From: Sporomusaceae bacterium
GTDB taxonomy: Bacteria; Bacillota; Negativicutes; UBA1444
Reading direction: 5' to 3'
Length of the DNA: 64,000 nucleotides
Assembly (NCBI GenBank): GCA_018434355.1
Contig: JAHDPL010000019.1
Span: forward strand, 124,001 to 188,000
The position numbers were made by a program, and so were the translations under genes. The notes beneath the pieces are model-generated. The model was not told the origin of the DNA. It saw only the letters and a program-made list of their open reading frames with translations, and did not search any database. Positions 1 through 64,000 of the stretch are shown piece after piece; within the stretch, counting starts at the first letter, position 1, and the number at the start of each line of letters is the position of its first letter.

Positions 1-828
1 GGAAATCGGCTTGCCGAACTGTACGCGTTCTTTGGAGTACTTGATCGCAAAATCGAGAGCGGCAGTCGCAATACCGAGCGATTGCGCGGCTACGCCGATC
101 CGGCCGCCGTCCAGCGTGGTCATGGCGATCTTGAACCCTTCGCCTTCTTTGCCCAACATTTGGTCAACAGGCACTTTGACATCTTGGAAGATTAGTTCCA
201 TAGTCTGCGAGGAACGGATGCCCATTTTGTGTTCTTTTTTACCAAAGGTGAAGCCCGGCATGCCTTTTTCCAGGATAAACGCGCTGATTCCGCGAACACC
301 TTTTGATTTGTCGGTCATGGCAAATACAATATAAGTTTCGGCTTCACCGGCGTTGGTGATGAAGATCTTGCTGCCGTTCAGCACATAGTGGTCGCCGTTC
401 AATACCGCAACCGTCTGTTGTCCGGATGCGTCTGTACCTGCATTCGGTTCGGTCAGGCCGAAGGCGCCCATTTTTTCGCCTTCTGCCAGCGGTTTTAGAT
501 ATTTTTGTTTCTGCGCTTCGGTGCCATAGGCGAAGATCGGCCAGGCGCAAAGCGATACCGTTGCCGACAGGGCGATTCCCAGACCGGCATCGGCTTTCGA
601 AATTTCTTCAATTGCTAGAATATAGCTTAACACATCTCCGTCCGCTCCGCCATACTGTTCGGGGAAACAAATTCCGGTGAGTCCCAGGCCGGCCATCGCA
701 TCATACAGGGGACGGGAAAAGCTTTCGTGTTCATCGCGTTCTTCCGCGCCATGGGCAACTTCTTTTTCGGCAAAATCCCGGGCAATTTTCTGCATCATCT
801 TTTGGTCTTCGGTCAATTCAAAACTCAT
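1..828 (-). CDS. Acyl-CoA dehydrogenase (3' end cut by window edge)
   Basis: The first 276 codons of an FAD-dependent acyl-CoA dehydrogenase, which oxidises acyl-CoA to enoyl-CoA in butyrate or fatty-acid metabolism, probably with electron-transfer flavoprotein as partner. It starts MSFELTEDQ and carries the family blocks GAFGLTEPNAGTDASG (FAD and substrate binding), YVLNGSKIFITNAG and TTLDGGRIGVAAQSLG. The ATG at 828 is preceded by AAAGGGG. About 100 C-terminal residues, including the catalytic glutamate region, lie outside the window. The thiolase gene lies upstream on the same strand, but a terminator at 880-912 separates the two, so they are probably not one transcript. The family call is secure; chain-length specificity cannot be read. 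Confidence 0.93.
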   Translation of the reverse strand, partial: MSFELTEDQKMMQKIARDFAEKEVAHGAEERDEHESFSRPLYDAMAGLGLTGICFPEQYGGADGDVLSYILAIEEISKADAGLGIALSATVSLCAWPIFAYGTEAQKQKYLKPLAEGEKMGAFGLTEPNAGTDASGQQTVAVLNGDHYVLNGSKIFITNAGEAETYIVFAMTDKSKGVRGISAFILEKGMPGFTFGKKEHKMGIRSSQTMELIFQDVKVPVDQMLGKEGEGFKIAMTTLDGGRIGVAAQSLGIATAALDFAIKYSKERVQFGKPIS

Positions 829-879
829 TGTGTGTGATCCCCTTTCATTATTTTAATATTTGCTTTTCGCCAAAAACAG

Positions 880-912
880 CTGCACCGGAAGCAGCTCCTG
901 CTTCCGGTGCAG
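880..912 (-). terminator. Intrinsic terminator after the thiolase gene
   Basis: A 15-bp perfect inverted repeat (CTGCACCGGAAGCAG and its complement) with a three-base loop is followed on the minus strand by TTTTT. It lies just past the thiolase stop codon and before the acyl-CoA dehydrogenase start. Confidence 0.85.
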
Positions 913-948
913 TGTTCGCTGACTTTGTGAAATGTTTCTCAATACATA

Positions 949-2130
949 TTATAACCGTTCGATGATCGTTGCGCAACCCTGTCCGCCACCGATACACAAT
1001 GTGGCAAGACCGATTTTTTTGTCATGCTGTTGCAGCGCATGAAGCAGTGTGACCAGAATCCGAGCGCCGCTGGCGCCAATCGGATGGCCGATCGCGATTG
1101 CGCCGCCGTGGACGTTTACTTTGTCCTTGGCCCAGCCGAGTTCCTTGCCGACGGCCAGGAACTGAGCTGCGAAAGCTTCGTTCGCTTCGATCAGATCAAG
1201 GTCTTCGACCTTCAGGCCGGCTTTGGCCAATGCCTTGCGAGTCGCCGGAACCGGGCCCATTCCCATGATCGAGGGATCAACGCCGCCGGAGCCGTAACCG
1301 AGGATTCTGGCCAACGGTTTGAGGCCCAGCGCTTTGGCTTTTTCCGCCGACATCAGCACCAGAGCGGCTGATCCGTCATTGATCCCGGAAGCGTTACCGG
1401 CGGTAACCGTGCCGTCTTTCTTGAACGCCGGTTTCAGTCCGGCCAGTTTATCCAGCGCCGCATCGCGTTTGGGATATTCATCAGTATCAAACACTACGTC
1501 GCCTTTTTTCCCTTTGATCACAACCGGCAGGATTTCCTTTTTGAAATACCCGGCATCAATCGCCTTGACCGCTTTGGTCTGGGATTCAAAGGCCAGCAGG
1601 TCCTGTTCTTCACGGGTCACATTGAATTTGGCGGCAACGTTTTCGGCTGTGATTCCCATGTGGTAATCGTTGAAGGCGCACCATAGACCATCCTGGATCA
1701 TCGCGTCAACGACTTTGCCATTGCCCATCCGGTAACCCCAGCGGGCCTTGCTGTCCAAAATATAGGGCGCCTGGCTCATGCTTTCGGTTCCACCGGCAAC
1801 GACGACTTCGGCATCATCAGCCACGATCGCCTGCACGCCGAGGTTGACGGTTTTCAAGCCCGAACCGCAAACCTTGTTCACCGTGAACGAAGGAACTACA
1901 TCAGGAATTCCGGCTTTGATTGCGCACTGCCGTGCAACATTTTGTCCCAGTCCGGCCTGCAAAACGTTGCCGAAAATGACCTCATCGACTTGGTCCGGCT
2001 GAACTTGCGCTCTTTTTACCGCCTCAGCAATGGCCATTGCACCCAGGTCGGCCGCCGAAAAAGATGCCAGTCCCCCATTAAAGGAACCGACTGGAGTCCG
2101 AACTGCACTGACAATAACAACTTCTTTCAT
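949..2130 (-). CDS. Acetyl-CoA C-acetyltransferase (thiolase)
   Basis: A 393-aa type II thiolase that condenses two acetyl-CoA to acetoacetyl-CoA, or runs in reverse in beta-oxidation. It begins [15 protein letters not shown]. The nucleophilic cysteine is in NKVCGSGLK (about residue 88), the catalytic histidine in [10 protein letters not shown] and the second cysteine in CIGGGQG near the C-terminus. Length is typical. The open frame continues about 109 codons upstream, but the ATG at 2130 has AAGGAAGGGG at good spacing and matches the family start, so the longer frame is rejected. With the downstream acyl-CoA dehydrogenase it suggests a four-carbon (butyrate-type) pathway, the rest of which is not in view. 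Confidence 0.97.
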
Positions 2131-2194
2131 AATACTATCCCCTTCCTTAGCTAAATATGTGGAACTCACTATTAATATGAAATTAATGCAAGAT

Positions 2195-5100
2195 TCATGC
2201 CAATAAAACCGAGCCCGGCCCAAGAATAGCTTCCAGTCGCTTAATGGTGGCGCTAGACGGGTTAATCCAAAAATTTTTCTCGGTTCGGATGGTACGGTTC
2301 TGATCGACCAGTTGCAAAAACACGACGGTTTCTCCCTGACAAGCAGTAAAGGTCTGTTTAAGTCGCTCAAACACCTCCGGCGTTTCATTCTCCTTGCGAA
2401 TTTTGAGCCGCACTTCCTTAACGCGTTGCTGTCCAATCGACGAGACAGTGTCAGCAATCACTTTCACCTTGTCATCGGTAATACTGACCCGACCGCTGAC
2501 AATCACTGCCAAATCGGGGGCAAGCAGCGGACCGGCCCGTTCAAAAGTTCGCGGAAACACAATGATTTCCACTGCTCCGGTAAAATCCTCCAAAGTGACA
2601 AAACACATGGTTTCGCCATTCTTGGTAGGCAGACGCTTGGCAGCGGTAATCAATCCACCGATTTGAACCGTCTGATTATCTGTACATTCCTTGGACAGAA
2701 TTGTTCCGATTTTAGACATGCCGGACAATTGGCTTCGGTAAGCGTCGAGTGGATGGCCGGTGACAAAAAAGCCGGTCATTTCCTTTTCCATCGCCAAAAT
2801 CTGCGCTTTCGGCAATTCTTCCAGATCGGGAACCCGTAGCTCATCAATGCTGTTCATCTGTTCTTCGCCGAACAGAGCCATTTGTCCATTGTTTTTGTCG
2901 CGTTGTCTAGACAGTGCCAAATCCACAGCCGGTTCGCACACCGTCAACAATTGGGACCGTCGCAGTCCGGTCCAGTCAAATGCACCGGCTTTGATCAGGC
3001 TTTCCAACACCCGTTTGTTGACCAGGCGCATATCGATCCGCTCGCAAAAATCGACCAACGATTTGAAATCGCCCTGGGCCCGAGCGGCCAAAATACTTTC
3101 GATCGCGCCTTCGCCGACATTTTTCACGCCGGCCAGGCCGAACCGGATCGCCGACGCTTCCACCGAAAAACTGAGGCTGCTGCGATTGACATCCGGCGGC
3201 AGGATCTTGATGCCGTGCTTGCGGCACTCTTCGATGAAATAGCCGACCCGGTCGCTTTCGCCCATGACGCTGGACAGCATCGCCGCCATGAATTCCGCCG
3301 GATAGTAGGCCTTCAGATAAGCCGTCTGATAAGCCACCAGCGCATAGGCCGCGCTATGCGACTTATTGAAGCCGTAGTCGGCGAATTTCTCCATCAGACT
3401 GAACACTTCATTGGCGACCGTCAGCGACACGCCGCGTTCGTTCGCGCCGGCCAAAAAGCGTTCCCGCTGCGCGGCCAGCACATCATGTTTCTTCTTTCCC
3501 ATCGCCCGGCGCAGCAAATCGGCCTGACCCAGCGTAAATCCGCCCATGACCGAAGCGATCTGCATGACCTGTTCCTGGTATAGGATTACGCCGAACGTAT
3601 CACGCAGGATCGGTTCCAGCATCGGGTGCTGATAGACGGATTTTTTCGTGCCGTGACGACCGCGGACGAAGTCCTCGACCATGCCGCTGTTCAGCGGACC
3701 CGGGCGGTACAGCGCCACCAGCGGAATCAGGTCGTCAAACCGTTCCGGCCTAAGCTCCTTGACCAGATTGGTCATCCCGGCCGATTCCATCTGGAACACG
3801 CCGACCGTTTCGCCGCGCGACAGCATCGCACAGGTGGCCGGGTCGTCAAGCGGAATGGCATCGATATCAATCTCAATGCCGCGATGGGCGCGGACCAAAT
3901 CAATCGTATCGCCGATCACCGTCAGCGTCCGCAGACCCAGCAGATCCATCTTCAAGAAGCCGATTTCTTCGATGCAATCCTTGTCGAACTGGGTCGTGAT
4001 GAATCCGTCTGCCGAATTTTGCACCGGCACCTGGCAGTTGAGCGAATCCTTGGCGATCACCAGCCCGGCCGCATGGGTCGAGGCATGGCGCGGCAGCCCC
4101 TCCAGCGACATCGCGATATCGAGCACTTTGCGGGCAGTCGGGTCGTCATCATATAGACGCTTCAGCTCCTGGCTCATCGCCAGCGCGTCCTTCAGCGTGA
4201 TGTTCAGCACCGTAGGCACCAGTTTGGCGATGCGGTCGACTTCGCCGAACGACACGTTCAGCGCCCGGCCGACGTCACGGATTGCGGCGCGGGCCGCCAT
4301 CGTGCCGAACGTGATGATCTGCGCCACATGGTCGCTGCCATAACGGGCCGCGACATATTCGATGATTTTGCCGCGTCGCACATAGCAAAAATCGATATCG
4401 ATATCCGGCATCGTCACCCGTTCGGGGTTGAGAAACCGCTCAAACAACAATCCGTATTTCAGCGGATCGATATTGGTGATCTTCAGCAGATAGGCGACGA
4501 TGCTGCCTGCCGCCGAGCCCCGGCCCGGACCTACCGGAATTTTCGTTTCACGGGCAAACCTGACGAAGTCCCAAACGATTAAAAAATAACTGGAAAAGCC
4601 CATTTCGCGGATGACAGACAGTTCGTACTTCAGCCGCTGCCTCACTTCCGGCCCCGCCGCCGGATAGCGTTCCGGCAGCGCCGTCTCGCATAGTTCCTGC
4701 AGAAATCCGTCAGCGGTTTCGCCCGCCGGCACAGGAAAATCGGGCAAGTGCAGTTGTCCGAACTCAAAGTCTACGTTGCAACGTTCGGCGATTCGGCAGG
4801 TATTGGCCAGCGCTTCCGGGTATTCGGGAAACAACGCGGCCATCTCGTCACGGGTCTTCAGATAGAACTCCGGGCTGGGAAACCGCATCCGCGCAGCATC
4901 TTCAACACATTTTCCGGTCTGGATGCACAACAGAACATCATGCGCATCGGCATCGTCCCGATCAATATAGTGGATGTCATTCGTGGCGACCAGTCCGATC
5001 TGCAGCTTGCGGGCCAGCTCGACCAGCAGCGGGTTCGCTTCCTGTTGCTCGGCAATCCCATGGTCCTGAATCTCGATAAAAAAATTGTCCTGGCCAAAAA

Positions 5101-5620
5101 TCTCGACATATTCGCGCGCCGCAGCTTCTGCCGCCGCCATGTCGCCTTTAAGGATCAACGAAGGAATCTCGCCGGCGATGCAGGCGCTAAGTCCGATCAG
5201 TCCTTCGTGATGTTCGGCCAGCAAAGCCTTGTCGATCCGTGGTTTGTAGTAAAACCCTTCCGTATAGGCCCGCGACACCAGTTCGACCAGTTGGCTGTAG
5301 CCGGCCTGCGTCTCGGCCAGCAGAACCAGATGATAGTAGGCTTCGCCTTCGCCGGCCACTTTGTCAAAACGGCTGCGGGGCGCAATATAGACCTCACAGC
5401 CGATGATCGGACGAATGCCATATTTGCGGGCCTGCTTGAAGAACTCGACAGCCCCGTACATATTGCCGTGGTCGGTGAGCGCCACCGCCGGCATGCCGGC
5501 TTCCTTGACCCGCCGGACCAGGTCGGCCACGCGACCGGCCCCGTCCAGCAGGCTATATTCACTGTGGACATGAAGGTGAACAAAGTTGTCACGTGCACCA
5601 TCGTTTTTACTAGTATTCAT
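2195..5620 (-). CDS. dnaE: DNA polymerase III subunit alpha, DnaE type
   Basis: A 1141-aa replicative polymerase catalytic subunit. The N-terminal PHP domain begins [15 protein letters not shown] (residues about 15-30). The polymerase core shows [10 protein letters not shown] and the catalytic aspartates in MPDIDIDF. A helix-hairpin-helix region follows, then an OB fold near residues 950-1040 ([35 protein letters not shown]). Length fits the DnaE1/DnaE3 class rather than PolC, which would have an inserted exonuclease. The start ATG follows AGGAAGGATAATG. It stands alone, with a candidate promoter at 5785-5813. Confidence 0.98.
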
Positions 5621-5784
5621 TAGGGCTCATTATCCTTCCTGTACAGGCAGCATCGAGAAAAATACTGCTCCATCAATCATTGCATCAATCAAATCATTTT
5701 ACTCATATGAAGACTAAATTCCGTTATTTGGTTTTTCAATCGAACATTCTCTATTTTCAAAGCGGCATTCTGCTGACTGCTATC

Positions 5785-5813
5785 ATTATACTTTTCTTTC
5801 GCGTTATTATAAA
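5785..5813 (-). promoter_or_regulatory. Candidate sigma-A promoter for dnaE
   Basis: On the minus strand TATAAT (5785-5790) is preceded by a 17-base spacer and the weak -35 hexamer TTTATA (5808-5813). It lies about 165 bases upstream of dnaE. The -10 is perfect and the -35 matches at four of six positions. Confidence 0.4.
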
Positions 5814-5847
5814 GAGCATTGCTCTACGCTGCCATCTTACCAAAGAA

Positions 5848-5868
5848 AAAGGACACTTACGCGTCCTC
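5848..5868 (-). terminator. Weak candidate terminator after the WYL operon
   Basis: AGGAC and GTCCT form a 5-bp stem around an 8-base loop, followed on the minus strand by TTTTTCTTT. The stem is short, so this is tentative. It would end the WYL regulator/small ORF transcript before dnaE. Confidence 0.35.
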
Positions 5869-5917
5869 AAAAAACGGAAATACATTGTCTTCATAACAAC
5901 AAAAAATCGCTCTATGA

Positions 5918-6067
5918 TTTGTAAAATGCCAAGCTAAATTCCAAGACGGATCGGAGATCCCGCAAGTCAAGAAAAATGGCCCGAGTGTAGTGACAGAAAC
6001 CCCTGTAACCGTCTGGCTGAACAAGCTGAAATCCGCCTATTATCTGCAATTCTTAATGGAAATCTAA
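5918..6067 (+). pseudogene. Candidate gene remnant with no start codon
   Basis: An open plus-strand frame of 49 codons between stops at 5915 and 6065. It encodes a protein-like sequence, including EIPQVKKNGPSVVTETPVT and then WLNKLKSAYYLQFLMEI, but has no ATG, GTG or TTG with a ribosome site at its head. It looks like the C-terminal end of a lost gene; I do not recognise the family. It converges on the minus-strand small ORF at 6064-6238. The surrounding 5621-6063 stretch otherwise holds only the dnaE promoter and a weak terminator. Confidence 0.3.
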
Positions 6068-6238
6068 CATTTCTTATAGTAGTCGTTCATAAGCTTTATA
6101 ATTCTGCCCGCTTCTTCGAGCATCTTATTTAAATCCTGCCAATCATCTTCTTTCCTTCCCCAAATCGTCCGCCATCTGCCGGACAAACGTCTCTGGCGGA
6201 ATACCGTTGTTATTGCGTTCAGCAATAATGACGCTCAT
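6064..6238 (-). pseudogene. Small ORF coupled to the WYL gene, apparently frameshifted
   Basis: An ATG at 6238 overlaps the WYL gene's stop as ATGA, which suggests translational coupling. The first frame runs 31 codons (MSVIIAERNNNGIPPETF..., ending GKERR) to a TGA at 6143-6145. The next frame continues at the same point with KEDDWQDLNKMLEEAG and YYKKC to a TAG at 6064-6066. The join lies in the purine run GGGGAAGGAAAGAAGATGA. The span is 175 bases, one more than a multiple of three, so a single-base shift would give a protein of about 57 aa. The product is unknown. It could be a decayed gene, a programmed frameshift or a sequencing slip. Confidence 0.45.
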
Positions 6239-7311
6239 GCCGAGTACAGCCCAATTATGCTCTGAGCATTTTTGGCCACTTCCTTACGTAGCCACTCTGG
6301 TTCAATCACTTCAACCGTCGAACCCCAAGTCATCAACCAGGGCACCATCTCGCCTGCATTGGCGACTCGAAATATGATATCTGCCGATCCATCCTCATGT
6401 TGAACAATTTTTTGACTGTCATGAAAAACTGTCACAGCAAATTTCCTTGTCATACCGGGTTCTGCTCTTAAGCGGACTTCTTCTGGTGGGTCTGCATTTT
6501 TTACCGTCCAAGTCCCCCAATTCGATCCATAGGCATCTTTAAGAGAAAAATCGGCAGGTATCCGGTAATTACTGTTTTCAACAATACTCATTCTGTCAAT
6601 TAGGTCAACTCTGAAAATTCGCCGGGCCTCGGCCTCATGGCAAAAACCAACCAGATACCAGGTGCCGTTCCGGCAAAGCAATCCATATGGCTCGACTTCG
6701 CGTCCCTTGGTTATTTCGCCATCGTAAGCCCTTGTATAATCGATCCGAACCATTTTTCCACGACGAATCGCCCGCAAAATCTGCGTAACGGCATTATTAT
6801 TTTGTTTCAACTTTTCTTGACTATAGCCCGACACATAGACATACTTTTCGACATCATCCCGTAGACAGTAGCATTCTTTCACTGTCTCGAGAGCATGATC
6901 AAACACCAGTTTCATTATCTTCTGAAACTGCTCCGCCACCATATGTCGCTGCTGCGGATAGAGACTCAGCGCCAGGAGGATGGCCTGAGAGGGATCCATT
7001 TGCTGTCCCGGTACCAGTTCACGCGTAAACAAATACCGCCTGTTTTCTTTCTTGCCAACCGCTTTAATAGCCGGTTCAACAACTTCACCGGCCGCTTCCT
7101 CCAGCTCCTTCATCCTTGAGCCGGGATCAAAAAATTCGTTCAACCGGCGTACCATGCGTTGAATGCTTTTTTCACTTGGGAAACTGTCCTTCTGCCGCCC
7201 ATACGCATCGATCAAATCTTGCTTATTCGCGCCACCACCTGGCGTTTTTTCAACAATTCTCAGCAATACACTTAGCATTGCCTCCGGATGCCGCTCACCA
7301 TTCTGAAACAC
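6235..7311 (-). CDS. WYL-domain transcriptional regulator
   Basis: A 358-aa regulator with an N-terminal helix-turn-helix region (about residues 10-70) and a C-terminal WYL ligand-sensing domain, visible as EVEPYGLLCRNGTWYLVGFC followed by RIFRVDLIDRM, and a WCX-like tail after about residue 270. WYL proteins usually bind DNA and respond to nucleotides or nucleic acid and are common near defence and stress genes. The start is GTG at 7311, preceded by GGAGGGG. The ATGA overlap with the small ORF downstream suggests a two-gene unit. The target is unknown. Confidence 0.88.
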   Translation of the reverse strand: MFQNGERHPEAMLSVLLRIVEKTPGGGANKQDLIDAYGRQKDSFPSEKSIQRMVRRLNEFFDPGSRMKELEEAAGEVVEPAIKAVGKKENRRYLFTRELVPGQQMDPSQAILLALSLYPQQRHMVAEQFQKIMKLVFDHALETVKECYCLRDDVEKYVYVSGYSQEKLKQNNNAVTQILRAIRRGKMVRIDYTRAYDGEITKGREVEPYGLLCRNGTWYLVGFCHEAEARRIFRVDLIDRMSIVENSNYRIPADFSLKDAYGSNWGTWTVKNADPPEEVRLRAEPGMTRKFAVTVFHDSQKIVQHEDGSADIIFRVANAGEMVPWLMTWGSTVEVIEPEWLRKEVAKNAQSIIGLYSA

Positions 7312-7435
7312 GCGATCCCCTCCAAACGCTTCTATAAATCATCCGTATTTTTGACACCGAGACCTATCGACGCAATTATTCTGTTTCTTTAATTATGCAC
7401 CCTTTTCCTTCCCAAAAAACAAATAATGTTCCTGC

Positions 7436-8668
7436 CTACCTTCTTTGCCTCGCTAGACGCTGCGACAGTCTCAGTTTGGGTTGTCTCGGAAACCCTCCAC
7501 CCTGGGTCTCGTCAATTATTCTCTTTCGCCGCGCCGACTCAACAGCAACGCTGAATAATAGCCCCATCGCCCATAGGTTTACAATCAGCGCCGAACCACC
7601 ATAACTGAAAAAGGGCATGGGCACACCGGTTACAGGCAGCAAGCCCAAAACCATAGCGATATTGCCAACCGCCTGCCCTATGATTAAGAACAGCACTCCG
7701 ATAGAAAGCACTCGTCCTCTGCCATCCGCAGATTGCAGTGCAATACGCATACCGTAGTAAGTCATGGAGCCGAGCAGGAACAAAACGGCCAGCGATCCGA
7801 CAAAACCGGTTTCTTGCGCCCAGACCGCAAACGCAAAATCAGTGTGTGCCTCAGGCAAATAGTAAAACTTACTCGATCCCATGCCCAAGCCAGTGCCTTT
7901 AAAACCACCTGATCCGACGGCAAACAAGGATTGCATTGGCTGATAACCGCTTGTTTGCGAATATTGTTCAGGATTAATCCAGGCCCAGATTCGTTCGGTG
8001 CGGTAAGCATATTGGTTTATCAACAACCCTGTGCTGACAATTCCAGACCCGCACAAAATCAGCCACTCCAGTTTGGGTATTCCAGCCACTAGGTAAGGAA
8101 ACAGACACATCGCAAATACAATCATGCCTGTCCCCATATCCGGCTGTACCGCCACTAATCCAAATAACGCAGTTGTAATCAACAATGGATACGAAACCAA
8201 CGTGATCGGTTTTTTATCGATACGTGGTCCAAGGTAAGATACAGCCAATAAAACCGCCGTCAATTTTGCCAGTTCTGACGGTTGAAAACTGATGAATCTT
8301 CCGACAGTAAGCCATCGCCGCGCCCCATTGATCTCAATCCCGAAAAACGGAACAGCAATCAACAATCCAAGCGTTATCAGCGTCCACACCGGAAGATATT
8401 GACAAATCCAACGATATCCTAGTTTGATCACAATAGCCATACCAATAAATCCGATAACCGCAGCCGCAGAATGGCGTTTTAAAAAATACAAACTGTCGCC
8501 AAAGAATTGAGAGCCGAAAACAAAGCTAGCACTAAAAACGTTGATGGCGCCGGTAAGAAACAATAAGATGGTCACAAACCCCAGTCCTTCCAGCGGACTG
8601 GCCCAAATCCTTGGCCAAAAAGTGTTTGATTCATGCCTTAGTTGCTTCACCTCTGTATTCACCACCAA
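7436..8668 (-). CDS. ftsW: FtsW/RodA/SpoVE-family peptidoglycan glycosyltransferase
   Basis: A 410-aa multi-pass membrane protein of the SEDS family, which polymerises lipid II glycan chains with a partner transpeptidase. Family marks are GARRWLTVGRFISFQPSELAKL, VAVQPDMGTGMIVFAM, the extracellular stretch AYRTERIWAWINPEQYSQTSGYQ, and GLLPVTGVPMPFFSYGGSAL near the end. About ten membrane helices are visible. FtsW is the best label; SpoVE or RodA cannot be excluded. The start is uncertain: TTG at 8668 is listed, and GTG codons lie within the next seven codons. Base composition is AT-rich compared with the genes after 12.5 kb. Confidence 0.85.
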   Translation of the reverse strand: MVVNTEVKQLRHESNTFWPRIWASPLEGLGFVTILLFLTGAINVFSASFVFGSQFFGDSLYFLKRHSAAAVIGFIGMAIVIKLGYRWICQYLPVWTLITLGLLIAVPFFGIEINGARRWLTVGRFISFQPSELAKLTAVLLAVSYLGPRIDKKPITLVSYPLLITTALFGLVAVQPDMGTGMIVFAMCLFPYLVAGIPKLEWLILCGSGIVSTGLLINQYAYRTERIWAWINPEQYSQTSGYQPMQSLFAVGSGGFKGTGLGMGSSKFYYLPEAHTDFAFAVWAQETGFVGSLAVLFLLGSMTYYGMRIALQSADGRGRVLSIGVLFLIIGQAVGNIAMVLGLLPVTGVPMPFFSYGGSALIVNLWAMGLLFSVAVESARRKRIIDETQGGGFPRQPKLRLSQRLARQRR

Positions 8669-8742
8669 AACCCGTTTTTATTGCCCCACTCACCTTAGCC
8701 ATTGATTCATCAATTTGTTACCTACCAGCAGTATATAAAAAC

Positions 8743-8766
8743 AACTGGACACATAAGCGTCCAGTT
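8743..8766 (-). terminator. Intrinsic terminator after the UDG-like gene
   Basis: AACTGGAC and GTCCAGTT form a perfect 8-bp stem around an 8-base loop, followed on the minus strand by GTTTTTAT. It closes the UDG-like/HEXXH/HEAT cassette just before ftsW. Confidence 0.75.
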
Positions 8767-8861
8767 AACAAGAATGTTACTATTTTATCGACAATGATTC
8801 TGAAACTAAATCCAGCGATATGGGGATATGTAATTTTGAACCCTTACTTTATTGCACATCA

Positions 8862-9425
8862 TCAATTCTCGCATGACATACGCCCCTTTGCCTGAATTAA
8901 AGCCTTGATGAACTTGGGAGTCCATTCCTGATAACGGAATCCTGTCGAAGGATGTTTGATCATACAAAACTCCGGCCCTTCCGGCAGTGGTTGGGAAAGG
9001 CGACTCCACAACGAAAATCCTAATACCAATACAACAGCCGGATTTAACTCCTTTATCACACTTAAGAACGGTTTTTGAGCTGCCAACCACATTTCTTCTG
9101 TTGGTCGAATGCGAGACGTTCCTCCGACAAAGGATTGAATATAGTTGTAAAATGCGACATGCTCCCATACTTCGGCTCGCTCAGTATCACTTAACCAAGT
9201 GGCCGATTCCTTTTTCAACAATACCGCTGCAGTCTTGGTGAAGAATGGGTGTCGCTCGCTTTGAGCCAATTTTTTGACTACGCCGATTGTAAACTCTGGA
9301 TTAACCGGTCCGTCGTGATAGTGTGATTCTCCAAGAACTAGAACACGTAGCCCGAATTGATTGTCTTGGTAATACTTACTACCAACCCAAGGTTTAAATA
9401 CAACCTCTTCCATTACTTGATTCAC
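8862..9425 (-). CDS. Uracil-DNA glycosylase superfamily-like protein
   Basis: A 187-aa protein with the layout of the uracil-DNA glycosylase fold. VLVLGESHYHDG (about residues 28-39) sits where the water-activating loop lies in UDGs, FYNYIQ lies mid-protein, and KHPSTGF (about 159) corresponds to the HPS-type DNA-intercalation loop. Classical catalytic motifs are not exact, so activity on uracil is not claimed. The listed start is GTG, with an ATG four codons in that also follows AGGGAG. It is last of three same-strand genes of unknown role, followed by a terminator. The family call is moderate and function is unknown. Confidence 0.5.
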   Translation of the reverse strand: MNQVMEEVVFKPWVGSKYYQDNQFGLRVLVLGESHYHDGPVNPEFTIGVVKKLAQSERHPFFTKTAAVLLKKESATWLSDTERAEVWEHVAFYNYIQSFVGGTSRIRPTEEMWLAAQKPFLSVIKELNPAVVLVLGFSLWSRLSQPLPEGPEFCMIKHPSTGFRYQEWTPKFIKALIQAKGRMSCEN

Positions 9426-9483
9426 TCCCTATGTTTTTCTAGATTGACGTTCCCACTCCCTATTTCAATCACCTCAGTTCCGA

Positions 9484-10215
9484 CTATACGCTGACCCCCT
9501 CAATAACTGCCTGACCTTTCGTTGCTTCAAGGATCTTTATCAAAACATTGCTCATGTTAATCCCATTGCACTCCAAATACCTGCTGGATACCGGCCCTGT
9601 ATAGCGAATCAGCTCCATTTCAAAATCAGCTCTAGATTTATAGTTCACCCAATCACGATAACCGGGCGCTCTATATTCAAACAGTTTCGGCAACAAAGCC
9701 CGGTAAATTCCCGAAGACAACCGGGCTTCTTTTGAGGACCACTGCCACCGAAGTTCCTCAAGTTGAAAAAAACTCCAGCTAACGGCCAGCGCCTCTTCTG
9801 TCAGGCGATCGTATCTTAATCCGAACAGATGCCGGGCGACGTCGCAAAAATGGTGAAACTGCTCATGCGTGTAAGTCTTCATCACTACCATATGACACAT
9901 GTTCTGCAAATCATTCGGTTCCACATAGTATCCTCCCCGAAAAATGTTGCGTGCATGATGCCAGAAAAACGAGGTTAATTGTTCGCGGTGCAAAACTATT
10001 CGACCCGGACTAGCCATCGGTTCATAATGGCCTAGCACATCTGTTCCTTCCTCCATAACTGCGGGCGGCGTAAGCCCCATATTATCGAGTTCCTCGTCAA
10101 ACCAATCAGGCCAGACCAACCCTGGGAGTTCGCTTTCCGTAGTAAGTGAAAAACGCTTCAGGATGTCCTTCACGCAAACGTCAACAATACTCAAAGTAAG
10201 ATCCCCCGCTTCCAT
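9484..10215 (-). CDS. Unknown protein with a HEXXH zinc-protease-like motif
   Basis: A 243-aa soluble protein I do not recognise. Residues about 118-122 read THEQFHHF, which contains HEQFH, the HEXXH zinc-binding signature of zincin peptidases. A glutamate in LTEEALAVSW about 20-25 residues later could be the third ligand, as in gluzincins. No signal peptide or membrane helix is seen. It starts 9 bases after the end of the 725-aa HEAT-type gene and is 58 bases upstream of the UDG-like gene, all on one strand. The ribosome site is weak, so coupling to the gene before it is likely. Enzyme activity is only inferred from the motif. Confidence 0.55.
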   Translation of the reverse strand: MEAGDLTLSIVDVCVKDILKRFSLTTESELPGLVWPDWFDEELDNMGLTPPAVMEEGTDVLGHYEPMASPGRIVLHREQLTSFFWHHARNIFRGGYYVEPNDLQNMCHMVVMKTYTHEQFHHFCDVARHLFGLRYDRLTEEALAVSWSFFQLEELRWQWSSKEARLSSGIYRALLPKLFEYRAPGYRDWVNYKSRADFEMELIRYTGPVSSRYLECNGINMSNVLIKILEATKGQAVIEGVSV

Positions 10216-10224
10216 CTTATTATT

Positions 10225-12402
10225 TTATGAGTCTTCTGCCGCTGCATGCCGTTTTCCTTCTACTCCCATTTCATTGGAGATGCAATCCATAACTTTTTCT
10301 ACGATCCAGTCAGTCATCCACTCTTCTGCCCGATAAACAGGTCCGATGGAACAAGGTAGAGCTCCCCAAGCCTCTTCTTCTTCGGGCAAAAAACCATCAA
10401 TTAAAATTAGTGGCACCTCCTCTTTCGTCAATTCTTCGCGTTCGGTTTGCTCCAAACACAAATTTTCTAGCTCCTCTTCGTTAAATGGACGAGTAAGTTC
10501 TTGCAGGAAATGGATATATGTATTCCAACCTTCCATCCCCAAATCACGACGATTCACTACCCGGACTGCGGCCGGAAAAACAAACAGATCCGGCGTTTGC
10601 GGTTCTGGGAATATCAACTGGAAGTCAACTTTTTGGGCAAGTCGGTTCATTTCAATAGCGAGCTGAAGATTAGACGATACCAATGCCAGTGCCGGCTTTT
10701 CCATCGGAACATACTTGTGCCCCCCCTCGCGTTGCCAGCAACGCAATATTGACACTTCAGCCGTTTCGCGTACCATTTGTGAATCTGGTTCTTCCCGTAC
10801 CAATTTCTTCAGTATGGGGACTGAAGAAATATTTCCGGCATGGTACAAAGCCGTAGCAAGAGAAAGACGAACTGCGCCAGAGCAATCAAACAGCAGGACA
10901 TGAATTTTGTCCAGCACGGTTTCCGGGAATGGGGACAACCTTGTTGCCGCAATGTTCCGGATATAGTCTGCGGCGCCAATACGGACAAGTCTGTTTCCTT
11001 CTGCCATTGGATGCTCTGGGTACAATTGTTCAAACTTTCGATCGCCCAAGGAAAATGAAAGCTGAGCGTAATTTTCAAGTTGCCCGGTTGCCATCTGGAC
11101 ATGGTACTCTTCCAATGCTACTGATGAAGCTGCAAGAGTTTCCAATGCCGTGTTAAGTGTTAACGAGACAGTTTCAGATTTTTCGTTATCCATGATTCTC
11201 CTCCAATCCAGCGGATATTGCCGACGATAGTAATCAATACGAAGCTGAATCTCGCAAATTCCCCGCAGATATTGAGGGGCAAACAGACGACGGAGACTGT
11301 CTATCCAACGGAAATCCTTCTCTGATAACTCGTGGCTCAGAAGGTTTCGTCTATCTATTCCGCCGCAATTCATTGCATGAAAGGTTTTTTCTGGCGGAAA
11401 ACGATAACTGATCTTTGACTGAAGTGAGTGTGCCATAAAAAACGAAAAGGGATCACCGTTGTATTGCCCAGACCTACTTGTCAAATTCGCTAGAGCTAAA
11501 TCTTCGATGTACTGCTGCACGCCCGAAAATTTCAGCAACTCATCCATAGCTGATTTATCTGCAATGCTAGGCAAATCAGGCATATTCACCTCTTTCCACA
11601 ACAAATATAAGATAAACAAATGATTCTTTCGTTCAGCATCACTGATTAAGCAATGGGATAGAAAACTTTCTTGAATCTCTTCTTGGGTAAGGGCTTGGTC
11701 TCTTCTACGTGTGCAGGTGTCATGTTCCAGTTTTTCCAGCTGAGCTAGACCATCGTAGCGGAAAACGCTGCACACAGTTTTTTCGAGTATCGTTTCCATT
11801 CGTCCTTCACTTGCTCCCGCTTCAGTAGCTTGAGGCCAAAAGCAGTTCCAACGAATAGGCACGTAACGATCCGGAGTTTCAATTTGACTCGGCTGCCGCA
11901 ACGCAAATGCCAGAAGCATCTTTTCCCCCATCGAGGATACAACAAGTGTAATGCTTTCATCCTTGTCAAAAGTATCAAAAATATTATCAGATTCCTCAAT
12001 CGCCTGACGAATTCCTAATACCCACCCCACAACTGGAGTGTTAGGAATCTCACACCACCAGGCCATTTGATTTTCCAACAAAAATTTCGCCCACGCCGCT
12101 AACAATATATACAAATTAGCTAACTTCTGATCGGCGATCCATTGCATTTCCTTTTTTGCTTTTTCACGCATTTTTTCCATGCCAGGCACAGAACCCTTTT
12201 CAGCCAGCTTTTTTACAATCTGCCCTTCCAGATACTTCTGCGCTTCACTTAGATCCATTGGTCCCGTCAAAAATAAAACAGCCACTGTCCTCCACAACCT
12301 TTCTGCGTCAAATTGAACTGTCGCCAATTCAATATAGCAAGTGTGCAGGACACATGGCTGTCCGCTAATTAATGATCGATGTAAATAACTCAGCAATTGC
12401 AA
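10225..12402 (-). CDS. Large unknown protein with HEAT-like helical repeats
   Basis: A 725-aa, Trp- and Leu-rich, mainly helical protein. Around residues 470-560 the helices GNRLVRIGAADYIRNIAA, SGAVRLSLATALYHAGN and VPILKKLVREE resemble HEAT/PBS-lyase repeats. No catalytic motif is seen. The only start at the head of the frame is TTG at 12402 without a ribosome site. The frame is closed just upstream by TAA at 12424-12426, beyond which the same frame carries an ATG-led 24-codon piece at 12427-12498. The full protein may therefore be interrupted. It leads a three-gene same-strand cassette with the HEXXH and UDG-like genes. Function unknown. Confidence 0.55.
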   Translation of the reverse strand: MQLLSYLHRSLISGQPCVLHTCYIELATVQFDAERLWRTVAVLFLTGPMDLSEAQKYLEGQIVKKLAEKGSVPGMEKMREKAKKEMQWIADQKLANLYILLAAWAKFLLENQMAWWCEIPNTPVVGWVLGIRQAIEESDNIFDTFDKDESITLVVSSMGEKMLLAFALRQPSQIETPDRYVPIRWNCFWPQATEAGASEGRMETILEKTVCSVFRYDGLAQLEKLEHDTCTRRRDQALTQEEIQESFLSHCLISDAERKNHLFILYLLWKEVNMPDLPSIADKSAMDELLKFSGVQQYIEDLALANLTSRSGQYNGDPFSFFMAHSLQSKISYRFPPEKTFHAMNCGGIDRRNLLSHELSEKDFRWIDSLRRLFAPQYLRGICEIQLRIDYYRRQYPLDWRRIMDNEKSETVSLTLNTALETLAASSVALEEYHVQMATGQLENYAQLSFSLGDRKFEQLYPEHPMAEGNRLVRIGAADYIRNIAATRLSPFPETVLDKIHVLLFDCSGAVRLSLATALYHAGNISSVPILKKLVREEPDSQMVRETAEVSILRCWQREGGHKYVPMEKPALALVSSNLQLAIEMNRLAQKVDFQLIFPEPQTPDLFVFPAAVRVVNRRDLGMEGWNTYIHFLQELTRPFNEEELENLCLEQTEREELTKEEVPLILIDGFLPEEEEAWGALPCSIGPVYRAEEWMTDWIVEKVMDCISNEMGVEGKRHAAAEDS

Positions 12403-12423
12403 GAATACAAGAAGGGGGGTGAT

Positions 12424-12498
12424 TTAATCGCTCCAGCGAATTTCCTCAATGACTTTACTTAATAGTTCCCATTTTTTGATCGCATAAGATATTTCCAT
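12424..12498 (-). pseudogene. Detached 5' piece of the HEAT-type gene, ending in TAA
   Basis: ATG at 12498 opens 24 codons (MEISYAIKKWELLSKV..., ending RWSD) and then TAA, in exactly the same frame as the 725-aa gene. Past the stop the frame reads ITPLLVFLQLLSYLHR and on without a break. The simplest reading is one gene cut by a nonsense codon, or by a slip near the CCCCCC run at 12415. Readthrough or a genuine short leader peptide are alternatives. Confidence 0.45.
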
Positions 12499-12533
12499 AG
12501 CCTTCTACTGCAGCAACTGTAAGATGAACAAAC

Positions 12534-12929
12534 TCAGACATCAAACCGCTTCTTTCCTGGTGTCAGATTTCCGTAGTACGAGCCGGTTTCGTCAAGCATA
12601 TCCATGCCTGGCGGCGCATAGATCTGAACATTGCCGGACACATCGCGACTGACGATGCCCAGCACATGGGCCGCTCCGTCAAGGAAATCGAGCGCCCGCT
12701 GAAACGTCAGCTCATCTAGATTTTCCCCGTTCACGACTACGCCGTTGCCGTTTTTCAGGGCATCAGCCGCACGCTTGGCATCTTCCAGCGATGACAGGAT
12801 ATATACCGCAAACCGAAAATTGTCCGACGGTTTCCCCTGTTTCCGCTCCGCACTATCCACTGCAGTGCCGTCCTCTTGCTCGCCGCTTGAGAGCGCGCCG
12901 CTCATTTTCGACCATAATCCCTGTCCCAT
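12534..12929 (-). CDS. sepF: Cell division protein SepF
   Basis: A 131-aa SepF, which bundles FtsZ filaments and tethers them to the membrane. The conserved C-terminal domain shows VVVNGENLDELTFQRALDFL, then GAAHVLG, the Val-Ser segment and IYAPPGMDML. The N-terminus (MGQGLWSKM) is the expected short membrane-binding helix, joined by an acidic linker. It follows the beta-CASP nuclease gene by 26 bases, at the end of a ylbF-murB-nuclease-sepF run. Length is slightly below the usual 150 aa because the linker is short. Confidence 0.93.
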   Translation of the reverse strand: MGQGLWSKMSGALSSGEQEDGTAVDSAERKQGKPSDNFRFAVYILSSLEDAKRAADALKNGNGVVVNGENLDELTFQRALDFLDGAAHVLGIVSRDVSGNVQIYAPPGMDMLDETGSYYGNLTPGKKRFDV

Positions 12930-12955
12930 CTGATCCCCTCCCGAAAACTCCCTTG

Positions 12956-14575
12956 TTACAAATCATCCAACGTTTTTCGCACAAATTTGCGGATTTTTTC
13001 CAACCGGCTGAGAATCGCCGGCACCTTTGACGAGTTGGCAGCGACCATGAATTCCAGCTTTTGCTTGTATTCGGCCCAGCCGCGGTCCAGTTCGTTCAGG
13101 ATATCTTGCAGCCGTAGCAACGCCGGCTCCATCTGCGGTATCCGCTGTGACGGCGTGACCTGATAGTTTTTGCCCTGGAATACCGCCACATCGCCATAAC
13201 GCGGGATATAGGCAGTGACCTGCAATTTTTCGCCGATCTCGGCAGCCAGCGCCTGAGCGCTTTCCAGTTCGCCATGCACCAAAAACACCGTCGATGGTTT
13301 GGGGTTGAAACAGGCAAGCCACTTCAGCATATCATCGCGGTCGGCATGCGCCGATAATCCGTCCAGATTGTAAATCTTGGCGCGGACGCCAATTTCCTCA
13401 CCCATGATCCGGACTTTTTTGCCGCCTTCGACCAGCCGCCGGCCCAGGCTGCCTTCCGCCTGAAAACCGACAAACAGGACGCTGCTCTCTTCGCGCCAGA
13501 GATTGTGTTTCAGATGATGCAAAATGCGACCGGCATCAGCCATGCCGCTGGCAGAAATGATGATCGCCGGCGTGTCCAGAAAATTGATCGCCTTTGACTC
13601 GTCGGATGTCCGGCTAAACCGCAACTGCGGCAACTCCAAAGGACCAAACTGCTCGTCCTTGAGGATGGCCCGCGACTCCGCATCATAATACTGTGTATTG
13701 CGACGGAAGATATCGGTCGCGGCAATCGCCAGCGGACTGTCGATGATGACCGGAACCGGCGGAATCCGCCCCGCCTTGGATAAGCGATTGATATAATACA
13801 GCATGATCTGGGTGCGACCGACGGCAAAGGCCGGAATGATGACATTGCCGCCCCGCTCCACCGTTTCATTGATGATTTCGGCCAGGCGGTCCTCCCAGTC
13901 AACTTCCGAGTGGTCGCGGTCGCCGTAGGTGGACTCCATGACCACAAAATCGGCCTGTTTTACAAACGCAGGGTCTTTGATGATCGGCTGGTCGGTGCGG
14001 CCGAGGTCGCCCGAGAACAGAAACCGGCTTTCCGACCCCGCCTCCATGCTATGGATTTCCAGCATCGCCGAGCCAAGGATATGGCCGGCGTCATGAAAAT
14101 GCACATGAGTATTATCTGTCAGGACAAACTCTGTGTCATATTCTACCGGCCGGAACTGTTTCAGGCAGTTCTGAGCATCCTCGACCGTATATAGCGGATT
14201 GACCGGTGGTCGTCCCATTCGTTTGCCTTTGCGGTTTTCGATCTCCGCGTCAAATTCCTGGATATAGGCGCTGTCCGGCAACATGATCGAGCAAAGTTCG
14301 ATCGTGCCGCGCGTCGCATAAATTTTCCCCTTAAAGCCCAGTTTGCAGAGACGGGGCAAAAGGCCGCTGTGGTCGATGTGCGCATGAGTCAGCAGCACGC
14401 ATTCCAGTTCTGCCGGGTCATAGGCAAACGGGCGGCGATTCATCGCGCTGATCACTTTTGAACCTTGGAACATACCGCAATCGATCAGAATCTTGCGACC
14501 GTTGGTTTCCAGCAAAAAACTGGAGCCGGTCACACCCATCGTAGCGCCTAGAAAAGTCAGCTGCATTGTTTTCAC
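12956..14575 (-). CDS. MBL-fold beta-CASP ribonuclease-like protein
   Basis: A 539-aa metallo-beta-lactamase of the CPSF/YSH1 (RNA-processing) group. The metal site HAHIDHSG is at about residue 63, the metal aspartate in FSGDLGR, and the beta-CASP start in STYGDRDH. ISASGMADAGRILHHL and the Zn-dependent RNA-specificity motif FLVHGE close the domain. A C-terminal helical tail of about 80 residues extends beyond the 450-aa core. It overlaps murB by four bases and precedes sepF, so it belongs to a cell-wall/division operon. Whether it is an exo- or endonuclease cannot be said. Confidence 0.9.
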   Translation of the reverse strand: MKTMQLTFLGATMGVTGSSFLLETNGRKILIDCGMFQGSKVISAMNRRPFAYDPAELECVLLTHAHIDHSGLLPRLCKLGFKGKIYATRGTIELCSIMLPDSAYIQEFDAEIENRKGKRMGRPPVNPLYTVEDAQNCLKQFRPVEYDTEFVLTDNTHVHFHDAGHILGSAMLEIHSMEAGSESRFLFSGDLGRTDQPIIKDPAFVKQADFVVMESTYGDRDHSEVDWEDRLAEIINETVERGGNVIIPAFAVGRTQIMLYYINRLSKAGRIPPVPVIIDSPLAIAATDIFRRNTQYYDAESRAILKDEQFGPLELPQLRFSRTSDESKAINFLDTPAIIISASGMADAGRILHHLKHNLWREESSVLFVGFQAEGSLGRRLVEGGKKVRIMGEEIGVRAKIYNLDGLSAHADRDDMLKWLACFNPKPSTVFLVHGELESAQALAAEIGEKLQVTAYIPRYGDVAVFQGKNYQVTPSQRIPQMEPALLRLQDILNELDRGWAEYKQKLEFMVAANSSKVPAILSRLEKIRKFVRKTLDDL

Positions 14576-15501
14576 TCCTCACCCAATATAACCACTTCCG
14601 GCCACAGGTCAACACCTGACTTGGCCTTGACCTTCTCCTGCACCAGGCGGATCAGTTGCTGGACATCGGCCGCGCTGGCCTGACCGGTGTTGATGACAAA
14701 ACCGGCATGCTTTTCCGACACCTGGGCATCACCGCAGCAAAGCCCCTTGCAACCGGCCTGCTCCACCAGCGTGCCGGCGAAAAATCCCGGCGGCCTGCGG
14801 AAAGTACTGCCGGCGCTCGGCCATTCGAGCGGTTGTTTGCTTTCACGCTTATGCGTCAGGTCGGCCATCGTTGCGTCGATCTGGGCGGCATCACCCGGCT
14901 GAAGACGGAGCCTGACTTCGCAGATCACGCAATGGTTTTCCTGAAAAACGCTGTGACGATAGCCAAAACGGATCTCTGTGGCGGAAAAATCACGAATTAC
15001 TCCATCGGGACAAACCGCGGTCACTCCGTCAACCACCCGGCTCATTTCTCCGTCATAAGCACCGGCGTTCATAAAGACGGCCCCGCCGATACTGCCGGGG
15101 ATTCCCACGGCAAATTCCAGCCCGGTCAGCGAACAGGCGGCGGCATATTGGGCTACCGATGTCAGTGACGCCCCGGCGCCGGCAATGATGAAATCGCCCT
15201 CCTGTTGCAACTGCGACATCGGTTGCCCCACCTTCAGCACCAGTCCGCGGATCCCCTTGTCACGCACCAGCAGGTTCGATCCGTTGCCGATGACTGTCAG
15301 CGGCAACTTGTGCCGCAGCGTCAGTTGCAGAACCGCAGCCGCTTCAGCGGGGCTGGCAGGCAATACCATACAATCGGCCGGACCGCCGATGGCAAAAGTG
15401 GTATGGCGCGACATCGGTTCCGCCAATAAAATCTGCTGCCTTGGCAGACAGGCTGAGAACAGGTCGACAAAATCACACTCCGGCAGATTATTTTTCGGCA
15501 A
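14572..15501 (-). CDS. murB: UDP-N-acetylenolpyruvoylglucosamine reductase MurB
   Basis: The FAD- and NADPH-dependent enzyme that makes UDP-MurNAc for peptidoglycan. Motifs are MSRHTTFAIGGPADCM, VIGNGSNLLVRDKGIRG, the FAD loop GIPGSIGGAVFMNAGAYDG and SAGSTFRRPPG with the active-site serine. The C-terminal glutamate region (SEKHAGFVINTGQASA) is type I-like. Start choice is unclear: the frame opens with TTG at 15534 inside ylbF, and TTG at 15501 follows GAAGGG and is preferred here, giving about 309 aa. It overlaps the end of ylbF and shares ATGA with the beta-CASP gene. Confidence 0.95.
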   Translation of the reverse strand: MPKNNLPECDFVDLFSACLPRQQILLAEPMSRHTTFAIGGPADCMVLPASPAEAAAVLQLTLRHKLPLTVIGNGSNLLVRDKGIRGLVLKVGQPMSQLQQEGDFIIAGAGASLTSVAQYAAACSLTGLEFAVGIPGSIGGAVFMNAGAYDGEMSRVVDGVTAVCPDGVIRDFSATEIRFGYRHSVFQENHCVICEVRLRLQPGDAAQIDATMADLTHKRESKQPLEWPSAGSTFRRPPGFFAGTLVEQAGCKGLCCGDAQVSEKHAGFVINTGQASAADVQQLIRLVQEKVKAKSGVDLWPEVVILGEE

Positions 15502-15838
15502 ACGGATCCAACCCTTCGCCGACCGCATCGCCAATCATCTTGTATATGTCGGTCATCACCTGTTGAAACCGGAAATGCGCGGTGATATATTCGCGGGCGC
15601 GCGTGTTCATCGCCAGCAGTTCAGCCATTTTTTGCAGAGCAACTTCCTTTTCTTTGGCATCGGCTTTGCCTGACATCACTTCCAGTTGCATTTCCATCTG
15701 CTTGCGCAGGAAATCTTTGACCATATCCCGCGCCGCCGTATCGGTGTCGAGCGAGCGGCGGGCGATGCCAAGCGCCTTGAATTCTTCGGATTCCTTCAAT
15801 GCGCGCGCCAGTTCATGTCCTTTGTCGTATGCGTTCAT
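15488..15838 (-). CDS. YlbF-family regulator
   Basis: A 116-aa all-helical YlbF/YmcA-family protein. In Bacillus these proteins form a complex that directs RNase Y-dependent mRNA maturation. The pattern YDKGHELARALKESEEFKAL, then AAARDMVKDFLRKQMEMQLE and a tail YITAHFRFQQVMTDIYKMIG, fits. The start ATG has CTGGAGGA. It heads the ylbF-murB-nuclease-sepF run; the neighbouring beta-CASP nuclease makes an RNA-processing link plausible. Confidence 0.88.
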   Translation of the reverse strand: MNAYDKGHELARALKESEEFKALGIARRSLDTDTAARDMVKDFLRKQMEMQLEVMSGKADAKEKEVALQKMAELLAMNTRAREYITAHFRFQQVMTDIYKMIGDAVGEGLDPFAEK

Positions 15839-15876
15839 TCTGATTCCTCCAGCAAAAATTATACTTTATTATTATA

Positions 15877-16731
15877 TCACTTCCATAGCGCCCGATAGAA
15901 CTCCTGCATCGCCAGCGCATCCTCCGACTGGGTTCCGGCCGATTCGCAGATGATGCGCGGCGTCAGACCGGCTTTGGCGATCACCTGCATCAACGGCTGA
16001 TACGGCGGACCAAACTCATCACGAAACGTCCAATGACGTTTTTCGCCGCCTTTGGTAAATTCGATGCTGCTGAAGTGGATATGCAGGTTTTGCGCCGCTG
16101 CCGGTCCCAGTGCTGCGTCGATCCGGTCAAACACCGCGGCGTATTCGGCTTCTGTGGCGTAGCCACCGCCAGCCACCGCGTACAAGTGGGCAAAATCGAC
16201 CAGTGGCACGATCTGCGGCGACAGTTGGCAAAACTCCAGCACTTCCTCCAGTGTCCCCAGTTGATTGGCTTTGCCATGAGTTTCGGCTGCCAGCTTGACC
16301 TCGGTCAGTCCCAGCCGGGCCGCTTCCTCCAGCACCTTCGACAACCGCCGTTTCGAGAGCTCCATCGCGCTACGCCGGTCCAGTTTGCCGATTCCGCCGG
16401 GGTGGAAAGCGATCCGGTCCGCCCGCAGCCAACCGGCCGCTTCCAGCGATTTGAGCAAATGACGCATCGTGTTGGCAGCCGTCGTTTCCTCCTCTGTCGC
16501 CAGACTGATGTAATAGGGAGCGTGCAGGCTCATCGCGATCCCGTGCTGCGCCGCTTGGTCGCCGATCGCCCGGGCTGTCGCTTCACTGATGTTGACGCCG
16601 CGGGTCAGTGAATACTCATAGGCGCCCAGGCCAAGTTTCGCGAGCCAGGCCGGCATTTCCAGCGAAGCCTTGCCACCCTCGGCATAAAAGCTCTCGGGGT
16701 TGCCCGAAGGGCCGAATAACGCCGCCTTCAT
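15877..16731 (-). CDS. Endonuclease IV-like TIM-barrel protein
   Basis: A 284-aa Nfo/AP-endonuclease-2 family TIM barrel. Metal ligands are suggested by SLHAPYYISLA, IAFHPGGIG, LAAETHG, VDFAHLYA, IHFSSIEF and ICESAG, which follow the order of endonuclease IV histidines, glutamates and aspartates. The usual role is incision at abasic DNA sites, although this subgroup may act on other substrates. Overlap with trmL (ATGA) indicates co-translation. Confidence 0.82.
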   Translation of the reverse strand: MKAALFGPSGNPESFYAEGGKASLEMPAWLAKLGLGAYEYSLTRGVNISEATARAIGDQAAQHGIAMSLHAPYYISLATEEETTAANTMRHLLKSLEAAGWLRADRIAFHPGGIGKLDRRSAMELSKRRLSKVLEEAARLGLTEVKLAAETHGKANQLGTLEEVLEFCQLSPQIVPLVDFAHLYAVAGGGYATEAEYAAVFDRIDAALGPAAAQNLHIHFSSIEFTKGGEKRHWTFRDEFGPPYQPLMQVIAKAGLTPRIICESAGTQSEDALAMQEFYRALWK

Positions 16732-17207
16732 CGCAAACCGCCATAACCGGTCTGGCGCAGCGCCTCATAAACCGACACCGCCACCGCGTTCGACAAATTC
16801 AGCGAGCGAGCCCCTTCGATCATCGGCAGACGGACGCAGGAGTCGGCGTACTGACCGAGAATCGTCTCCGGCAGGCCGGCGGTTTCCTTGCCGAACACCA
16901 GAAAATCACCAGGCAGGTATTTCGCGTCGCTGTGAAACCGGTCCGTCTTGGTCGTGTGACAGAAAAAACGGCCGTTCGGATATTGTGTTTGCAATTCGGC
17001 GAAGCTATCGTGATAAGAAATAGACAACAGGTGCCAGTAATCCAGCCCGGCCCGCTTCAGGTTCTTGTCATCGATCGTAAACCCCAACGGCCGCACCAGA
17101 TGCAGGTGACAACCGGTCGCCGCGCACAACCTGGCGACATTGCCGGTATTGCCGGGGATTTCCGGTTCGACCAGTACGATATGGAACGGTTCGCTCTTTG
17201 TCATCAT
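16728..17207 (-). CDS. trmL: tRNA (cytidine(34)-2'-O)-methyltransferase TrmL
   Basis: A 159-aa SPOUT methyltransferase that methylates the wobble nucleotide of tRNA-Leu. Knot motifs are PEIPGNTGNVARLCAATG, DFLVFGKETAGLP and LNLSNAVAVSVYEALRQ. Length is standard. It overlaps the endonuclease IV-like gene by four bases. The start ATG at 17207 lies next to GGAAAGAAGGCGCAACTG. The 158 bases upstream separate it from the divergent PhoH gene. Confidence 0.95.
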   Translation of the reverse strand: MMTKSEPFHIVLVEPEIPGNTGNVARLCAATGCHLHLVRPLGFTIDDKNLKRAGLDYWHLLSISYHDSFAELQTQYPNGRFFCHTTKTDRFHSDAKYLPGDFLVFGKETAGLPETILGQYADSCVRLPMIEGARSLNLSNAVAVSVYEALRQTGYGGLR

Positions 17208-17366
17208 CAGTTGCGCCTTCTTTCCAGTTATAAATATGTAATTATTATTATTTTGTTAAATCCAACATTTTGTCGTGAATCTGCCAATTGCGCGGTAGGA
17301 ATTATCCTCCGGCTATCGAATACCATTATATAGGGCCGAGCGCCTGGATTAAAGAGGGGGATTTGT

Positions 17367-18752
17367 TTGATAAAACATTATGTGTTGGACACAAACGTAC
17401 TCCTGCACTCGCCGCATTCGTTGTTCGCATTCAGCGAACACACCATCGTCATCCCGGAAGTCGTACTGGAAGAACTCGATCGTTTCAAGTCGGAGCCTAA
17501 CGATCGCGGCGCCAACAGCCGCGAAGTCAGCCGGATCATCGACCAACTGAGGGCTAAAGGCAACCTGATCGACGGAGTACTGCTGAATGACGAAGGAGGT
17601 ATGCTGCGGATCGCCGTCAACCACCTCGATACTTCGCTGCCGCCGCACTGGGACCGCTACAAGGCCGACAACCGCATCCTGCAGGTCTGCCGTGGTCTGT
17701 CCGAAGAGGGCCGCCATGTCATCCTGGTCAGCCGCGACACCAACATGCGGGTCAAGGCAGTCATTCTTGACGTGCCGGCCGAAGACTTCCGCAACGAAAA
17801 AGTGGCGAAGATCGAGGACCAATATACCGGTCGGGCCGAAGTCTACGCCGCATCCGAAGTCATCGACCGCTTTTTTCAGGGCGATGACCGTCATATCAGC
17901 GTTAACGAGTTGCGCAGCTTCGACGAGGCGAGTCAGAGCCTGCTGCAGCCGGTACTGACAACCAACCAGTTCCTGTTGATCCGCTCGACAGACAACGAAA
18001 AACAGACTGCGCTGGGCCGATTTGACGGTAGCAAAGTCGTACATCTGAAATATCGCAATCATACTCCGTTTGGTGTGACACCGCGCAACCTCGGCCAGAT
18101 TTTCATGCAGGAATGCCTGATGCTGGGCGCGGACGAAGCGCCGCTCGTCATCATCAAAGGACCGGCCGGCACTGCCAAAACGTTTTATTCTCTGGCGGTC
18201 GGCCTGCACCGGTTCATCGACTGCCGGCCCCGCGACTACCACCATTTGCTGATCTGTCGGCCCAACGTGCCGATGGACGAGGACATCGGCTACCTGCCGG
18301 GTTCGGAACAGGAAAAGATCGACCCCTACATGCGAGCGGTTCGCGATAACTTGTTCACCCTGATGTCCGGCCACAGCATGACCGAATCCAAAGAAATCGA
18401 GCAAGTCGAAGACACCGTACAGATGCTGTTCGACAAGCGGGTCATCCAGACGGAAGCGCTTGCCTATCAACGCGGACGGTCTCTGCAACGGTATTGGATG
18501 ATCCTTGATGAAATGCAGAATTCGACGCCGCGTCAGACCAAGGGAGTCATCACCCGACCCGGCATCGGCACCAAAATCATCCTGCTCGGCGATCCCGAAC
18601 AGATCGACCATCCGTTCCTTGACAGCCGCACCAATGGCTTGGTCTACGCTTCGGAAAAAATGAAAGGCAGCCGGTTCTGCTTCCAGGTCAGCCTGACCTA
18701 TGATGAATGCGAACGTTCGCCGCTCGCGGCAGAAGCGGCGATCCGGCTCTAA
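17367..18752 (+). CDS. PIN-PhoH family ATPase (YlaK type)
   Basis: A 461-aa fusion of an N-terminal PIN nuclease domain and a C-terminal PhoH ATPase. PIN begins YVLDTNVLLHSP with conserved acidic residues in EVVLEELDRFK and SRDTNMRVKA. PhoH carries Walker A GPAGTAKT (about residue 269), Walker B WMILDEMQNST and a final LGDPEQIDHP. The usual PhoH forms are GTGKT and DEAQN; both substitutions are conservative. Such proteins act as RNA helicase/RNases. TTG at 17367 is the start, after AAAGAGGGGG. The H-NOX chemoreceptor follows 32 bases later. Length is normal for the family. Confidence 0.94.
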   Translation: MIKHYVLDTNVLLHSPHSLFAFSEHTIVIPEVVLEELDRFKSEPNDRGANSREVSRIIDQLRAKGNLIDGVLLNDEGGMLRIAVNHLDTSLPPHWDRYKADNRILQVCRGLSEEGRHVILVSRDTNMRVKAVILDVPAEDFRNEKVAKIEDQYTGRAEVYAASEVIDRFFQGDDRHISVNELRSFDEASQSLLQPVLTTNQFLLIRSTDNEKQTALGRFDGSKVVHLKYRNHTPFGVTPRNLGQIFMQECLMLGADEAPLVIIKGPAGTAKTFYSLAVGLHRFIDCRPRDYHHLLICRPNVPMDEDIGYLPGSEQEKIDPYMRAVRDNLFTLMSGHSMTESKEIEQVEDTVQMLFDKRVIQTEALAYQRGRSLQRYWMILDEMQNSTPRQTKGVITRPGIGTKIILLGDPEQIDHPFLDSRTNGLVYASEKMKGSRFCFQVSLTYDECERSPLAAEAAIRL

Positions 18753-18784
18753 AGATTGAATAGAGAAAGAAGGGACGAGTACAC

Positions 18785-20581
18785 ATGAAAGGAACGGTAG
18801 TCGCGACCTGGATCCAGACCGCGCGCAGTCTTTGGGGCAACGAAACAACCGAACAGGCAATGAAAAAAGTGGGTTGGCAACCCGATCGGCTGTTTTCGCC
18901 AACCGAAGATGTCGATGATGCCAAGCCAAAGAATTTTATCGCGGAAATCGCCAGCCTGACCGGCAAGACGCAGGATGAGATCTGGATGGCGATCGGCAAG
19001 GATAATATCAGTACGTTCTTTAAAATCTATCCGGCTTTTTTCAAAAAAGAGAACCTTTATTCATTCTTGCGCTCGATGTTCGACGTGCATGTGATCATCA
19101 CCAAGCGGATTCCTGGCGCCAACCCGCCGGAACTGCTGATCAATCCTCTATCGGAAACGGAAGCGATGCTGTCCTACCGCTCGCAGCGCGGCATGTTCGG
19201 CTACCTGAAAGGTCTGCTGGCAGGCGCAGCCGAACATTTCAAGGAACCGATCCAAACCGAAATCGCGTCCTCCACGGCGGACAGCATGAAAATCAAAATC
19301 CGCTTTCCACAGCCGATTCGCAACACGGTGACGCATGGGTTGAACAGGGCGCTTTCGCTTGGCATGTTCCGTAGCGTGGCTGTCAAGATCGCCCTGCTTT
19401 CGACGCTGCTGGGCGTCGGCGTATCGGTCATCCTGCCGGCGATCGGCCTGACCGCGCCGGTCTGGGGTGCGCTGGCCGGCGGCGCTGCTGCGCTGGTTGC
19501 GTCAATGCTACTGTTACAGCCGATCCAAAGCGTGCTGAAGGAAATCCAGACCATGCAGGAACGGCAGTATTTCATGGAAACCCAGTTCACTTCAAACGAT
19601 GAATTCGAAGCGATCATGGAAGGTCTGTCTGAGTATAAGACCCGCTTAAAACGTGAATTCGTCGGCTTCAAGGGAATCGCCGATGAAATGAACAAATACG
19701 CTGACGACTTCAACGGACTGGCCGAAAAAATGAAAGCCACCTCCAACGAAATCACCGGCGTCGTGCATGACGTGGCCTCCGCCGCGATGCATCAGGCGGA
19801 AAGCACCACCGAATCCGTCGCCATCCTCAACGGCAACCTGGCCACCCTCAAACAAGTAGTGAACGAACAGGACAAAAACAAGAGCCGGTTGGAAGCCGCT
19901 GTTTCGGAAATCAGCCAGGGCTTCAGCGATGTCGAGGTGTCAAGTCAGAAACTCGAGCACAGCATGAGCCAGTTCGCCGATGTGAAAAAATCGGCGGAAA
20001 ACCTCGAGACCCAGGCTACCCGCATCAACGAGATCACCGCGATGGTATCGGCGATTGCGGCTCAGACAAACCTCTTGGCTCTCAACGCCGCCATCGAGGC
20101 TGCCCGGGCCGGCGAACAGGGCCGCGGCTTTGCCGTTGTGGCCGAAGAGGTCCGCAAGCTGGCCGAACAGTCGCAGCATCATTCCGATAGCATCTCCGTC
20201 GATTTGAAAGTGCTGATGGACATCATCAACAGCGTCGTATCGATGATCGACACCGAATACAACGTGCTGGCTTTGGAGGCCAAGCAGTTGTCCAACGTAG
20301 TGACCGGCAACAAGCGGCACATCCAGAACGTGCATCTCGTGGCCGAAAACATCGTCGATATGATCAACAAGCTGGAAACCGAAATGAAAGGTCTCAACCA
20401 GGTTTACGGCAAGATCGAGAACCTGGCCGCAATTTCGGAGGAGAATTCGGCTGCCAGCGAGGAAGTCAGCGCTGCAGTCCAGGTCTACAACGAAAAATTG
20501 CAGGACATGATGGCGCGCATCGTCGACTTCAAGGTGGTCATCGGTCACTTCAGCGAAGATGTGAACCAATATCGCACCTGA
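18785..20581 (+). CDS. H-NOX methyl-accepting chemotaxis protein, predicted O2 sensor
   Basis: A 598-aa chemoreceptor. Residues 1-185 form a heme H-NOX domain. The proximal ligand is His102, and Tyr131-x-Ser133-x-Arg135 with Pro115 hold the heme. Trp9, Asn74 and Tyr140, the distal hydrogen-bond set that gives O2 binding in the Thermoanaerobacter protein, are all at the same numbers. Two membrane helices follow (about 198-245, with almost no outside loop), then a HAMP-like linker and an MCP signalling domain with its hairpin tip ([20 protein letters not shown]). It likely passes cytoplasmic O2 (or NO) binding to CheA. No CheR-tethering pentapeptide is seen. The start has GAAGGG upstream. Confidence 0.95.
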
Positions 20582-20600
20582 TTTTCTCTCCACCAAAAAC

Positions 20601-20648
20601 AAAGGACCGATTTCCGCCGGAAAACCCGGATCGGAAGTCGGTCCTTTT
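20601..20648. terminator. Bidirectional terminator between the MCP and HD genes
   Basis: AAAGGACCGATTTCCG pairs with CGGAAGTCGGTCCTTTT (one mismatch) around a 15-base loop, with T/A runs on both sides. It serves the convergent chemoreceptor and HD-domain genes. Confidence 0.85.
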
Positions 20649-20670
20649 ATTTATATTGCGTTTTTTCTTT

Positions 20671-21867
20671 TTATTTCGGCTCGAAGCAGTCAAACAGCTG
20701 GCCAAAATTGATCCCGGCCACCACCTTGTTGCGATACATATTGTGCAGGCGCTGACAGGCATCCGACAGGTGCTGCGACCGCATGCCATGCTGCAGCGAC
20801 AGGCTGGCTTCGATATAGGCGGCCAGGTGGTCGCAAATCTTCAGCACCTTGCCGTCCACCGGGCTGAACTCTGCTGCGTTAAACCGGGCGGATATCTCTT
20901 CGTTGCTGAATTTCTTATGAATGACCCCGTCAATCTTGACTTTATTGGCAAACTCGTCCTCGATGAAATAGTAAATTTCCTCGTGCCAGGAAGCCGGCAA
21001 CAATGGCAACAATTTTTCATCGACCAGAACTTTTTCGTATTCCTTGATGATTTCTTCAATCCCCGCCACCGAACTTTTTACCGGCGAGACGATGTCCCGC
21101 GTCAACACTTCCGGCAGGTCGTGAAACAAAGCGCCGTAGTAATTGTTGATGACCCGCTGCGGACAGGCCCCCATCTCCACCGAACACAGATACGACAGCA
21201 TCGCCACGATCAACATGTGGCCAAGCACAGAGGTTTTCGGCACACGCGGCGTCTGGGCCCAGCGTTGCTGGAACCGCAGCTGGCCGCAAAAATCGATGAA
21301 ACCGAATGCCTTTTTGCCTAGCAGCAATTTTTGCACGCCGAGCAGATCATAATGATCTTCAATCTGATTTTCCAGTTCTTCCTTGGTCTGTTCAATGCCA
21401 TAAATGAACGGCGTCAGATTGTAGATGATCTTGAACTCCCAATTGGTCGCCAGATAATGCGATGCCCGCAAAATCCGCCGTTCCAACACCGCGTGCCCTT
21501 CTTCCTCGAAATAGGCGACGAATCGGTCGCGAAACCCGCCGGGAATTTCGCAGATATCCGGGTCGAGTTGCTGCAACACCCAACGGTTCAGTTCCTTGCG
21601 CTTTGTTTGCATCAGCCGATGATAGACCGGCGGTTTCAGGTCCGTCAACATGACCCGTTGCAAGAACTCGAACATACCGCCTTCGATCAACAGATTCCAG
21701 TCAATCTGTTTGCCGCGTTCCGTCTGCTCAAACTTTGCCAGAACATAAGAAATAATCATCTTATGGGCCTGCTTGTCCAGTTCGGTCAGCTCGAACGGCC
21801 GCACATGGTCGTTCCAGCGCTGGATACTCGCCGCCTCGTAAAAACGTTCAATCAAGCCTTTGCGCAT
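20671..21867 (-). CDS. HD-domain phosphohydrolase, YfbR-like
   Basis: A protein of about 398 aa with an HD metal-dependent hydrolase core: SVLGHMLIVAMLSYL, then NNYYGALFHDLPEVLTRD with the His-Asp pair, and KICDHLAAYIEASLS carrying a later aspartate. The LTRDIVSPVK segment resembles YfbR-type 5'-nucleotidases. Substrate is unknown. The frame extends to 21942 but overlaps PadR there; the ATG at 21867 with GAGGGGG upstream is preferred. It follows the padR stop by 13 bases, so the two are co-transcribed. Confidence 0.8.
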   Translation of the reverse strand: MRKGLIERFYEAASIQRWNDHVRPFELTELDKQAHKMIISYVLAKFEQTERGKQIDWNLLIEGGMFEFLQRVMLTDLKPPVYHRLMQTKRKELNRWVLQQLDPDICEIPGGFRDRFVAYFEEEGHAVLERRILRASHYLATNWEFKIIYNLTPFIYGIEQTKEELENQIEDHYDLLGVQKLLLGKKAFGFIDFCGQLRFQQRWAQTPRVPKTSVLGHMLIVAMLSYLCSVEMGACPQRVINNYYGALFHDLPEVLTRDIVSPVKSSVAGIEEIIKEYEKVLVDEKLLPLLPASWHEEIYYFIEDEFANKVKIDGVIHKKFSNEEISARFNAAEFSPVDGKVLKICDHLAAYIEASLSLQHGMRSQHLSDACQRLHNMYRNKVVAGINFGQLFDCFEPK

Positions 21868-21880
21868 GCCAGCCGCCCCC

Positions 21881-22426
21881 TCACCCCTGCTTTTCAAGTT
21901 CTTCCAGACAGTCTTCCGCCCACAATACCAGTGCTTCCGCAACGATATTGGAACGCCGCATCGTCATCTTACGGTACATCGCCTGCTCGGAATTCTTTTT
22001 CGCCGCCGATTCATAGTTTCGTTCCAGATTGGTCAACGTAGCGATTTCCGCCTGTTTTTCGCGGATGAACCGACGCAGTTGAAATTTCATTTCTTCACGA
22101 TTTGACCGCCCGCCAAGAAACACCCGCAAGGCGAACTCATCGCGAGACGGGCTGAGCAGCGAAGCAGGAAACCGGTTCATCCAATCGCCAAACACCTGCT
22201 TGCCGGCCTGAGTGATCGTATACACCTTGCGATCCGGCCGGGTTTCCTGGACTTCGATTTCCGAGTCCACCAGTTCTTTGGCCTCCAAGGTGCCAAGTTC
22301 CCGATAGATCTGGCTCATCTGCGCCGGCCAGAATGAATTGAGTTCCTTGTCAAACAGCAACTTCAGATCATATCCGGTCATCGGACGGTCCAGCAACAGC
22401 CCGAGAATCGCATGTGGCAACGACAT
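21881..22426 (-). CDS. PadR-family transcriptional regulator
   Basis: A 181-aa PadR/Vir-type regulator. The winged helix starts MSLPHAILGLLLDRPMTGYDLK, with the PadR signature FWPAQMSQIYRELGTLEAK and the wing KVYTITQAGK. A long C-terminal coiled coil for dimerisation runs from about residue 110. AAGGAGG precedes the ATG. A strong promoter with a palindrome in its spacer lies upstream (22472-22499), consistent with self-repression. The HD gene follows in the operon and the divergent repeat protein may share control. Confidence 0.93.
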   Translation of the reverse strand: MSLPHAILGLLLDRPMTGYDLKLLFDKELNSFWPAQMSQIYRELGTLEAKELVDSEIEVQETRPDRKVYTITQAGKQVFGDWMNRFPASLLSPSRDEFALRVFLGGRSNREEMKFQLRRFIREKQAEIATLTNLERNYESAAKKNSEQAMYRKMTMRRSNIVAEALVLWAEDCLEELEKQG

Positions 22427-22471
22427 CTCTTCGCCTCCTTGAATTTCAGCTCATTATACTTTCTGATTGTT

Positions 22472-22499
22472 ATTATATTATTCATATATGAAATGTCAA
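22472..22499 (-). promoter_or_regulatory. padR promoter with embedded palindromic operator
   Basis: On the minus strand TTGACA (22494-22499) and TATAAT (22472-22477) are both perfect hexamers, 16 bases apart. The spacer contains the 12-base palindrome TTCATATATGAA at 22481-22492. A regulator bound there would block RNA polymerase, which is the usual design for PadR autoregulation. Confidence 0.75.
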
Positions 22500-22609
22500 T
22501 AAATACCTACGTTTTTTCTTGTCCTGGCAGAAAAAATCGGGAGGAGAATCCTTTTGCGCAGCGAATTATATACTTGGACCAAATCTCAAAATCAAAAGGA
22601 GGCTATTTC

Positions 22610-23572
22610 TTGGTGACCCAAAGAAAATTTTCTATCACAGTCCTGGCTTTTTTAATGTCTGCAGCCTTAACGCTGCCCACAGCATCCGCAGCAAAGAATG
22701 ACGCACCGCCTACGCAGAAAGTGACCGTCAAGACGATCGGGTCGGTTTCCTGCGCAGCGAACACGATTGAAAAGAATGCGGACGGCTCGCTCAAAAAGTG
22801 CGTTCTGACCGAAAACAAGACTGTCCCGGTCGCCGACATCTCCTGCCTGAGTGGCGGACCGATCGTGCTGGATGCTCAGGGCAATGTGACCCAGTGCACC
22901 CTGGCTGTCGACCGCAACTACCCTGATCCGATGGGCGTCGTCTGTGACGATGGCAAAACGATCGCGCTTCATCCCAACGGAACCCCGTCGCTTTGCACTC
23001 TGGCGGTAGAAAAGAAAGCGCCGCTACTCGGCGTTGCCTGCGCCGTCAACAGCGTTGCCGAATTCTATCCCGACGGTGCTTTGAAGCAATGCGTATCGAC
23101 CGTCGAGAAAAAAGTCGCCGCGGCTGCCACCAAAGAAGTCTATATCACGGAATTCACCTGTGACAAGAATAAACCGATCGGCTTCTACCCCGATGGCAAC
23201 GTCAGTTCTTGCACCCCGGTAGATTCGGTCTTTATGCGCGGCAAGGGAACCGCCCTCGGCGGCGAACCGGTCGCCTTGCATCCGGACGGCAAAGTCAAGG
23301 AATGCACCTACACCACTCCGCTGTACCAGAACCGCAGCTGCAAGGTGGAGGCTCGCGCTTCCTTCCACCCGAACGGCAATTTTGACACCTGCACCCTGCC
23401 TGACGACAAACATGTCGGCAAAGCAGTCTGCAAAGCCGATGCACCTGTCAGCTACTATCCCGACGGTCATGTCGCCTCCTGCACACTGGCCGCACCGGCG
23501 GAAAAAGCTCCCGGCAACGTAATCCCTGCAGGCACCGTCGTCAAATTCGACACCAAGCAGGCGATCCAATAG
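22610..23572 (+). CDS. Exported cysteine-repeat protein (YPDG/MORN-like repeats)
   Basis: A protein of about 320 aa with a signal peptide (TVLAFLMSAALTLPTASAA) and then about eight repeats of the form C-x(8-10)-[YH]P[DN]G-x-x-x-x-C, for example ACAVNSVAEFYPDGALKQC. Each repeat is about 35 residues and resembles MORN_2/YwqK-type beta hairpins, but with two cysteines framing the hairpin. Repeat 6 lacks its first cysteine. The cysteines could form disulfides outside the cytoplasm. TTG at 22610 is favoured as start because AAAAGGAGG ends seven bases before; GTG at 22613 is possible. It is divergent from padR and ends in a strong terminator. Function unknown. Confidence 0.75.
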   Translation: MVTQRKFSITVLAFLMSAALTLPTASAAKNDAPPTQKVTVKTIGSVSCAANTIEKNADGSLKKCVLTENKTVPVADISCLSGGPIVLDAQGNVTQCTLAVDRNYPDPMGVVCDDGKTIALHPNGTPSLCTLAVEKKAPLLGVACAVNSVAEFYPDGALKQCVSTVEKKVAAAATKEVYITEFTCDKNKPIGFYPDGNVSSCTPVDSVFMRGKGTALGGEPVALHPDGKVKECTYTTPLYQNRSCKVEARASFHPNGNFDTCTLPDDKHVGKAVCKADAPVSYYPDGHVASCTLAAPAEKAPGNVIPAGTVVKFDTKQAIQ

Positions 23573-23590
23573 CATTAAGGCAACTCGAAA

Positions 23591-23629
23591 AAACGACGCC
23601 TTCGATTCAATCGAAGACGTCGTTTTTTT
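23591..23629. terminator. Bidirectional terminator between repeat protein and ArsR gene
   Basis: AAACGACG and CTTCGA pair with TCGAAG and CGTCGTTT around TTCAA with one mismatch, followed by T7 on the plus strand and T6 on the minus strand. It ends both converging units. Confidence 0.85.
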
Positions 23630-23631
23630 GT

Positions 23632-23991
23632 TTATTCCGGCTTGTCATTCGCCTCGCCGGCAGTCTGGTCGAGACCAAAATTGCTCAGCATGTTGATGGT
23701 GGTGATGAGATGGTTGTTGAATATCTTGCGGGCGACCGCCAGCAGTTCGACGATCATCGGGTCGCGCAGCGAATAGATGACTTTTGTCCCGTCTTTTTTG
23801 GCATCGACAATGCTTTTGCTGCGCAACACCGCCAACTGTTGCGATACCGCCGCCGCTTCCACCCCCAGCGCCGCCTGCAGCTGATTGACGCTTTTTTCGC
23901 CGCCGGCCAAGAGTTCCAAGATCCGGATCCGCATCGGATGCGCCAACACTTTGAAAAAATCAGCTTTGAATTCCTGCAACTGTCGGTTCAT
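23632..23991 (-). CDS. ArsR-family regulator at the end of hydrogenase operon A
   Basis: A 119-aa winged-helix regulator. The helix-turn-helix reads LLAGGEKSVNQLQAALG then AAAVSQQLAVLRSKS, followed by the wing DAKKDGTKVIYSLRD. The protein contains no cysteine, so it is not a CXC metal sensor; a redox or other signal is possible. The ATG at 23991 has AAGGAG nine bases upstream. The hyfI stop codon lies at 23998-24000, so it is the last gene of operon A and a natural candidate to control it. Confidence 0.9.
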   Translation of the reverse strand: MNRQLQEFKADFFKVLAHPMRIRILELLAGGEKSVNQLQAALGVEAAAVSQQLAVLRSKSIVDAKKDGTKVIYSLRDPMIVELLAVARKIFNNHLITTINMLSNFGLDQTAGEANDKPE

Positions 23992-23997
23992 GCTCAA

Positions 23998-24483
23998 TCA
24001 CTCCTTATCCGGCATACGTTGATGGTCACAGCGGTCAATCGCCATTAGAATTCCTTCGATCAGCGCCTGGGGCCGCGGCGGACAACCGGGAATATAGACC
24101 GTCACCGGCAACAATTGATCTACGCCGCCGCGACTGGCGTAAGACTGGCCGACAATCCCGCCGCCACAGGCGCAGGTTCCCACTGCCAGCACCAATTTCG
24201 GCTCAGCCGTTGCATCATAGGTCTTTTGCACCGCCTGTTCCAGATGCCGGGTCACGCCGCCGGTGACCATCAGCATGTCGGCATGCCGCGGTGAGGCGAC
24301 AAAATCGATACCAAAGCGCTGCACGTCATAGACCGGGTTGGTCAGGGTCGACATCTCAAAGTCGCAGCCGTTGCAGGAGCCGGAATCAACATGCCGGATA
24401 TGCAGCGAACGCCCAAGCAGGTCGCGGATCCGTCGCCGCAATTCCTCGCCCTGCACCTGTTCCTGTTCCGATAGCTCTGCCAC
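23998..24483 (-). CDS. hyfI: [NiFe]-hydrogenase A small subunit (NuoB/HyfI-like)
   Basis: A 161-aa small subunit carrying the proximal [4Fe-4S] cluster of a group 4 hydrogenase. Ligands are the two cysteines of GSCNGCDFEMS, one in GTCACGGG and one in PGCPPRP, as in HycG/NuoB. The frame extends upstream, but GTG at 24483 follows AAGGAGG that overlaps the ferredoxin stop, so this start is firm. Electrons pass from the [NiFe] site in HyfG through this cluster to the ferredoxin-like subunit. Confidence 0.93.
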   Translation of the reverse strand: MAELSEQEQVQGEELRRRIRDLLGRSLHIRHVDSGSCNGCDFEMSTLTNPVYDVQRFGIDFVASPRHADMLMVTGGVTRHLEQAVQKTYDATAEPKLVLAVGTCACGGGIVGQSYASRGGVDQLLPVTVYIPGCPPRPQALIEGILMAIDRCDHQRMPDKE

Positions 24484-24496
24484 TTTCAGTCCTCCT

Positions 24497-24835
24497 TCAG
24501 CCGCCATACTGCAACAACTCGTTTTTTTGCCTGGTAGCCATCCGATAATCCTGGCTTTGGCTGATCGCACCGCCAGAACAAACTTCGCTGCATAGACCGC
24601 AAAAAACACATTTTCCGTAGGATACCACTATTTTTTGACCGCCGGTTTTGTGACCGCCCGGCGCCGGTTGAAGCCGGATCGCTCCGGTAGGGCATATGCT
24701 TTCGCAACGGCCGCAACCGCTGCAGTCCGCTTGATCAATGATCAGCTTGCCGCGATAACGCGGCGGCGCCGCCAGAACCAGCGGCTGCTGCGTCACTACG
24801 CCGGTTTTCCATATTCTCCGGATGATTTCAAACAT
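24497..24835 (-). CDS. hyfH: Hydrogenase A ferredoxin-like subunit (HyfH-like)
   Basis: A 112-aa polyferredoxin of the NuoI/HycF type with two [4Fe-4S] motifs: CSGCGRCESICP (about residues 39-50) and CVFCGLCSEVC. The N-terminus (MFEIIRRIWKTGVVT) is a short amphipathic helix that may dock on the membrane arm. The ATG at 24835 has GGAAGGAAGGA upstream and replaces a longer in-frame start. It sits between the large and small subunit genes. In operon B the equivalent domain is fused to the small subunit. Confidence 0.92.
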   Translation of the reverse strand: MFEIIRRIWKTGVVTQQPLVLAAPPRYRGKLIIDQADCSGCGRCESICPTGAIRLQPAPGGHKTGGQKIVVSYGKCVFCGLCSEVCSGGAISQSQDYRMATRQKNELLQYGG

Positions 24836-24872
24836 GCCGCGTCCTTCCTTCCTGCCAGGCAACCCAGTTTTT

Positions 24873-26462
24873 TCAACGGTCGCAACAAGCGTAACATAAC
24901 TCAAAACTTTTGTTGATCAGCGGAAAATCGGGCACGATATTGCCGGGAACCGTCAGCGGCACCGCCGGCCAGTTGCTGAACGTCGCCGAACGCACCCGGT
25001 AGCGGTCTACCATTTCGTCCGCACCAACCAACAACCAGTGCACCGTCTCGCCTTTCGACGACTCGACCCAGCCGATGCCCCGACGATGCGGCGCAATTGC
25101 CGGCAGTTCGCAGCAGACTGGTCCGGGTTCGATTTGCGCCAGCACCTGCCTTACGATATGGCAGGACTGCGTCACTTCATCGATGCGGACCCGAATCCGG
25201 GCCAGAACATCGCCCTCCGGATACACCGGCACGCTGAATTTCAGCCGGTCGTAAGCCGCGTACGGCTGGTCCCGCCGCACGTCGATATCTCGCCCGGAAG
25301 CTCGCGCCGCCACGCCGACCACCGCCAGATCCACAGCCTGTTGCAGGGTCAGGACGCCGGTGTTGTGCATCCGGTTGATTGCGATATCATGCGACAGGAT
25401 AATCTCGGCGATTTCCTGAAACTCGGCTTCCACCCGGTTCAGCGTATGCAGGATATCGGCAAACTCAGCGGCGGATAGATCGCTGCGCATACCCCCGAGC
25501 GCAACGATGCCGCGCAGATAGCGATGGCCGGAAACTCGCTCATTGAGTTGCAGCAACTGCTCACGCAGCCGCGCCCCCTGGCTGATGCCCACCGCCAAAC
25601 CGAACCCGGCGCAGGCATTGCCGACATCGCCGATATGATTATACAGTCGCTCCACTTCCAGAAACAAGCTGCGCAGATAGCGGGCCCGCAGCGGCACTTC
25701 GGTTGCCGCCGCAGTTTCCACCGCTTGGGCATAAGCCACCGCATGCGACAGCGCACAGACTCCGCAGATGCGTTCAGCAATAAACAGAGCTTTGGCCAGC
25801 GGCTGCCCTTCGCTGATTTTTTCCAGCCCCCGGTGCGTGTAAAACAGCCGGGCGTCCAGATGCAGCACCGTGTCGCCCACCGCGCCAAACCGGAAATGGC
25901 CGGGTTCGATGATTCCGGCATGGATCGGTCCCACCGGGATTTCCGTCACATCCTGCCCCTGATAGCGCATGAACGCTTCGCGGCTTTCGACCCGCGCCAC
26001 CCATTCGTCGGCAGGAAACTCCTTGCGCAGCGGATGGATTTCTTCCGGCCAGTCGCCATGCAGCGTAAGCGGACGCGGATCAGGATGCCCTTGCGGCCGC
26101 AGCCCGAGCAAATCCTTCACTTCCCGTTCATACCAGTTGAACGCGGGAAACTCTGCCGCTAGCGAAGGAAACGTCGGTTCTTCTTCGCTGACCAGCGTTT
26201 TCACTGTAACAAACTGCTGCGTCTTGTCAAACGCAAACACGTAGTAAAGCGCCAACGTCCCGGTCCAACTGCGTTCATCGCCGCCAACCATCGTAAACAG
26301 ACGACCGCCGCGCTGCTCGAGCAGCAGTCGGCAAACCTCCGGCAACTGATTTTTCCAGACCAGAAATTCGGTTTCCTGTTCGCTGATCTCATCGACTGAC
26401 AGATATTTGCCGGTCAGGGTTTGCTTGAGCCGGCTGATAAACAGGCGACGGTTCTTTTCCAT
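24873..26462 (-). CDS. hyfG: [NiFe]-hydrogenase A large subunit (NuoC-NuoD fusion, HyfG/HycE-like)
   Basis: A 529-aa fusion of a NuoC-like N-terminal domain (about 1-160, ending FNWYEREVKDLLGLRPQGHP) and the NuoD/hydrogenase large subunit. The nickel ligands are intact: ERICGVC (about residue 235) and CYAC at the C-terminus, unlike complex I. The protein ends CYACCDR, exactly at the normal maturation cleavage point, so there is no C-terminal extension to remove. ATG at 26462 follows GGGAGG and overlaps the hyfF stop closely. It should reduce protons, or oxidise H2, at the cytoplasmic face. Confidence 0.95.
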   Translation of the reverse strand: MEKNRRLFISRLKQTLTGKYLSVDEISEQETEFLVWKNQLPEVCRLLLEQRGGRLFTMVGGDERSWTGTLALYYVFAFDKTQQFVTVKTLVSEEEPTFPSLAAEFPAFNWYEREVKDLLGLRPQGHPDPRPLTLHGDWPEEIHPLRKEFPADEWVARVESREAFMRYQGQDVTEIPVGPIHAGIIEPGHFRFGAVGDTVLHLDARLFYTHRGLEKISEGQPLAKALFIAERICGVCALSHAVAYAQAVETAAATEVPLRARYLRSLFLEVERLYNHIGDVGNACAGFGLAVGISQGARLREQLLQLNERVSGHRYLRGIVALGGMRSDLSAAEFADILHTLNRVEAEFQEIAEIILSHDIAINRMHNTGVLTLQQAVDLAVVGVAARASGRDIDVRRDQPYAAYDRLKFSVPVYPEGDVLARIRVRIDEVTQSCHIVRQVLAQIEPGPVCCELPAIAPHRRGIGWVESSKGETVHWLLVGADEMVDRYRVRSATFSNWPAVPLTVPGNIVPDFPLINKSFELCYACCDR

Positions 26463-26464
26463 CC

Positions 26465-27940
26465 TCAATAGCCTCCCTGCAAAACAACCACGATTTTGTG
26501 CAGCGCCTCACTGAATACCGGCGGCAGATACACACCAAACAAAATTATGAGGGTCAGCGGCAGGAACAAGGCGGCCGTCGACCAGGCGCCGACTTCCCGC
26601 ACCGTCATGCCGGCCGGCGTCGCGCCGAAGACCATGCGCGAGGCATAATACACCATACCGGCAAAAATGAGCGCCATCAGCAGCAGAAACAGCACCGTCA
26701 CGCCGATGTGTCCGGTCTTGAACCCGGCCATCATGATCGTGATCTCTGAAATGAACAGACTAAACGGCGGTGAGCCTGCCAACGCCAAGATCGCCAGCAA
26801 AAAAACCTTGCCGGTGACAGGCATGCTGGCGATCACGCCGCTGATTCGTTCCATCTGCCGGGTGTGATATTTCTGTTGGATGTTGCCAGCCACCATAAAC
26901 AACAGCGACTTTACCAGCGAATGGTTGAACATGTGAAGCAACGCGCCAAACATCCCAAGAGGGCCGCCGATGCCGACCCCCAGCAAGATCACACCGATAT
27001 GTTCGACGCTGGAAAACGCCAGCAGGCGTTTCAGGTCCCGTTGCACCAATAGAAACGGCACTGACACGGCAATCGAAAAGATGCCGAAGAATATCAGATA
27101 CTGGCTGATCTGGCCGGGTAGCACACTATTGGCCACCACATAAATGCGCAGTATTCCGTACAGGACGGTATTCAGCAGAGCACCCGACAAAACGGCGCTC
27201 ACCGGCGCCGGCGACTGGCTATAGGCGTCCGGCAGCCAAAAATGCAGCGGCGCCACCCCTGCCTTGGTCCCCAGTCCGATCAACACAAACACGAATCCGG
27301 CCAGCATCCACTGCGGGTTCAGCCATTTTGCCATCTGCACCAGCACCGTCCAGTGCAAAGCCTGAGGATTATCGCCAAAGACGAAGCTGCCGGAAAGATA
27401 GATGAAGATGATCCCCAGCAGCGCGAACGACAGTCCGACGCTGCCCATGATCAGGTATTTCCATGCTGCCTCCAGCGCGGTTTCCCGGTTGTACAGGCCG
27501 ACCAGCAGCGCGGTGACGACCGTGGTCAGCTCGATGCCTACCCACATCAGACCGATACTGTTGACCACACTGACGGCAATCATCGAAAAGAAGAACAAGT
27601 GCAGCAGGCTGTAAAACTGATGATACTGACGGACGCTGACCGCACCGTCAGCCAGTTCGGTCGCCATATGACCGACCGAATAAACCGCGGCGGTAAAGCC
27701 TACGAATACGACTAAGCCGAGATTGAACGCCCCCAGCACATCGACGTAAAGCATCCCGTCCCAGCCGGAAAGCGGCGACCCGCCGGCAACCTGACAAACG
27801 ACGCTCAGTCCGGCAATCAGCATCAATGCTGCGCCAGCCAGCGACGCCCAGGCGCACAGCGAGGTTTTCAGCCGCCAGACGACGACCCCGGTCACCAGCG
27901 GAGTCAATAGCAATAACCAAAGCCAGTCCATCGTTGTCAT
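26465..27940 (-). CDS. hyfF: Hydrogenase A antiporter-like membrane subunit HyfF
   Basis: A 491-aa NuoN/HyfF-type membrane protein with about 13-14 helices. The ion-translocating glutamate is in WVGIELTTVVTAL and the key lysine in GTKAGVAPLHFWLPDAYSQSPAPVSAVLSGALLN. It is the second antiporter-like subunit of operon A. ATGA overlap joins it to hyfE. It probably moves H+ or Na+ when hydrogen is made. Confidence 0.92.
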   Translation of the reverse strand: MTTMDWLWLLLLTPLVTGVVVWRLKTSLCAWASLAGAALMLIAGLSVVCQVAGGSPLSGWDGMLYVDVLGAFNLGLVVFVGFTAAVYSVGHMATELADGAVSVRQYHQFYSLLHLFFFSMIAVSVVNSIGLMWVGIELTTVVTALLVGLYNRETALEAAWKYLIMGSVGLSFALLGIIFIYLSGSFVFGDNPQALHWTVLVQMAKWLNPQWMLAGFVFVLIGLGTKAGVAPLHFWLPDAYSQSPAPVSAVLSGALLNTVLYGILRIYVVANSVLPGQISQYLIFFGIFSIAVSVPFLLVQRDLKRLLAFSSVEHIGVILLGVGIGGPLGMFGALLHMFNHSLVKSLLFMVAGNIQQKYHTRQMERISGVIASMPVTGKVFLLAILALAGSPPFSLFISEITIMMAGFKTGHIGVTVLFLLLMALIFAGMVYYASRMVFGATPAGMTVREVGAWSTAALFLPLTLIILFGVYLPPVFSEALHKIVVVLQGGY

Positions 27941-28572
27941 CCCTTCAGGTTCTCCATATTTTCCGTGCTCAGACTGTCAAAGGTCGAATAGATCCGCGAC
28001 ATCAACAGCCCGATTACGATCACGCTGACAAGCAAATCAAAGAATATGCCGAACTCCACCACCATCGGCATGCCGTAAGCAATCGACTCGGCGATGAGAA
28101 AAATGCCATTTTCAATCGTGATCAATCCCACGCCCTGCATGATCGCCTTTTTGTGATCAATCATGATGAACGTGCCGAGAAAAATCATGATCACCGAAAC
28201 CGGCAGGTACGTCTTGCCCAGTTCCTTGCTCGGCAGGTTCAGTTGCGCGGAGATATAGTAGCCCAGCGCCGCCAGGACCAACGCGATCAGCAGCGAGGTG
28301 TACCGCCCGGTGCTTCGCTCGACTTCCCGCACGACGCCGATTTTTCTGATTGTGTAGTACAAGATGTAGGGAATCAGAATCCCCTTGACGATCAAGGTAA
28401 ATACAGCCGCAACCAGCAAATGAGCGATGCCGGTCTTATACCACATCGCCGCCGCGGTCAGCGAAAGCATAAAAGACTGCAACGCCAGGATGGCCACCGA
28501 ATCCATGACCTTGCGAATCTGAAACAACATGACCGTGCTGAGCAGCAGGCCCGAACCGATGAACAGCTCCAT
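27937..28572 (-). CDS. hyfE: Hydrogenase A membrane subunit HyfE
   Basis: A 211-aa protein with about six to seven hydrophobic helices and a NuoK-like second half (AIMQGVGLITIENGIFLIAES, where the glutamate is the conserved NuoK-type residue). It matches HyfE/HycD-neighbour proteins of hydrogenase-4. The gene lies between hyfC and hyfF with tight spacing and overlaps hyfF by ATGA. It is probably part of the proton path. Confidence 0.88.
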   Translation of the reverse strand: MELFIGSGLLLSTVMLFQIRKVMDSVAILALQSFMLSLTAAAMWYKTGIAHLLVAAVFTLIVKGILIPYILYYTIRKIGVVREVERSTGRYTSLLIALVLAALGYYISAQLNLPSKELGKTYLPVSVIMIFLGTFIMIDHKKAIMQGVGLITIENGIFLIAESIAYGMPMVVEFGIFFDLLVSVIVIGLLMSRIYSTFDSLSTENMENLKG

Positions 28573-28581
28573 GACGCCCTC

Positions 28582-29523
28582 CTACATTACAATCCGCAAA
28601 ATGATCACCAGCACCGACAACGCCATCGACGAGGACAACAGCGGCGGGACCTTGAACAGACGGACCTTCGCGTACAGCGTTTCCACCACCGCCAGAGTAG
28701 CCGCGAGCAGCGCCAGTTTCAACAAATACAGCAGCAGCGACACTGCGAGTCCTGCCTCGGCCAATCCGCCGGCGATCCCCCAGGGGAAAAACAGGCTGAT
28801 GAACAGATTCAGCACCACCAGTTGCTTGACCTCGGCCGCCCACATCATCAGGCCAAGATAGCGGCCGGAGTATTCCAGCAGCATCGCTTCATGAATCATC
28901 GTCAGTTCCAGGTGGGTATCCGGGTTATCTACCGGTATCCGGCCGGTTTCCGCCATCACCACGATCAGCATCGCCAATACGGCCAGTCCGTAGGCGGGGT
29001 CGATAAAATCCCAACTTTGCCCGGCCACTTGCAAAGCCAGCTGGCTGAGCACTGTCGTTTTTCCGGCCAGACAAACGCCCAGCACCGCGAGCAGCAGCGC
29101 CGGCTCGATGATCGCGCCAATCGCCATTTCGCGGCTCGACCCCATCCCGCCGAATGCGCTGCCGGAGTCCAGCGCCGCCAACGCAGTGAAAATCCGCGCA
29201 GTGCCGAACAGATAAATTACCATCAGAACATCACCAGCGAAACCTAGCGGCGAATCGGCGAAAAAGCTCGGCACGATCAGTCCGGCCGTGACGATGCAAG
29301 ACCAGACGATATACGGTGCATAACGGGTGAACCAGGATGCATGCTGAGAAATCACCGCCTGTTTGCGCAAATCTTTCGCGATTTCATAGTAGCTTTGCAG
29401 CAGTGGCGGCCCGATTCGGTTCTGCAGCCGGGCCTTAATTTTTTTTACCAGTCCCTGCACCAGCGGGGCCAGACCGATCAGCAGCACCGTTTGTAGAAAC
29501 AGTCCGAAAGCGGTTTGCAGCAT
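28582..29523 (-). CDS. hyfC: Hydrogenase A membrane subunit HyfC (NuoH-like)
   Basis: A 313-aa NuoH/HycD-type membrane protein that links the peripheral and membrane arms. Marks are KIKARLQNRIGPPLLQSYYE near the N-terminus, GMGSSREMAIGAIIEPALL, and the loop ETGRIPVDNPDTHLELTMIH, rich in acidic residues of the quinone-cavity region. The start ATG at 29523 shares its A with the hyfB TGA stop (TGATG). A longer in-frame start inside hyfB is rejected. Confidence 0.94.
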   Translation of the reverse strand: MLQTAFGLFLQTVLLIGLAPLVQGLVKKIKARLQNRIGPPLLQSYYEIAKDLRKQAVISQHASWFTRYAPYIVWSCIVTAGLIVPSFFADSPLGFAGDVLMVIYLFGTARIFTALAALDSGSAFGGMGSSREMAIGAIIEPALLLAVLGVCLAGKTTVLSQLALQVAGQSWDFIDPAYGLAVLAMLIVVMAETGRIPVDNPDTHLELTMIHEAMLLEYSGRYLGLMMWAAEVKQLVVLNLFISLFFPWGIAGGLAEAGLAVSLLLYLLKLALLAATLAVVETLYAKVRLFKVPPLLSSSMALSVLVIILRIVM

Positions 29524-31562
29524 CACACTTTCACCTGCCCCATCCACAGCAACGCAAGCACCAGCGCCACGACCACATAGGCCAGGTAGCTCTGCAGGTT
29601 GCCGTTTTGTACGACGCGGATCTTGTGGGCCAGTTTCACTGTAAAACCCACTGTCGGACGATATAACAGGGTTTCGATCGAATAGCGGGTATCGACGGCA
29701 TGACGGATCCGCCGCGGATAATACGGGTAGTGACTGTGGATGTCAACCTCGCGACGCGTCCCGACCAGTCGTTGCAAAATCACCAGCACCGGATTGGAAA
29801 ACGAGGTTCCGCTATATTGCATCGATGGCTGAAGCAACGCGCCGCAGGTCCAGGTCTCCTCGACCGTAATCCGGCTGCGTCCCAGCCACTGTCGCAAAAT
29901 CAGGCCGCTAATGCCCAGCAGGCTCGCCAGCACGATCCAGGCTGCGCCGGGCAGCAAGCCCGCGTCGGCGGAGCCGGAAACCGGCAGCAAAAAGAAAGCT
30001 GCCTGCGGCAGTTGTGTATGAAAGAACAGGCCGCAAACATCTTCCAACAAACGCAGGACCAGGCCGGGAAACAGCCCAAGCACGACGCAACCGACCGCCA
30101 ACAAAGCCATGCCTGCCTGCATCGAAAACGGAACTTCACTTGCATGCGCCGCCTTTTCGCTGCGCGGCATTGCCAAGAATGCCGTACCGAAATGTTTCAC
30201 CAGGCCGCCGGCGGCAAAAACACCGGCCAGGCCCAACGCGGCAATCGTCAGCGCACCGACCAGCTTCACGCCAAAACCGGGGGCGGTCAGCGACAGCTGA
30301 AACAACGCCTGAAACGTAGCCCACTCGCTGACAAATCCGTTTAACGGCGGCAATGCCGCCATCGCCAGGCCGCCGATCAGAAACAGCGCAGCCGTGACCG
30401 GCATCCGGCGGATCAGACCGCCCAGGTCGTTGATGTTTCTCGTATGCGTAGCGTACAGCACCGAGCCGGCCGCCATGAACAACAGTCCCTTGAAAAACGC
30501 ATGATTCAGTACATGGTAGAGGGCTGCCGCCAGCGCCAGCGCCGCCAGTTCGGGATAGGCATAAGCCTGGAACAACAGTGCGGCGCCGATTCCCACAAAG
30601 ATGACTCCCAGGTTTTCAGCGCTGCTATAAGCGAGAAACCGCTTCATATCGTTATCGGCCAGACCGTAGATGATGCCGAGCACCGCAGAAACCAGACCGG
30701 CCAACAGGACCAGCAGTCCCCACCAGGCCGGCCCGCCGCCAAATACGTCAAATAGCATGCGCAGCAGCCCGTATACCGCCGTTTTCAGCATCACCGCAGA
30801 CATCAGTGCCGAAATATGGCTCGGCGCCGCCGGATGCGCCCGCGGCAACCAGATGTGCAAAGGCACGATTCCCGCCTTGGCGCCGAAACCGACGAGCAGC
30901 ATGACGAACATCAGATTGCGCAGCCAGTCGGGAATTGCCCCGGCGATGGTCCGGAAATCGCTGAAGGCAAATGTGCCGGTAAACAGGTACAGGGCCAAAA
31001 AGGACAAGGTGATGAACAAGGTGGCGACATGGGTCATCACGACATAAATGAAGCCGGCTGTCCGCACGTCGTCCCGTTCATGTTCGAACATGACCAGGCC
31101 AAAAGACACCAGCGACATCAGTTCCCAGGCCAGCAAAAATGCGAACGCATTATCCACGCTCACCACCAGCGCCATCGACAATAGAAACAGGTTAAGTCCG
31201 CCACCCAATAGCGGAACGCTCTTTTTATCATAATACTCACTGACGTAGCCTATGGCATAAATCGACACCACCGCGGCCAGCAGCGATATCACCAACAGAA
31301 AGAATGCCGCCAGGCCGTCCAGCCGCAGCGACAGGTTCAGGCCTGCCGCGACCGGCCACAAAGAAAGATTCAACGTGCTTTTTTGCCATAGCAAAGCCAG
31401 TGCGACCGCCACGCCGCAGACCCCGCCGCAAAAAGCAAAACCATGCGCCAGCCAATTCGCCGCCCGCGGCTTCTCCGCGCTCACGAACACCGTTAGCGTA
31501 CCGCAGGCATACAGTCCCAACATCACCGCAAACAACCACACGATCCCTTGTTCCCCGAGCAT
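29523..31562 (-). CDS. hyfB: Hydrogenase A antiporter-like membrane subunit HyfB (NuoL-like)
   Basis: A 679-aa NuoL/HyfB/HycC-type membrane protein and the first gene of operon A. The conserved TM5 glutamate is in FLLAWELMSLVSFG, and the lysine and channel helix in GAKAGIVPLHIWLPRAHPAAPSHI. A long C-terminal extension carries VEETWTCG and QYSGTSFSNP, as in HycC. ATG at 31562 follows TTGGAGG and is preferred over TTG at 31607. A strong promoter lies about 65 bases upstream. Confidence 0.94.
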   Translation of the reverse strand: MLGEQGIVWLFAVMLGLYACGTLTVFVSAEKPRAANWLAHGFAFCGGVCGVAVALALLWQKSTLNLSLWPVAAGLNLSLRLDGLAAFFLLVISLLAAVVSIYAIGYVSEYYDKKSVPLLGGGLNLFLLSMALVVSVDNAFAFLLAWELMSLVSFGLVMFEHERDDVRTAGFIYVVMTHVATLFITLSFLALYLFTGTFAFSDFRTIAGAIPDWLRNLMFVMLLVGFGAKAGIVPLHIWLPRAHPAAPSHISALMSAVMLKTAVYGLLRMLFDVFGGGPAWWGLLVLLAGLVSAVLGIIYGLADNDMKRFLAYSSAENLGVIFVGIGAALLFQAYAYPELAALALAAALYHVLNHAFFKGLLFMAAGSVLYATHTRNINDLGGLIRRMPVTAALFLIGGLAMAALPPLNGFVSEWATFQALFQLSLTAPGFGVKLVGALTIAALGLAGVFAAGGLVKHFGTAFLAMPRSEKAAHASEVPFSMQAGMALLAVGCVVLGLFPGLVLRLLEDVCGLFFHTQLPQAAFFLLPVSGSADAGLLPGAAWIVLASLLGISGLILRQWLGRSRITVEETWTCGALLQPSMQYSGTSFSNPVLVILQRLVGTRREVDIHSHYPYYPRRIRHAVDTRYSIETLLYRPTVGFTVKLAHKIRVVQNGNLQSYLAYVVVALVLALLWMGQVKV

Positions 31563-31622
31563 CCGGCAAGCCTCCAACCACAGTTTGACGTTCTTTTCAA
31601 TCTGCAAATATTCAATTGTTTA

Positions 31623-31651
31623 AATATATGATATCATCATTATTTTGTCAA
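31623..31651 (-). promoter_or_regulatory. Promoter of hydrogenase operon A with palindromic spacer
   Basis: On the minus strand TTGACA (31646-31651) and TATATT (31623-31628) are 17 bases apart, a near-consensus vegetative promoter. The spacer contains ATGATATCAT (31628-31637), a perfect 10-base palindrome that could be an operator. The operon's own ArsR protein is the obvious candidate ligand. Confidence 0.7.
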
Positions 31652-31656
31652 TAAAA

Positions 31657-31693
31657 AAAGCCGTACCGCGACACCGATTCGCAGTACGACTTT
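31657..31693 (-). terminator. Intrinsic terminator after the yjfB-like gene
   Basis: A 15-bp stem (AAAGTCGTACTGCGA on the minus strand, with two G-T pairs to TCGCGGTACGGCTTT) is followed by TTTTTTTATT. It insulates hydrogenase operon A from the genes upstream. Confidence 0.85.
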
Positions 31694-31733
31694 GGTTGCC
31701 AAATCTGATTTGCTATGTCAGAGAACGAAGCCG

Positions 31734-31925
31734 TCACACATAAATATCCACATTGTGCCCCAGATACGGATGCGCATGGCGATTCGCGTTGTTTCTCCCG
31801 CTACCGGCCGCTTCCTGGTTTTGCCGCGCTGACTCCAGCGTCTTTTGCGCCACCAACAGACCAATTTTGTCTGCCTTAGGCCGCAAATCGGTTGACCTCA
31901 TCTGATTGATCGCCGAAATATCCAT
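31734..31925 (-). CDS. YjfB-family putative motility protein
   Basis: A 63-aa small protein starting MDISAINQMRSTDL, then IGLLVAQKTLESARQNQEA, and ending GHNVDIYV. This is the pattern of the YjfB family, small proteins often found near flagellar genes but of unproven function. The ATG at 31925 has GGGGGA upstream; a longer start at 31949 has none. It lies alone between the two hydrogenase operons, with a terminator after it. Confidence 0.7.
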   Translation of the reverse strand: MDISAINQMRSTDLRPKADKIGLLVAQKTLESARQNQEAAGSGRNNANRHAHPYLGHNVDIYV

Positions 31926-32009
31926 CGTTATTTCCCCCGTTTTCGCCAAACCCGCCGAGCGGATTGAATGAGCTTAGTGATAGTATACCATATTTTTGCA
32001 GCCGAAGTC

Positions 32010-32738
32010 TCACAACCGGTCCAGCGCCAGCAATAATCCGTAGATCAACGCCTGGGGTCGCGGTGGACAGCCTGGCACATAGATGTCGACCGGCACGATC
32101 GACTCGACCGGCCCTGCCTGCGCGTAGGTCTTGCCAAACACCCGTCCGGAGCAGGCGCAAGCGCCGACCGCCATCACCAGCCGCGGCGTAGGAGTCGCCT
32201 CCAGGGTCATTTCCAGCGCCTTGCGCAGATTGCGCGTGACCACGCCTGTCACCATCAACATGTCGGCATGACGGGGGGAAGCGACATAATCGATGCCATA
32301 CTGGGTAATGTCGTAGACCGGGTTGAGCAGGGCGCTCATCTCAAAATCACAGGCATTGCAGGAGCCGACATCGACATGCCGGATCGCTAGCGACCGGCCC
32401 AGCACCGAACGGATTTTGCCTGCCAGCCGGTTGCCGTCCGATTCAGCCAGTTGCCCTTTCAAATGGGCGTACTCGTAATTCAGGCTGTGCCGCAGGCCGT
32501 TCTTGTCGCAAAAATCCACACAGGCGCCGCAAAAGAGGCAGGCGTCATGGTCGATGGACAGTTTATTCTTTTTCAGCCGAATCGCCTGGGTAGGGCAAAT
32601 ATCGACGCATTTTCGGCAATCGCGGCAACGCTGGTCGTTTAGTTCCAGTTGACCGCGAAACCGCGCTGGAACCGCCGACATGAAATAATCTTCGGTCACA
32701 GTACCCTGTTGCATGATTTTTTGCAATATCCGCAGCAT
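32010..32738 (-). CDS. Hydrogenase B ferredoxin-small subunit fusion (HyfH-HyfI)
   Basis: A 242-aa fusion that joins what operon A encodes as two genes. Residues 1-90 carry two [4Fe-4S] motifs (CRDCRKCVDICP and CLFCGACVDFC). From about 110 the NuoB/HyfI domain follows with GSCNACDFEMS, GACACSG and PGCPPRP, giving all four ligands of the proximal cluster. A linker of about 25 residues (YAHLKGQLAESDGNRLAGK) joins them. ATG at 32738 follows AAGGAG and is 10 bases after the hyfG stop. It is the last gene of operon B. Confidence 0.94.
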   Translation of the reverse strand: MLRILQKIMQQGTVTEDYFMSAVPARFRGQLELNDQRCRDCRKCVDICPTQAIRLKKNKLSIDHDACLFCGACVDFCDKNGLRHSLNYEYAHLKGQLAESDGNRLAGKIRSVLGRSLAIRHVDVGSCNACDFEMSALLNPVYDITQYGIDYVASPRHADMLMVTGVVTRNLRKALEMTLEATPTPRLVMAVGACACSGRVFGKTYAQAGPVESIVPVDIYVPGCPPRPQALIYGLLLALDRL

Positions 32739-32748
32739 AGTCGTCTCC

Positions 32749-34260
32749 TTATCTGTCCAGACAAGCGTAACAGAGTTCAAAACTCTTGTTGATCAGCGGA
32801 AAGTCGGGAATGATGTTGCCGGGCGCGGCCAGCGCTACCGCAGGCCAGTTGGGGTAGGAGGCCGAGCGGATTGCATAGCGGTAAATCCGGCGGTTGGCAT
32901 CAAGCATCAGCCAGTGGATATTAGCGCCGCGGGCCGACTCGCTCCAGCCGAAGCTGCTGCCGCCTGCGGCAGGAAAGGTCAGCTCGGTCCGGCACTCGCC
33001 TTTCTGACTGGCAAGAAACGCCAGCGCCTGCCGAATCAGCTCGCAAGACTCGCGCACCTCCGACACCCGCAGCCACAACCGGTCCTCGACATCGCCATGA
33101 CGGCGCACCGGCACTTTGAATTCCAGCTGATCGTAAACGGCATAGGGATGGTCGCGGCGAAAATCGGCATCGATACCGGAAGCGCGGGCAGCCGGACCGA
33201 CCACTGCAAGATCGGCCGCCACCTGTCTGGGCAAGACCCCCGTCTGGCGGCAGCGGTCAATGAATCCGGCGTTACTCTCCATGATCTCCACTACGTCTTT
33301 GAAATCCGGCAGTAGTGCATTGATCAGACTGGAAGCGTGCCTGATCAGCTCGCCGCCGATATCGGTTGTGACGCCGCCTGGCACGATCATGCCGCGCAAA
33401 AAGCGGTTGCCGGTCAGTTCCTCGTTGAAACGCATCAACGTTTCCTTTTGCCTCGCCGCCTGACTGGCGCCCACGGCAAATCCCACTCCGGCGCAGATGT
33501 TCCCTACATCGCCGATGTGATTGTACAACCGCTCCAATTCGGCCAGTAACACCCGCAGATATTGCGCCCGCAGCGGGACCTCGGTCCCGGCGATCGCTTC
33601 CGCCGCCTGCGAAAACGACAGTGCATGCGACACGCTGCACACGCCGCAAGTCCGCTCGATACGGTAGATCGCCCGCTCGACCGGCAGCCCTTCCAGCGAT
33701 TTTTCGATGCCCCGGTGCGTATAGAACAGCGTCGGGTCGAGCCGGATCACATTCTCGCCCGCCTGGCTGAACCGGAAATGACCCGGTTCGATGATTCCGG
33801 CGTGAATCGGACCGACCGGCACTTCGAACACGCCTTCGCCGTGTACCGCCACCGGATGCTTGACTGATATCGAACCGCCGACCTCCGGCGCTGCGGTAAA
33901 ATCCTTGCGCAGCGGGAAGCAATCGGCCGGCCAGGGCTCATGCAGCACCAGCGGCTGCAGGTCGGGATGTCCTGTTGGTTTCAGACCGAACAGGTCATGA
34001 ATTTCCCGCTCGTACCAGGCGGCAGCCGGCAGCAACGTCGTCAGCGAAGGAAACTCCAGCGGCTGTCTGGCGTCGATCCTGCTGGTCAGCAGCGAAAAAC
34101 CGCCGTCTTCGGCTTCAAACAACAGATAAAGTACATAGTTGCCATTCAGGCTGCGCTCGTCATTGGCGAACATCGCCCGCAGCGGCAGGCGACCGGACTT
34201 GGAAACGGCGTTTGCGGCAGCCCGCAGACCGGCGACCGGCGTATCTTTCACTTTCATCAT
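32749..34260 (-). CDS. hyfG: [NiFe]-hydrogenase B large subunit (NuoC-NuoD fusion)
   Basis: A 503-aa paralogue of the operon A large subunit with the same NuoC-NuoD layout. Nickel ligands are ERTCGVC and the terminal CYACLDR, again with no extension after the cleavage point. The NuoC part ends AAWYEREIHDLFGLKPTGHP. Two ATG codons lie at 34260 and 34257 after GGAGGAGG, overlapping the hyfF TGA; the long upstream frame is rejected. The NuoC domain is about 25 residues shorter than in operon A. Confidence 0.95.
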   Translation of the reverse strand: MMKVKDTPVAGLRAAANAVSKSGRLPLRAMFANDERSLNGNYVLYLLFEAEDGGFSLLTSRIDARQPLEFPSLTTLLPAAAWYEREIHDLFGLKPTGHPDLQPLVLHEPWPADCFPLRKDFTAAPEVGGSISVKHPVAVHGEGVFEVPVGPIHAGIIEPGHFRFSQAGENVIRLDPTLFYTHRGIEKSLEGLPVERAIYRIERTCGVCSVSHALSFSQAAEAIAGTEVPLRAQYLRVLLAELERLYNHIGDVGNICAGVGFAVGASQAARQKETLMRFNEELTGNRFLRGMIVPGGVTTDIGGELIRHASSLINALLPDFKDVVEIMESNAGFIDRCRQTGVLPRQVAADLAVVGPAARASGIDADFRRDHPYAVYDQLEFKVPVRRHGDVEDRLWLRVSEVRESCELIRQALAFLASQKGECRTELTFPAAGGSSFGWSESARGANIHWLMLDANRRIYRYAIRSASYPNWPAVALAAPGNIIPDFPLINKSFELCYACLDR

Positions 34261-35729
34261 CGTCCGCCTCCTCCCACGATCACCACGGCGGCGCGCAAGA
34301 GCGCATCCAGCCAGACCGGCACATAAAATCCGGTCGACACGAGCAGCAGTAACGACAAGCCCACCGCCACCGTAACAGCAGGCGACAGTCGGAGCGGTTT
34401 TAAGTTGGCCGGCGGCTCGCCGAACAACAGCTTCAGCGTGTAGTAGATCATCCCGGCAAAGACCGCCGCCAGCAGCAGCAATGCCAGCAGGCCCTGCCAC
34501 CAGCCGTCATGGAACATCGCCTGGATGATCGTCAATTTGCTCAAAAACGTACCGAAGGGCGGCAAGCCGGAAACTGCCAAAACCAGCGCCAGCAACATGC
34601 CGCCGAACACCGGCATCACCCGGATGACGCCGCGTATCCGCAAAATCTGCTTGGTCCGGTATTGCTGGACCAGTTCGCCGGAAACATAGAACAGGGCCGA
34701 TTTGCCAATCGCATTGTTGATCAGGTGCAACAGCGCTCCATACAGGCCGAGCGGCGAGCCGAGGCCAAACCCCAGTGCGATCAGGCCGATGTTCTCCACG
34801 CTGGAATAAGCCAACAATCGCTTGATATCATGCTGCAGCAGCAAAAACGGCACGGCGATGCCGATCGACAACAGGCCGAACCCGACCAGCAACTGCCCGG
34901 CGACCTGCCCGACCGTAGGCAGCAGATTGAACACCGCCAGATTGCGAGCGATCGCATACATCGCCACGCTGAGCAAAGCGCCGGACAACAGTCCGCTGAC
35001 CGGCGTCGGCGCCTGGCTGTGGGCATCCGGCAGCCAGGTGTGCATCGGCGCCAGACCGGCTTTGGTGCCATAGCCGATCAGGATGAACATCGCAGACAGC
35101 TTGACCAACGCCGGATTGAACAGGAAAGCGTTCTCGCTCAGTGCGAACCAGCCAAGCGGCTGTACGTCGGTATATCCCGCCTGAACCTGCGCGTAGTAAA
35201 GCAAAATGGTTCCGAGCAGCGCCATCGCGATCCCGACGCTGCAAACCATAACATATTTCCAGGCCGCTTCCAGCGAAGAACGGTTGAGACTGAACGCGAC
35301 CAGCAGCGCCGAAACCAACGTGGTCGCCTCGACCGCCACCCACAGCAGGCCAAGGTTCTCCATCACCAGCGTCAAAATCATCGTCAAGACAAAAAACTGA
35401 AACAGAAAAAAGTAACGCGGAATCATTTTCTCTGTCAGATGTCCGTCGCGCAGCTCATGCGCCATATAAGGGATCGAATACAACGCGGCAGTCAGGCTGA
35501 GCACCGCCACGATCAGCAAAAACAGAACATTCAGCGCATCCAGCATAAACCCGCCCTGATGGAAGGGGCCCTGCGCCACAAACCGCCTGACAATCCAAAA
35601 CAGCGTCGCAGACGTCAGCAGCGAGCCGCACAGGTTGAACCAAGCCGCCGCCGCAGGACGCCGGATCGCCAGAACTGCAAGTCCGCAGACAAAAGGTATC
35701 GCCAGAGCCGTCAAGATTAACTCAAACAT
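34257..35729 (-). CDS. hyfF: Hydrogenase B antiporter-like membrane subunit HyfF
   Basis: A 490-aa NuoN-type membrane protein, paralogue of the operon A subunit. Channel residues appear in WVAVEATTLVSALLVAF and GTKAGLAPMHTWLPDAHSQAPTPVSGLLSGALL. In the first motif the glutamate is kept, but IEL has become VEA. It starts ATGTTTGAG after AAAGGG, four bases after hyfE, and overlaps hyfG. Confidence 0.92.
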   Translation of the reverse strand: MFELILTALAIPFVCGLAVLAIRRPAAAAWFNLCGSLLTSATLFWIVRRFVAQGPFHQGGFMLDALNVLFLLIVAVLSLTAALYSIPYMAHELRDGHLTEKMIPRYFFLFQFFVLTMILTLVMENLGLLWVAVEATTLVSALLVAFSLNRSSLEAAWKYVMVCSVGIAMALLGTILLYYAQVQAGYTDVQPLGWFALSENAFLFNPALVKLSAMFILIGYGTKAGLAPMHTWLPDAHSQAPTPVSGLLSGALLSVAMYAIARNLAVFNLLPTVGQVAGQLLVGFGLLSIGIAVPFLLLQHDIKRLLAYSSVENIGLIALGFGLGSPLGLYGALLHLINNAIGKSALFYVSGELVQQYRTKQILRIRGVIRVMPVFGGMLLALVLAVSGLPPFGTFLSKLTIIQAMFHDGWWQGLLALLLLAAVFAGMIYYTLKLLFGEPPANLKPLRLSPAVTVAVGLSLLLLVSTGFYVPVWLDALLRAAVVIVGGGGR

Positions 35730-35733
35730 TGCT

Positions 35734-36357
35734 TCATCCCTTTAATTTTTGCAATACCGTCGTGTCGGTAGTCATAAACGAAAGTTTCAGTCGGAACGTC
35801 AATATTCCCAGTACGATGACTGCGACCATCACGTCAAAAAACACGCCCAATTCGATGATCAAGGGCAAACCTCGCGTCATCGACAATCCCAGCAGATAAA
35901 TTCCGTTTTCCATCATGATCAGCCCGACGATCTGCAACACCGCCTGTCGGCGTGTAATCATAATCAACAGTCCGATCAAAAAGCCGGACAACGCACCGGC
36001 CAGCGCATCGCGGCCCAACCCCGGCAGCGCCTGGTCCACCAGTCCATAGGCCACTGCCAACAGCAAAGCTGCCGCCAGCGAGGTCTGGTTCGGCGACAGG
36101 ATCGGCTTGTTTTCCGTTTCATTGCGCAAGCGGGCTGCAACCCGGAACAGGGCGTAGGGAATCATCCCGGCCTTGATCACCACGGTGAGCATCGCCGCAA
36201 TATAGGTGTGCATCAGTTCCGATCCCAGCCCGCTCCAGACACAGGCGACCGCCACCCCCAGCGATTGCACGATCAGAATCTGGATCGCCAGCCGCAGGTT
36301 CGACACCCGGGTGATCAAAAATGCGGTGAACAGCAGCAATACCGTCAGGACATTCAT
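35734..36357 (-). CDS. hyfE: Hydrogenase B membrane subunit HyfE
   Basis: A 207-aa hydrophobic protein with about six to seven helices and the NuoK-like segment AVLQIVGLIMMENGIYLLGLS, which keeps the glutamate. GGAGG precedes its ATG. It is the paralogue of the operon A HyfE and lies in the same relative place. Confidence 0.88.
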   Translation of the reverse strand: MNVLTVLLLFTAFLITRVSNLRLAIQILIVQSLGVAVACVWSGLGSELMHTYIAAMLTVVIKAGMIPYALFRVAARLRNETENKPILSPNQTSLAAALLLAVAYGLVDQALPGLGRDALAGALSGFLIGLLIMITRRQAVLQIVGLIMMENGIYLLGLSMTRGLPLIIELGVFFDVMVAVIVLGILTFRLKLSFMTTDTTVLQKLKG

Positions 36358-36372
36358 CGCAGCGCCTCCATC

Positions 36373-37263
36373 TCAGCGGGCGACCAGAGCCAGCAGCGCC
36401 AACAGACCGGAAGCCGCCAGAAAATTGGGCAGGCGGAACAGTCGCATCTTGGCGGTACTGGTTTCGGTCAGCGCCAGCAGGAATCCGACCAGGAATATTT
36501 TTAGCATTCCCCAGACAAACAGTGAAGGGATCAGGTCAAACCAGTGCCAGGGGAAAAACAGTTCGACGAACAAAACGACCATCGCCAGCTGGCGAACATA
36601 GACAGACCACAGCAGCAGCGCAAGTTGCCGTCCCGAATACTCGATCAGCGTCGCTTCCTGAAACATCGTCAGTTCCAGATGGGTATCGGGATTGTCGACC
36701 GGAATCCGCCCGCATTCGGCGATCACGACGATAAAGAACGCCCCGGCCGCCAAAACGTATGGCAAGGTAAACGAATGAGCCGTCGCATGCTGGACCATCC
36801 TGCCCAGCTCGGTCGTGCCGACCGCGCCGGCCGTCGCCACGATCGCCAGCAAAAATGCCGGTTCCACCAGCACCGCCAGATACATTTCGCGCGAACTGCC
36901 CATGCCGGCGAATGAATTGCCGCTGTCCAGCCCGGCCAGGGCCAGCAGAAAACGACTGAGACCGAACAGGTAGACGATCAGGAACAGATCGCTGACGCCC
37001 CAGCCGGATGAGACGACCGGCAGCAACGCCGCCACGGCGATGGCCGCGCCAAAACAGACAAATGGCGTAACGAAGCTGATCCAGGAAGCGGTCCCGGCCA
37101 CCACCATATCTTTGGCCAGCAGTTTGAACAGGTTGCGATAGGGTTGCAGCGGACTGGGGCCGCGTCGGTTTTGCAACCGCGCCTTGCACCACTGGATGAA
37201 TCCCTGCAGCAGCGGGGCCAGCAAAGTGATTCCGACCGCCTGCACCAACATTTCCAGCGCCAT
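36373..37263 (-). CDS. hyfC: Hydrogenase B membrane subunit HyfC (NuoH-like)
   Basis: A 296-aa NuoH/HycD-type protein with CKARLQNRRGPSPLQPYRNL, GMGSSREMYLAVLVEPAF and ECGRIPVDNPDTHLELTMFQ, matching its operon A paralogue block for block. ATG at 37263 has GAGG ten bases before; a GTG two codons upstream is too close to that site. It follows hyfB by 12 bases. Confidence 0.93.
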   Translation of the reverse strand: MALEMLVQAVGITLLAPLLQGFIQWCKARLQNRRGPSPLQPYRNLFKLLAKDMVVAGTASWISFVTPFVCFGAAIAVAALLPVVSSGWGVSDLFLIVYLFGLSRFLLALAGLDSGNSFAGMGSSREMYLAVLVEPAFLLAIVATAGAVGTTELGRMVQHATAHSFTLPYVLAAGAFFIVVIAECGRIPVDNPDTHLELTMFQEATLIEYSGRQLALLLWSVYVRQLAMVVLFVELFFPWHWFDLIPSLFVWGMLKIFLVGFLLALTETSTAKMRLFRLPNFLAASGLLALLALVAR

Positions 37264-37275
37264 CGTCACATCACC

Positions 37276-39309
37276 TCACTTCCTGCCGCTCCAGGCCAGC
37301 ACCACGATCGTCACGACAAGCACATAGCCGACATACAGCTGCACACTGCCCGCCTGCAACCGCTTCATGAACCTTGCCTGCCTGAGAATCCAGCGCTGGA
37401 CCGGGTAGTAGATCGCTTCATCCACGATATAACGGATGCTTTGATGATAGGCCAGTTTCCTGCCAACATAGATGTTTTCATTTTCATCGACGATCCGTTG
37501 CCGTTGCGAGCGCAGCACATAGCGAAATGACCAGCGCACCGGTCCGGAAAAGCCGGTGGCGCTATATTGGTTGCGCGGCGTTGCCGCCCTGCCGCAGGCC
37601 CATATCGGCGCGGTCACGCGCACGGCCTTGCCTCTCAGATAATATAGTCCAGCTGCCGCCAGGCAACCGATCAGCAGCAGTCCTGCCAACAGCGTAACAG
37701 ACAAAACGCCCTCGGCGTGGTTTGCCTGAATCATCAGGCCGATGCGGTCCACCTCGAACAGGCCGCGCGTATCGATGCCAATGTAAGGTTGCAACACCCG
37801 GCTGATCGCCTGCAGCATCGAATGCGGCTGCAAGCCGAAATACAGGCAGGCCCCGGCTAGCCCCAACATCGGCAGCGTCATTGTGAACGGCGCTTCTTTT
37901 GCAGTCTCCGCTTTGCGCGATCGGGCCCGGGCCAGGAATGCGATGCCGAAGACCTTGACAAAACAGGCCGCCACCAAAGCCGCAGTCATCGCCAGTGCGA
38001 TAAAAAGCAGTGCGCCCGCTATCTTGCCACTCACGCCGGTCAGCGCCTGCGGCAGGAAGAACAGCGACTGCAAGGTCAGCCACTCGCTGATGAACCCATT
38101 CAGCGGCGGTAACGAGCTGATTGCCAGCGCACCGACAAAAAACGCCGCCGCCGTATAGGGCATCCGCCGGATCAAACCGCCGAGCGCTTCCAGATCGCGT
38201 GTGCCGGTTGCCTGTACCACCGCGCCGGCTGCCAGAAACAGCAGCGCTTTGAAAATCCCGTGATTGAATGCGTGAAACAAGGCTGCGGCCCAAGCCAGAC
38301 CAGCCAAAAGCGGCTTGCCTGCGGAGGAAAACACCATGCCCGCCCCGACTCCCAGCAGGACTACTCCCAGATTCTCCAGGCTGGAGTAAGCCAGCAGTCG
38401 CTTGATATCAGTTTCCATCAGTGCGTACAGCACGCCGAGCAGCGCCGATACGATGCCGAAGCCGATGACCATGACGCCCCACCAGGTCGGCCCGACGCCG
38501 AGGAATTCCAGATAAAACCTTGCCATGCCATAAATGGCGGTCTTCAGCATCACGCCCGACAGTATCGCCGAAACGTGGCTGGGCGCTGCGGGGTGAGCTT
38601 TCGGCAGCCACACATGCAGCGGAATGATCCCTGCTTTGGTGCCAAAACCGATGAACGCCAGCAAAAACACCAGATCGCGCTGGGGTTGCGTCAGCGACAC
38701 AGCGATAAACTTTTCAAAACTCAGGTCGCCGGCTGCGGCCGCCATAATGAAAAATCCCGCCATCAAAAAGGCGGTCCCGGTATAGGTCATCACCACATAA
38801 ATGAAACCAGCGCGAACATTCGCCGCATGCTCATGCTCATAAACGACCAGCAGCAGCGAAGTCAGCGTCATCAGTTCCCAGGCGATCAAAAAAGCGCCGG
38901 CATGGCTGGAAGCAAACACAAACACCGTCGATAACAGGAACAGGTTGAACAGGACCGGCAATATCGCATAGCGACGCGAGTAGTGGTCCGCCGTATAGCC
39001 GATCGCATAAATCGAGGCAGCGCCGCCGACTACAGACAACAATAGCAAAAAAAATGCCGCCAGGGGATCGATGCGCAGCGCAACTTCCCCGGCGTGCAAC
39101 CAGCGGCCAATAAAGATCAGGACAGCTTCGCCGCCCGCAAGAACTGTTCCAGCCAAATAAAACATCAACGCGCAGCCCCCGGCGGCCAGACCGTGAGAAA
39201 CGCAGTTCGCCAGCCGCGGCGATTTCCATAGCGCCACAGCCGACATACAGCCGGTCAAAAATATTATGACCATTTGGAAGAACAGTCGATCCAGTTCCAA
39301 ATCGTTCAC
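37276..39309 (-). CDS. hyfB: Hydrogenase B antiporter-like membrane subunit HyfB (NuoL-like)
   Basis: A 677-aa NuoL/HycC-type membrane protein, first gene of operon B. It has LIAWELMTLTSLLLV with the TM5 glutamate, GTKAGIIPLHVWLPKAHPAAPSHV and the C-terminal CGRAATPRNQYSATGFSGP. Only 16 bases separate it from the deacetylase gene upstream and no promoter is seen there, so operon B may be read from further upstream or from a promoter inside that gene. Confidence 0.93.
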   Translation of the reverse strand: MNDLELDRLFFQMVIIFLTGCMSAVALWKSPRLANCVSHGLAAGGCALMFYLAGTVLAGGEAVLIFIGRWLHAGEVALRIDPLAAFFLLLLSVVGGAASIYAIGYTADHYSRRYAILPVLFNLFLLSTVFVFASSHAGAFLIAWELMTLTSLLLVVYEHEHAANVRAGFIYVVMTYTGTAFLMAGFFIMAAAAGDLSFEKFIAVSLTQPQRDLVFLLAFIGFGTKAGIIPLHVWLPKAHPAAPSHVSAILSGVMLKTAIYGMARFYLEFLGVGPTWWGVMVIGFGIVSALLGVLYALMETDIKRLLAYSSLENLGVVLLGVGAGMVFSSAGKPLLAGLAWAAALFHAFNHGIFKALLFLAAGAVVQATGTRDLEALGGLIRRMPYTAAAFFVGALAISSLPPLNGFISEWLTLQSLFFLPQALTGVSGKIAGALLFIALAMTAALVAACFVKVFGIAFLARARSRKAETAKEAPFTMTLPMLGLAGACLYFGLQPHSMLQAISRVLQPYIGIDTRGLFEVDRIGLMIQANHAEGVLSVTLLAGLLLIGCLAAAGLYYLRGKAVRVTAPIWACGRAATPRNQYSATGFSGPVRWSFRYVLRSQRQRIVDENENIYVGRKLAYHQSIRYIVDEAIYYPVQRWILRQARFMKRLQAGSVQLYVGYVLVVTIVVLAWSGRK

Positions 39310-39325
39310 CCTGCCTTACCTGGAG

Positions 39326-40588
39326 TTAACGAACCAACTGGGATACAAATACAAACCGAATGCCCTTTGCTTCAAGTTCCGGCATCACTTCGCGCAAGGC
39401 AACAGCCGTTGTCGGCCTGGCATGGCCGATTACCGTGACGCTGCCCATACGCAGCGCCATTTCGCCGGCAATCCGCAATTGCTTTTTCACATACGCCACA
39501 TCGGCAATGCCATCAAGGAAAAGATCGTTCTCCGTAGTCTTAAGTTTTTGGCGTCGGGCCGCGTCGGCGGCCAATGAGCGGGCATGCGTCCGGCTATCAA
39601 CAAAAAACAGCTGTTTTTCTTTCAGCAGCCGCATCACCCGGTCCATCGTCTGTTGGTCGGCAGTAGCCCGCGACCCCTGATGGTTGTTGACGCCGATGAT
39701 TCCCGTCAAACCGGCGGTCGCCCGTTCGATCAGCTCCCGCACCTGCTCGCCGTCCATCCCGACCTTTATCGTCTGGTTCGCCTCACTCGGTTCGATGCCG
39801 GACAGCGGCTCCATCGGCAGATGTAAAATCACCTGATGCCCGCTGGCAAAACCCTTGGTCGCCGCCTCTTTGCTGTATGGCTTGAACGGCAGTACGGCAA
39901 AGGTAAACGGGCGTCGAATCGCGGCAAATTCATTGATCATATCTTGGCGGAAACCGAAATCATCGATGATGATCGCGATCTCGCCGCGATTGGCCGGATT
40001 GGCTTTGTGCCGTGGTCCGCTGGCCGTCGGTTTGCGGACGACACCGGCCAGATACAGCCGATCCGTGATGATTGTCAGCGGTCCACCGCCCAACTGATCG
40101 CGAAAGCCGATATCGAGCCGCATGACCGAGTAACCATGATATTGGTCCGGCTCCACGTTCAGGATCAGACCGCCGCCTGCCTTCAAACGATCGGCCAGCT
40201 TCGCTTTCAGCGCCTCGGCGCCGATGCCGGCCGAGTCTTCGATCAGCAGATTGCGTGAATTCCAGCGAATTGCGCCCGGTTCTTTATCGCGAGGCACTTC
40301 TTTCTCAATTCGTTGCACATCAGACACGACCAGACTCTGCAACGACAACGCCTGGTCAACGACTTCGTGCAGCGCGTCGCTGCGGGCATGGAAGTCGGCG
40401 TCCTGTTTCACGTCGGCGACAAGCGGCTTCGCCGCTTTTTTGTCCGGTGATTTCTCCTGAAAAAAGAGATACGCGCCGGCAGCGGCAAAAAAGAGCAGGA
40501 GCACGAGGAAAGCCGTTCCCGCGCCCCCGCTGGTATTGGTCTTATTGCTCTTTGTTTTGGGCTTAGCGGCCTTTGGCGACTTCGACAT
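39326..40588 (-). CDS. Divergent polysaccharide deacetylase family protein
   Basis: A 420-aa membrane-anchored protein. A cytoplasmic Lys-rich N-terminus and one helix (TAFLVLLLFFAAAGAYLFF, about residues 22-40) lead to an exported domain. The last 220 residues match the YibQ-type divergent polysaccharide deacetylase: IAIIIDDFGFRQDMINEF, HLPMEPL, IGVNNHQGSRATADQ and FFVDSRTHA. The start ATG at 40588 overlaps the DEAD-box gene by 26 bases in another frame. The substrate is unknown; cell-envelope polysaccharide is likely. Confidence 0.87.
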   Translation of the reverse strand: MSKSPKAAKPKTKSNKTNTSGGAGTAFLVLLLFFAAAGAYLFFQEKSPDKKAAKPLVADVKQDADFHARSDALHEVVDQALSLQSLVVSDVQRIEKEVPRDKEPGAIRWNSRNLLIEDSAGIGAEALKAKLADRLKAGGGLILNVEPDQYHGYSVMRLDIGFRDQLGGGPLTIITDRLYLAGVVRKPTASGPRHKANPANRGEIAIIIDDFGFRQDMINEFAAIRRPFTFAVLPFKPYSKEAATKGFASGHQVILHLPMEPLSGIEPSEANQTIKVGMDGEQVRELIERATAGLTGIIGVNNHQGSRATADQQTMDRVMRLLKEKQLFFVDSRTHARSLAADAARRQKLKTTENDLFLDGIADVAYVKKQLRIAGEMALRMGSVTVIGHARPTTAVALREVMPELEAKGIRFVFVSQLVR

Positions 40589-42149
40589 TAATCCGCATGC
40601 CTTTGATCCGATTGCCATGCATTGCCGATATTACCCGCTCGGCCAATTCTTCCGGAACCTCGACAAACGAAAAATTGCTCTGGATTTTGATCAGGCCGAT
40701 CGCATTGCCTGGAATATCGGCTTCACCGGCAAAGGAGCGCACGATATCTTCCGGCCGGATGTTGTTGTCGCGACCGACATTGACAAACAGGCGAACCATG
40801 CCTTTTTCGGCGCCGCTGTTCGACAACGACTGGTTTTCCGCTTCCGAATCTTCCTTGAACCCTTCCTGGAACATCTTCAGCGCAGCTGCCGCAATATCGA
40901 GCGGATCGTAATCGACAGACAAGTCGGCGACGATGGTGTGATAATCGGCAAACGCATCCTGTTCGAGCGTCTTGAGGACACGACGTTTGATGACCTCGCG
41001 TTGTCTTTCCAGAATGTCCGCCGCCGAAGGCAGCTGCCCACGCAGAATCCGCTGACGGATCTCGCGCTCGATCTGTTTCAGTTGACGGAACTCGCGCGGG
41101 TGGATGAAGGTAATCGCGGTCCCCTTGCGACCAGCTCGACCGGTCCGGCCAATCCGGTGGACATAAGACTCCGGGTCCTGCGGAATATCGTAGTTCACCA
41201 CATGGGTAACATGGTCGATGTCCAAACCGCGGGCGGCAACGTCGGTCGCCACCAAAATCTCCAGTTTGGAGTCACGGAATTTTTTCATGACCCTGTCACG
41301 CTGCATCTGGCTAAGATCGCCGTGTAACGCTTCGGCCATATAGCCGCGCGCGCCCAGCGATGCAGTCAGTTCGTCCGCGCCTTTCTTGGTCCGGCAAAAG
41401 ATGATCGTGCGCTCCATATCGCCTGCGTCAAGGATACGGCAAAGCCCATCCAGTTTCTCGCGGGTTTCATAATAGAACTGGTCGATCTGCGGCACAGTCA
41501 GTTGCTCTTTGCTAACGGTGACGAACACCGGCGTATTCATGTAACGGTCAGCCAACGAACGGATCTGATTCGGCATCGTCGCCGAGAACAGCAACGTCTG
41601 GCGGCCTTCGCGCGGGATGTTCTGCATGATCGTCTCGATGTCGTCGATGAAACCCATGTCCAGCATTTCATCAGCCTCGTCGAGGATCAGCATCTTCACA
41701 TTATCCAGTTTGATCGTTTTGCGGCGGATATGGTCCAGCAGACGACCCGGCGTGCCGATGACCACCTGAACCCCGAAATGCAGGGCACGGATTTGACGGT
41801 CAATCGATTGTCCGCCGTACACCGGCAGCGTTTTTACTTTTTTGTAGAGACCGATTTTGGCAATCTCCTCCGACACCTGCAGCGCCAGTTCGCGGGTCGG
41901 TGTCATGATCAGCGCCTGGACCTGACGCAGGTCCTGCACCCTTTCCACGATGGGAATCCCAAAGGCAGCAGTTTTACCTGTACCTGTCTGGGCCTGTCCG
42001 ATAACGTCCTTGCCTTCCATGATCGGCGGGATTGTCTTGGCCTGAATCGGCGAGGGCTCCTCAAAACCCATGGCCTGAATGGCCGCCATGACTTTATGGC
42101 TCAAGGCAAGACTGCCAAAAAACCCCTGTTCTTTCTCTTTTGTCACCAT
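40563..42149 (-). CDS. DEAD-box RNA helicase with DbpA RNA-binding domain
   Basis: A 528-aa DEAD-box helicase. Motifs in order: AQTGTGKTAAFG (Walker A), PTRELALQV, TPGRLLDH, DEAD in ILDEADEMLDMGF, SAT, ARGLDIDHV and HRIGRTGRAG. A C-terminal DbpA/CsdA RNA-recognition domain starts at about 450 (MVRLFVNVGRDNNIRPEDIV). The role is probably ribosome assembly or cold-shock RNA remodelling. AAAGGAG lies 11 bases before the ATG. Confidence 0.96.
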   Translation of the reverse strand: MVTKEKEQGFFGSLALSHKVMAAIQAMGFEEPSPIQAKTIPPIMEGKDVIGQAQTGTGKTAAFGIPIVERVQDLRQVQALIMTPTRELALQVSEEIAKIGLYKKVKTLPVYGGQSIDRQIRALHFGVQVVIGTPGRLLDHIRRKTIKLDNVKMLILDEADEMLDMGFIDDIETIMQNIPREGRQTLLFSATMPNQIRSLADRYMNTPVFVTVSKEQLTVPQIDQFYYETREKLDGLCRILDAGDMERTIIFCRTKKGADELTASLGARGYMAEALHGDLSQMQRDRVMKKFRDSKLEILVATDVAARGLDIDHVTHVVNYDIPQDPESYVHRIGRTGRAGRKGTAITFIHPREFRQLKQIEREIRQRILRGQLPSAADILERQREVIKRRVLKTLEQDAFADYHTIVADLSVDYDPLDIAAAALKMFQEGFKEDSEAENQSLSNSGAEKGMVRLFVNVGRDNNIRPEDIVRSFAGEADIPGNAIGLIKIQSNFSFVEVPEELAERVISAMHGNRIKGMRINVEVAKGR

Positions 42150-42194
42150 TGTTGATCGTGCTCCTTTATATTTGAATTTATGTGTAACCGAATT

Positions 42195-43208
42195 TTACTT
42201 CAATTGACTTTTTATTATATCACGGGTTCTCTTTTTCTTCCACAATGCATTCGGCCCGCGACCCAGGCATTTGATCCGCCCGGCGGCTTTTTCCGCCTTG
42301 AATATTTTGCGGATCAGTTCGATGCCGCAACCTGGAACTTTTTGCTGAATCTGCCGGATAGTAAAACCGTCCCGCATCGAATCAATCAACTCCAACACCA
42401 TCTCCGTCTTCACACCGCGCCGCTTGCTGAGCGCCCGGGCCCGGTTCGTGAATTCCCGGTAGGATACGAGCAATACATCCAACCAGTAATTCCACCAGGG
42501 CGAAATATCGTGTTCCGCCTGATGCCAGCCGACCGAAGACCGATACTGGGCAAGAAAGAACTCATTCTTTTTTGCTTCCATGATCCTCTCTACGCTGACA
42601 AAACGGCTTACATCATAGCCGCGCCGATGCATCAGCCACAAAGCAACCAGCTGGGCCATCCGCCCGTTCGCTTCCGTAAACGGTCGGATGCACAAAAAGT
42701 CCAGAATGAAAGCGCCGATTAGCAGCAGCGGTTCCACCGACTTCTCCTGCTCCAGATAGCTCTGGCAGAGTTTGTCGATGGCGCGCGGCGTATCGCCGGC
42801 AGGCACAGGATGAAAACAGACAAACCGGCTGCCGTCAGGCCGGGTCGCTACAACCTGGTTGTCGATCTCCTTGAACCGACCGCCATCGCGACCGGACTCG
42901 CGGAACAGTTCGCGATGGATCATCAGGATCGTGTCGGCAGCAACCGGCAGTTTGGTTGCCGATTCCTGCAGTTCCAGAATCAGGCGCTGATAATTCGACT
43001 GTTCGACCGGGGCGTGGATGCTTTCCATCCGGCTGGAAGCCGCCGCCGAATGCTCGGCTGTCATCAGCCGCAACGATTGGATGATGTGCAGGGTATGCAC
43101 GCTGTACAGCTCAGCCCTGCCTTTATGTTCGCCAATCTCCCGCAAACTGTCCGCCTGTTGCAAATCTATCCGCTGTTGCTGCAACCAACCTGAAGCAAAA
43201 GAACCCAT
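42195..43208 (-). CDS. Fic-family protein with a degenerate active site
   Basis: A 337-aa Fic-domain protein. The family motif HPFxxGNGRxxR appears as RPFTEANGRMAQ (about residues 176-187): the catalytic histidine is arginine (codon CGA), the glycine is alanine and the final arginine is glutamine. The N-terminal inhibitory helix motif reads SSRMES, keeping the glutamate. A C-terminal winged-helix region (SMRDGFTIRQIQQKVPGCG) follows. AMP transfer by the classical route is therefore unlikely, and it may be a pseudoenzyme or act otherwise. It lies upstream of the DEAD-box gene on the same strand. Confidence 0.88.
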   Translation of the reverse strand: MGSFASGWLQQQRIDLQQADSLREIGEHKGRAELYSVHTLHIIQSLRLMTAEHSAAASSRMESIHAPVEQSNYQRLILELQESATKLPVAADTILMIHRELFRESGRDGGRFKEIDNQVVATRPDGSRFVCFHPVPAGDTPRAIDKLCQSYLEQEKSVEPLLLIGAFILDFLCIRPFTEANGRMAQLVALWLMHRRGYDVSRFVSVERIMEAKKNEFFLAQYRSSVGWHQAEHDISPWWNYWLDVLLVSYREFTNRARALSKRRGVKTEMVLELIDSMRDGFTIRQIQQKVPGCGIELIRKIFKAEKAAGRIKCLGRGPNALWKKKRTRDIIKSQLK

Positions 43209-43315
43209 GAAAATTCCTCCGTATTTTACTACCTATATTATTGCCTTTACATACTTCTGCACATAGTTGAAATCACCTGCATATTGCATGAATCACTTAG
43301 ATTTTTTTACAGCAA

Positions 43316-43340
43316 AACGACCCGGCTTCTCCGGGTCGTT
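43316..43340 (-). terminator. Intrinsic terminator after the aroE catabolic operon
   Basis: AACGACCCGG and CCGGGTCGTT form a perfect 10-bp stem with a 5-base loop, followed by TTGCTGT and a T7 run on the minus strand. It lies 15 bases after the shikimate dehydrogenase stop codon. Confidence 0.75.
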
Positions 43341-43354
43341 CGCACTACATCCAG

Positions 43355-44218
43355 CTAGCGCAAGCCGCGCAGCAAACTTTCACGCATCACTGCAACCGGC
43401 GCGACTTGGCCGGTCCATATCTCAAAACCGGCCACCGCCTGCCACAGCAGCAGTTCTGTCCCCACGACAACCGGGCAGCGATGTTTGCGGGCCTGTACCA
43501 GCAACTCTGTTTCCAATGGATTGTAAACGGTTTCGTAAATCAACGGTCGCCGTTCAATCGCCTGCCAGTCGATCAAGTCCGCCACACTGCCATTGCCGCC
43601 CATGCCGAGGGAAGTTGCGTTGATAAACAGTTCGCAATGATTAAGCAGTTCCGGCCAGCGTTCCGTCGCCCAGGGCACTACTACCACCCGACAGGCCGCC
43701 TGATCTTGAAACAGTCCCGCTAATTCTTCCGCCCTCGCTTGGCTACGGTTGCAAATCAACAGTTCCTGACAACCCCAGCGAACCAGCTCGGCGGCGATGG
43801 CCCGGGCCGCTCCGCCGGCCCCGAGCAGAAACGCCGACTTCGGCGCCGCCGGAAAATGTTCGGACAACGAGAGGCGAAACCCGGTGCAATCGGTATTGTG
43901 GCCGGTCAATACCCCCTGGTCGTTGATCACGCAGTTTGCCGCCCCCGCCTGCTGCGCCGCCGGGGACAATTGGTCAAGATACGGCACGATCGCCTGTTTC
44001 AGCGGCATCGTCACATTGACTCCCGCCAGGCCGAACCGGCGGACCAACTCCATCGCCAGCGCCGCATCCTGTTCTTTCACCGGCAGGGCTACATACACGG
44101 CATCCACACCGGTTGCCGCAAATGCGCTGTTTAGGATCCGCGGCGACAACGAATGGCTGACCGGGTCGCCAATTACGGCATATAACCTGGTATGGCCTGA
44201 GATTTCATTTCTTGCCAC
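43355..44218 (-). CDS. aroE: Shikimate dehydrogenase
   Basis: A protein of about 287 aa of the shikimate/quinate dehydrogenase family. Substrate residues are in GDPVSHSLSPRILN, the catalytic lysine in VTMPLKQAIVPYLD, the NADPH loop is GAGGAARAIAAEL, and the C-terminal part has NATSLGMGG and YETVYNPLETELL. The listed start is GTG at 44218 with GAGGGGAG upstream; TTG at 44227 is the first codon of the frame. It is the last gene of the LacI-controlled operon, 18 bases after the flavoprotein gene, away from the aroF-tyrA unit at 56-58 kb. That suggests a catabolic role (shikimate or quinate), though a biosynthetic role is not excluded. Confidence 0.92.
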   Translation of the reverse strand: MARNEISGHTRLYAVIGDPVSHSLSPRILNSAFAATGVDAVYVALPVKEQDAALAMELVRRFGLAGVNVTMPLKQAIVPYLDQLSPAAQQAGAANCVINDQGVLTGHNTDCTGFRLSLSEHFPAAPKSAFLLGAGGAARAIAAELVRWGCQELLICNRSQARAEELAGLFQDQAACRVVVVPWATERWPELLNHCELFINATSLGMGGNGSVADLIDWQAIERRPLIYETVYNPLETELLVQARKHRCPVVVGTELLLWQAVAGFEIWTGQVAPVAVMRESLLRGLR

Positions 44219-44236
44219 AGGCTGCAAACTCCCCTC

Positions 44237-46078
44237 TCATTCTGCTGAAGGGATTCGCACCTCCAGCTTCATCTGCGCTGCGTCTTTACGAATGACAATA
44301 TATTTTTCCCACTTGGCGTCATTGCGTGCCACAGCCACGTTGTCGTGATAATCGGCAAACCGCAAGTGCGGGCCACGGCTCTCATCGCGCTCGCCAGCTG
44401 CTCGCAGCACCGCTTCGGCAGTCAGCAAAAGACTTTGGTTTTCGAAGCAGTAGGCCGCTCCTTTCTCGCCACAAGCAAAACCCCGTTGTTTTATTTCTTC
44501 CAGTTTCGCCAAACCTTGCCGAAGTCCTGCCTCGGTACGGACAATTCCGGCATATTGCTCGGTCAGTTGCTGCAACGAGCGGCGGAACTCAACCGCATCC
44601 ATCGCCTGTTCGCCGGCCGTGTTCAATTTATCCATGCTCTGCTTTAGCGCTTCCCTCAGAATGTTTTCTTGCGCAGCGTCAGGAGTCAGGGGCATTTGTC
44701 GCTTATGTTGGCGCACGTACTCCACCGCAGCTTCTCCGGCGATACGGCCGAAAACCTGGCAGTCAAGCAACGCATTGCCGCCGGGTCGATTGGCGCCGTG
44801 CTGGCCGCCAGCGGTCTCCCCGGCTGCCCAGACGGCAGGCAGTGTGGACCGCGCCTGGCGGTCAATCTTTATCCCTCCCTGAAAATGCTGCGCGCAGGCG
44901 GCTACTTCGATCAAATCGCCTTTATCCAGGTCGATCCCATATTCCTTAAACCAGTCGATCGATGGCTGATTGATCTCTTTCAGACGTTCAAGCGGCAATG
45001 AGTTTCTGGCCGCATCGCCCCGGTCGTTGGTCATTTCACGCCGATAGCGGGCTTTGTTTTCCTCAGTCAGCCAGTCAAAACAGAAACCAACGGGGTTGCA
45101 GCTAAAGTCCAGATATGTCTTGCGACCATCCTGCCACTCTTTGTACAAGGCAATGTCAATGACATGAGTCTTATGCTCAAACGAGACCGGCCAGGTCGCC
45201 CCTTTCTTGAATACTGTGTTGGCAATCTCGGCGGCAGAGGTACCCTCTGGAAAATACTTCGCCAGAAATTCTTCTCCCTCGGAATTGATCAAACGGGGAA
45301 TGGCGCGCATCATACTGCCGGAACAGTTAAACTTCGTCTTTGTCGAAGCAATGCCAATTTGAATGAATTCCATATTGACAAGCTCTGCTCCTGCCTCGTA
45401 CGCCAAAGCAAAGCCGTCGCCCGTCATGCCGCCGGGAAATACGTTGTGCTCATAAATCATGCCGCCGCCACCGGTTGCCACAATAACAGCCGGCGTGCGA
45501 ATGATGAACAAAGACCTCTCCGGCTGCTTTTCTCGGGTATCGGCGGCGACCACGCCGAGCAGTCGCTTGCCATCATGAATCAAGCGCACGACCATGGTAT
45601 ACTCCAATGCCTTGATTTGCAGTTCACAGAACCGTTTTACCAACGACTGTTCTATGTGATTGGCAGTACGCGGACCCGTATAGCAGGCCCGGGCGTACTC
45701 TGACCCATCAGTTACGAATTGGTCGGCCTTGCCGTTCTTCTTGACGAACGGAACCCCCAATCCATCAAGGTAATCAAATGCTTTTGCCGCTTCGTGCGCC
45801 AATACATCCGCCAGCGCTTTGTCAGAAACCTTGCCGCCGATGCGGTAAATGTCGTCGGCGTGATAGGTCCAGGCATCTTGGGTCCCCGGTTCGGTATAGG
45901 GCAATGTAGCATGAAAAGCCATCCTGTCGGAACAGGAATTTGCCGTTACGCCGCTCAGGCCGGGTTTCCCTTTGGTCGCCACCAGCACCGCCAGCTCCGG
46001 GGCTGCCTCCTGCGCCGCAATCGCCGCCCTGAGAGCCGCACCGCCGCTGCCGACAACCAGAATATCACAGTCCACCAT
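44237..46078 (-). CDS. FAD-dependent fumarate reductase/aspartate oxidase-family flavoprotein
   Basis: A 613-aa flavoprotein. FAD motifs are CDILVVGSGGAALRAAIAAQ at the N-terminus and AAGETAGGQHGANRPGGNAL near residue 430. A central capping domain and a C-terminal helical domain follow, as in fumarate reductase or succinate dehydrogenase A subunits and adenylylsulfate reductase A. The histidine used for covalent FAD is not in the usual SHT context. No iron-sulfur or membrane partner is encoded nearby, so it is probably soluble. It is encoded with a cupin and a shikimate dehydrogenase. The substrate is unknown. ATG at 46078 directly follows the cupin stop. Confidence 0.85.
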   Translation of the reverse strand: MVDCDILVVGSGGAALRAAIAAQEAAPELAVLVATKGKPGLSGVTANSCSDRMAFHATLPYTEPGTQDAWTYHADDIYRIGGKVSDKALADVLAHEAAKAFDYLDGLGVPFVKKNGKADQFVTDGSEYARACYTGPRTANHIEQSLVKRFCELQIKALEYTMVVRLIHDGKRLLGVVAADTREKQPERSLFIIRTPAVIVATGGGGMIYEHNVFPGGMTGDGFALAYEAGAELVNMEFIQIGIASTKTKFNCSGSMMRAIPRLINSEGEEFLAKYFPEGTSAAEIANTVFKKGATWPVSFEHKTHVIDIALYKEWQDGRKTYLDFSCNPVGFCFDWLTEENKARYRREMTNDRGDAARNSLPLERLKEINQPSIDWFKEYGIDLDKGDLIEVAACAQHFQGGIKIDRQARSTLPAVWAAGETAGGQHGANRPGGNALLDCQVFGRIAGEAAVEYVRQHKRQMPLTPDAAQENILREALKQSMDKLNTAGEQAMDAVEFRRSLQQLTEQYAGIVRTEAGLRQGLAKLEEIKQRGFACGEKGAAYCFENQSLLLTAEAVLRAAGERDESRGPHLRFADYHDNVAVARNDAKWEKYIVIRKDAAQMKLEVRIPSAE

Positions 46079-46080
46079 CT

Positions 46081-46461
46081 TCACGCCTGATCCGCTCCTT
46101 TCATTTCCTGCGCCCAATGCGCCGCCACCGTTTTCGGCGAATAGCAGAACATCATCACCATATCGGCCTGTCCCGAGTTGGTCAAAACATGCTCCAGATG
46201 CGGCCGGATGTAGATGCAGTCGCCGGACCGCACAGCCCGGGGTTCGCCACCGACCTCGATGCTGCCCTCTCCTTCGACAATAAAATAGACTTCCTCCTGC
46301 TCGTGCGAATGGATCGGCACCGAGCCGCCCGGAAAAATCGTCACATGTCCCATCACGAAATTCGTCGCTTCCAGTTTGGCGCCTGGCCCCACCATGACCC
46401 GGGTGCGCCGACCGGCCGGAAACTCCATGCCGGCAATGTCCGTTACATTGATAATCTCCAT
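46081..46461 (-). CDS. Cupin-domain protein
   Basis: A 126-aa single-domain cupin. Motif 1 reads GGSVPIHSHEQEEVYFIVEG (HxH-x4-E), and motif 2 follows at SGDCIYIRPHLEHVLTN with a further histidine, giving a three-His, one-Glu metal site. It may be a sugar or aromatic isomerase, a dioxygenase-like enzyme or a binding protein. GGAGCG precedes the ATG. It is part of the catabolic operon between the isomerase-like and flavoprotein genes. Confidence 0.87.
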   Translation of the reverse strand: MEIINVTDIAGMEFPAGRRTRVMVGPGAKLEATNFVMGHVTIFPGGSVPIHSHEQEEVYFIVEGEGSIEVGGEPRAVRSGDCIYIRPHLEHVLTNSGQADMVMMFCYSPKTVAAHWAQEMKGADQA

Positions 46462-46493
46462 CCTGCAGATTCGCTCCTTTGTCAGTTTAATTG

Positions 46494-47810
46494 CTAACGG
46501 ACGGCAATTCCCAGCGGTCCTTCCAGAATGGCTCGGATTTGGTCTTCATAGTCGCCGAACAGCACCATGTGATGACAGCCCAGCGATTGTGCAATCCGCC
46601 GCTCGCTGGAATCGATCCGGAAGCGGAACTGGGTCCGGCAGGTATCTTCGTCAGGATTGTCAATGAAATCAGCCGTAAACAGCGTCGCCTCGGAAAACTC
46701 ATTGCCGATGCGGAACAGCGTCGCCTTGCCGATTGCCGGCAATTCAATCCGCTGCGCCATGCTGAGACCGGTCTCATGATGCGAACGCACCGTGATTTTG
46801 GCAGCCTGATCGCCGCCGAGTCGCCGCGGCGCCGTGCAGTGAACGATATCGAGCGTATTGTCGATGTGGTAGACCGGGTTGCCCGTAAACACCGGCAATC
46901 CAGACACAGCTTTGCCGACCACCATCGAGACCGCTGCATCAATATCGCCTTCACAGGCAGCTACGACTCCCGGCTCATCATTCAGCAGCGACAAGGCCAG
47001 ACAGGAAGTGACTTTCAGTTGCTTGACCAGTGAAAAACAGGAAATCGCCAGCGCGTTAGCCCGATAGCGCTCCATCAGTTTCTTCAGCGCCAGGTACAAT
47101 CGATAGGCGTCTTCAATTTGTTCAACGGACGGCTCCACACAGGCAGCCGCCGCTGCCAGATACGCCTCGGAAAACAGCCTGACCGCCGCAGCATCCCGCG
47201 GGATATCGCCATATTCGGCAAACAACTCTTCCAGTCCGATATGCACCGACTGAATCCCGAGCCGGTCTTCCAACCATCGCTCATCGACACTGGTCGATAC
47301 GACCCATTGCTGGGTATAGCCGATGATCAACAAACGGGTCTTTTGGATCTTCTCCATGGTTTCCAGCATATTCAGCTGTTGTTGCAGCGAATCGGCATCA
47401 TAGACCCGCTCCACTCGGACATCACGATTTTTCAGGTGGGCCCAACAATCCATGACCGCCGGCAGGGCATTGCGGGATGCGATGGCGCGGATGGTCGCCT
47501 CCACCGGTTCCTCAAACAGCCCATCACCAGGGAAATACCACCATAACAGCGACGGTTTCGCCGCCTTGGCGATCGTCAACAGCCAGCGCTGGGTCGCCCC
47601 GGACATGGTCACGAGCAAAGGCGTCGTACCGGCTTCCAGCGCCGGGAAATCATCCACCGCCGACTGGTCGGTGATGTAAAACGGCGCCAACAGTTCATTA
47701 CCAGAGGGAACCATCGTTTGGATTTCCGCAAGCAAAACTTCGGCATCGGTCATAAACTGTTCGTGTTGATAATATACCGTACTGGCAAAAAAAACTGGTT
47801 GAATCCGCAT
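46494..47810 (-). CDS. L-fucose/arabinose isomerase-like protein
   Basis: A 438-aa protein of the FucI/AraA-like sugar isomerase superfamily. The first 170 residues form a Rossmann-like region (PLLVTMSGATQRWLLTIAKA, WYFPGDGLFEEP). The C-terminal half carries CFSLVKQLKVTSCLALSLLN, EGDIDAAVSM and the metal-region HCTAPRRLGG and RSHHETGLSM. True fucose isomerases are longer (about 590 aa), so this is the shorter uncharacterised branch. ATG at 47810 has AGGAGG eight bases before. It follows livF and suggests the imported substrate may be a polyol or sugar acid. Confidence 0.78.
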   Translation of the reverse strand: MRIQPVFFASTVYYQHEQFMTDAEVLLAEIQTMVPSGNELLAPFYITDQSAVDDFPALEAGTTPLLVTMSGATQRWLLTIAKAAKPSLLWWYFPGDGLFEEPVEATIRAIASRNALPAVMDCWAHLKNRDVRVERVYDADSLQQQLNMLETMEKIQKTRLLIIGYTQQWVVSTSVDERWLEDRLGIQSVHIGLEELFAEYGDIPRDAAAVRLFSEAYLAAAAACVEPSVEQIEDAYRLYLALKKLMERYRANALAISCFSLVKQLKVTSCLALSLLNDEPGVVAACEGDIDAAVSMVVGKAVSGLPVFTGNPVYHIDNTLDIVHCTAPRRLGGDQAAKITVRSHHETGLSMAQRIELPAIGKATLFRIGNEFSEATLFTADFIDNPDEDTCRTQFRFRIDSSERRIAQSLGCHHMVLFGDYEDQIRAILEGPLGIAVR

Positions 47811-47825
47811 CACCAAATCCTCCTG

Positions 47826-48533
47826 CTATTCTTTCTCGCCGAGATAGGCTCGTTTTACCGCCGGATCACACAACAAATCGCGACCTTTGCCTTCCATCGT
47901 CACGTGGCCGTTCTCCAGCACATAGGCATAATCGCTCAGCGCCAGCGCTTTTTTCGCATTTTGCTCCACCAATAGCACGGTGATCCCCTGCTGACGGATC
48001 TGGCCGATCAGGTCAAAAATACTTTTCACAATAATCGGCGCCAAGCCAAGGGACGGTTCATCGAGCAGAATCAGCTCCGGTTCCGACATCAAGCCCCGAC
48101 ATACGGCCAGCATCTGCTGTTCGCCGCCGGACAGCGTACCGGCTTGCTGATGTTTGCGGCTGCCCAGAATCGGATACAGTTCCATCATCTTGTTGACATT
48201 GCTGCGCAGATGCTTGGGGTCACGCAGAATATAGCCGCCAGCCAGCAGATTTTCTTCCACGGTCAGTCCGGCGAAAATCTTGCGCCCTTCCGGTACCTGT
48301 ACGATGCCCTGCTGGACAATCGAGTGCGGAACCCATCCCAATTCCTGCCCTTTGAATTTTATGCCGCCCTGATGTTGTTTCACCAGGCCGGAAATCGTGT
48401 TCAGCAGCGTCGTTTTGCCTGCCCCGTTCGAACCGATGATACTGACGATGCTTCCCTGCGGCACCGTAATCGACACACCGGACAGGGCCTGGATATGACC
48501 ATAGGAAACATGCAGATTCTCTACAACAAGCAT
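47826..48533 (-). CDS. livF: Branched-chain-type ABC transporter ATP-binding protein LivF
   Basis: A 235-aa ABC ATPase with Walker A GSNGAGKTT, signature LSGGEQQML, Walker B LILLDEPSLGL and the LivF-type ending. It pairs with LivG to power the LivH-LivM permease. AGGAGGACGAGGC precedes its ATG, which lies inside the end of livG (13-base overlap). Confidence 0.95.
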   Translation of the reverse strand: MLVVENLHVSYGHIQALSGVSITVPQGSIVSIIGSNGAGKTTLLNTISGLVKQHQGGIKFKGQELGWVPHSIVQQGIVQVPEGRKIFAGLTVEENLLAGGYILRDPKHLRSNVNKMMELYPILGSRKHQQAGTLSGGEQQMLAVCRGLMSEPELILLDEPSLGLAPIIVKSIFDLIGQIRQQGITVLLVEQNAKKALALSDYAYVLENGHVTMEGKGRDLLCDPAVKRAYLGEKE

Positions 48534-49300
48534 GCCTCGTCCTCCTCTCCGATGTAAGCGGTGGTCACGTCACGGTTGTTTTGTATCTCGGCCGGCGTCC
48601 CGTGTGCCAGCAGCTTGCCGAAGTTGAGTACATAGATATTGGCGCACAGTGTCATGATCACTTCCATCCGATGCTCAATCACCAACACCGACAGATCAAA
48701 CTGGTCGTGCAATCGTTGCACCAGCTGGATAAATTCCTGTACCTCGCTCGGGTTGAGTCCGGCCGCCGGTTCATCCAGCAACAGTACTTTGGGTTTTGAG
48801 GCCAACGCCCGCGCCAGCTCCAATTTCCGTTGCAAACCGTAGGGTAAGTTCTCCGGCTTTTCATTTTCCAGCCCAGACAGGCCCACCAGTTCCAAAAAGG
48901 AACGGCTCATGTCACGCACTTCTTTCTCCCGGTTCCGCTTGCGTCTGCTGAACAGGAAGACATCGGCCAGATTATACGACGAATAGGGGTCGGCTGCCGT
49001 CATGACATTTTCGATCAGGTTGAGGCCCTTGAACAAACGAATATTCTGAAATGTCCTGGCCAATCCGCGCTGGGTGATCTCGTGCTGCGGCAGACCGCTG
49101 ATCAGTTTACCGTCCAGAAACACCTCTCCGGCATCGATCGGATACACGCCGGTCAGCAGGTTGAATGCCGTTGTCTTGCCGGCCCCGTTGGGCCCGATGA
49201 TCCCGACGATCTGCCGGTCGTCCACGGTAAAGGAAAAATCCTGGATTGCCTGCACGCCGCCAAACGCCTTGCACAGACCCTTTGCTTCCAGTTTGCTCAT
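48521..49300 (-). CDS. livG: Branched-chain-type ABC transporter ATP-binding protein LivG
   Basis: A 259-aa ABC ATPase with Walker A GPNGAGKTT, the Q-loop region ITQRGLARTFQNIRLF, the signature-like region LPYGLQRKLELARAL, Walker B VLLLDEPAAGL and the LivG-specific tail GTPAEIQNNRDVTTAYIGEE. The signature has LPYG where LSYG is usual. It overlaps livM by ATGA and livF by 13 bases. Confidence 0.95.
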   Translation of the reverse strand: MSKLEAKGLCKAFGGVQAIQDFSFTVDDRQIVGIIGPNGAGKTTAFNLLTGVYPIDAGEVFLDGKLISGLPQHEITQRGLARTFQNIRLFKGLNLIENVMTAADPYSSYNLADVFLFSRRKRNREKEVRDMSRSFLELVGLSGLENEKPENLPYGLQRKLELARALASKPKVLLLDEPAAGLNPSEVQEFIQLVQRLHDQFDLSVLVIEHRMEVIMTLCANIYVLNFGKLLAHGTPAEIQNNRDVTTAYIGEEDEACLL

Positions 49301-50157
49301 GCTGCCTTAGCCCCCTTCTTGCCCAGCTGACGCAGCCATTTGTAGGAGAGTTCAAATTCACCAAAGATCCCTACCGGCCGGAAGTTGATGATTAGCAGCA
49401 CAATGACGCAGTAGATCGCGATCCGCCACTCCGAAGCAAACCGCAGCATTTCCGGCAACCCGGTCAACAGGAACGTGGCGAACACCGATCCGGTCAGGCT
49501 GTTGATCCCGCCGACGAATACGATGATGATCCATTCGGCCGACACGATCCAGCCAAAAGACCCGGGTTCGACATAGGTCGTATAAAAGGCGTACAATACA
49601 CCGGCATAGCTGGTCATGGCCGCGGCAAACAAAAATGTTACCAGCTTGACCCGATTCACGTTGATCCCCATCGCCTTGGCCGCCAGTTCATCACTGCGCA
49701 GCGCCAGGCATTGCCGCCCGTACTTGGAATACTTGTAGCCGGCCACGATCGTCAGACAGACCGCCACGCTCAGCCAGACCACCCAAAAGCTGGTATAGCG
49801 GGGAATGCCCGACAGCCCCATCGCGCCGCCGGTCAGGTTGGTCGAGTTGTTCAGCAGGGCGATGATCGCCTCGCCAAAACCAAAGGTAACCAAAGAGATG
49901 TAATCGCGGCGCAGCCGTACCGTCGGATAGCCGACGATCATTCCGGCAACCAGGCCGGCCGACATCGCCGCAACGACTGCAAGCGGAAACGGAGTAGCAA
50001 AATCCTTGACCAGCACGGCCGCAGTGTAGGCGCCGACTGAAAAAAACGCGGCCTGCCCGAAAGAAAACAAACCGGTCAATCCGGTAACCATATAGGAACC
50101 AAGCACGCCAATCAGCGTAATCCCGGTAAAAGTCAGGATCGTAATAATGTATTCCAA
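49297..50157 (-). CDS. livM: Branched-chain-type ABC transporter permease LivM
   Basis: A 286-aa permease with about eight to ten helices. It carries GYPTVRLRRDYISLVTFGFGE and YGRQCLALRSDELAAKAMG, the EAA-like cytoplasmic loop of LivM. It forms the channel with LivH. Family members import branched-chain amino acids, amides or aromatic acids. Confidence 0.93.
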   Translation of the reverse strand: MEYIITILTFTGITLIGVLGSYMVTGLTGLFSFGQAAFFSVGAYTAAVLVKDFATPFPLAVVAAMSAGLVAGMIVGYPTVRLRRDYISLVTFGFGEAIIALLNNSTNLTGGAMGLSGIPRYTSFWVVWLSVAVCLTIVAGYKYSKYGRQCLALRSDELAAKAMGINVNRVKLVTFLFAAAMTSYAGVLYAFYTTYVEPGSFGWIVSAEWIIIVFVGGINSLTGSVFATFLLTGLPEMLRFASEWRIAIYCVIVLLIINFRPVGIFGEFELSYKWLRQLGKKGAKAA

Positions 50158-50173
50158 CGTCTGCTGCCCTCCC

Positions 50174-51064
50174 CTACGCCTTTTCCTGTACGATCACGCC
50201 GGCAATGCCGCGCGGACGAACCAACAGGAAGGTTAGCATGATGATAAAAACAAACACCGGCGCAATTCCCGCGCCGACCGCACTGATCAGGGTTACTTCC
50301 AGCACTCCCAGCAAAACCGCGCCGATCATCGCACCGGTTATGCTGCCGAGGCCACCGATCACCGAAGCGATAAAGCCTTTGACGATCAATTGTCCCAGCT
50401 GCGGGTACAACGTGTAATTGATGCCGAGAAAGACCCCTGCGACCCCGCCGAGAATCCCGGCGGCGATGAACGTAGCCATGACCACCCGGTTCGAGTCCAT
50501 CCCCATCAAGTTCGCTGTATTCACGTCAAACGACAGAGCCCGGATCGCCAGGCCAATTTTGGTCCGGTACAATACCCACAACAAAATCATCAGAGCCGTC
50601 GAGGAAAACACCAGCATCAACAAGTCCGTCAGGGCAATATTTACATGGAATAACTCGACAACCGACAATTCAAAGAACTTGGGATAAGAATAAAAAGTGC
50701 TGCTGGCAAAAATGGTCACGATATTTTCCATCAGGATGCCCATCGTAATCGAGGAAATAAAATAGTAGATGACCGGGCTGTTGTTGTTGCGAATCCGACG
50801 AAACGCCATCCGTTCCAGCACGATGCCGACAATCGCCCCGGCCAACGCCGCACTGACCAGGGTGGCTCCGAACAGCGGCAACCCGCTCAGCCAGCGACTG
50901 AAAAACAGGGAAGCGGCCAGGCCAATATAGGCGGTCAGTGTCATTACGCCGCCATGGGCAAAGTTGGAAAATTTGAGAATGTTGAAAACCAGGGCAAATC
51001 CCACAGCGATCAGGGCATACACCGAGCCTAGGGACACTCCGTTCAACAATTGCTGAATGCTCAC
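50174..51064 (-). CDS. livH: Branched-chain-type ABC transporter permease LivH
   Basis: A 296-aa permease beginning VSIQQLLNGVSLGSVYALIA, the standard LivH start, with about eight helices and a coupling loop around SFDVNTANLMGMDSNRVV. GTG at 51064 has GGAGG eight bases before it and is preferred to the first codon of the frame at 51079. A hairpin lies between it and the upstream binding-protein gene. Confidence 0.93.
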   Translation of the reverse strand: MSIQQLLNGVSLGSVYALIAVGFALVFNILKFSNFAHGGVMTLTAYIGLAASLFFSRWLSGLPLFGATLVSAALAGAIVGIVLERMAFRRIRNNNSPVIYYFISSITMGILMENIVTIFASSTFYSYPKFFELSVVELFHVNIALTDLLMLVFSSTALMILLWVLYRTKIGLAIRALSFDVNTANLMGMDSNRVVMATFIAAGILGGVAGVFLGINYTLYPQLGQLIVKGFIASVIGGLGSITGAMIGAVLLGVLEVTLISAVGAGIAPVFVFIIMLTFLLVRPRGIAGVIVQEKA

Positions 51065-51140
51065 CCGGACTACCTCCACTCAATACTTCACAGATTCTAT
51101 ATTCAAGGATGCTATTGCACCACATGCTCTCTGTTTAACT

Positions 51141-51169
51141 GGCGGGCTGCCGACCAGCAGCAACCCGCC
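51141..51169 (-). other. Intercistronic hairpin between binding-protein and permease genes
   Basis: On the minus strand GGCGGGTTGC pairs with GCAGCCCGCC (one mismatch) around a 9-base loop, and no T run follows. Such hairpins commonly stabilise the upstream mRNA or partly stop transcription, so that binding protein is made in excess over permease. Confidence 0.5.
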
Positions 51170-51180
51170 GGGGCGTCGAG

Positions 51181-52389
51181 TTACAATTTCTTGTGTTTCT
51201 CCGGCACGTAACGGCCGACTTCAATGTATTTTCCTTTTTCCATTTTGAAGATCACCATCGATAAGCCAACGGGTTGATGGGTCTTGGGCGACAGCGTGAT
51301 CACGCCGGTTGCGCCTTGCATGTCTTTGATCTGTTCCAAGCCCTTGATCAGGTCTTCCGGTTTGGTACTGTTCATTTTTTTCGCCGCTTCAGCAATCAAC
51401 ATGATTTTGTCATAGCCCAGATAAGCTTTATTGATTGGTTCTTCGTTATTGTATTTTGCTTTGTAGGCATTGCGGACTTCCACCAACTGCGGCTCTTTTT
51501 CCGAGAAATTGTTGGCAAAGAACGCATTGTCCGCCGCTTCCGGATCGTTGATGTTCTGGGCAAACGGTGCTGCCAGATCCAGGCCGTCTACGATGGGGAT
51601 GTTCACACCGGCTTGTTTGCGCTGTTTAAACAGAATAACCAATTCCTGAGTATAGTTCGGCGCATACAGAACATCGGCGCCGGATTCCTTGATTTTTGCC
51701 AGTTGGGTCTTGTAGTCTTTGTCATCTTTGGTGTATTTCTCTTCGATGACGATTTTGGCGCCCAGGCTTTCGGCATATTCTTTGAACGGTTTGATCAGCG
51801 AAACCGAATACGCGTTGGACTGGTTATAGAAGATGGCGATCTTTTTCAAGCCAAGCTTCTCAACTGCGTATCCTGCCATAATTTCCGCATACTGCACACT
51901 GCTGGGCTGCATCAGGAACATGGCGGTTTGTGGCTTGCCGTCCTGACCGACGGTAACTCGGGGATCGATAAAACTGCCAACCACCGGAACTTTTTTACTG
52001 TTGGCGATCGGGGCAATGGCCAGACCGATATTGGAAATGGGCGGTCCGAGAACGGCAATCGCTTTTTCCTGGTCTACCAGACGATTGTAGGCGTTGATGG
52101 CTTCTTTGGGATCACCTTTGGTATCGAGCGTTACCAACTTGATTTTCTTGCCATTGATGCCACCTTTGGCATTGAGCTTCTCAATTGCGACTTCCGCACC
52201 GCGGGTCACCGCATTGCCAAACACCGAAGTCGTGCCGCTCATGTCCTGGATGCTACCGATTACCAGCATTTCCGCTGGTTTGGCCGCTCCGCCGCCGCCA
52301 CCGCTGCCGCCGCCACAGCCCACCAAAGCCAGACTGACAACAAATAAAGCCACCATTGCGAGAACCAGATGTTTGTTGTTAAACTTCAC
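51181..52389 (-). CDS. ABC transporter substrate-binding lipoprotein (LivJ family)
   Basis: A 402-aa type I periplasmic binding protein. The signal peptide ends in the lipobox LALVGC, so Cys25 is probably lipidated, followed by a Gly/Ser linker. The mature fold starts MLVIGSIQDMSGTTSVFGNA and keeps the LivJ/AmiC hinge (AVLGPPISNIGLAIAPIANS and VVGSFIDPRV). Start is GTG at 52389 after GAGGAGG. Ligand class is not fixed; the operon context argues against a plain amino acid. Confidence 0.93.
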   Translation of the reverse strand: MKFNNKHLVLAMVALFVVSLALVGCGGGSGGGGGAAKPAEMLVIGSIQDMSGTTSVFGNAVTRGAEVAIEKLNAKGGINGKKIKLVTLDTKGDPKEAINAYNRLVDQEKAIAVLGPPISNIGLAIAPIANSKKVPVVGSFIDPRVTVGQDGKPQTAMFLMQPSSVQYAEIMAGYAVEKLGLKKIAIFYNQSNAYSVSLIKPFKEYAESLGAKIVIEEKYTKDDKDYKTQLAKIKESGADVLYAPNYTQELVILFKQRKQAGVNIPIVDGLDLAAPFAQNINDPEAADNAFFANNFSEKEPQLVEVRNAYKAKYNNEEPINKAYLGYDKIMLIAEAAKKMNSTKPEDLIKGLEQIKDMQGATGVITLSPKTHQPVGLSMVIFKMEKGKYIEVGRYVPEKHKKL

Positions 52390-52427
52390 TCTGCATCTTC
52401 CTCCTCTTTCGCTTGCACTTTTTGAGC

Positions 52428-53516
52428 TTAGGGCGCCAGCACCGCTTTCAACGCATCCCGTTGCGCCATTGCCGCCAACGCCTCATTTGCCTGTTCCAAC
52501 GAGAACCGGTGCGTAATCATCCGGGCAAACAGCTCCGGCCTTTCCAATACCAGTTTCATCGCCTGCCAAGTGTGACGCGTTCCTGACACCCAAACCCCCT
52601 GGATCTTCAAATTCTTGCTGACCACCTCCTGAAAAAAATCGATCTGACAATTGCCCGGCGGCTGGGAAAAACCGATGGAAACATAAGCGCCGCCAGAACG
52701 GACCAACTTTATCCCCTCGTGAACTGCCGAAGGATCGCCAACCGCCTCGACGACAAAATCCACGCCGCGACCACGAGTTTTATCCATGATTGCCTGTTTG
52801 CGGTCTTCCAGACTCAGTTCACGCCGGTTCAGCGTCAATGTTGCGCCAAATTCGCGGCAGGTCTGCAACCGGTTTTCCGAACCGCCGATGACGATGATCT
52901 CTTGCGCACCCAGCTGTTTGGCAAATGCGACAGCATAAACGCCGAGCGGGCCCGGTCCTTGAATCAGCACGGTATCGCCAAAATCCGGCCGGTGCAGGTC
53001 AAAGGCATGCGCCACCGTTGCGCCGGAGCAGGACGCCGAGACCAGAATCGCCGGATCAACATCGGCAGCCACCTTAAAAATATCGGTATCGGCCGTCAAC
53101 AACATCTCCTGAGAATAGCAACCGTTCACATATGGCGCTACTTTGCTGGACCGGTTGATGCCGTAAACCTTGCGGTTTTTGCAAAGCGCCGGTTCATTGA
53201 GGACCGCGCAGTGAAAGCAGCGGTGACAGCTGACGCCGCGATTCCAGAGAATCAGATCGCCACTCTTCAGTAGCTCGCCCTCCACCGTCCGTTTCTCGCC
53301 CTTGACCTCCAAAATCCGCCCGACTCCTTCATGCCCCAAAATGATCGGCAGCGGCGTCCGCGGATCTTCGCCGCGCAACATGTGGACATCGGAACCGCAG
53401 ACCCCTGCTGCTTCCAGCTTGATCAGCACTTCCCCATCCTGAAGCGACGGGATTTCAAATTCCCGCATCACCAGCGGTTGATTAAAGGCCTCCAGTACCA
53501 TTGCCCTTGTCTTCAA
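52428..53516 (-). CDS. Zinc-dependent medium-chain alcohol dehydrogenase
   Basis: A 362-aa MDR dehydrogenase. The catalytic zinc ligands are in AGVCGSDVHMLRG and GHEGVG, and the structural zinc motif is CHRCFHCAVLNEPALC. The cofactor loop is VLIQGPGPLGVYAVAFAKQ, and IVIGGSENRL suggests NAD(H). It would oxidise a secondary alcohol or polyol, sorbitol-dehydrogenase-like. Start is TTG with GGGGAG upstream, seven bases after the OYE gene stop. Confidence 0.92.
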   Translation of the reverse strand: MKTRAMVLEAFNQPLVMREFEIPSLQDGEVLIKLEAAGVCGSDVHMLRGEDPRTPLPIILGHEGVGRILEVKGEKRTVEGELLKSGDLILWNRGVSCHRCFHCAVLNEPALCKNRKVYGINRSSKVAPYVNGCYSQEMLLTADTDIFKVAADVDPAILVSASCSGATVAHAFDLHRPDFGDTVLIQGPGPLGVYAVAFAKQLGAQEIIVIGGSENRLQTCREFGATLTLNRRELSLEDRKQAIMDKTRGRGVDFVVEAVGDPSAVHEGIKLVRSGGAYVSIGFSQPPGNCQIDFFQEVVSKNLKIQGVWVSGTRHTWQAMKLVLERPELFARMITHRFSLEQANEALAAMAQRDALKAVLAP

Positions 53517-53522
53517 CTCAGA

Positions 53523-54899
53523 TCATCTCCCCAATACATTTTCCGCCGGTCGGGTTGATTCCACAGGCTCTTTGCCTTCACGCCCCTGACGATAAATCGG
53601 CGCATAGGTCTGCGAATCGCGCAAAACGCAACCCGACCTGCCGCCGTCGCGCATAATGGTCGTACACTTGCCGCAAGCCAGACAGACTTTGCCGATATCC
53701 AGCGTTCCTTTTTGGATCACATCGTTGGCAAAGTCGGGATAAGCAAAAGATTGGCGGCCAAAACCGGCCAACTGGAACCATCCCAGATCGATACCGGCGG
53801 CGGCCACATTCACGCCCCACTGACGCAGCCAGCTGAACCCCGTAGCCATAACGGCAACTGGCGGCGCAGCCGACTGAATAGCCTGAGCAGCTGACAGCAG
53901 TGTGGCTACTCCCTCCAGCGGGTGGAACGGCGGGCAATATGTACCAATGTCATAGGGGCGATTGATGTGCGGATTGTAGTAGGGATTGCCGCAGGTCACA
54001 TTGATCAGCGACACTCCTGCTTCACTCAATGCCGTTGCCAGTTCGGCCGGCTCACGGAAATCCGGTTGGTGAAAATCGGTTTTGTCCACGCCCCAGCCAT
54101 AGGGATACGGCACCGAATCATAGGCATTCATCCGGACTGCCAGCACCATCGCATCACCGAGCCGCCGCCGGATTTTCTCGACGATATTGCGTACAAACCG
54201 GGTCCGGTTTTCAAACGACCCGCCATAACGACCCGGACGCTGGAACGCAGCCAGCAGTTCGGCGCCAAGATAACCGTGACAAACCTTGATGTCTACGGCA
54301 TCAAAACCGATTTCGGCGGCAAGCGCCGCCGCTTCGACATAATCTTCTTCCAGCGCTTCGATCTCGTCGTCCGTTATGATACGAATTTTTTCCTGCGGCA
54401 AGGTATCGAGCCACGGATTGTAATCAGCTACAATCGGTCGCGGCGTACCGTCCGGTTTGGCGTAACGACCGGAATGGGTCAGTTGCAGCACGGTAAGCGG
54501 GCGATAGGGCTGTTGCTGCGCATCGCGGGCCGCCGCCAGCGTCCGCTGCAATAAATCGGAAAAAGCCGCCGCATTCTGCCGGTTCAGCCAGAGCTGCCGT
54601 GGATTGGCCCGCCCTTCGGCTACCACCGCTGTCGCTTCAAACCAGAGTATCTCGGTTCCGCCTCGGGCAAACCGCAGATAGCGCCGCTCGGTCAATTCGC
54701 CCGGTTTGCCGTCCAATTCTCCGTCGCAGCCTTCCATCGGCAGTGTCGCCAATCGATTTTCAATCCGGTGTCGACCAATCGTCAGCGGTTTTTTCAAAGA
54801 GTCCAGATTGTCGGCAAAAGGAATATCCAGCCCGTATCGGCTGATATCTTCTTGCAGGCTTTGCGCTTCCGCGTAATGAAACTTTGCGTGCCCGTGCAT
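53523..54899 (-). CDS. Old-yellow-enzyme-type NADH:flavin oxidoreductase with Fe-S motif
   Basis: A 458-aa FMN-binding TIM barrel of the enoate-reductase family. RIENRLATLPMEGCDGELDG is the start of the barrel, GFDAVDIKVCHGYLGAELL gives active-site residues and GGSFENRTRFVRNIVEKIR the FMN loop. CLACGKCTTIMRDGGRSGC near 415-435 supplies [4Fe-4S] cysteines as in 2,4-dienoyl-CoA reductase. The usual C-terminal FAD/NAD domain (another 250 aa) is absent, so an outside electron donor is needed. It would reduce an activated double bond. GGAGG precedes the ATG. Confidence 0.88.
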   Translation of the reverse strand: MHGHAKFHYAEAQSLQEDISRYGLDIPFADNLDSLKKPLTIGRHRIENRLATLPMEGCDGELDGKPGELTERRYLRFARGGTEILWFEATAVVAEGRANPRQLWLNRQNAAAFSDLLQRTLAAARDAQQQPYRPLTVLQLTHSGRYAKPDGTPRPIVADYNPWLDTLPQEKIRIITDDEIEALEEDYVEAAALAAEIGFDAVDIKVCHGYLGAELLAAFQRPGRYGGSFENRTRFVRNIVEKIRRRLGDAMVLAVRMNAYDSVPYPYGWGVDKTDFHQPDFREPAELATALSEAGVSLINVTCGNPYYNPHINRPYDIGTYCPPFHPLEGVATLLSAAQAIQSAAPPVAVMATGFSWLRQWGVNVAAAGIDLGWFQLAGFGRQSFAYPDFANDVIQKGTLDIGKVCLACGKCTTIMRDGGRSGCVLRDSQTYAPIYRQGREGKEPVESTRPAENVLGR

Positions 54900-54916
54900 T
54901 CTGTCGCCTCCCAGTC

Positions 54917-55915
54917 TTATCTTACCGATTTTCTAATTACAAGCTCGGCCGGCAATACATCGATTTTTGCTTTCGTCTTTGCATGCCTTCCCTTTTCAAT
55001 GAGTTGAATCAAGCGTTGGCAGGCGCGGACCCCCATCTCGTAAAAAGGCTGCGCCACCGTCGTAAGCGGCGGGTCTGTCATCGAAGAAAAGTCCAGATTG
55101 TCAAAACCCATCACCGAAATATCTGCCGGCACCTGCAATCCCGCATCATGGATCGCCCGGATCACGCCCATTGCCTTAGGGTCGCTGGTTGCCAGCACAC
55201 CGTCCGGTTGATGACCATGTTGCAGCAAATCTTTCATCACCAGGTAGCCGTCTTCCCAGCCGCTGGCTCCATGAATCACCATCCGCGGCGGTTCAGTCAA
55301 TCCGGCTTCCTGCAGAGCTCGCAGGTATCCATTGTAGCGATCACGGTATAGCGGCAGCTCCAGACCGCCATTAATCAGCGCAATCTGCTTCAGTCCGCGC
55401 GATATCATATAACGGGTCGCCTGATAAGCGCCGTCCTCGTTATTCAACACCACGGCATCGACTTTTTTCCCCAACTGACGAATCAAAAACACCACCGGCA
55501 CACCCTCGCCCGGCAAATCCAATAAATACTCATGTCCAGGCCTGGCCGTGGAAAAAATAAATCCGTCGATCAAGCGGCGACGCAGATTGTCGATATACAG
55601 TCGTTCTTTGTCCAGCTCTTCGTCCGTATTGCACAACACCACGGTATAGCCATGCTTGCCGGCAGTATCTTCGATCCCCCGGATTGCCGCCGGGAAAACC
55701 AGATTGCGAATATTGGGGATCACCAGACCGATCGTGTGCAGACGTCCCCCTTTTAAACCTTGCGCACAGGCGTTCGGCTGGTAGTTCAATTTCTCCACTG
55801 CCGCCAGCACACGACTTTTCGTACTCTCACTGACCGGGATGTTCCCTGTCAGCACCCGCGACACTGTACTGGCTGAAACTCCTGCTTCCGCAGCTACTTC
55901 CTTAATGTTGACCAA
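54917..55915 (-). CDS. LacI-family transcriptional repressor
   Basis: A 332-aa LacI-type regulator. The helix-turn-helix and hinge read VNIKEVAAEAGVSASTVSRV then NIPVSESTKSRVLAAVEKLNYQPNACAQ, followed by a sugar-binding-protein-like effector domain. Start is TTG at 55915, seven bases after AGGAGG; the longer frame to 55948 runs through the operator and is rejected. It is first in the operon and precedes the OYE gene by 17 bases, so it likely represses itself and all downstream genes until an inducer is present. Confidence 0.94.
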   Translation of the reverse strand: MVNIKEVAAEAGVSASTVSRVLTGNIPVSESTKSRVLAAVEKLNYQPNACAQGLKGGRLHTIGLVIPNIRNLVFPAAIRGIEDTAGKHGYTVVLCNTDEELDKERLYIDNLRRRLIDGFIFSTARPGHEYLLDLPGEGVPVVFLIRQLGKKVDAVVLNNEDGAYQATRYMISRGLKQIALINGGLELPLYRDRYNGYLRALQEAGLTEPPRMVIHGASGWEDGYLVMKDLLQHGHQPDGVLATSDPKAMGVIRAIHDAGLQVPADISVMGFDNLDFSSMTDPPLTTVAQPFYEMGVRACQRLIQLIEKGRHAKTKAKIDVLPAELVIRKSVR

Positions 55916-55931
55916 CCCAAATCCTCCTGCC

Positions 55932-55957
55932 TGCAATCGTTTCTGCAATCGTTTGCA
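55932..55957 (-). promoter_or_regulatory. LacI-family operator, one perfect and one imperfect copy
   Basis: TGCAATCGTTTGCA at 55944-55957 matches the LacI-family consensus TGNAANCGNTTNCA at every fixed position. An overlapping second copy at 55932-55945 matches except for the last two bases. Both lie between the repressor gene and its likely promoter. Binding would shut off the whole operon. Confidence 0.8.
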
Positions 55958-56004
55958 GAAATAATAATTCGACGATTCAAAATTATTTCCTGCCGGATAA
56001 ATAA

Positions 56005-56031
56005 AAAAAATCGCCAGCCCGGCGATTTTTT
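56005..56031. terminator. Terminator after tyrA
   Basis: AAAAAATCGCC and GGCGATTTTTT form an 11-bp stem with a 5-base loop and T runs on both sides. It lies just past the tyrA stop on the minus strand and upstream of the LacI operon. Confidence 0.85.
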
Positions 56032-56040
56032 TATTTATTC

Positions 56041-56919
56041 TTATTTCAACTCTTTTTCCGTAGTCAGTAGAGCATCCCGCAGTTGCTTCGCCTGGGTGAA
56101 ATAGTCATGCACGCCCTGACGGTCACCGGCACGGATCATTGCCGCCACATTTCCCAGTAAGTTTACCGTCGCATCCAGTTCCGCCGCGATATTTTCGCTG
56201 TTGGTCATGCAGATGTCCGCCCACATATCGGCGTCCGACGAAGCGATGCGGGTCGTGTCGCGAAAACCGCCGCCGATGAAGCGGGCCGTCAGCGCCGGAT
56301 CGCTCTGTTTGCGCAGCAGCTGCACCAGTCCCGCGGCCACCACATGCGGCACATGGCTGATCACCGCTGTCACCTGGTCATGGGTCCGTTCATCCAGTTC
56401 CGCCGTTTTTGCCCCGGTTAGCTGAATCAACTGCCGTAGCCGCTGCATCAGATCCGGCGGCGTGTCCGGTAGTGGCGTGAAAATAAACCACTTGTCGCGA
56501 AACAGATCAGCCTGGGCCGCTTCCATGCCGCTGCGCTCGCGCCCGGCCATCGGATGACCACCGATGTAGTGGATATGCTGCGGCAACAGATTGCGGATTT
56601 TCTTTACGAACCAGCCTTTGGTGCTGCCCACGTCGGTCAGTACCGCGCCCGGTTTCATCGCAGGCAACACAGTTTCTGCCATTGGCAGCATCTGCAACAC
56701 CGGTGTGCAGAGAAAAACGAAATCCGCATCCTGCACAGCCGCCTGCGGCGTATCCGACAGTTTGTCGACCGCACCCATTTGCAGCGCTAGCTCACCTGTT
56801 ATGGCCCGCCTGGCAAAGCCGGTCACATCTACCTGCTCTGACCCGACTTGCCGCAGAGCCAGCCCCAGCGAGCCGCCGATCAATCCCAGACCGAGAATCG
56901 CCACCCGTGTTCGGCTCAT
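56041..56919 (-). CDS. tyrA: Prephenate dehydrogenase
   Basis: A 292-aa TyrA that makes 4-hydroxyphenylpyruvate for tyrosine synthesis. The NAD loop is [16 protein letters not shown]. The active site shows [32 protein letters not shown] with the catalytic histidine, [13 protein letters not shown] and [16 protein letters not shown]. No ACT domain is present, so feedback control would rest on DAHP synthase and the T-box leader. It overlaps aroF by ATGA. Confidence 0.96.
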
Positions 56920-57932
56920 GTCTGATTCCGCCCCATCACTTTGGCGATCCCGTCGATTTCCGTCATCAACGCCGTGAAATTCTCAGGCGTCAGGGACTGC
57001 ATACCGTCGGACATCGCCTCATCCGGTTTCGGATGCACTTCGATCATCAGTCCGTCGGCTCCGGCAGCCACCGCCGCCCGGGCCATCGGTCGCACCAGTT
57101 TCCAGTGACCGGTGCCGTGGCTGGGATCGACGATGATCGGTAGATGGCAGGCATTTTTCAGCACCGCCACCGCGCTCAGGTCCAGCGTGTTGCGGGTCGC
57201 CGTTTCAAACGTCCGGATGCCGCGTTCGCACAACATTACTTTGTAATTCCCCTCATTCATCACATACTCGGCCGCGTTCAGCCATTCTTCGATCGTAGCG
57301 GCGATGCCTCGCTTCAAAAGCACCGGCTTTCCGGCCCGCCCCACCGTTTTCAGCAACTGGAAGTTCTGCATGTTGCGAGCGCCGATTTGCAATACATCGG
57401 CATACTCGGCGACCACCGCCACTGACTGCGGATCAACCACTTCGGTCACGATCTTCAGCCCGGTCGCTTCGCGCGCCTCGGCGAGGAATTTCAGTCCCTG
57501 CTCCTCCAGTCCCTGGAACGAGTACGGCGAGGTGCGCGGTTTGTAGGCGCCGCCGCGCAGGAACGTCGCGCCAGCCTGTTTGACGATAGCAGCCGACTCC
57601 AGCAGTTGTTCGCGGCTCTCCACCGCGCACGGTCCAGCCATAACGACCAGCTTGTTGCCGCCGATCTGCACTCCGTCCACATCAATCACCGAGTTTTCCG
57701 GTTTGAACTGCCGACTGGCCAGCTTGTAACCGGAGGTGATCGCCACAACTTTTTCCACGCCGCTCATTGCTTCGAGCGGCACATCCTGCAGCAGTTTCTT
57801 GTCGCCCACCACACCGATGATGGTGACAAACCGGCCTTCCGACAGATGGACCTTCAGTCCCCGCTCGGTTACTTTGCCTACTACCCGGTCGATATCCGCC
57901 GGAGCCGCTCCTGCTGTCATTACGATAATCAT
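56916..57932 (-). CDS. aroF: 3-deoxy-7-phosphoheptulonate (DAHP) synthase
   Basis: A 338-aa type I-beta DAHP synthase, the first step of aromatic amino acid synthesis. An N-terminal ferredoxin-like regulatory domain (about residues 1-70) precedes the barrel. Active-site marks are [52 protein letters not shown], the CERG motif and [17 protein letters not shown] precedes the ATG. The T-box leader lies about 70 bases upstream. Confidence 0.96.
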
Positions 57933-58004
57933 GATATCATTTCCCCTTCCATTCTACTTTACTACTTTGCTACACTTTTTCCGGCAGAGCCTGGTGAAAA
58001 ATGA

Positions 58005-58283
58005 ATATAAAAAAACCCGCCCCTAAAATCAGGGACGGGATATTCATCACCGTGGTACCACCCTGCTTGCTATGCAAGCCGCTCTCTTCAGGTACAGGAA
58101 AAACCGATACCCTAGCCCATGATAACGGAGGCGTTCCGGCGCGGCCTACTCAACGAATTTTCGGCCTGCTGCTCCCAGGTGTATTTCGGCTGGTCCGTTC
58201 ACCGGGTCGCACCAACCCCCGGCTCTCTGAAGAACTTCTCCCGCGTACTTATCCTGCTCATCGCATTTGAATGATTGAATTAA
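58005..58283 (-). promoter_or_regulatory. T-box leader controlling aroF-tyrA (tyrosine specifier likely)
   Basis: The minus strand carries the antiterminator T-box AGGGTGGTACCACGG (about 58050-58064), followed by an intrinsic terminator (CCCGTCCCT pairing with AGGGGCGGG at 58016-58039, then T7). Stem I elements are visible: AAGTA near 58250, AGAGAGC and the GGGTTGGTGCGACCC arm. The 3' side of the specifier loop reads GAAATACACC, giving UAC (Tyr) as the best specifier codon. Uncharged tRNA-Tyr would then favour readthrough into DAHP synthase and prephenate dehydrogenase. The T-box class is secure; the exact codon is inferred. Confidence 0.9.
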
Positions 58284-58288
58284 TCGTA

Positions 58289-58318
58289 ATTATAACTGAT
58301 GGAGGAAACGGTTGTCAA
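58289..58318 (-). promoter_or_regulatory. Promoter of the T-box/aroF/tyrA transcript
   Basis: TTGACA (58313-58318) and TATAAT (58289-58294) are perfect hexamers 18 bases apart on the minus strand. The expected start of transcription, near 58282, matches the 5' end of the T-box leader. Confidence 0.8.
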
Positions 58319-58401
58319 CGAGGGAACGAAGGATTGATGTACCCAAGAACGCGAATAAATCAAGGGTAGACATTTAGATTCTCTAAAGCATTTGCTAATA
58401 A

Positions 58402-58433
58402 TGGTGGAGGCGAAGCAAATCGAACCCCTGTCC
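58402..58433 (-). pseudogene. Decayed tmRNA- or tRNA-like 3' end
   Basis: The minus strand reads GGACAGGGGTTCGATT, then TGCTT, then CGCCTCCACCA. This is the order of a T-arm and acceptor ending in CCA, and the bases upstream (AGCTTAACATTACTGG) resemble the end of firmicute tmRNAs. The 3' side of the T-stem should read about CCCCT but is TGCTT, so the arm cannot pair properly, and no matching 5' half or tag reading frame is seen. It looks like a remnant such as an integration scar. The remaining sequence between 58319 and 58590 shows no gene. Confidence 0.4.
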
Positions 58434-58590
58434 ATTAATTCATATTCCAGTAATGTTAAGCTATTTAGCCCCGGTACAACACCCTTCGCCCCTCTTTTCA
58501 CCGGCCTTAAACCCGATTCTGGGGAATATCGATTTTGTCAAATTGAGGCGTCGGCTTAAATCAAAATACGCACTTTCCGCTGCAGTTTAA

Positions 58591-58851
58591 TTAATCGTCA
58601 TAATGTCCGCAAACCTGCGCGATGTGGATTTCTCCGTCCACAATCGCATAAATCAATCGATGTTCCGGCGTTATTCGTCTGCTCCAGTATCCACTCAACT
58701 CATACTTCAGCGGCTCGGGTTTTCCGATTCCCTCATGACCGTTACGATCAATATCATTTAGCAGCGCGTGGATCTTTTTTATGATCGTTTTATCTGTGTT
58801 GTAAAAGTGCAGATATTCTTCCCACGCCAGGTCCGAAAACCGCTTAATCAT
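58591..58851 (-). CDS. yoeB: YoeB/Txe-family mRNA interferase toxin
   Basis: An 86-aa RelE-superfamily toxin. It keeps the YoeB pattern WEEYLHFYNTDKTIIKKIHALL, GIGKPEPLKYELSGYWSRRI and the C-terminal HRLIYAIVDGEIHIAQVCGHYDD with the catalytic-region histidine and tyrosine. YoeB toxins cleave mRNA on the ribosome. The ATG overlaps the antitoxin gene by eight bases. Confidence 0.95.
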   Translation of the reverse strand: MIKRFSDLAWEEYLHFYNTDKTIIKKIHALLNDIDRNGHEGIGKPEPLKYELSGYWSRRITPEHRLIYAIVDGEIHIAQVCGHYDD

Positions 58852-59098
58852 CGCCCAGTTCTCGAACTTTCCCCTGACCAGCCTTTAATTGTCCGATAGA
58901 CTTGATTAGCCTGGCATAAGCCTTCTTATCCCGGCGAACGAACAGGTTTTCCTGCATATTGTTATATTCTGCCTCGGACAGCATAACGACATTGCCACCT
59001 TGCTTTCTTGTAATGACAATCGTTTCAATTTCGTCATTGACTCGGTCACAATAGGCTTTAAGATTTTCTCTTGCCGTAGAAAAGTTCACAGCCAACAT
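58844..59098 (-). CDS. yefM: YefM/Phd-family antitoxin
   Basis: An 84-aa antitoxin: MLAVNFSTARENLKAYCDRV is the DNA-binding N-terminus and IVITRKQGGNVVMLSEAEYNNMQE the Phd/YefM core, with a toxin-neutralising C-terminal tail. ATG at 59098 is seven bases after AAGGAGG; upstream starts are rejected. It would repress its own promoter at the inverted repeat 59110-59131. Confidence 0.94.
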   Translation of the reverse strand: MLAVNFSTARENLKAYCDRVNDEIETIVITRKQGGNVVMLSEAEYNNMQENLFVRRDKKAYARLIKSIGQLKAGQGKVRELGDD

Positions 59099-59109
59099 AG
59101 CCATCCCTC

Positions 59110-59131
59110 CTTGTACTATATATCGTACAAG
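59110..59131 (-). promoter_or_regulatory. Operator and promoter region of the yefM-yoeB pair
   Basis: CTTGTAC and GTACAAG form a perfect 7-bp inverted repeat 8 bases apart, just upstream of the antitoxin ribosome site. YefM operators are known to contain TGTACA-type cores. A candidate promoter (TTGATT, 17 bases, TACGAT) places the repeat over the -10 region. Confidence 0.7.
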
Positions 59132-59185
59132 ATAATGCAAAGAAAATCAATTAAACCCAACCGAACGCTACAACCTTTCCGCAGC

Positions 59186-59213
59186 AAAAAACCGCCCTGT
59201 TCAGGCGGTTTTT
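59186..59213. terminator. Terminator after the aminotransferase gene
   Basis: AAAAAACCGCC and GGCGGTTTTT pair around CTGTTCA. T runs follow on both strands. It ends the molybdopterin-aminotransferase unit, which is transcribed on the minus strand. Confidence 0.85.
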
Positions 59214-59214
59214 A

Positions 59215-60420
59215 TTATCGTTGGTTTATCGCTTCGCAGATTCGCTGCAGTCCTTTGGCGATGATCGCGCGGGGCATGGCCAGGTTCAGCCGTACATAGC
59301 CTGTCGCATTGCCGACAAACATTCCGTCGCCGCCTTCCAGCAGCACGCCGGCCTTGTTGGCGAAAAACATCGGCAAGTCCTCTGTTTCCGGGAAATAGAG
59401 GCTCACGTCCAGCCATGCCAGATAGGTCGACTCCGGGATGCGGAAGACGGCCTGCGGCAGATTCGCGGCCAGATAGTCGGCGACGAACTGGAAGTTGCCG
59501 TCCAGATAGGCCTGCAGCTGCTTCAGCCACTCGCCGCCCTGCTCATAGGCAGCCTGTGTCGCCGCCAGCGACAGCGGGTTGACGAGACCGATCGTTTTGT
59601 CGTGCGCCGCCATTTGTTGGCGTACTGCGGCATCCCTGACGATGATGTTGGAAAACATCAACCCAGCCAGGTTAAAGGTCTTGCTGGCCGCCATGCAGGT
59701 GATCAGCTTGGGATAGTCCGGCATGACCTTGGCGGTAGGAATATGCTTTTTCCCCTGCCGGATCAGGTCGCAATGGATTTCATCGGATATCAGCCACAGC
59801 CCGTATTTCTCCGCGATAGCGCCGACTCGCGCCGTTTCTTCCGCTGTCCACATGCGGCCGGTCGGGTTATGCGGATTGCACCAGATGATCAGCTTTACCT
59901 TGGGGTCGGCCGCCTTTTGTTCCAAGTCGGCAAAATCGATGCTGAACCAGCCGTTGTCGTTTTTCAGCGGCGAACAGACCAAGGTCCGGTTGTTGTAAGT
60001 CGCAGCATGTTTGAAAAAACCATAGGCCGGCGTGGTGATCAACACTTTCTCATCGGCAGCGACCAAATCGCCGACCAGCTCATACAGCGCCGGAATAATG
60101 CCCGGTGAAAACACCAGTTGTTCTTTGGGGAAGTCCCAGTCGTACATTTTGCCGCACCAACCGGAAAACGCCTCGTAGTAACCGGGGTCAAACACCTGGC
60201 TGTAGCCGAAAATTCGTTTGTCCACCCGATCCTTGATCGCCTGGCAGACCTCCGGCGGCGTGGCAAACTCCATATCGGCCACCCACATCCGGATGAATTC
60301 GTCGTCAGAATAGGGAAATTTCATATCCGGTCCGGCATGAAAGATATAGCTGCGGAAGCCGTCCGTGTTCATGGCGTTGGTATGTTTGCGGTCGATGATT
60401 TCGTCAAAATTATACTGCAT
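59215..60420 (-). CDS. MalY/PatB-family PLP aminotransferase or cystathionine beta-lyase
   Basis: A 401-aa fold-type I PLP enzyme. The PLP lysine is in AASKTFNLAGLMFSN, with IIWCNPHNPTGRMW, LISDEIHCDLI and the arginine in YVRLNLAMPR. The N-terminal WVADMEFATPPEV block is typical of MalY/PatB C-S lyases. It may release sulfide from cystathionine or cysteine, or transaminate. It lies 29 bases after mogA, the only non-cofactor gene of that run, so a link to sulfur supply for molybdopterin is possible but unproven. Confidence 0.93.
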   Translation of the reverse strand: MQYNFDEIIDRKHTNAMNTDGFRSYIFHAGPDMKFPYSDDEFIRMWVADMEFATPPEVCQAIKDRVDKRIFGYSQVFDPGYYEAFSGWCGKMYDWDFPKEQLVFSPGIIPALYELVGDLVAADEKVLITTPAYGFFKHAATYNNRTLVCSPLKNDNGWFSIDFADLEQKAADPKVKLIIWCNPHNPTGRMWTAEETARVGAIAEKYGLWLISDEIHCDLIRQGKKHIPTAKVMPDYPKLITCMAASKTFNLAGLMFSNIIVRDAAVRQQMAAHDKTIGLVNPLSLAATQAAYEQGGEWLKQLQAYLDGNFQFVADYLAANLPQAVFRIPESTYLAWLDVSLYFPETEDLPMFFANKAGVLLEGGDGMFVGNATGYVRLNLAMPRAIIAKGLQRICEAINQR

Positions 60421-60449
60421 CAGGAAAATTCACCCTCATATCCAGTTCT

Positions 60450-60938
60450 TCAGTGCCGGGCGCACTCGCTCGCTTCACCCTTCATGATCGCCAGGCCATG
60501 CTCCAGCGCCGGCAGGATCACTTCCAGGCATTCCTGCACGCCCTTGGGGCTGCCAGGCAAATTGATGATCAATGTCTTATTGCGCATGCCGGCCACCGCT
60601 CGCGACAACATCGCCCGCGAGGTGATCTCCAGCGATTTGGCCCGCATCGCTTCGGCTATCCCCGGCACTTGCCGGTCCACCACAGCTAGCGTCGCCTCCG
60701 GCGTCACGTCGCGCGGCCCCAGCCCGGTGCCGCCGGTCGTCAGGATCAGGTCCACGCCGAGTTGGTCAGCCATGATGACCATTTCCTTGCTGATCTGTTC
60801 GGCATCGTCCGCCACCACCTTGTAGCTGCGGATCTGGCCCAGTTCCTGCAGCATCGTGGCAATCAGCCGACCGCTGGCGTCTTCCCGTTCACCGCGGAAA
60901 CCTTTGTCACTGGCCGTAATGATGCCGATATTAAACAA
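60450..60938 (-). CDS. mogA: MogA/MoaB-family molybdopterin adenylyltransferase
   Basis: A 162-aa protein that activates molybdopterin by adenylylation. It starts FNIGIITASDKGFRGERED, has LILTTGGTGLGPRDVTPEAT and the final INLPGSPKGVQECLE. TTG at 60938 lies inside the end of the MOSC gene with GAGGTGG six bases before, so translation is likely coupled. Longer upstream frames are rejected. Confidence 0.93.
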   Translation of the reverse strand: MFNIGIITASDKGFRGEREDASGRLIATMLQELGQIRSYKVVADDAEQISKEMVIMADQLGVDLILTTGGTGLGPRDVTPEATLAVVDRQVPGIAEAMRAKSLEITSRAMLSRAVAGMRNKTLIINLPGSPKGVQECLEVILPALEHGLAIMKGEASECARH

Positions 60939-61371
60939 GGCCAACCACCTCGACCCGGTCGCCGCGCGAGATTCTGCCGCCTTGCTCGACAGTCGCAAAA
61001 ATCCCTTCCCGCGGCATCACGCAATCGCCGACCGCCTTCATCACTTCGCAGCCGTGATGGCATTCCTTGCCGATCTGGCTTACTTTCAGCACGGTTTCGC
61101 CGATATGCAGCACCGTCCCCACTGGCAACGCCGGCAGGTCCAGCCCTTCAACGGTGAGATTCTCGGCAAAATCGCCGGGAACCAGCTCGCCGCATTTCTG
61201 TTTCATCTTATCGATACTGGCCACCGACAACAGACTGATCTGTCTGTGGGCAAACCCAGCATGGGCGTCGCCTTCGATTCCCTGTCCGGCAATCAGCATC
61301 GCCGTTCCCACATCCACCTTGCGCTGGCCTTTTTGGCTGCTTGTACAAACTGCCACAACCGTACCCTGCAT
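60931..61371 (-). CDS. MOSC-domain protein
   Basis: A 146-aa stand-alone MOSC (molybdenum cofactor sulfurase C-terminal) domain protein. Marks are GIEGDAHAGFAHRQISLLS and PGDFAENLTVEGLDL, then IGKECHHGCEV with the conserved cysteine and REGIFATVEQGG. It may carry sulfur or bind the cofactor. ATG at 61371 follows GAGAGGG at the end of moaC. Confidence 0.9.
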   Translation of the reverse strand: MQGTVVAVCTSSQKGQRKVDVGTAMLIAGQGIEGDAHAGFAHRQISLLSVASIDKMKQKCGELVPGDFAENLTVEGLDLPALPVGTVLHIGETVLKVSQIGKECHHGCEVMKAVGDCVMPREGIFATVEQGGRISRGDRVEVVGLV

Positions 61372-61372
61372 C

Positions 61373-61852
61373 TTATTCACCCTCTCGCTCAAATACGCCG
61401 CTGCGTCCGCCGGATTTGCGCAGCAAGCGGATGTTCTCCACGCACATGCCGCGGTCAATCGCCTTGCACATGTCATAAATCGTCAATGCCGCAGCCGAAA
61501 CAGCCGTCAGCGCTTCCATTTCGACCCCGGTCTTGCCAGTGGTTTTCACTTCGGCCTGAATGTCGATCGCCGATGCCTTCGCATCGATAGCGAAAGAAAT
61601 GCTCACGCCGGTGAGCAGCAACGGATGGCACATCGGAATGATCTCCCAGGTTTTTTTGGCCGCCATGATACCGGCCACCTGCGCCACTGCCAGCACATCG
61701 CCCTTGCCGATCAAGCCTGCTTTGATCCGCGACAGGGTCTCCGCCGCCATCACGACCCGGCCTGCCGCCACCGCGACTCTATCCGTGTCCTGCTTGTCCG
61801 TGACGTTCACCATGTGCGCCCGACCGGCAGCGTCAAAATGCGTCAGTTCCAT
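61373..61852 (-). CDS. moaC: Cyclic pyranopterin monophosphate synthase MoaC
   Basis: A 159-aa MoaC, which completes the pyranopterin ring after MoaA. It shows [48 protein letters not shown] and [20 protein letters not shown] with the catalytic lysine region. It is four bases after the moaD-like gene and one base before MOSC. Confidence 0.97.
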
Positions 61853-61856
61853 GATT

Positions 61857-62099
61857 TCACTTGCTCCCGTTCACATTCAGCGGAAACAGACCCAGTCGGT
61901 CGCCGTCGACCAGGTGTGTCGCCAGCGTCCCTTCCTTGCCGTTGATCAGGATACTGTTGATCGGCGCCGGATTGACTTCCATCTGGTGCAGCAGTTCTTC
62001 CACCGTCAGATCGTCCGCCACATCCACCGAAATGATCCCGCTGGGCTCATTGGGGGTAAACCGCCGCAGCGAAGCAAAAAACCGAACTTCGATGACCAT
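61857..62099 (-). CDS. MoaD/ThiS-like ubiquitin-fold protein without diglycine
   Basis: An 80-aa beta-grasp protein starting [17 protein letters not shown], with [12 protein letters not shown] and the MoaD-type end [10 protein letters not shown]. Real sulfur carriers end in Gly-Gly; this one ends FPLNVNGSK, read directly from the sequence with no in-frame alternative. It sits between moaA and moaC, where moaD is expected. It may be a non-carrier paralogue, or the true MoaD may be elsewhere. Confidence 0.8.
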
Positions 62100-62192
62100 T
62101 GTGCTATAGTCTCCAATCGTACGCCGAGGCGTTTTATGATGATTTGCTATAGATTCGCTGCCATTTGGCAAACTCCTGCTGACGCAAACAGA

Positions 62193-63176
62193 TCAGCCGC
62201 CGATTTGTGACATCCCCCTTTTGCGAAAAGCCGAACCATGATCCGCCAGGTGATGCGCCGAAGGTTTGCTTTGCAATGCCTGCCGGAACAATGCAGCGAT
62301 CTCTTCATCGGTTGCTGCGCCGCGCAGCGCCGCCCGCAGGTCGATCTCCACTTCCGACAGCAGGCAGGGCCTGAGCCTGCCGTCCGCCGTCAGGCGAATC
62401 CGGTTGCAACGGTCGCAGTAACCGCTGGAAATCGGCGCAATGAATCCATACATGCCCTGATCGTCTGTTGACTGCAGATAGCGCGCCGGTCCGCAGCCAT
62501 GCGGGTTTTGCACCGGCGGCGCCAGGTCGCCGCTACCCAGGCGGTTCAGGCTTTCCGTGACCGAAGTCACCGTCATTCCCGCCCGCACCCGGCATTGATG
62601 CGAAGGCATATACTCGATAAACCGGACGATGACCGGCGAGGTGCGGACCATCTCGCGGAAAAAGGCCAGGTCCTCCTCACGCACCGCGTCCGTCAGAACC
62701 ACGTTGAGCTTTACCGGCGACAAACCAGCCTGCGCAGCCACCTGGATCCCGTCCAGCACGTCCTGGACATTGCCGCCGCAGGTCAGCTCGCGAAACCGCT
62801 GCGGCTCCACCGTATCCAGACTGATATTGACCCGGTTCACGCCGGCCTGTTTCAATTGGTCGGCATATTTCGCCAACAGGCTACCGTTGGTCGTCAGCGA
62901 CAGGTCTTCCAACACATTGAGCGCCCGAATCCGCCGGATCAGCTCGATCAGTCCGGGGCGCATCAGCGGTTCGCCGCCGGTCAGCCGCACGCGCGAAACT
63001 CCCAGTCGGCCAAGCACGCTCAGGACACGCAGGATTTCCTCGTCAGACAGGATTTCCTCTTCGGCCAGCCAGCGCACCCCTTCCGGCGGAACGCAGTAGG
63101 TGCAGCGGTAATTGCAGCGGTCGGTGACCGAAAGCCGCAGATATTTGATTTCGCGTTGGTACGCATCAACAGCCAT
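62193..63176 (-). CDS. moaA: GTP 3',8-cyclase MoaA
   Basis: A 327-aa radical SAM enzyme that starts molybdopterin synthesis from GTP. The SAM cluster is CNYRCTYC (about residues 21-28). The second cluster cysteines are in GYCDRCNRIRLTADGRLRPC. LTGGEPLMRPGL and NISLDT are typical. The usual C-terminal GG is replaced by the end MSQIGG, which keeps it. AAGGAG lies upstream of the ATG. Confidence 0.96.
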   Translation of the reverse strand: MAVDAYQREIKYLRLSVTDRCNYRCTYCVPPEGVRWLAEEEILSDEEILRVLSVLGRLGVSRVRLTGGEPLMRPGLIELIRRIRALNVLEDLSLTTNGSLLAKYADQLKQAGVNRVNISLDTVEPQRFRELTCGGNVQDVLDGIQVAAQAGLSPVKLNVVLTDAVREEDLAFFREMVRTSPVIVRFIEYMPSHQCRVRAGMTVTSVTESLNRLGSGDLAPPVQNPHGCGPARYLQSTDDQGMYGFIAPISSGYCDRCNRIRLTADGRLRPCLLSEVEIDLRAALRGAATDEEIAALFRQALQSKPSAHHLADHGSAFRKRGMSQIGG

Positions 63177-63313
63177 GTTTGCGGGCGCTCCTTGTCGTTT
63201 GCTTTACGCGTAGATATTCTCCGCCGGCGGCAAAAACTCCTTGCCCGGCAAAAGGGGTTAGCGGATAAATCGCGAATCAATACAGCAAATACTTTTAGAG
63301 GGAGTGACGAGCC

Positions 63314-63982
63314 ATGCCTGAACTGAAGTTTCTCGGCCATGCCTGCTTTATGCTGCGCGAAGGAAAAAACGCCGTGATCATCGACCCGTTTCTCAGCGGC
63401 AATCCCAGCGCAACCAGCACGGTCGACCAGATCGACTGCCAACATATCCTGGTATCGCACGGTCACGACGACCATCTGGGCGACGCGGTCAGCATCGCCC
63501 GCCAAAGCGGCGCCCTGGTCATTGCCACCGCCGAAATCGCCCGGTCTTGCGGCGAAAAAGGGGTTTCGGCCCACGCGATGCATATCGGCGGCAAACGCAA
63601 CTTCGATTTCGGCTATGTCCGGATTACCCAGGCCTTTCACGGTTCCGGCATCCCCGGCGGCCATGCCTGCGGGTTCATCATCAACTTTTACGGCAAAACG
63701 ATCTATCACACCGGCGATACCGGAATTTTCGGCGACATGGCCCTGCTCGGCCGTCTCGAATCGATCGATGTCGCGCTGCTGCCGATCGGCGACAATTTCA
63801 CGATGGGACCGTCTGACGCCGCAGAGGCAGCAGGCATGATCAAGCCGCGTCTGGTGGTGCCGATGCACTACAACACCTGGCCGATCATAGCCCAGGACCC
63901 TGTGCCGTTCAAGCAAGAGGTCGAAAGCCGCTTCGGCATTCCGGTCCAGATCCTGTCGCCGGGCGGCAGCCTGACGTTGTAA
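63314..63982 (+). CDS. UPF0173 metal-dependent hydrolase
   Basis: A 222-aa MBL-fold hydrolase of the YtkL/UPF0173 family. It starts MPELKFLGHACFML; the metal site is VSHGHDDHLGDAV, with YHTGDTGIFGDMALLG, LLPIGDNFTMGP and the C-terminal VVPMHYNTWP. GAGGGAG precedes the ATG. It is divergent from moaA. The substrate is unknown. Confidence 0.95.
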   Translation: MPELKFLGHACFMLREGKNAVIIDPFLSGNPSATSTVDQIDCQHILVSHGHDDHLGDAVSIARQSGALVIATAEIARSCGEKGVSAHAMHIGGKRNFDFGYVRITQAFHGSGIPGGHACGFIINFYGKTIYHTGDTGIFGDMALLGRLESIDVALLPIGDNFTMGPSDAAEAAGMIKPRLVVPMHYNTWPIIAQDPVPFKQEVESRFGIPVQILSPGGSLTL

Positions 63983-64000
63983 CGGCGACGGCTATTCCTG

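Follow-up and report, generated by a model that had tools for sequence, protein, structure and literature searches.

Layout of the locus

The window (the whole 64,000-nucleotide stretch of a Sporomusaceae contig that was analysed) contains an AT-rich block between dnaE and sepF in which the following features were located.

5700–12530, no strand: AT-rich variable block between dnaE and sepF, missing from a same-genus relative
6235–7311, minus strand: WYL/WCX regulator (Pfam WYL 9.4e-20, WCX 2e-14), inside the acquired block
7436–8668, minus strand: FtsW-like paralogue (Pfam FTSW_RODA_SPOVE; GC3 0.496), inside the acquired block
8742–8767, minus strand: terminator-like hairpin with an 11-bp stem and a T tail, which ends the trio
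8862–9425, minus strand: predicted UDG-superfamily protein (Foldseek, VIA and Pfam matches of relatives)
8946–8954, minus strand: HPS, at the motif-B position of the UDG-like protein (H158 and P159 invariant among 10 members)
9318–9332, minus strand: GESHY, at the motif-A position of the UDG-like protein (G32, S34, H35 and Y36 invariant, E33 in 9/10 members)
9484–10194, minus strand: HEX, a zincin-like metallopeptidase family protein (family alignment and motif conservation)
9793–9798, minus strand: EE of EEALA (residues 140–141), candidate third zinc ligand
9853–9867, minus strand: HEQFH, predicted zinc-binding motif (residues 117–121, counted from ATG 10215)
10225–12402, minus strand: orphan protein of 725 aa, which may be helical and has a HEAT-like stretch at residues 470–550; N-terminus uncertain (in-frame TAA upstream)

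The trio consists of three ORFs on the same strand with short gaps, at 8862–9425 (187 aa), 9484–10215 (243 aa) and 10225–12402 (725 aa), as described in an earlier note made on this DNA, and the hairpin coincides with the terminator placed there at 8743–8766. The ORFs are real and are read as one operon with the terminator at its end. The ribosome site of HEX comes directly after the stop codon of the 725-aa ORF. Its likely start is TTG 10194, giving 236 aa, since GGGGGA lies 7 nt upstream and the product then fits the family N-terminus SIxD; ATG 10215 would give 243 aa. For the UDG-like protein the likely start is ATG 9413. The 725-aa ORF opens at TTG 12402 without a clear ribosome site and its N-terminus is therefore doubtful; from its sequence, the protein may be 5'-truncated. 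The cassette had been drawn as far as 12498, but this position is an ATG, and an in-frame TAA stands between it and the 725-aa ORF (...EEIRWSD-stop-ITPLL...).

Foreign origin of the block

The GC content of the block is 0.452, compared with a window mean of 0.549. For the trio, GC is 0.445–0.475 and GC3 is 0.42–0.51, against a GC3 of 0.665 ± 0.061 in the remainder of the window, which bears out the earlier observation that the stretch is AT-richer than its flanks. The acquired block extends past the trio, spanning about 5.7–12.53 kb and including the WYL regulator and the FtsW paralogue. In a same-genus genome, a single unrelated gene lies between MurB-MBL-SepF and DnaE, and no match to the WYL, FtsW-like, UDG, HEX or 725-aa protein was found at this position. 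In the class, 379 genomes other than the host's were without a HEX relative, and neither HEX nor the 725-aa protein had a relative among 150 related genomes. The nearest HEX homologue (43–44%) was found in a SAR324 MAG. Because the block is absent from the same-genus genome, its GC3 is shifted, HEX is absent from the other genomes of the class and the nearest HEX is in SAR324, the block is foreign and was horizontally acquired; the earlier hint of transfer is supported.

The trio does not simply lie between sepF and ftsW: the FtsW-like gene itself lies inside the foreign block and is one of three FtsW/RodA-type paralogues of the host genome, with 68% identity to the copy on C24. Part of the 8742–8767 hairpin is the 16-bp motif GGACGCTTATGTGTCC, which occurs twice in the whole genome, both times within the AT-rich block. 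Searches with PADLOC-DB 2.0.0 returned no family for any trio protein and, among the four block genes scanned, only WYL matches. The Pfam and PADLOC scans of the block proteins gave no TmtA or GmrSD match, and comparison of the trio with PHROGs gave nothing useful.

The 187-aa protein

The assignment of the 187-aa protein to the UDG superfamily, suggested earlier from the sequence, was upheld by its predicted model and its relatives. With Foldseek, the model matched UdgX at E 1.6e-4 and the first 46 matches were all UDG-superfamily chains. VIA gave Z 9.4–10.2 to family-4 UDGs and UdgX, the Z of 10.2 being to the family-4 UDGs 1vk2 and 4zby (3.2–3.6 Å over 145–149 residues), and 50/50 rows listed were UDG-superfamily. 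Pfam UDG (PF03167) was matched by seven of ten family members at E ≤ 0.1 (best 9.3e-5) and no other family was matched; the protein of the window itself had no Pfam UDG match. On the basis of the model, the protein is therefore taken to have a predicted UDG-superfamily fold, which by itself would be no proof of glycosylase activity.

The motifs read GESHY / AFYN / HPS, the classical catalytic motif of UDGs being altered to GESHY. Identity to family 4 and UdgX in the structural alignments is 11–17%. Whereas UDG families 4/5 and UdgX carry a four-Cys set for a 4Fe-4S cluster, the window protein has only C154 and C185 and thus lacks this ligand set. Brig1 and Brig3 are likewise described (PMC11078745, PMC13160076) as horizontally carried proteins of UDG-superfamily fold. 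The closest fold reported there for Brig1 is the S. tokodaii UDG 4ZBY (Dali Z 9.2; PMC11078745), so that for Brig1 and the 187-aa protein alike the closest solved folds include a family-4 UDG; the likeness is one of published fold comparison, and the Brig name was not adopted for the cassette. The Brig operon partner is an ADP-ribosyl-glycohydrolase-like protein, whereas the partner in the window is a zincin.

The 187-aa family was found on 110 plasmid records. It occurs alone on plasmids and phage-like contigs, and wherever it was found outside the window it is without HEX; the UDG-like protein and HEX may therefore not cooperate.

The HEX family

The family signature is HExFH…CD…EEALA. H117, E118 and H121 are kept by 13 of the 14 aligned family members, and the EE pair is invariant, its columns having been included in the scan pattern by which most homologues were found. 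H117 and E118 were not included in that pattern, and HExFH is nevertheless kept by all aligned scan homologues. By motif, HEX is probably a member of a zincin-type family and a putative metallopeptidase, in agreement with the earlier note. The family is unnamed in the libraries tested (Pfam, NCBIfam and PADLOC).

The AlphaFold model of HEX had a pLDDT of 79.9 and a pTM of 0.80. Foldseek gave no match at E ≤ 0.001, and the sequence matched no solved structure in the PDB. The best VIA rows were the DPP III peptidases 5zum (Z 6.5, under the usually trusted level) and 5yfd (Z 4.5), the next row being at 3.7. Like HEX, M49 DPP III, in the HEXXH variant of Caldithrix (PMC5805324), has an HExxH pentapeptide, and HEX may likewise be a helical zincin. 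However, M49 DPP III, a two-domain protein, is about 550 aa long against 236–243 aa for HEX, the Z values are just 6.5 and 4.5 and there is no sequence match.

In a sample of 398 genomes from the phylum, three besides the host contained a HEX homologue, all solitary and with HExxH lost (L007–L009); a further match in this sample (G508) was dropped as an unrelated enzyme. Four of 17 pattern matches (L025, L031, L032 and L038) were dropped as chance. In viral contigs, single-protein scans gave no matches, and those to alignment A1 and to the HExxH...EEALA pattern were at chance level only. A defence island regulated by RptR and carrying an M48 peptidase was also considered, and no link to the HEX family was found.

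At 11 of the 13 other readable loci, the gene beside HEX was one of the following.

GmrSD, five loci: L034/45, L037, L039/49, L044 and L087
PDDEXK_4, three loci: L028, L027/47 and L089
Nmad3: L036
TmtA (Tiamat): L003
MBL nuclease-like: L042

These partners vary even among close homologues that form a single supported clade (100/99). A dual AAA+ IetA-like ATPase lies near HEX at seven loci, and WYL genes are close to it at L041 and L046. HEX homologues adjoin GmrSD type IV restriction, Tiamat, PDC-S26 and IetA-type AAA+ islands, whereas the window block has none of these genes and its DNA-directed partner is the UDG-like protein.

The exact trio was found nowhere else. The one similar-looking set, UDG-like(?)/zincin/HEAT-repeat, is at a Geobacteraceae locus (L033/L046), where two of the three members are without demonstrable homology to those of the window. 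The 243-aa protein of L033 aligned with the UDG family in a profile comparison over 62 columns only (probability 23%, E 0.00088) and had no Pfam or PDB match; it is regarded only tentatively as a UDG relative.

The 725-aa protein

Where HEAT-repeat proteins would show several repeats above the Pfam threshold, the sole HEAT signal of this protein, described earlier as HEAT-type, was one sub-threshold Pfam HEAT_2 match (E 0.0073; 17 bits, the cut-off being 27.7) at residues 470–550. A PDB search yielded nothing but a designed HEAT-like repeat (E 0.32). No homologue was detected on plasmids, in PHROGs or among the ORFs of the earlier part of the set of comparison loci.

Proposed function

We consider the chances about even that the acquired block holds an undescribed anti-phage (or anti-plasmid) cassette of UDG-like enzyme, HEX and 725-aa protein. 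Such a role is suggested because, in distant bacteria, relatives of the protease are with few exceptions encoded next to DNA-attacking enzymes of known or predicted virus-defence systems. The earlier proposal of a defence-type module is supported in the neighbours of the metallopeptidase family but not in the trio as a recurring set: by sequence homology there was no recurrence, the UDG family standing alone, HEX keeping company with varied DNA enzymes and the 725-aa protein being without a homologue. In the proposed mechanism, the attack on invading DNA would fall to the UDG-like enzyme, which, like Brig1, would remove a non-canonical base and leave abasic sites. HEX would be the common proteolytic partner of whichever DNA enzyme adjoins it (GmrSD, PD-(D/E)XK, Tiamat or glycosylase), and its cleavage might either activate or release that enzyme or, when an infection is detected, destroy a target protein. 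As a scaffold or sensor, the 725-aa protein could replace the AAA+ ATPase or HEAT-repeat protein of other HEX loci.

Alternatively, the three genes could have been acquired independently into one recombination spot, with no joint function, the UDG-like gene being plasmid or phage cargo and HEX having strayed from an island of the GmrSD or AAA type. The solitary UDG relatives and the uniqueness of the trio suit this reading, the two copies of the hairpin motif may mark junctions of separate pieces, and the 725-aa ORF may be truncated. We regard it as unlikely all the same, given the shared strand and short gaps, the HEX ribosome site abutting the preceding stop, the single terminator after the third gene and the similar-looking Geobacteraceae trio. 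The cassette might also act in abortive infection or as a toxin-antitoxin unit: HEX would then be a toxic protease, restrained by the 725-aa protein and triggered by DNA damage from the UDG-like enzyme. A protease whose neighbours are AAA+ ATPases and varying enzymes that sense or cut DNA would suit an effector, but a toxin-only role leaves the solitary HEX proteins with a lost active site unexplained, and we think it quite improbable. A repair module, with abasic sites made by the UDG-like protein and HEX acting as a SprT/Spartan-like DNA-protein-crosslink protease clearing proteins from damaged DNA, would suit a glycosylase and an HExxH protease in principle, the UDG fold being seen in the predicted model, yet it is hardly probable, as the partners at other HEX loci (GmrSD, PD-(D/E)XK, Nmad3 and TmtA) include no repair enzymes and both the patchy distribution of HEX and its foreign composition are atypical of a repair pathway.

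Returning to the anti-invader cassette, a wider and more tentative proposal, to which we give somewhat less than even weight, is that there is an unrecognised modular class of such systems in which HEX is the protease subunit that stays constant. The DNA-directed component of this class would be swappable (GmrSD, PD-(D/E)XK, Tiamat, MBL nuclease or glycosylase), often with an AAA+ ATPase, and the window would hold the glycosylase version. If this is true, a protease family missing from the libraries is the partner shared by several defence genes, both type IV-like ones and ones that target modified DNA. A recurrent companion gene would then be explained and would offer a handle for the discovery of new systems, and a second UDG-fold family, plasmid-borne, would join the few candidate anti-phage glycosylases.

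Gene boundaries of the trio

ORF reading located three genes on the minus strand, closed on the 3′ side by a strong terminator-like hairpin, as an earlier note had claimed. That observation was essentially right, but its boundaries needed correction.

10225-12402, minus strand: 725-aa ORF
9484-10215, minus strand: 243-aa ORF, zincin-like protein HEX
8862-9425, minus strand: 187-aa ORF, UDG-like protein
8742-8767: terminator-like hairpin

The start of HEX can be refined to TTG 10194, giving a predicted 236 aa, because GGGGGA was seen 7 nt upstream on sequence inspection and the product from this codon (MSIVDV...) agrees in the alignment with the family N-termini (MSIADA..., MTVADI...). For the 187-aa gene, ATG 9413 is the probable start. 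The cassette had been extended to 12498, an ATG which is divided from the 725-aa ORF by an in-frame TAA and lies outside it. Since this casts doubt on its N-terminus, the 725-aa protein could be a truncated form, or its true start may lie further inside.

A larger acquired block

GC content was 0.452 across 5.7-12.53 kb compared to 0.549 for the window, and GC3 was 0.42-0.51 in the five main genes of this block (the trio, an FtsW-like gene and a WYL regulator at 6235-7311) compared to 0.665 +/- 0.061 in the others. None of the five was found between SepF and DnaE in the one same-genus genome compared, where the order was MurB-MBL-SepF, one unrelated gene and then DnaE. The hint of transfer was thus supported, and the foreign block extends beyond the limits stated before. 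The genome has three FtsW/RodA-type paralogues, of which the FtsW-like gene is one (68% identity to another copy there); together with the WYL regulator, it shares the foreign base composition of the trio. Instead of a cassette bounded by two core division genes, as the placement 'between sepF and ftsW' had implied, the trio is therefore part of an acquired block that also holds the WYL gene and an FtsW paralogue. Such a division-type glycosyltransferase (7436-8668) is unusual cargo. The hairpin motif GGACGCNTANGTGTCC has exactly two copies in the 3.9-Mb genome, both within the block (5851-5866 and 8747-8762, minus strand), and the pair is perhaps a trace of stepwise insertion and may mark insertion junctions.

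Family and fold of HEX

HEX had no match in Pfam, NCBIfam or PADLOC, and none in the PDB by sequence. A Thiodictyon plasmid supplied the first distant homologue, and three more, in which HExxH is lost, came from another family of the phylum. From these a DNA pattern for (F/L)(H/Y)xxCD-x14-EEA-h-A was built and scanned against about 85,000 species genomes, giving 17 loci, 13 of them with true HEX homologues. As the pattern made no demand on H117 or E118, the HExFH present in every scan homologue aligned is independent support for the predicted zinc site; the third ligand probably comes from the conserved EE. The AlphaFold model (pLDDT 79.9, pTM 0.80) had no Foldseek match at E <= 0.001. Its top two VIA rows were DPP III zinc peptidases (Z 6.5 and 4.5; next row 3.7), a likeness that is suggestive only.

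Homologues of ~375 aa in genomes G578, G554 and G528 (loci L007-L009) have HExxH replaced (R/F/Y) with CD and EEA kept, and by these residues form an apparently inactivated branch, encoded alone. The Thiodictyon genome G1060 (L087, L088, L083) carries three HEX copies: one beside GmrSD, one beside TmtA and an AAA+ gene on a plasmid, and one remnant.

Neighbours of HEX in other genomes

Outside the window, 13 loci had readable flanks and a HEX that is apparently active. In 11 of these, flank reading and neighbour scans gave one of five kinds of protein as the direct neighbour.

Proteins directly adjoining HEX (L-numbers are loci; paired numbers denote one locus)
GmrSD: L034/L045, L037, L039/L049 (broken), L044, L087
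PDDEXK_4, PDC-S26 kind: L028/L048, L027/L047, L089
Nmad3: L036
TmtA of Tiamat: L003
MBL nuclease-like protein: L042

Genes of the GmrSD type are rare in any one genome, and five adjacencies are for this reason judged to lie far beyond chance. In a single well-supported clade, HEX proteins that are closely similar had TmtA, GmrSD, PDDEXK_4 or Nmad3 as partner; HEX is constant there and the DNA enzyme is swapped. An IetA-like dual AAA+ ATPase was near HEX in seven loci (L003, L030/L043, L027/L047, L037, L042, L049, L089). At locus L033/L046, HEX is flanked by a tentative UDG-like protein and by a protein with evident HEAT repeats (HEAT_2 1.2e-30). These are the same three kinds of protein as in the window, with weak or undetectable homology of the outer two. 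L041 had no direct partner, and the surrounding few kb held a divergent WYL gene as well as two GmrSD-like genes.

A small VPGGW-containing protein family was present near HEX in four loci (L046:8136-8546, L042:11227-11676, L047:8640-9209, L049:6654-7172), with no Pfam match among the members tested.

The UDG-like protein

The UDG-superfamily-like call was upheld. Pfam UDG, and no other Pfam family, was matched by seven of ten family members (best 9.3e-5). The AlphaFold model (pLDDT 78, pTM 0.81) matched UdgX in Foldseek (1.6e-4) and the family-4 UDGs 1vk2 and 4zby in VIA-align (Z 10.2, 3.2-3.6 A over 145-149 residues), and all 50 VIA-align rows listed were UDG-superfamily. The conserved motifs GESHY, AFYN and HP(S) come in the expected order, and we assign them to motif A, the stacking segment and motif B. 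The 187-aa protein lacks the Fe-S cysteines of UDG families 4/5, having two cysteines in all. Relatives were identified by tblastn on 110 plasmid records (best at 42-50% identity), among them plasmids of the IncN, IncF and small ColE1-like types, and on six viral-collection contigs; HEX was absent from all flanks read around them. For Brig1, an anti-phage DNA glycosylase, the published account gives an S. tokodaii UDG (4ZBY) as the closest fold (Dali Z 9.2; PMC11078745), so that 4ZBY is among the nearest folds of each protein. Given the modelled fold and the mobility, a Brig-like role is plausible.

Proposed role of the cassette

Predicted folds and motifs, gene company and acquisition form the demonstrated part of the case, and we regard the trio as a probable defence-type cassette that includes an enzyme with a glycosylase fold. 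The UDG-like enzyme would attack DNA carrying unusual bases, HEX would add a proteolytic step common to its other partners, and the 725-aa protein might be a scaffold or sensor. The latter is one of the two weakest links, with an uncertain start, a single weak HEAT match and no homologue detected when these were looked for; the other is that no further genome was found with both HEX and the UDG family of the window. Because of these two points, a chance cluster of mobile cargo keeps real weight as an explanation. The defence reading of the earlier note is now better supported through the company of HEX, although not by recurrence of the trio. Beyond the defence-type cassette, a modular zincin-based defence class is a further, more novel possibility, and can be tested.

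Other occurrences of the UDG-fold family

Genes of the UDG-fold family stand as unannotated hypotheticals on many conjugative enterobacterial plasmids, IncN types among them (L006:7977-8519 and about 80 more plasmids). In L055 (945-3778 and 5959-6606), a distant UDG-like homologue (about 31%) lies ~2 kb from apparent phage preQ0/7-deazaguanine biosynthesis genes, identified by eye from translations, and is possibly linked to 7-deazaguanine DNA modification.
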